A DNA stretch of 9,400 nucleotides from Thermoplasmata archaeon (GTDB lineage Archaea; Thermoplasmatota; Thermoplasmata; Thermoplasmatales; Thermoplasmataceae): positions 1 to 9,400 of the forward strand of contig JAJZWN010000052.1 of assembly GCA_021846695.1 (NCBI GenBank). The letters are read 5' to 3'. Within the stretch, counting starts at the first letter, position 1, and each line of letters starts with the position of its first letter. Below the pieces are notes generated by a model. The model was not told the origin of the DNA. It did no database searches and saw only the letters and a list, made by a program, of their open reading frames with translations. The translations under genes were made by a program, and so were the position numbers. Of the stretch, positions 1-9,400 are shown in pieces.

Positions 1-65
1 TTTCCCAAAACGTTTACTCGTCTTGAGGAAGGTGTTAGGTCTTTAACTTTGGTAGTTCCTTCCAT
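1..65 (-). CDS. N-terminus of a probable OB-fold ssDNA-binding (RPA/SSB-like) protein, partial
   Basis: The minus strand opens with an ATG at 65 and runs off the left edge after 21 codons (MEGTTKVKDLTPSSRRVNVL...). The pattern 'K-V-x-D-L-T-P-x-x-R-x-V-N-V-x-G' is the usual opening of archaeal OB-fold proteins related to replication protein A, in which a short helix precedes the first barrel strand. Such proteins bind single-stranded DNA in replication and repair. A strong TATA element lies at 115-122 on the same strand, and a purine-rich AAGGAAG lies about 10 bases before the ATG; both support this start. Only 21 residues are visible, so the product is a suggestion. Another OB-fold protein is possible. 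Confidence 0.5.
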   Translation of the reverse strand, partial: MEGTTKVKDLTPSSRRVNVLG

Positions 66-79
66 TCTATTACTTCCTT

Positions 80-122
80 TTGTCTAAAAAAGACAACCTA
101 TCATCTTTGGTGTGTATATAAG
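80..122 (-). promoter_or_regulatory. Promoter of the OB-fold gene with an overlapping palindrome
   Basis: Read on the minus strand, CTTATATA at 115-122 is a good archaeal TATA box. Transcription would begin about 25 bases on, near 92. A perfect 6-base inverted repeat, TTGTCT-AAAAA-AGACAA (80-96), straddles that predicted start, which is where an archaeal repressor operator would sit. It could equally be a small hairpin in the leader. The position is seen; the operator role is inferred. Confidence 0.4.
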
Positions 123-300
123 GTTTGAGGATTTGACTCAGATGAAATTTGGGAGTCTGATAAGCTTCATATGTTCAATTAATTATATATGTTTCTTATA
201 CGTAGTTTTCGTAATTCCTGTTTTTAAATGTCCATTCTCACAGATAGATCAGAGGTAGTGCTGCTCAACAAACTAAGCCCAAATTTACGTCGTTAAAACG

Positions 301-316
301 ACCAAAACATTTAAAG
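301..316 (+). promoter_or_regulatory. Promoter of the dpp operon (BRE + TATA)
   Basis: ACCAAAACATTTAAAG contains an A/C-rich BRE-like stretch followed by the TATA-like CATTTAAAG (308-316). The TATA centre is about 28 bases before the dppB ATG at 341, so the transcript would be leaderless or nearly so. No Shine-Dalgarno is seen before that ATG, which agrees. The remaining spacer (123-300) is AT-rich and holds no clear gene. A second TATA-like TTATA lies at 196-200. Confidence 0.5.
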
Positions 317-340
317 CAAACCATTTCATTTGTGGTTTGA

Positions 341-1372
341 ATGCAGTCGAAAACGGTTTTGTTTATAGTTAGAAGGGGCATAAATGCCTTAATCACCGTT
401 GTAATTCTTATTGTATTCTTGTTTTCTCTCATTCATATCATTGCTCCATCTCCCGCAGCTATGGCGCGTATTTATGCTGGAAGTCCACATGTACCTCCTG
501 CAGAACTTCTTACTATTGAGAAAACTTACGGGCTAAATAAACCCATATATGAACAAATGATTATTTATATGGTTGCCATCTTCCACGGAAACCTTGGGGT
601 GGATCCGACATACAAAGTGCCCGAAATATCCCTAATAGCTAAGTTTCTGCCAAGAACTCTTGAACTAGTTATACCTGCCATAATACTTTCCGTTGCAATT
701 GGAATTTTTACTGGTGCTCTTGCGGCTTCAAAAAGAAGAAAACCTACAGACCATGTTGTAAAGGGCGTTTATCTCGCTACTTGGGCATCTCCCCCATTTT
801 TAGTTGCTGCGATGCTACAGCTATTTATTGGATACGACTTAGGACTTCTTCCAGCGGTACACATGGTTAACCCATTGCTCAATACACCACAAAATTATAC
901 TTCATTTCCTATCTTAAACTCTATTATTGCACGTGATTGGCCTTATTTTATAAGTCTCATTCATCACATGATCCTTCCAGTTATTGCACTTTCTCTGATC
1001 AGTTTTGGAATCGTTACAAGGCTCACCAGGTCATCTATGTTAGATATAATGGAAACTGATTATTTTAGATTAAGCATCATGAAAGGGGTCCCGAGAAAAA
1101 AAGCAATATATAGTGTTGCTCTAAGAAATGCCTCGATTCCTTTAATAACACTGATTGCTCTATTGTTTGCCTATTCCGTAGCAGGTGCAGTTATAATTGA
1201 AGATATATTTGACTATCATGGAATGGGGTGGTTCATTGTACACGCGATTTATACACTCGATTACATTGCCATACTTGATACAACCATTATAGTTGGATTA
1301 TCTGTAATTGCAGCAAATCTGATAGCAGATATACTTTATGGCGTACTCGATCCAAGGGTGAGATTAGAATGA
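341..1372 (+). CDS. dppB: Dipeptide/oligopeptide ABC transporter permease, DppB-like
   Basis: One of two membrane subunits forming the translocation channel of a peptide importer. Its 343 residues match the usual DppB/OppB length. Six hydrophobic segments are visible (about 8-34, 107-128, 146-166, 202-226, 264-290, 309-333). The stretch after helix 1, with 'TIEKTYGLNKPIYEQ', is the DppB pattern in which a short 'GLD.P...Qy' motif precedes the second membrane region. The cytoplasmic EAA-type loop that docks on the ATPases covers about 237-262 ('DYFRLSIMKGVPRKKAI'), followed by 'LRNASIPLIT' and the typical 'IIEDIFDYHGMGW'. The ending 'LYGVLDPRVRLE' is characteristic of the family. The gene opens a five-gene run; its stop overlaps the next start as ATGA. 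Family assignment is firm, but the transported peptide or other solute cannot be read from the sequence. Confidence 0.93.
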   Translation: MQSKTVLFIVRRGINALITVVILIVFLFSLIHIIAPSPAAMARIYAGSPHVPPAELLTIEKTYGLNKPIYEQMIIYMVAIFHGNLGVDPTYKVPEISLIAKFLPRTLELVIPAIILSVAIGIFTGALAASKRRKPTDHVVKGVYLATWASPPFLVAAMLQLFIGYDLGLLPAVHMVNPLLNTPQNYTSFPILNSIIARDWPYFISLIHHMILPVIALSLISFGIVTRLTRSSMLDIMETDYFRLSIMKGVPRKKAIYSVALRNASIPLITLIALLFAYSVAGAVIIEDIFDYHGMGWFIVHAIYTLDYIAILDTTIIVGLSVIAANLIADILYGVLDPRVRLE

Positions 1373-2301
1373 TTGAAAACGTGACTCATAAGCAGGAGGA
1401 AAAAAAGGATACGCAAGGGAAATTAAATTTTTATCTAAAGATGGTATATAAGGATAAAACTGGATTTGCCGGGATGATCATTGTCCTCATATTTTTCGGC
1501 TGGTCATTTATACAGGGTATGCTTGAAATCTTTTCCGGAATGTTTAGTGACCCTCATCTTGGAAGTATCCTTTTGCCCCACAATCCATTTAACTTTAACT
1601 ACCACATTTCAATGCAGGGGCCAAGTTCGACTTATCTACTTGGTACAAACGCCGAGGGTGAAGATATTCTTTCTAGACTTTTATACGCAGTTCCAAGGGA
1701 CGCTTTCATTGCAGTGTTGGTTGTTGCTTCCGCAATATTGATTGGAGCAGTTTTAGGCATTACGGCAGGATATATGGGAAAAATGACCGATGAAATTATA
1801 ATGAGGGTAACAGACGCATTTCTCGCAGTACCAGCCCTGATACTTGTCATAGCAATCAGTGTGGTGCTTAATGCAACTTATACCGGGGCAATAATAGGTT
1901 TGATGGTTGTCTGGTGGCCAATTTACACTAGATTCTTCAGGGGTCAAACCTTAAAGATTAAGAACTTGGATTTTGTACAGGCTTCTAAAATAAACAATGT
2001 TTCCAAAATAAGATTTTTTTTCAGGTACCTCTTCCTAAACGACACAGATCCAATTATAGCATATGCCGCACTGGATTTCGGCAACGTAATCTTAACCTAT
2101 TCTACACTGGCATTTCTAGGAATAGGTTTAACACCACCAATCCCGGAACTTGGTTCAATGGCAGCGGATGGTGTGGGCGCTCTTCCAACGGCATGGTGGT
2201 GGGCAATATTTCCAGGCCTCGCAATTCTGGTTATTGTTATCGGGTTTGTTTTATTAGGTGATAGACTTCAGGACATAATATCAAATAGGATCAATTATTA
2301 G
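1369..2301 (+). CDS. dppC: Dipeptide/oligopeptide ABC transporter permease, DppC-like
   Basis: Second channel subunit, pairing with the upstream DppB-like protein. Its 310 residues fit DppC/OppC. A charged N-terminal tail (1-30) leads into helix 1 (about 32-52). The hallmark 'LGTNAEGEDILSRLLYA' (91-107) corresponds to the DppC consensus LGTDxxGRDxxSRxxxG. Further helices lie at about 112-134, 147-167, 172-188, 228-252 and 275-297, and the protein ends with the typical 'LGDRLQDIISNRI'. The EAA loop is at about 201-225 ('DFVQASKINNVSKIRFF'); where most relatives have a glycine after EAA-x-x-x, this protein has Asn210. The ATG overlaps the dppB stop by four bases, implying coupled translation. 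The odd loop residue may reflect co-adaptation with the ATPases and does not argue against function. Confidence 0.93.
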   Translation: MIENVTHKQEEKKDTQGKLNFYLKMVYKDKTGFAGMIIVLIFFGWSFIQGMLEIFSGMFSDPHLGSILLPHNPFNFNYHISMQGPSSTYLLGTNAEGEDILSRLLYAVPRDAFIAVLVVASAILIGAVLGITAGYMGKMTDEIIMRVTDAFLAVPALILVIAISVVLNATYTGAIIGLMVVWWPIYTRFFRGQTLKIKNLDFVQASKINNVSKIRFFFRYLFLNDTDPIIAYAALDFGNVILTYSTLAFLGIGLTPPIPELGSMAADGVGALPTAWWWAIFPGLAILVIVIGFVLLGDRLQDIISNRINY

Positions 2302-2305
2302 GTGA
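2301..2305 (+). promoter_or_regulatory. Shine-Dalgarno of dppD
   Basis: GGTGA lies four bases before the ATG at 2310 and overlaps the last base of the dppC stop. It complements the 3' end of archaeal 16S rRNA and supports this start for an internal operon gene, in contrast to the leaderless first gene. Confidence 0.5.
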
Positions 2306-2309
2306 CGAA

Positions 2310-3275
2310 ATGCTGTTGACTATCAGAAATCTGAGTGTATTTTATAATACTGTAGTTGGTAAATTTAAGGTAATTGAAGACATGAATCTTGATTTGGAAG
2401 AAGGCGATATAATCTCACTTGTCGGTGAATCTGCCTCTGGGAAATCGACACTGGGGCAGGTTCTTACAAGGATGTTACCGGGCACTGGATCCGCCGAAGG
2501 TGAAGTTATTTTCGATGGCAAAGATGTTCTGAAAATATCTGAAAACAGAATGACAGAAATCAGAGGTACATCTATTTTCATGATTTTTCAAAATCCATTA
2601 AACAGTTTAAATCCAGTAAAAACAGTTGGTTTTCAGTTGATTGAAGCAGCAAGGATAAGAAGGGAAAGAGACCATTTAAGCACGGATGAAGCCGAAATGC
2701 GGAAAGAAGCAGAAGAATCTCTTATCAGTCTAAGACTTCCAGATGCAGATTCCATTATGAGAAGATATCCGCACGAGTTATCCGGGGGACAAGTCCAAAG
2801 AGTCGTTATATGCATGGCGTTGCTTCTTAAACCAAAAATTTTGATAGCAGATGAACCAACCACTGCCCTGGATGTTACAATACAGGCTCAGGTAATTAAC
2901 CTACTAAGAACGTTAAATAAAGAGATGAAAATGACCATAATTTTCATAACGCATGATATTGGACTAGCATATGTTCTTTCCAACAATCTAGTAGTCTTGT
3001 ACAGTGGAAGGATAATGGAATCGGGAAACACAGAAAGCATCATTAAGAAACCACTTCATCCATACACGTCAGGACTAATCGGTAGCATACCAAATTCTTC
3101 AAAGACTTCTGGAAAGCTTTTTTCAATCAAGGGGTCTCCGCCATCTTATCTATCATTACCAGATGGTTGTAAATTCAGCAACAGATGTCAGTTCGTGTTT
3201 GAAAGATGTATGCAAGAAGAACCCAAACTACTGGACGTTCAAGATAGAAAGGTTAAGTGTTGGTTATATGAGTGA
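2310..3275 (+). CDS. dppD: Peptide ABC transporter ATP-binding protein, DppD-like
   Basis: Cytoplasmic ATPase that drives the importer, expected to act as a heterodimer with the next gene's product. All nucleotide-binding elements are in order over 321 residues: Walker A GESASGKST (39-47), Q-loop Gln94 in 'FQNPLNSLNP', signature LSGGQ (157-161), Walker B 'ILIADEP' with catalytic Glu182, D-loop 'TALD', and switch His215. The C-terminal oligo/dipeptide extension carries four cysteines (287, 293, 300, 317) in 'CKFSNRCQFVFERC'. This motif is known in related DppD proteins to hold an iron-sulfur cluster. Walker A has Ala42 where Gly is usual, a tolerated variant. The gene begins eight bases after dppC and overlaps dppF by eight bases. 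D versus F is assigned by order and by its shorter N-terminus. Confidence 0.93.
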   Translation: MLLTIRNLSVFYNTVVGKFKVIEDMNLDLEEGDIISLVGESASGKSTLGQVLTRMLPGTGSAEGEVIFDGKDVLKISENRMTEIRGTSIFMIFQNPLNSLNPVKTVGFQLIEAARIRRERDHLSTDEAEMRKEAEESLISLRLPDADSIMRRYPHELSGGQVQRVVICMALLLKPKILIADEPTTALDVTIQAQVINLLRTLNKEMKMTIIFITHDIGLAYVLSNNLVVLYSGRIMESGNTESIIKKPLHPYTSGLIGSIPNSSKTSGKLFSIKGSPPSYLSLPDGCKFSNRCQFVFERCMQEEPKLLDVQDRKVKCWLYE

Positions 3276-4209
3276 AATATACAGATTTGAAGATGTAAGG
3301 AAATACTATCTGTCGCAGAAAAGAGGACTATTAGAAATTGCCATGAGGACCAAACCAATCTATGTTAAGGCACTTGATAACGTAAGTTTCACACTGACAT
3401 CGAATCAGGTGCTGGCCGTGGTTGGTGAGAGCGGTTCTGGAAAGACTACCATGGGAAAAATCATGGTAACTTTAGAAAAACCAACTTCGGGTAAGGTATT
3501 TTTTAGAGGGGAAGAGGTAAATAAAAAGAATACGGCAGATATAAGGGAAAATATAGACATGGTTTTTCAAAATCCCTCAACGTCATTGAATCCAAGAATG
3601 AAAATCAAGCATATAATATCAGAATCCTTGAAAAATTTTGACGAGGAAAAGGTACAGGACATAATGCAGCAGGTCGGATTGCCCTATAATGAACTTAAGG
3701 ATAAACAACCAAGGGAATTGTCGGGTGGTCAGGTACAGAGGGTAGCAATATCTAAAGCGATAATCAAGAAACCGGAGCTCATCGTTCTGGACGAGCCCAC
3801 TTCTGCGCTGGACGAATCTATTCAGGCACAGATATTGAATTTACTCGTTGACCTACAGAAGCAGTTCAAACTTACATACGTATTTATCACACACAATATC
3901 TACGTTGCGAAATATATTGCTGATTTTATAGTTGTTTTATATGCTGGCAAGATTATTGAATATGGAAAAAATGAAGAGGTGTTGGAAAAGCCACTGCATC
4001 CATACACTCAGCTTCTTATTACTTCAATACCCACAACAAATTCCAAGGAACTCAAGCCTCCCGTGGGAGATGTACCAAGCCTGATTAACAGGCCAGAAGG
4101 ATGTAGTTTTCATCCAAGATGCCCATTTGCAATGGAAAGATGCAAAACTCAAGAACCTCCTCTTAGGAATCATGGAAATTACCTGGTAGCTTGCTGGTTG
4201 TATGAATAA
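3268..4209 (+). CDS. dppF: Peptide ABC transporter ATP-binding protein, DppF-like
   Basis: Partner ATPase of the DppD-like protein, 313 residues from the ATG at 3268. An upstream in-frame codon at 3163 would add 35 residues inside dppD with no family similarity, so the later start is preferred: it begins directly with the family pattern 'MSEIYRFEDVRKYY', including the insertion before 'VKALDNVSF' typical of DppF/OppF. Motifs: Walker A GESGSGKTT (53-61), Gln101, LSGGQ (151-155), Walker B 'LIVLDEP' with Glu176, switch His209. The C-terminal four-cysteine motif (279, 285, 292, 309) is present here as well. The start overlaps the dppD stop by eight bases (ATGAGTGA), and the stop overlaps the next gene in the same way (ATGAATAA). 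Confidence 0.93.
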   Translation: MSEIYRFEDVRKYYLSQKRGLLEIAMRTKPIYVKALDNVSFTLTSNQVLAVVGESGSGKTTMGKIMVTLEKPTSGKVFFRGEEVNKKNTADIRENIDMVFQNPSTSLNPRMKIKHIISESLKNFDEEKVQDIMQQVGLPYNELKDKQPRELSGGQVQRVAISKAIIKKPELIVLDEPTSALDESIQAQILNLLVDLQKQFKLTYVFITHNIYVAKYIADFIVVLYAGKIIEYGKNEEVLEKPLHPYTQLLITSIPTTNSKELKPPVGDVPSLINRPEGCSFHPRCPFAMERCKTQEPPLRNHGNYLVACWLYE

Positions 4210-4645
4210 AACCATCAAGAAGACTATTGTTAAAGGTACAATACTTTTAATGGCGTTCTCCCTTTTCCTCGAAATTAGACCAGGTAAAATAATTGATTAC
4301 TTAATCTTCGTATTTGTCTATTATCTACTTCTAATTATATATATTGCACTCAAGAGCTCATACAGATTTAGTATATCTCAAGACGGTCTTCACGCCGATT
4401 TGAAATTTCGTAAGATCAATCTGAAGTATGAAGGAATAATTGATGTGTTCGAGAACAGTGGTTTCCTGCAACGTAAATTCAATCTATCAACAGTATATGT
4501 CATACACAAAGGAGGAAATATAGTAATTAAAGACGTGGAGAATGGAAAAGAGATAGAGCAAAAGATCCGGCAAAAAATGGGCTACTCCAAGGAATCTGAA
4601 GTTAAAGGAGGAACAGTTAAAGATGGGCTGTCCAAAAATTTATGA
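4202..4645 (+). CDS. Two-helix membrane protein with bacterial-PH-like (DUF304/YdbS-type) domain
   Basis: A 147-residue protein. Two hydrophobic helices (about 10-24 and 31-50) form a hairpin. A soluble domain (about 53-126) follows, reading 'YRFSISQDGLHADLKFRK...YEGIIDVFENSGFLQRKFNLSTVYVIHKGGNIVIKDV', with a final basic tail. The alternation of short strands, the 'I..V......L.R.FNL..V.V' core and the closing amphipathic helix match the bacterial PH-like domains found after membrane hairpins in YdbS-type proteins, whose roles are mostly unknown. Its ATG lies inside the last codons of dppF (8-base overlap), so it is very probably co-translated with the transporter. Its stop overlaps the convergent coiled-coil gene by six bases. 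Domain call is moderately sure; function is unknown. Confidence 0.7.
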   Translation: MNKTIKKTIVKGTILLMAFSLFLEIRPGKIIDYLIFVFVYYLLLIIYIALKSSYRFSISQDGLHADLKFRKINLKYEGIIDVFENSGFLQRKFNLSTVYVIHKGGNIVIKDVENGKEIEQKIRQKMGYSKESEVKGGTVKDGLSKNL

Positions 4646-4963
4646 TTTCTTAAGGTATTTATCAAACATTACTTCAAAATTTTCCGTTATATCGACAGGT
4701 ATTTCAGCCTTATCACCAATGTTTAGTATTGATATTAAACCGGATAACCTCATAATCTCGCGTCTAACTGAATCTTGAAGCTCTATAAGTTCCATACTCA
4801 AACCGGCATTTTCAGATCTAAGCTGGAGAATACTCATTATCAAACTCATTTTTTCGGATTTTCGATTTTCTCGTATATTGAGGCCTGCATCTTTAAAATC
4901 GTATCCAGGTCCATTTTTATCGACAGTATCTGATTCCTTTTTAGTTCTATCTCTTTCTTCCAT
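4640..4963 (-). CDS. Coiled-coil protein, downstream part (probably frameshifted continuation of the 5031 gene)
   Basis: An open frame of 107 codons is present, but its first 38 residues look low in coiled-coil character and share DNA with the better coiled coil of the overlapping frame that begins at 5031. From Met39 onward ('MSLIMSILQLRSENAGLSMEL...') it is a regular heptad-like helix (to about residue 80). A short globular end, 'IGDKAEIPVDITENFEVMFDKYLKKS', follows. A single added A in the run of six (plus strand T, 4849-4854) would join this part to the upstream frame and give one protein of about 130 residues. Read literally, it is a separate 107-residue ORF. No family is recognised. It lies tail-to-tail with the PH-like gene. 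Confidence 0.5.
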   Translation of the reverse strand: MEERDRTKKESDTVDKNGPGYDFKDAGLNIRENRKSEKMSLIMSILQLRSENAGLSMELIELQDSVRREIMRLSGLISILNIGDKAEIPVDITENFEVMFDKYLKKS

Positions 4964-5031
4964 TTTAACACCTCTTCATTCAAAGATTCTAGATTTTTAT
5001 CCCATAAATTATCCATAGAATCAACGCCCAT
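4846..5031 (-). CDS. Coiled-coil protein, upstream part (61 codons, ends at a run of A)
   Basis: From ATG 5031 (second ATG at 5016) the frame reads 'MGVDSMDNLWDKNLESLNEEVLKWKKEIELKRNQ...' and stops at 4846-4848. Hydrophobic residues recur every three to four positions (L, V, W, I, L, I, I, M, L, I, L, I), a parallel coiled-coil pattern with no membrane segment or signal. The stop comes immediately after AAA AAA, and the -1 frame continues the same helical character for 69 more residues. This points to a lost base in a homopolymer, a sequencing indel, or programmed slippage. An AT-rich TTTAGTAAA (5051-5059 on the minus strand) sits about 25 bases before the ATG, compatible with a leaderless start. 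Confidence 0.5.
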   Translation of the reverse strand: MGVDSMDNLWDKNLESLNEEVLKWKKEIELKRNQILSIKMDLDTILKMQASIYEKIENPKK

Positions 5032-5132
5032 GTTAACTGTATCAGATACATTTACTAAATCATTATGGAAATCTGAGTATAGTATAACGATGGAATGGTT
5101 ATCCTCCCCTCATTCTGCCCTCCTTGATGTGC

Positions 5133-5146
5133 GAAACATTCTTATA
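5133..5146 (+). promoter_or_regulatory. Leaderless promoter of the substrate-binding protein gene
   Basis: GAAACATTCTTATA comprises a purine/A-rich BRE-like part followed by TTATA. The TATA centre is about 25 bases before the ATG at 5169, so transcription should begin at or next to that codon. This decides the start: an upstream in-frame ATG at 5124 lies before the promoter and would precede the signal anchor with an unrelated 15-residue peptide. Confidence 0.6.
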
Positions 5147-5168
5147 CCAATATTTGTCTTTACGTACG

Positions 5169-7235
5169 ATGAAAAGTTCACAAAAAATAATTGTGGTTGT
5201 CGTCGCCCTCGTTTTAATTGGCGTTGGTGGGTTCTATGCCTATAAAGCTACTCGCCCGTCAACCAATTTGCCAGCTATGAATCTGACTACTCTGTCACCG
5301 GTTAATGCATTAACTCAGGAACAGCTGTCATCGCTTGCAACCAACTTTAAAGCTATAGGCTTGCCTATATCTGTAAAGGCCGTAACCCCATCTGTAACTG
5401 ACGGATGGAACACGCCAAACGGTACACCAAGAATGGTAGACCTGGGTTGGTTTCCCGATTGGCCCGACCCTGTTGCACAGCAGTTAATGGCAGTGAGTGA
5501 TATACAATACGGAGGACTATCTGGTGATCTCCCATGGTTCGATAATTCAACACTACAGAAAATGTACCAAACTTTGGAATTCAACACAAACCAGACACAG
5601 CAGATCCAAAATGTCTCTCAGGCTTACAGCATAATATATCACCAGGCTCCGTGGATCTGGCTACCAAACCCTGATACTTACTTCTTTGTACAACCGTACG
5701 TAAACAACTTCACATACAACCCATATCAGGCATATTACTACAATATGATGTCATACAATACGTCAGCAGTAAATGGATTAAAGGCTCCTGCAAACAATAC
5801 CCTAACTGACTCTGCGCAACTTGCCGCACCTGATGCACTCGATCCTGCGACCGGCTTTTACACTCAGGATGGACCTCTATTCAGTGCCATATATCAACAG
5901 TTAGTGGAGTTCGATGGTTCAAATATAACAAAGGTAGTTCCTGTTCTGGCAAACAATACAGATACCAACATAACAAATATAACTACGAATTACCAGAACT
6001 ATACGTTTGATCTGAGGCACAATGTTAATTTCAGCAACGGTTTGAGTTTCAATGCAACATCTGTGTGGTTCTCCCTATACAGGACTATACTGATGGGTCA
6101 GGGACCCGGTGTGGCAAACTATATCGGTTATCTCTTTAATGCAACACAGTATGGCAACACTGGACTGGCATTGCCCTTCGGAATTGAGCATGCATTGCAA
6201 GCCGCTGGATACGGAAATTACCATATAGGGTCCAATTCTACCCAAAATGCACAGGTTGCTGCTAGCGATCTGTCAAACATACTTTCTAACTTCACCTACA
6301 ACACGACAGATATGAAGGTTATGGAGTACAAAAATCAGGCAGTTAGCGTTAATTCCACTAGTCATTATAAGGTAAATGTAAACCTTCTATCGCCTTATAA
6401 ATTCTTCCTGACGGATCTGTCTGCATGGTGGGGTGCAGTGGTTGCTCCGAACTATGTTGATCAACATGGCGGAGTTCAGGCAAACGCAGTAAACTCCTAT
6501 GCAAACACACACGGGATTCCAGGAACTGGACCATATTATATGAAAACTATCGGTTCAAGCATGTCTACAATAACACTTAAAAATACTACTAACTATTGGG
6601 GTGCCTCTGCTAAGGCAGTACCAGCTGTTGCAGAACAGGCACATATACATAACATCGTTATCGATTACACAAGTTCACACAGTTCAAGAGTAAGTGGGTT
6701 CCTTCACAACAGTTATCAAATATCGTATGTAAGCTCGTCGTATATTGGACAAATCGCCGGGGCTTCTCCATTCAAGGGATTACCATTGAATACGTCATTC
6801 AAAAACTTTGGTGCTGAACCAGGTGTATTCTACATCTCTTTAAACACCCAGGTATTCCCTACTAACATCACGGATTTCAGGCTTGCTTTGGAATACGCTA
6901 CAAACTACTCAGCATTAATGAGCCCGTTTATATACAATGGTACACCACTTGCAGTTCAATCACTAGGACCAATATCGCCGGTTTTCAAGAACTACTATAA
7001 TCCCGGACATCTTCCGATGTACAATTATAATATATCGAAGGCTATCTATTACATGAATCTCGCAGGTAAACAGGGACATTTCTTTGTGACATTGCCAAAT
7101 GGAACGAAAATTGGAGATGTTGGGGGCAGTTCTGGTTCTTCCCTCTTTAATATGGTTCCACATTTAACATTTAATGTATTGGCACTGGAAAGGAATTTGG
7201 AAACTGGAGTCGGAAAATTCTCCACATTTTTCTAA
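5169..7235 (+). CDS. Membrane-anchored peptide-binding protein (SBP_bac_5 family) with apparently circularly permuted domain order
   Basis: Extracellular solute receptor, presumably delivering peptides to the DppBCDF importer upstream. It has 688 residues. Residues 1-5 are charged/polar, 6-26 a single hydrophobic anchor, then a short linker. Residues about 46-196 look like the usual C-terminal end of the family: helix 'LTQEQLSSLATNFKAIGLPI', then WFPDWPDP (94-101), 'YSIIYHQAPWIWLP' and 'PYVNNFTYNP'. Residues about 212-688 look like the usual beginning and middle: 'PDALDPATGF', 'IYQQLVEFDG', 'YTFDLRHNVNFSNGLSFNATSVWFS', 'GTGPYYMKT', 'NTTNYWG', 'FYISLNTQVFP', 'ISKAIYYMNLAG', 'TLPNGTKIGD'. The protein then stops at 'LTFNVLAL...KFSTFF', where the family normally continues into the segment found here at the front. 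Roughly 25 N-x-S/T sequons suggest heavy glycosylation. Family is firm; permutation is a strong reading, function as a working receptor an inference. Confidence 0.9.
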   Translation: MKSSQKIIVVVVALVLIGVGGFYAYKATRPSTNLPAMNLTTLSPVNALTQEQLSSLATNFKAIGLPISVKAVTPSVTDGWNTPNGTPRMVDLGWFPDWPDPVAQQLMAVSDIQYGGLSGDLPWFDNSTLQKMYQTLEFNTNQTQQIQNVSQAYSIIYHQAPWIWLPNPDTYFFVQPYVNNFTYNPYQAYYYNMMSYNTSAVNGLKAPANNTLTDSAQLAAPDALDPATGFYTQDGPLFSAIYQQLVEFDGSNITKVVPVLANNTDTNITNITTNYQNYTFDLRHNVNFSNGLSFNATSVWFSLYRTILMGQGPGVANYIGYLFNATQYGNTGLALPFGIEHALQAAGYGNYHIGSNSTQNAQVAASDLSNILSNFTYNTTDMKVMEYKNQAVSVNSTSHYKVNVNLLSPYKFFLTDLSAWWGAVVAPNYVDQHGGVQANAVNSYANTHGIPGTGPYYMKTIGSSMSTITLKNTTNYWGASAKAVPAVAEQAHIHNIVIDYTSSHSSRVSGFLHNSYQISYVSSSYIGQIAGASPFKGLPLNTSFKNFGAEPGVFYISLNTQVFPTNITDFRLALEYATNYSALMSPFIYNGTPLAVQSLGPISPVFKNYYNPGHLPMYNYNISKAIYYMNLAGKQGHFFVTLPNGTKIGDVGGSSGSSLFNMVPHLTFNVLALERNLETGVGKFSTFF

Positions 7236-7264
7236 TTTTTTAATCCCATAACATTTATTTTTAT
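7236..7264 (+). terminator. T-tract termination region after the substrate-binding protein
   Basis: Immediately after the stop codon come TTTTTT (7236-7241) and TTTATTTTTATT (7254-7265). Runs of T on the coding strand end transcription in archaea without a hairpin, and none is seen here. Confidence 0.45.
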
Positions 7265-7686
7265 TAACTACAAGTGATTTTGTACTTATTTCGTTTTAGT
7301 TGGCCATGAAGCACTATTCTTAACCGATTTTCAAACACAGTGATGTGTGCGCACTAATCGTCAATCACCCCTTCAGGTCCATTGCTTTTCTGATCAATTC
7401 CGTGAAATCTGATTTTCACCCCATTCTCACTGTTATGTCTTTTCCTCCTTTTGAAAAATTCAGATCTATTTACTTCAGGTATCCATTACGGATATAAGGG
7501 GAATAGATCCATCCTGTCGATGGATTTCGTTGTATATGGGTACATGGAAAGGCATGCCATGAGCGAGAGTAACATATACACCCGTAACCTCTGGCAGTAC
7601 ATTGGCACAGTGAAAATTCCACACGTCCATTTTAATAGTAAATTGTAAATGATTTCATTAATTAATTCTAAAATGTTAGTGTAGCT
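7265..7686. other. Intergenic stretch with no intact gene; possible decayed minus-strand gene
   Basis: No convincing coding region spans this interval. On the minus strand a TATA-like CTTATATC (7491-7498) is followed by GGAGG (7444-7448) and candidate starts GTG 7430 and ATG 7424, whose frame stops after only a few codons. One frame over, GTG 7419 gives 21 codons (VKIRFHGIDQKSNGPEGVIDD) ending at 7354. The 'RFHGID' opening resembles the start of IS110-type transposases, which begin with a short strand ending in Gly-Ile-Asp, but it is too short to assign. On the plus strand a TTG-initiated 65-codon frame (7451-7648) has no ribosome site and no recognisable family. The interval is best read as remnants. 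Confidence 0.35.
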
Positions 7687-8052
7687 TTAATCATAATCAA
7701 CATCTAGCCCGGATAAATGCCATCTGATTATGCCACCTCTTACATTGAAAACGTTCTTTATTTCATTCTCCATGAGAAATGAGCATGCATAGTAACTTCT
7801 TTCCCCACTATTACATATTATCCCTATTGTAGTATTCGACTTTCTCAAGTCTTCCAAATGATTAGGAAGGTCATTGAGTGGTATCAACTCAGATCCTTTT
7901 ACATGTCCCATGTCACCATAATATTCAAAAGGTTCTCTTACGTCTATTATCTTTACTGCTTTCTCATTTTCGTCTATTAATGAATAAACATCTATTGGCT
8001 CCTTTTCTTCAACCTTTTTCTCATTAAACGAATGCATTCTTATTCCATCCAT
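7687..8052 (-). CDS. Single-domain rhodanese-like sulfurtransferase
   Basis: A 121-residue cytoplasmic protein with one rhodanese domain. It shows 'VKIIDVREPFEYYGDMGHVKGSELIPLNDL' (33-62), the family's opening 'lIDvRe..E...GHI.GA..iPl'. The active-site loop is C80-N-S-G-E-R-S, with Cys80 as the expected persulfide-forming residue and Arg85 in the anion-binding position, then 'NVRGGIIRWHLSGLDV', the usual ending. These proteins carry sulfane sulfur from donors such as thiosulfate or persulfides to acceptors; the partner is not evident. It is monocistronic here and divergent from the cysteine-rich gene. Either ATG 8052 or ATG 8037 could be the start. The preceding TATA palindrome fits a nearly leaderless transcript from either. 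Confidence 0.9.
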   Translation of the reverse strand: MDGIRMHSFNEKKVEEKEPIDVYSLIDENEKAVKIIDVREPFEYYGDMGHVKGSELIPLNDLPNHLEDLRKSNTTIGIICNSGERSYYACSFLMENEIKNVFNVRGGIIRWHLSGLDVDYD

Positions 8053-8062
8053 AATTTACTCA

Positions 8063-8078
8063 AATATTTTAAAATATT
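8063..8078 (-). promoter_or_regulatory. Palindromic TATA region of the rhodanese gene
   Basis: AATATTTTAAAATATT is a perfect 16-base palindrome with its centre about 18 bases before the ATG at 8052 and 33 before the ATG at 8037. It contains the only good TATA element for the gene. The symmetry could let it serve as both TATA box and operator, but AT-rich palindromes also arise by chance in such spacers. Confidence 0.4.
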
Positions 8079-8221
8079 GTTAATAATCGGCATGATCTTT
8101 TAGTTACTAAACTATTTGTCCCCAACCAGATTATTCAATTTTCACTGCATAAAATTGGGTGAAGTTTCGAATTTACTTTCCACCGATAAATGGCTTGGCG
8201 AGGATCAAATAAAATGGATCA

Positions 8222-8235
8222 AAAAAGTATAAATA
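8222..8235 (+). promoter_or_regulatory. Promoter of the cysteine-rich gene
   Basis: AAAAAAGTATAAATA contains TATAAATA (8228-8235), the best TATA box in the window, preceded by an A-rich BRE-like run. Transcription would begin near 8257, leaving a leader of about 10 bases. GAGG at 8257-8260 lies seven bases before the ATG at 8268 and may be a weak ribosome site. The rest of the divergent spacer (8079-8220) shows no gene. Confidence 0.55.
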
Positions 8236-8267
8236 TGATTATTATTATCTATGGATGAGGAATAATT

Positions 8268-9146
8268 ATGCTCTTCAAACCTGTAATAATACCCATGTCC
8301 AAGTGGTCCATTACAGGGACAGTATATATAAACAGAAATAACATAAATCTCGCGACAGTACTCATTTTCTCCGCAAATAAGTGCGACATAGCTTCCAATG
8401 GTGTTGTTTTCTATGCCTCGTTAGCTCCAGATGAGGTCATAACAGCGCTGAACAACCTCGCTTCATCCACCAGCAACATGGCGTTTCCACATGGTTCAGA
8501 CATCTACACAGGTGCAGGTTACTTTGAAGAGACATTCCCCAATGCAACAGGTGCCATATCCGGAATCTATGAAAATAATGCAATGCTCATTCAGTTATAT
8601 TATGATAATATAACATTCAAAATAGCCGTTAAGGGAAGCAATGGGCTTTCATATGGAATACCTGTTTCAAACACTTCAGTTGTTTATTTCATACCACATC
8701 ACATAAACGAAACTTCTGAAATGACACTGATAATGTTCTATGTTGGTGTTCAGTACTATCTTGTACACCATCAACCACTGTACAGGAATGTGAATGAGGG
8801 AACTCTGGGAATCAGCGCTTCTGAAAATGCTGAGACATATGGAAACATAGCAGGAGGAAGTTTTGTCCCATATATTGTATGTTGCCATCCGGGTGATTGT
8901 GCCTGTTCTGGATCCGGAGATCAATCCTGGAGTGGATCTTCTTGTAAATGGTATAATTATGATTCCTACAATGGTGAACAGTCTGATACTTTCCAGATTT
9001 CTGCCACAATTTGCTACGACAGCAGCGGCGTCATAACTGGAGTCCTAAATACTCAAACATATGTTCAGGAGCTTACCGAAGGACCATGCTGTGACTTGGA
9101 GGGTGCAAATGGACAGGTATCGCTTAATGTTCCGCAATTAAGTTAG
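8268..9146 (+). CDS. Cysteine-rich protein of unknown function, probably exported
   Basis: No family is recognised in these 292 residues. Residues 1-200 look like a beta-rich globular region with N-x-S/T sequons at 92, 114, 135 and 147. The C-terminal 90 residues hold eight cysteines (205, 206, 211, 213, 226, 249, 274, 275) in CC-x4-C-x-C, single and CC arrangements, rich in Gly, Ser and Tyr; one more cysteine is at 39. Sequons and even-numbered clustered cysteines suggest a disulfide-bonded extracellular domain. Yet the N-terminus 'MLFKPVIIPMSKWSITG' is no standard signal peptide, and an in-frame TGA at 8256 prevents extension upstream. Translation runs into an anchored protein 10 bases later with a strong ribosome site, so the pair is an operon. 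Metal binding by the cysteines is an alternative. Confidence 0.75.
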   Translation: MLFKPVIIPMSKWSITGTVYINRNNINLATVLIFSANKCDIASNGVVFYASLAPDEVITALNNLASSTSNMAFPHGSDIYTGAGYFEETFPNATGAISGIYENNAMLIQLYYDNITFKIAVKGSNGLSYGIPVSNTSVVYFIPHHINETSEMTLIMFYVGVQYYLVHHQPLYRNVNEGTLGISASENAETYGNIAGGSFVPYIVCCHPGDCACSGSGDQSWSGSSCKWYNYDSYNGEQSDTFQISATICYDSSGVITGVLNTQTYVQELTEGPCCDLEGANGQVSLNVPQLS

Positions 9147-9153
9147 GAGGGAG
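9146..9153 (+). promoter_or_regulatory. Strong Shine-Dalgarno of the next gene
   Basis: GGAGGGAG begins on the last base of the preceding stop codon and ends three bases before the ATG at 9157. It is the best ribosome site in the window and fixes that start. Confidence 0.7.
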
Positions 9154-9156
9154 TAA

Positions 9157-9400
9157 ATGCCGACAGGATTCAGTAAGGGAAAATTAGTTGTGGTTGCTCT
9201 GGTTCTGGTTATACTCACAGGGGCTGGGATCACTTATGCGTATGAAAGGACGATGTATGATCCGTCACTGACCCTTAATGGAACTTATAATATTGCCCCT
9301 GATTCTTATATAGAGAAGACCTTCAATGTTTCAGTTTCAGGTCATTCCTTCAATATTGAAACAGTAAATGACATAAAGGCCAAAAATGATTTCGCCCTTC
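9157..9400 (+). CDS. Membrane-anchored extracellular protein, partial at the right edge
   Basis: The first 81 codons are visible. A short basic N-terminus (MPTGFSKGK) is followed by a hydrophobic segment (about 10-27: 'LVVVALVLVILTGAGITY') and then a polar, sequon-bearing exterior ('LNGTYN', 'FNVSVSG'). This is the same signal-anchor plan as the substrate-binding protein. The region 'LTLNGTYNIAPDSYIEKTFNVSVSGHSFN' looks like the start of a beta-sandwich domain. It follows the cysteine-rich gene by 10 bases and is probably co-transcribed, so the two may work together at the cell surface. Function cannot be told from this fragment. Confidence 0.75.
   Translation, partial: MPTGFSKGKLVVVALVLVILTGAGITYAYERTMYDPSLTLNGTYNIAPDSYIEKTFNVSVSGHSFNIETVNDIKAKNDFAL

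Follow-up and report, generated by a model that had tools for sequence, protein, structure and literature searches.

The window analysed here, a stretch of 9,400 nucleotides from a Thermoplasmata archaeon, contains at 5169..7235 on the forward strand a gene for a receptor of the SBP_bac_5 family whose parts appear in an unusual order, and this raises the question of whether the protein is a natural circular permutation or whether its order has some other explanation. The results described below lead us to the reading, to which we assign a probability of about 0.9, that it is a natural circular permutation of a receptor for an Opp/Dpp-type peptide importer and is tethered to the membrane, with anchoring and fold as predicted features.

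Block order of the receptor

The open reading frame extends from a TTG at 5124 to 7235 (703 residues), and an in-frame ATG at 5169 yields a protein of 688 residues; this ATG is also the start of P0001, a public-database protein which is 96% identical to the window protein. The product matches PF00496 in two stretches (2.2e-34, 119.6 bits against a curated cut-off of 32.4), and the family motifs quoted in the original prediction are present in it. For block placement we have used a profile of canonical SBP_bac_5 relatives comprising 596 positions. The protein begins with a hydrophobic helix (residues 3-27, 5175..5249), a putative membrane anchor which is evident both as a hydropathy peak (maximum of 2.57 over the 19 residues beginning at residue 7) and as a helix in the structure model. 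This is followed by the C-block (residues 31-194, 5259..5750), which corresponds to profile positions 433-596 and is now found at the front, by a linker that connects the former C- and N-termini (residues 195-209, 5751..5795), delimited as the gap separating the two profile matches, by the N-block (residues 210-655, 5796..7133), corresponding to positions 2-435, and by a C-terminal tail (residues 656-688, 7134..7232) which lies beyond the canonical profile; all these parts are on the forward strand. The protein thus departs from the usual N-to-C block order of SBP_bac_5 and, as profile positions 433-596 precede 2-435, it is a permuted variant rather than a standard member of the family. The two pieces jointly cover positions 2-596 of the 596 and overlap by 3 positions: the core blocks are all present, with next to no duplication. 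As in a circular permutation, the 15-residue linker connects the old ends, the new ends fall at one site, and the core is not duplicated. The original prediction of a permutation without core loss is therefore supported, and its approximate boundaries (C-block at 46-196, linker at 196-214, N-block from 214) are sharpened by the profile. It had also stated that the protein ends where the displaced block would continue; this agrees with the end of the N-block match at residue 655, but not with the tail of around 33 residues that follows.

Comparison with a single canonical relative leads to the same picture. Using BLASTP against P0008 from Acidianus brierleyi, residues 204-659 align with 49-487 at 57% identity and residues 32-194 with 485-647 at 60% identity, values which are far above chance. 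We have further compared the native order with a rotated one, as had been proposed with the original prediction. In its native order the window protein matches the canonical profile as two reversed pieces (222.9 and 621.7 bits), and when rotated without leader and tail it gives a single unbroken match over positions 2-596 (859.6 bits). The expected merging is, however, only obtained upon removal of the tail: if this is kept the window protein still matches as two pieces, and P0018 of Thermoplasma acidophilum goes from 550.0 to 550.3 bits with its pieces not merged, because the tail then sits between them. Rotation with the tail kept raises the score of P0123, a permuted Methanomassiliicoccales receptor, from 615 to 903 bits and, on a Methanomassiliicoccales canonical profile, those of three further permuted proteins discussed below, P0241 (251 to 361), P0266 (146 to 258) and P0341 (138 to 227 bits). 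The single canonical control, P0008, scores 993.2 bits both before and after rotation. Scans of Pfam and NCBIfam returned no separate family for permuted receptors.

Operon context and function

The receptor gene lies around 520 bases past the last gene of an Opp/Dpp-type importer operon on the same strand, with two BPD_transp_1 permeases and two oligo_HPY ATPases (341-4209). These are an OppB-like permease (341..1372, PF00528, 3.5e-37), an OppC-like permease (1369..2301, PF00528, 5.4e-26), and OppD-like (2310..3275) and OppF-like (3268..4209) ATPases, both with PF00005 and PF08352. The last gene encodes a small protein (4202..4645) with a weak resemblance to bPH_2 (PF03703, 0.0024, below the cut-off), and neighbours 38-44% identical to it are found by the opp ATPase genes at L077, L079, L082, L085, L087 and L090. 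The same importer adjoins the window-type permuted receptor in five of the nine stretches examined (L077, L079, L082, L085 and L090), with permeases and ATPases 56-68% identical to those of the window; of the remaining four, L080, L081 and L083 show no importer operon over the bases covered, and L078 has a distant ATPase piece only. Among five stretches with canonical relatives (L084 and L086-L089), L087 alone has an orthologous opp operon beside its receptors, and there two canonical receptors stand in direct tandem adjoining it (L087:6901-12391). In a sister lineage, orthologues of this importer are therefore accompanied by canonical receptors.

A similar arrangement is found in other lineages. 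Both canonical (L155-L157) and permuted (L158-L160) Methanomassiliicoccales receptors are encoded directly upstream of permB-permC-atpD, with atpF beyond these genes except in L158, where the contig ends, and the canonical Aciduliprofundum-type receptors of L151 and L152 are likewise directly upstream of permB-permC-atpD. The gene for permuted P0241 is not part of such an arrangement, but lies divergent to a second receptor gene, which has permease and ATPase genes of its own. The same opp operon position can thus be taken by receptors of either order and, from this and from the shared importer neighbours, we conclude that permuted and canonical proteins probably have the same function. The window protein is most likely a working peptide receptor whose tether has moved to the other lobe, as judged from its sequence and surroundings.

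Three further reading frames are noted in the window. A 107-residue frame on the reverse strand (4640-4963) has no Pfam match; over its residues 45-106 it has a relative at 35-37% identity between receptor and permease genes in L077 (9964-10149) and L085. Downstream of the receptor, a 292-residue frame (8268-9146) has no Pfam match above the cut-off and is cysteine-rich in its second half, and from 9157 a further start with an N-terminal hydrophobic stretch runs off the window.

Conservation among the Thermoplasmatales and soundness of the assembly

The search of Thermoplasmata genomes put forward with the original prediction recovered the reversed order elsewhere. Of 400 genomes sampled from the class, 183 have a match to the receptor, and matches that span the junction at 44% identity or more occur in at least seven genomes of the family of the window, from at least five genera (among the matches listed, G000, G082, G128, G202, G264, G309 and G339). 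Considering the best 120 of 221 relatives of the window protein, 33 have the window-type order and 87 are canonical. The canonical form is found in other genomes of the same family, and G309 has both orders, L083 being permuted and L084 canonical. The nearest canonical relatives are Sulfolobales and Thermoplasmatales ABC transporter substrate-binding proteins (P0008, L009).

We have considered whether the order could result from an assembly chimera or from the collapse of a tandem receptor pair, the latter having been named at the outset as an outcome that would overturn the permutation. The contigs of assembly G000 do break inside the receptor gene, which is carried by C25 and C108 with an overlap of 127 bases at window positions 5875-6001, and tandem canonical receptors do occur, as L087 illustrates; however, the C-to-N junction (about 5750-5796) lies entirely within one contig. 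Also, colinear proteins are found in other assemblies, such as P0001 and those of two genomes each on one long contig: G082, which we take for T. acidophilum, has two permuted copies on a single contig of 1,564,906 bases, and Oxyplasma meridianum has a colinear permuted relative on a contig of 1,676,007 bases. On these grounds we reject the assembly explanation, whose probability we regard as practically nil. That the gene is decaying and its receptor no longer works could be suggested by the tail, which is variable and lacks a confident model, but is hard to reconcile with the many columns that are invariant in an alignment of 34 permuted sequences, the most distant being 43% identical to the window protein, with the occurrence of the order in the genera mentioned above, and with the intact importer genes close by; we consider it very improbable. 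The reversed order is therefore no assembly artefact, but a conserved mark of one set of receptors in the Thermoplasmatales. Between contig C25 and the window there are 14 differences in 2332 bases, possibly due to strain variation.

Recurrence of the permutation

That the swap recurs goes beyond what the original prediction could know. Distant junction-spanning matches led to proteins of the same order at L071-L076, those of L072-L076 grouping with Methanomassiliicoccales proteins by their source names. The best 120 of 720 relatives on the Methanomassiliicoccales side comprise 53 permuted and 67 canonical proteins, and 45 of 147 Methanomassiliicoccales genomes have a match, which is colinear and permuted in ten (G407, G408, G379, G038, G404, G192, G391, G172, G200 and G078, the last truncated by the end of its contig). 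The permuted protein P0123 and its canonical counterpart P0133 are 60% identical in the leader, 75% in the C-block and 65% in the N-block. Several canonical relatives of the Methanomassiliicoccales receptors (P0199, P0205, P0213, P0220, P0236 and others) are larger, with around 790-880 residues, and carry PF00801 and PF18911, which we take to be PKD-like, ahead of the receptor.

Trees were computed on hand-picked subsets of 131 rows (block trees), 54, 60 (thinned), 46 and 23 rows. In the Methanomassiliicoccales tree (54 rows), two canonical clades are nested in the permuted set. For the 52 Methanomassiliicoccales proteins, counted without the two L071 rows, which are not from that taxonomic order, the best tree requires three changes of block order, two of which are forced by well-supported branches, and none of 200 bootstrap trees needs only one. 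In agreement, AU tests with the two L071 rows kept among the other rows reject trees in which the 27 permuted proteins are held together (p-AU 2.1e-5), as well as those in which the 25 canonical ones are (2.9e-9). This group may have undergone one gain followed by two reversals, or several gains, as the counts alone fit either history. A joint clade of window-type and Methanomassiliicoccales permuted receptors is also rejected (46 rows, p-AU 1.3e-84). Within the group of the window one gain suffices, its single origin being supported at just 77/86 in the thinned tree of 60 rows, and in the C-block tree a canonical Thermoplasmatales clade falls inside this permuted set with weak support.

A distinct case is P0241 (L071), from an Aciduliprofundum-like genome (G158): both of its blocks are 87-88% identical to those of canonical P0242 and the leaders of the two are nearly the same, from which we infer that this swap is recent. 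Permuted P0123, the receptors of L158-L160 and P0241 resemble the window protein in their leader-C-N order and in a cut before the corresponding domain III strand, and differ from it in their separate origin and in an identity of only 23-28%. In P0266, by contrast, the cut falls elsewhere, some 75 residues closer to the N-terminus of the canonical chain, and canonical P0257 is its nearest neighbour in the tree (73% identity). P0341 has the same cut as P0266, to which it is 42% identical, and its position in the tree is unsure; each of the two is known from one contig. Their cut precedes a DPAVRKAIAY-like helix, and their N-terminal cysteine is presumably part of a lipobox-like motif. Among the best 120 of 3378 relatives of P0241, the only colinear proteins are P0241 itself, P0266 and P0341. 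One more candidate, L161 (G446), was evaluated as a canonical gene running into a second N-block and rejected, as neither block profile matches the stretch after the receptor; it has a canonical-order receptor over two frames, continued in frame by a very long and repetitive C-terminal extension; the frame counts 1177 residues up to where the stretch ends.

As judged from these comparisons, the swap has arisen separately in the group of the window, in the Methanomassiliicoccales, in the Aciduliprofundum-like genome and, at the other cut site, in P0266. A broader reading, which we hold only tentatively and rather doubt, is that block order acts as an evolutionary switch in the Thermoplasmatota, with repeated re-cutting at no fewer than two sites and with the leader and usually the operon position kept; the two canonical clades inside the permuted Methanomassiliicoccales receptors are the reason to add to it a possible return to the canonical order.

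The C-terminal tail

A tail after the N-block is present in all 33 window-group permuted proteins among the best 120 of 221 relatives (28-38 residues), and has 15-50 residues in 50 of the 53 permuted Methanomassiliicoccales proteins among the best 120 of 720. Its interpretation as a leftover start of the C-block was rejected, since p<0.05 against shuffles was reached by one of 33 window-group and one of 50 Methanomassiliicoccales tails, as expected by chance; P0203, P0210 and P0230, whose tails fall outside 15-50 residues, were left out of this comparison. A search for an amphipathic helix in nine hand-picked tails was negative, the hydrophobic moment giving p values of 0.05 (P0123), 0.07 (P0001) and at least 0.11 for the rest. 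The pattern A-x(0-2)-[RK] is found near the last residues of 24/33 and 40/53 permuted proteins versus 9/87 and 16/67 canonical ones, counts which are post hoc, come from related rows and carry no statistical test. This late alanine plus arginine or lysine ending is common to the window and Methanomassiliicoccales groups despite their separate origins.

Structure, tethering and proposed origin

The structure model of the receptor has a mean pLDDT of 76.8, being weak at C-block residues 75-91 and 113-120 and below 50 over residues 655-688. The best alignments given by structure aligners cover the N-block, which matches OppA by fold, and the TM-scores of the 50 rows listed by Foldseek are low (0.24-0.39 by query length); the placement of the C-block in the receptor is drawn from sequence homology. 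We take domain III of OppA to span about residues 271-486, which would place the cut of the window protein at about OppA 360 and its new ends in domain III. The permuted chain would still fold as a bilobed receptor with the N-terminal helix anchoring it in the membrane and, since the new ends fall in domain III, the tether would hold the lobe of domain III rather than domain I and would not disturb the binding cleft. Such a changed tether would alter how the receptor hangs over the transporter. Regarding origin, a canonical gene may have been duplicated, in tandem or internally, and then have lost both the first N-block, next to the leader, and the final C-block; a single event of this kind would be enough for the group of the window, with others occurring separately elsewhere. 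The tandem canonical pair of L087 indicates that raw material for this route exists.

Two other readings concern how the blocks come together. The receptor could be an obligate domain-swapped dimer, in which each N-block is completed by the C-block of a partner chain: the permuted order makes swapping sterically easy, and a domain-swapped SBP dimer, AliC (8qlh), has been reported. Still, the linker of some 15 residues can probably bridge the distance inside a single chain, and both old ends lie in the same domain of OppA, so that we regard an obligate dimer as quite unlikely. The gene could also be a chimera of two paralogues, joining the C-half of one to the N-half of another, with the same outcome and a different history. 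A tandem-fusion route would naturally give such a gene, and the C-block and N-block trees do differ in detail within the group of the window. However, in both trees this group is placed with a single canonical set, that of the Sulfolobales/Thermoplasmatales, and the permuted Methanomassiliicoccales group with its own, and the two blocks of P0241 resemble one and the same protein, P0242; a paralogue chimera thus appears unlikely. We therefore retain permutation of a single receptor gene, closed within one chain, as the preferred reading.

Comparison with known receptors and significance

The sequence of the window protein matches DppA/NikA/SapA-like chains, which like OppA we assign to cluster C. 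It shares with SBP_bac_5 proteins of this cluster (DppA, OppA, NikA) all family blocks, the N-terminal hydrophobic leader and the opp neighbours, and differs from them in its swapped blocks, fused old ends and additional C-terminal tail; by these matches it is not of the cluster B (type I) fold. In protein engineering, binding proteins are commonly rearranged so as to obtain sensors. With respect to nature, the original prediction regarded permuted receptors of this family as not commonly described, and indeed we found no published permuted SBP_bac_5 member in the open-licence literature, a source in which absence is weak evidence.

The nearest precedent belongs to another receptor class: in the open-licence literature, TpMglB-2 is the only published natural permuted import receptor found. 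TpMglB-2 (Tp0684) of Treponema pallidum is described as a natural circularly permuted ABC importer receptor designated 'type Ic / cluster Bc', a glucose receptor of cluster B which has relatives of the same topology and in which three N-lobe strands are near the C-terminus, these being near the N-terminus in EcMglB (PMC4990184). It is membrane-tethered in treponemes, and its authors suggest that tethering may have driven the permutation and note that the permuted part is poorly conserved (PMC4990184). Like TpMglB-2, the window protein is a permuted ABC importer receptor, with a tether predicted here from sequence and model; it differs in its fold class and in a moved block that retains 60% identity to its canonical equivalent.

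The window protein thus combines a known kind of change, receptor permutation, with an unusual recurrence. On a practical side, filters based on profile coverage could mistake permuted receptors for partial or rearranged genes. For the biology of the family, the swap constitutes a natural experiment on the tethering and docking of such receptors: as natural pairs of opposite order exist, both P0123/P0133, at 65-75% identity by block, and the more recent P0241/P0242, at 87-88%, the effect of the tether, the origin of the permuted genes and the tolerance of the two-lobe fold to re-cutting become directly testable.
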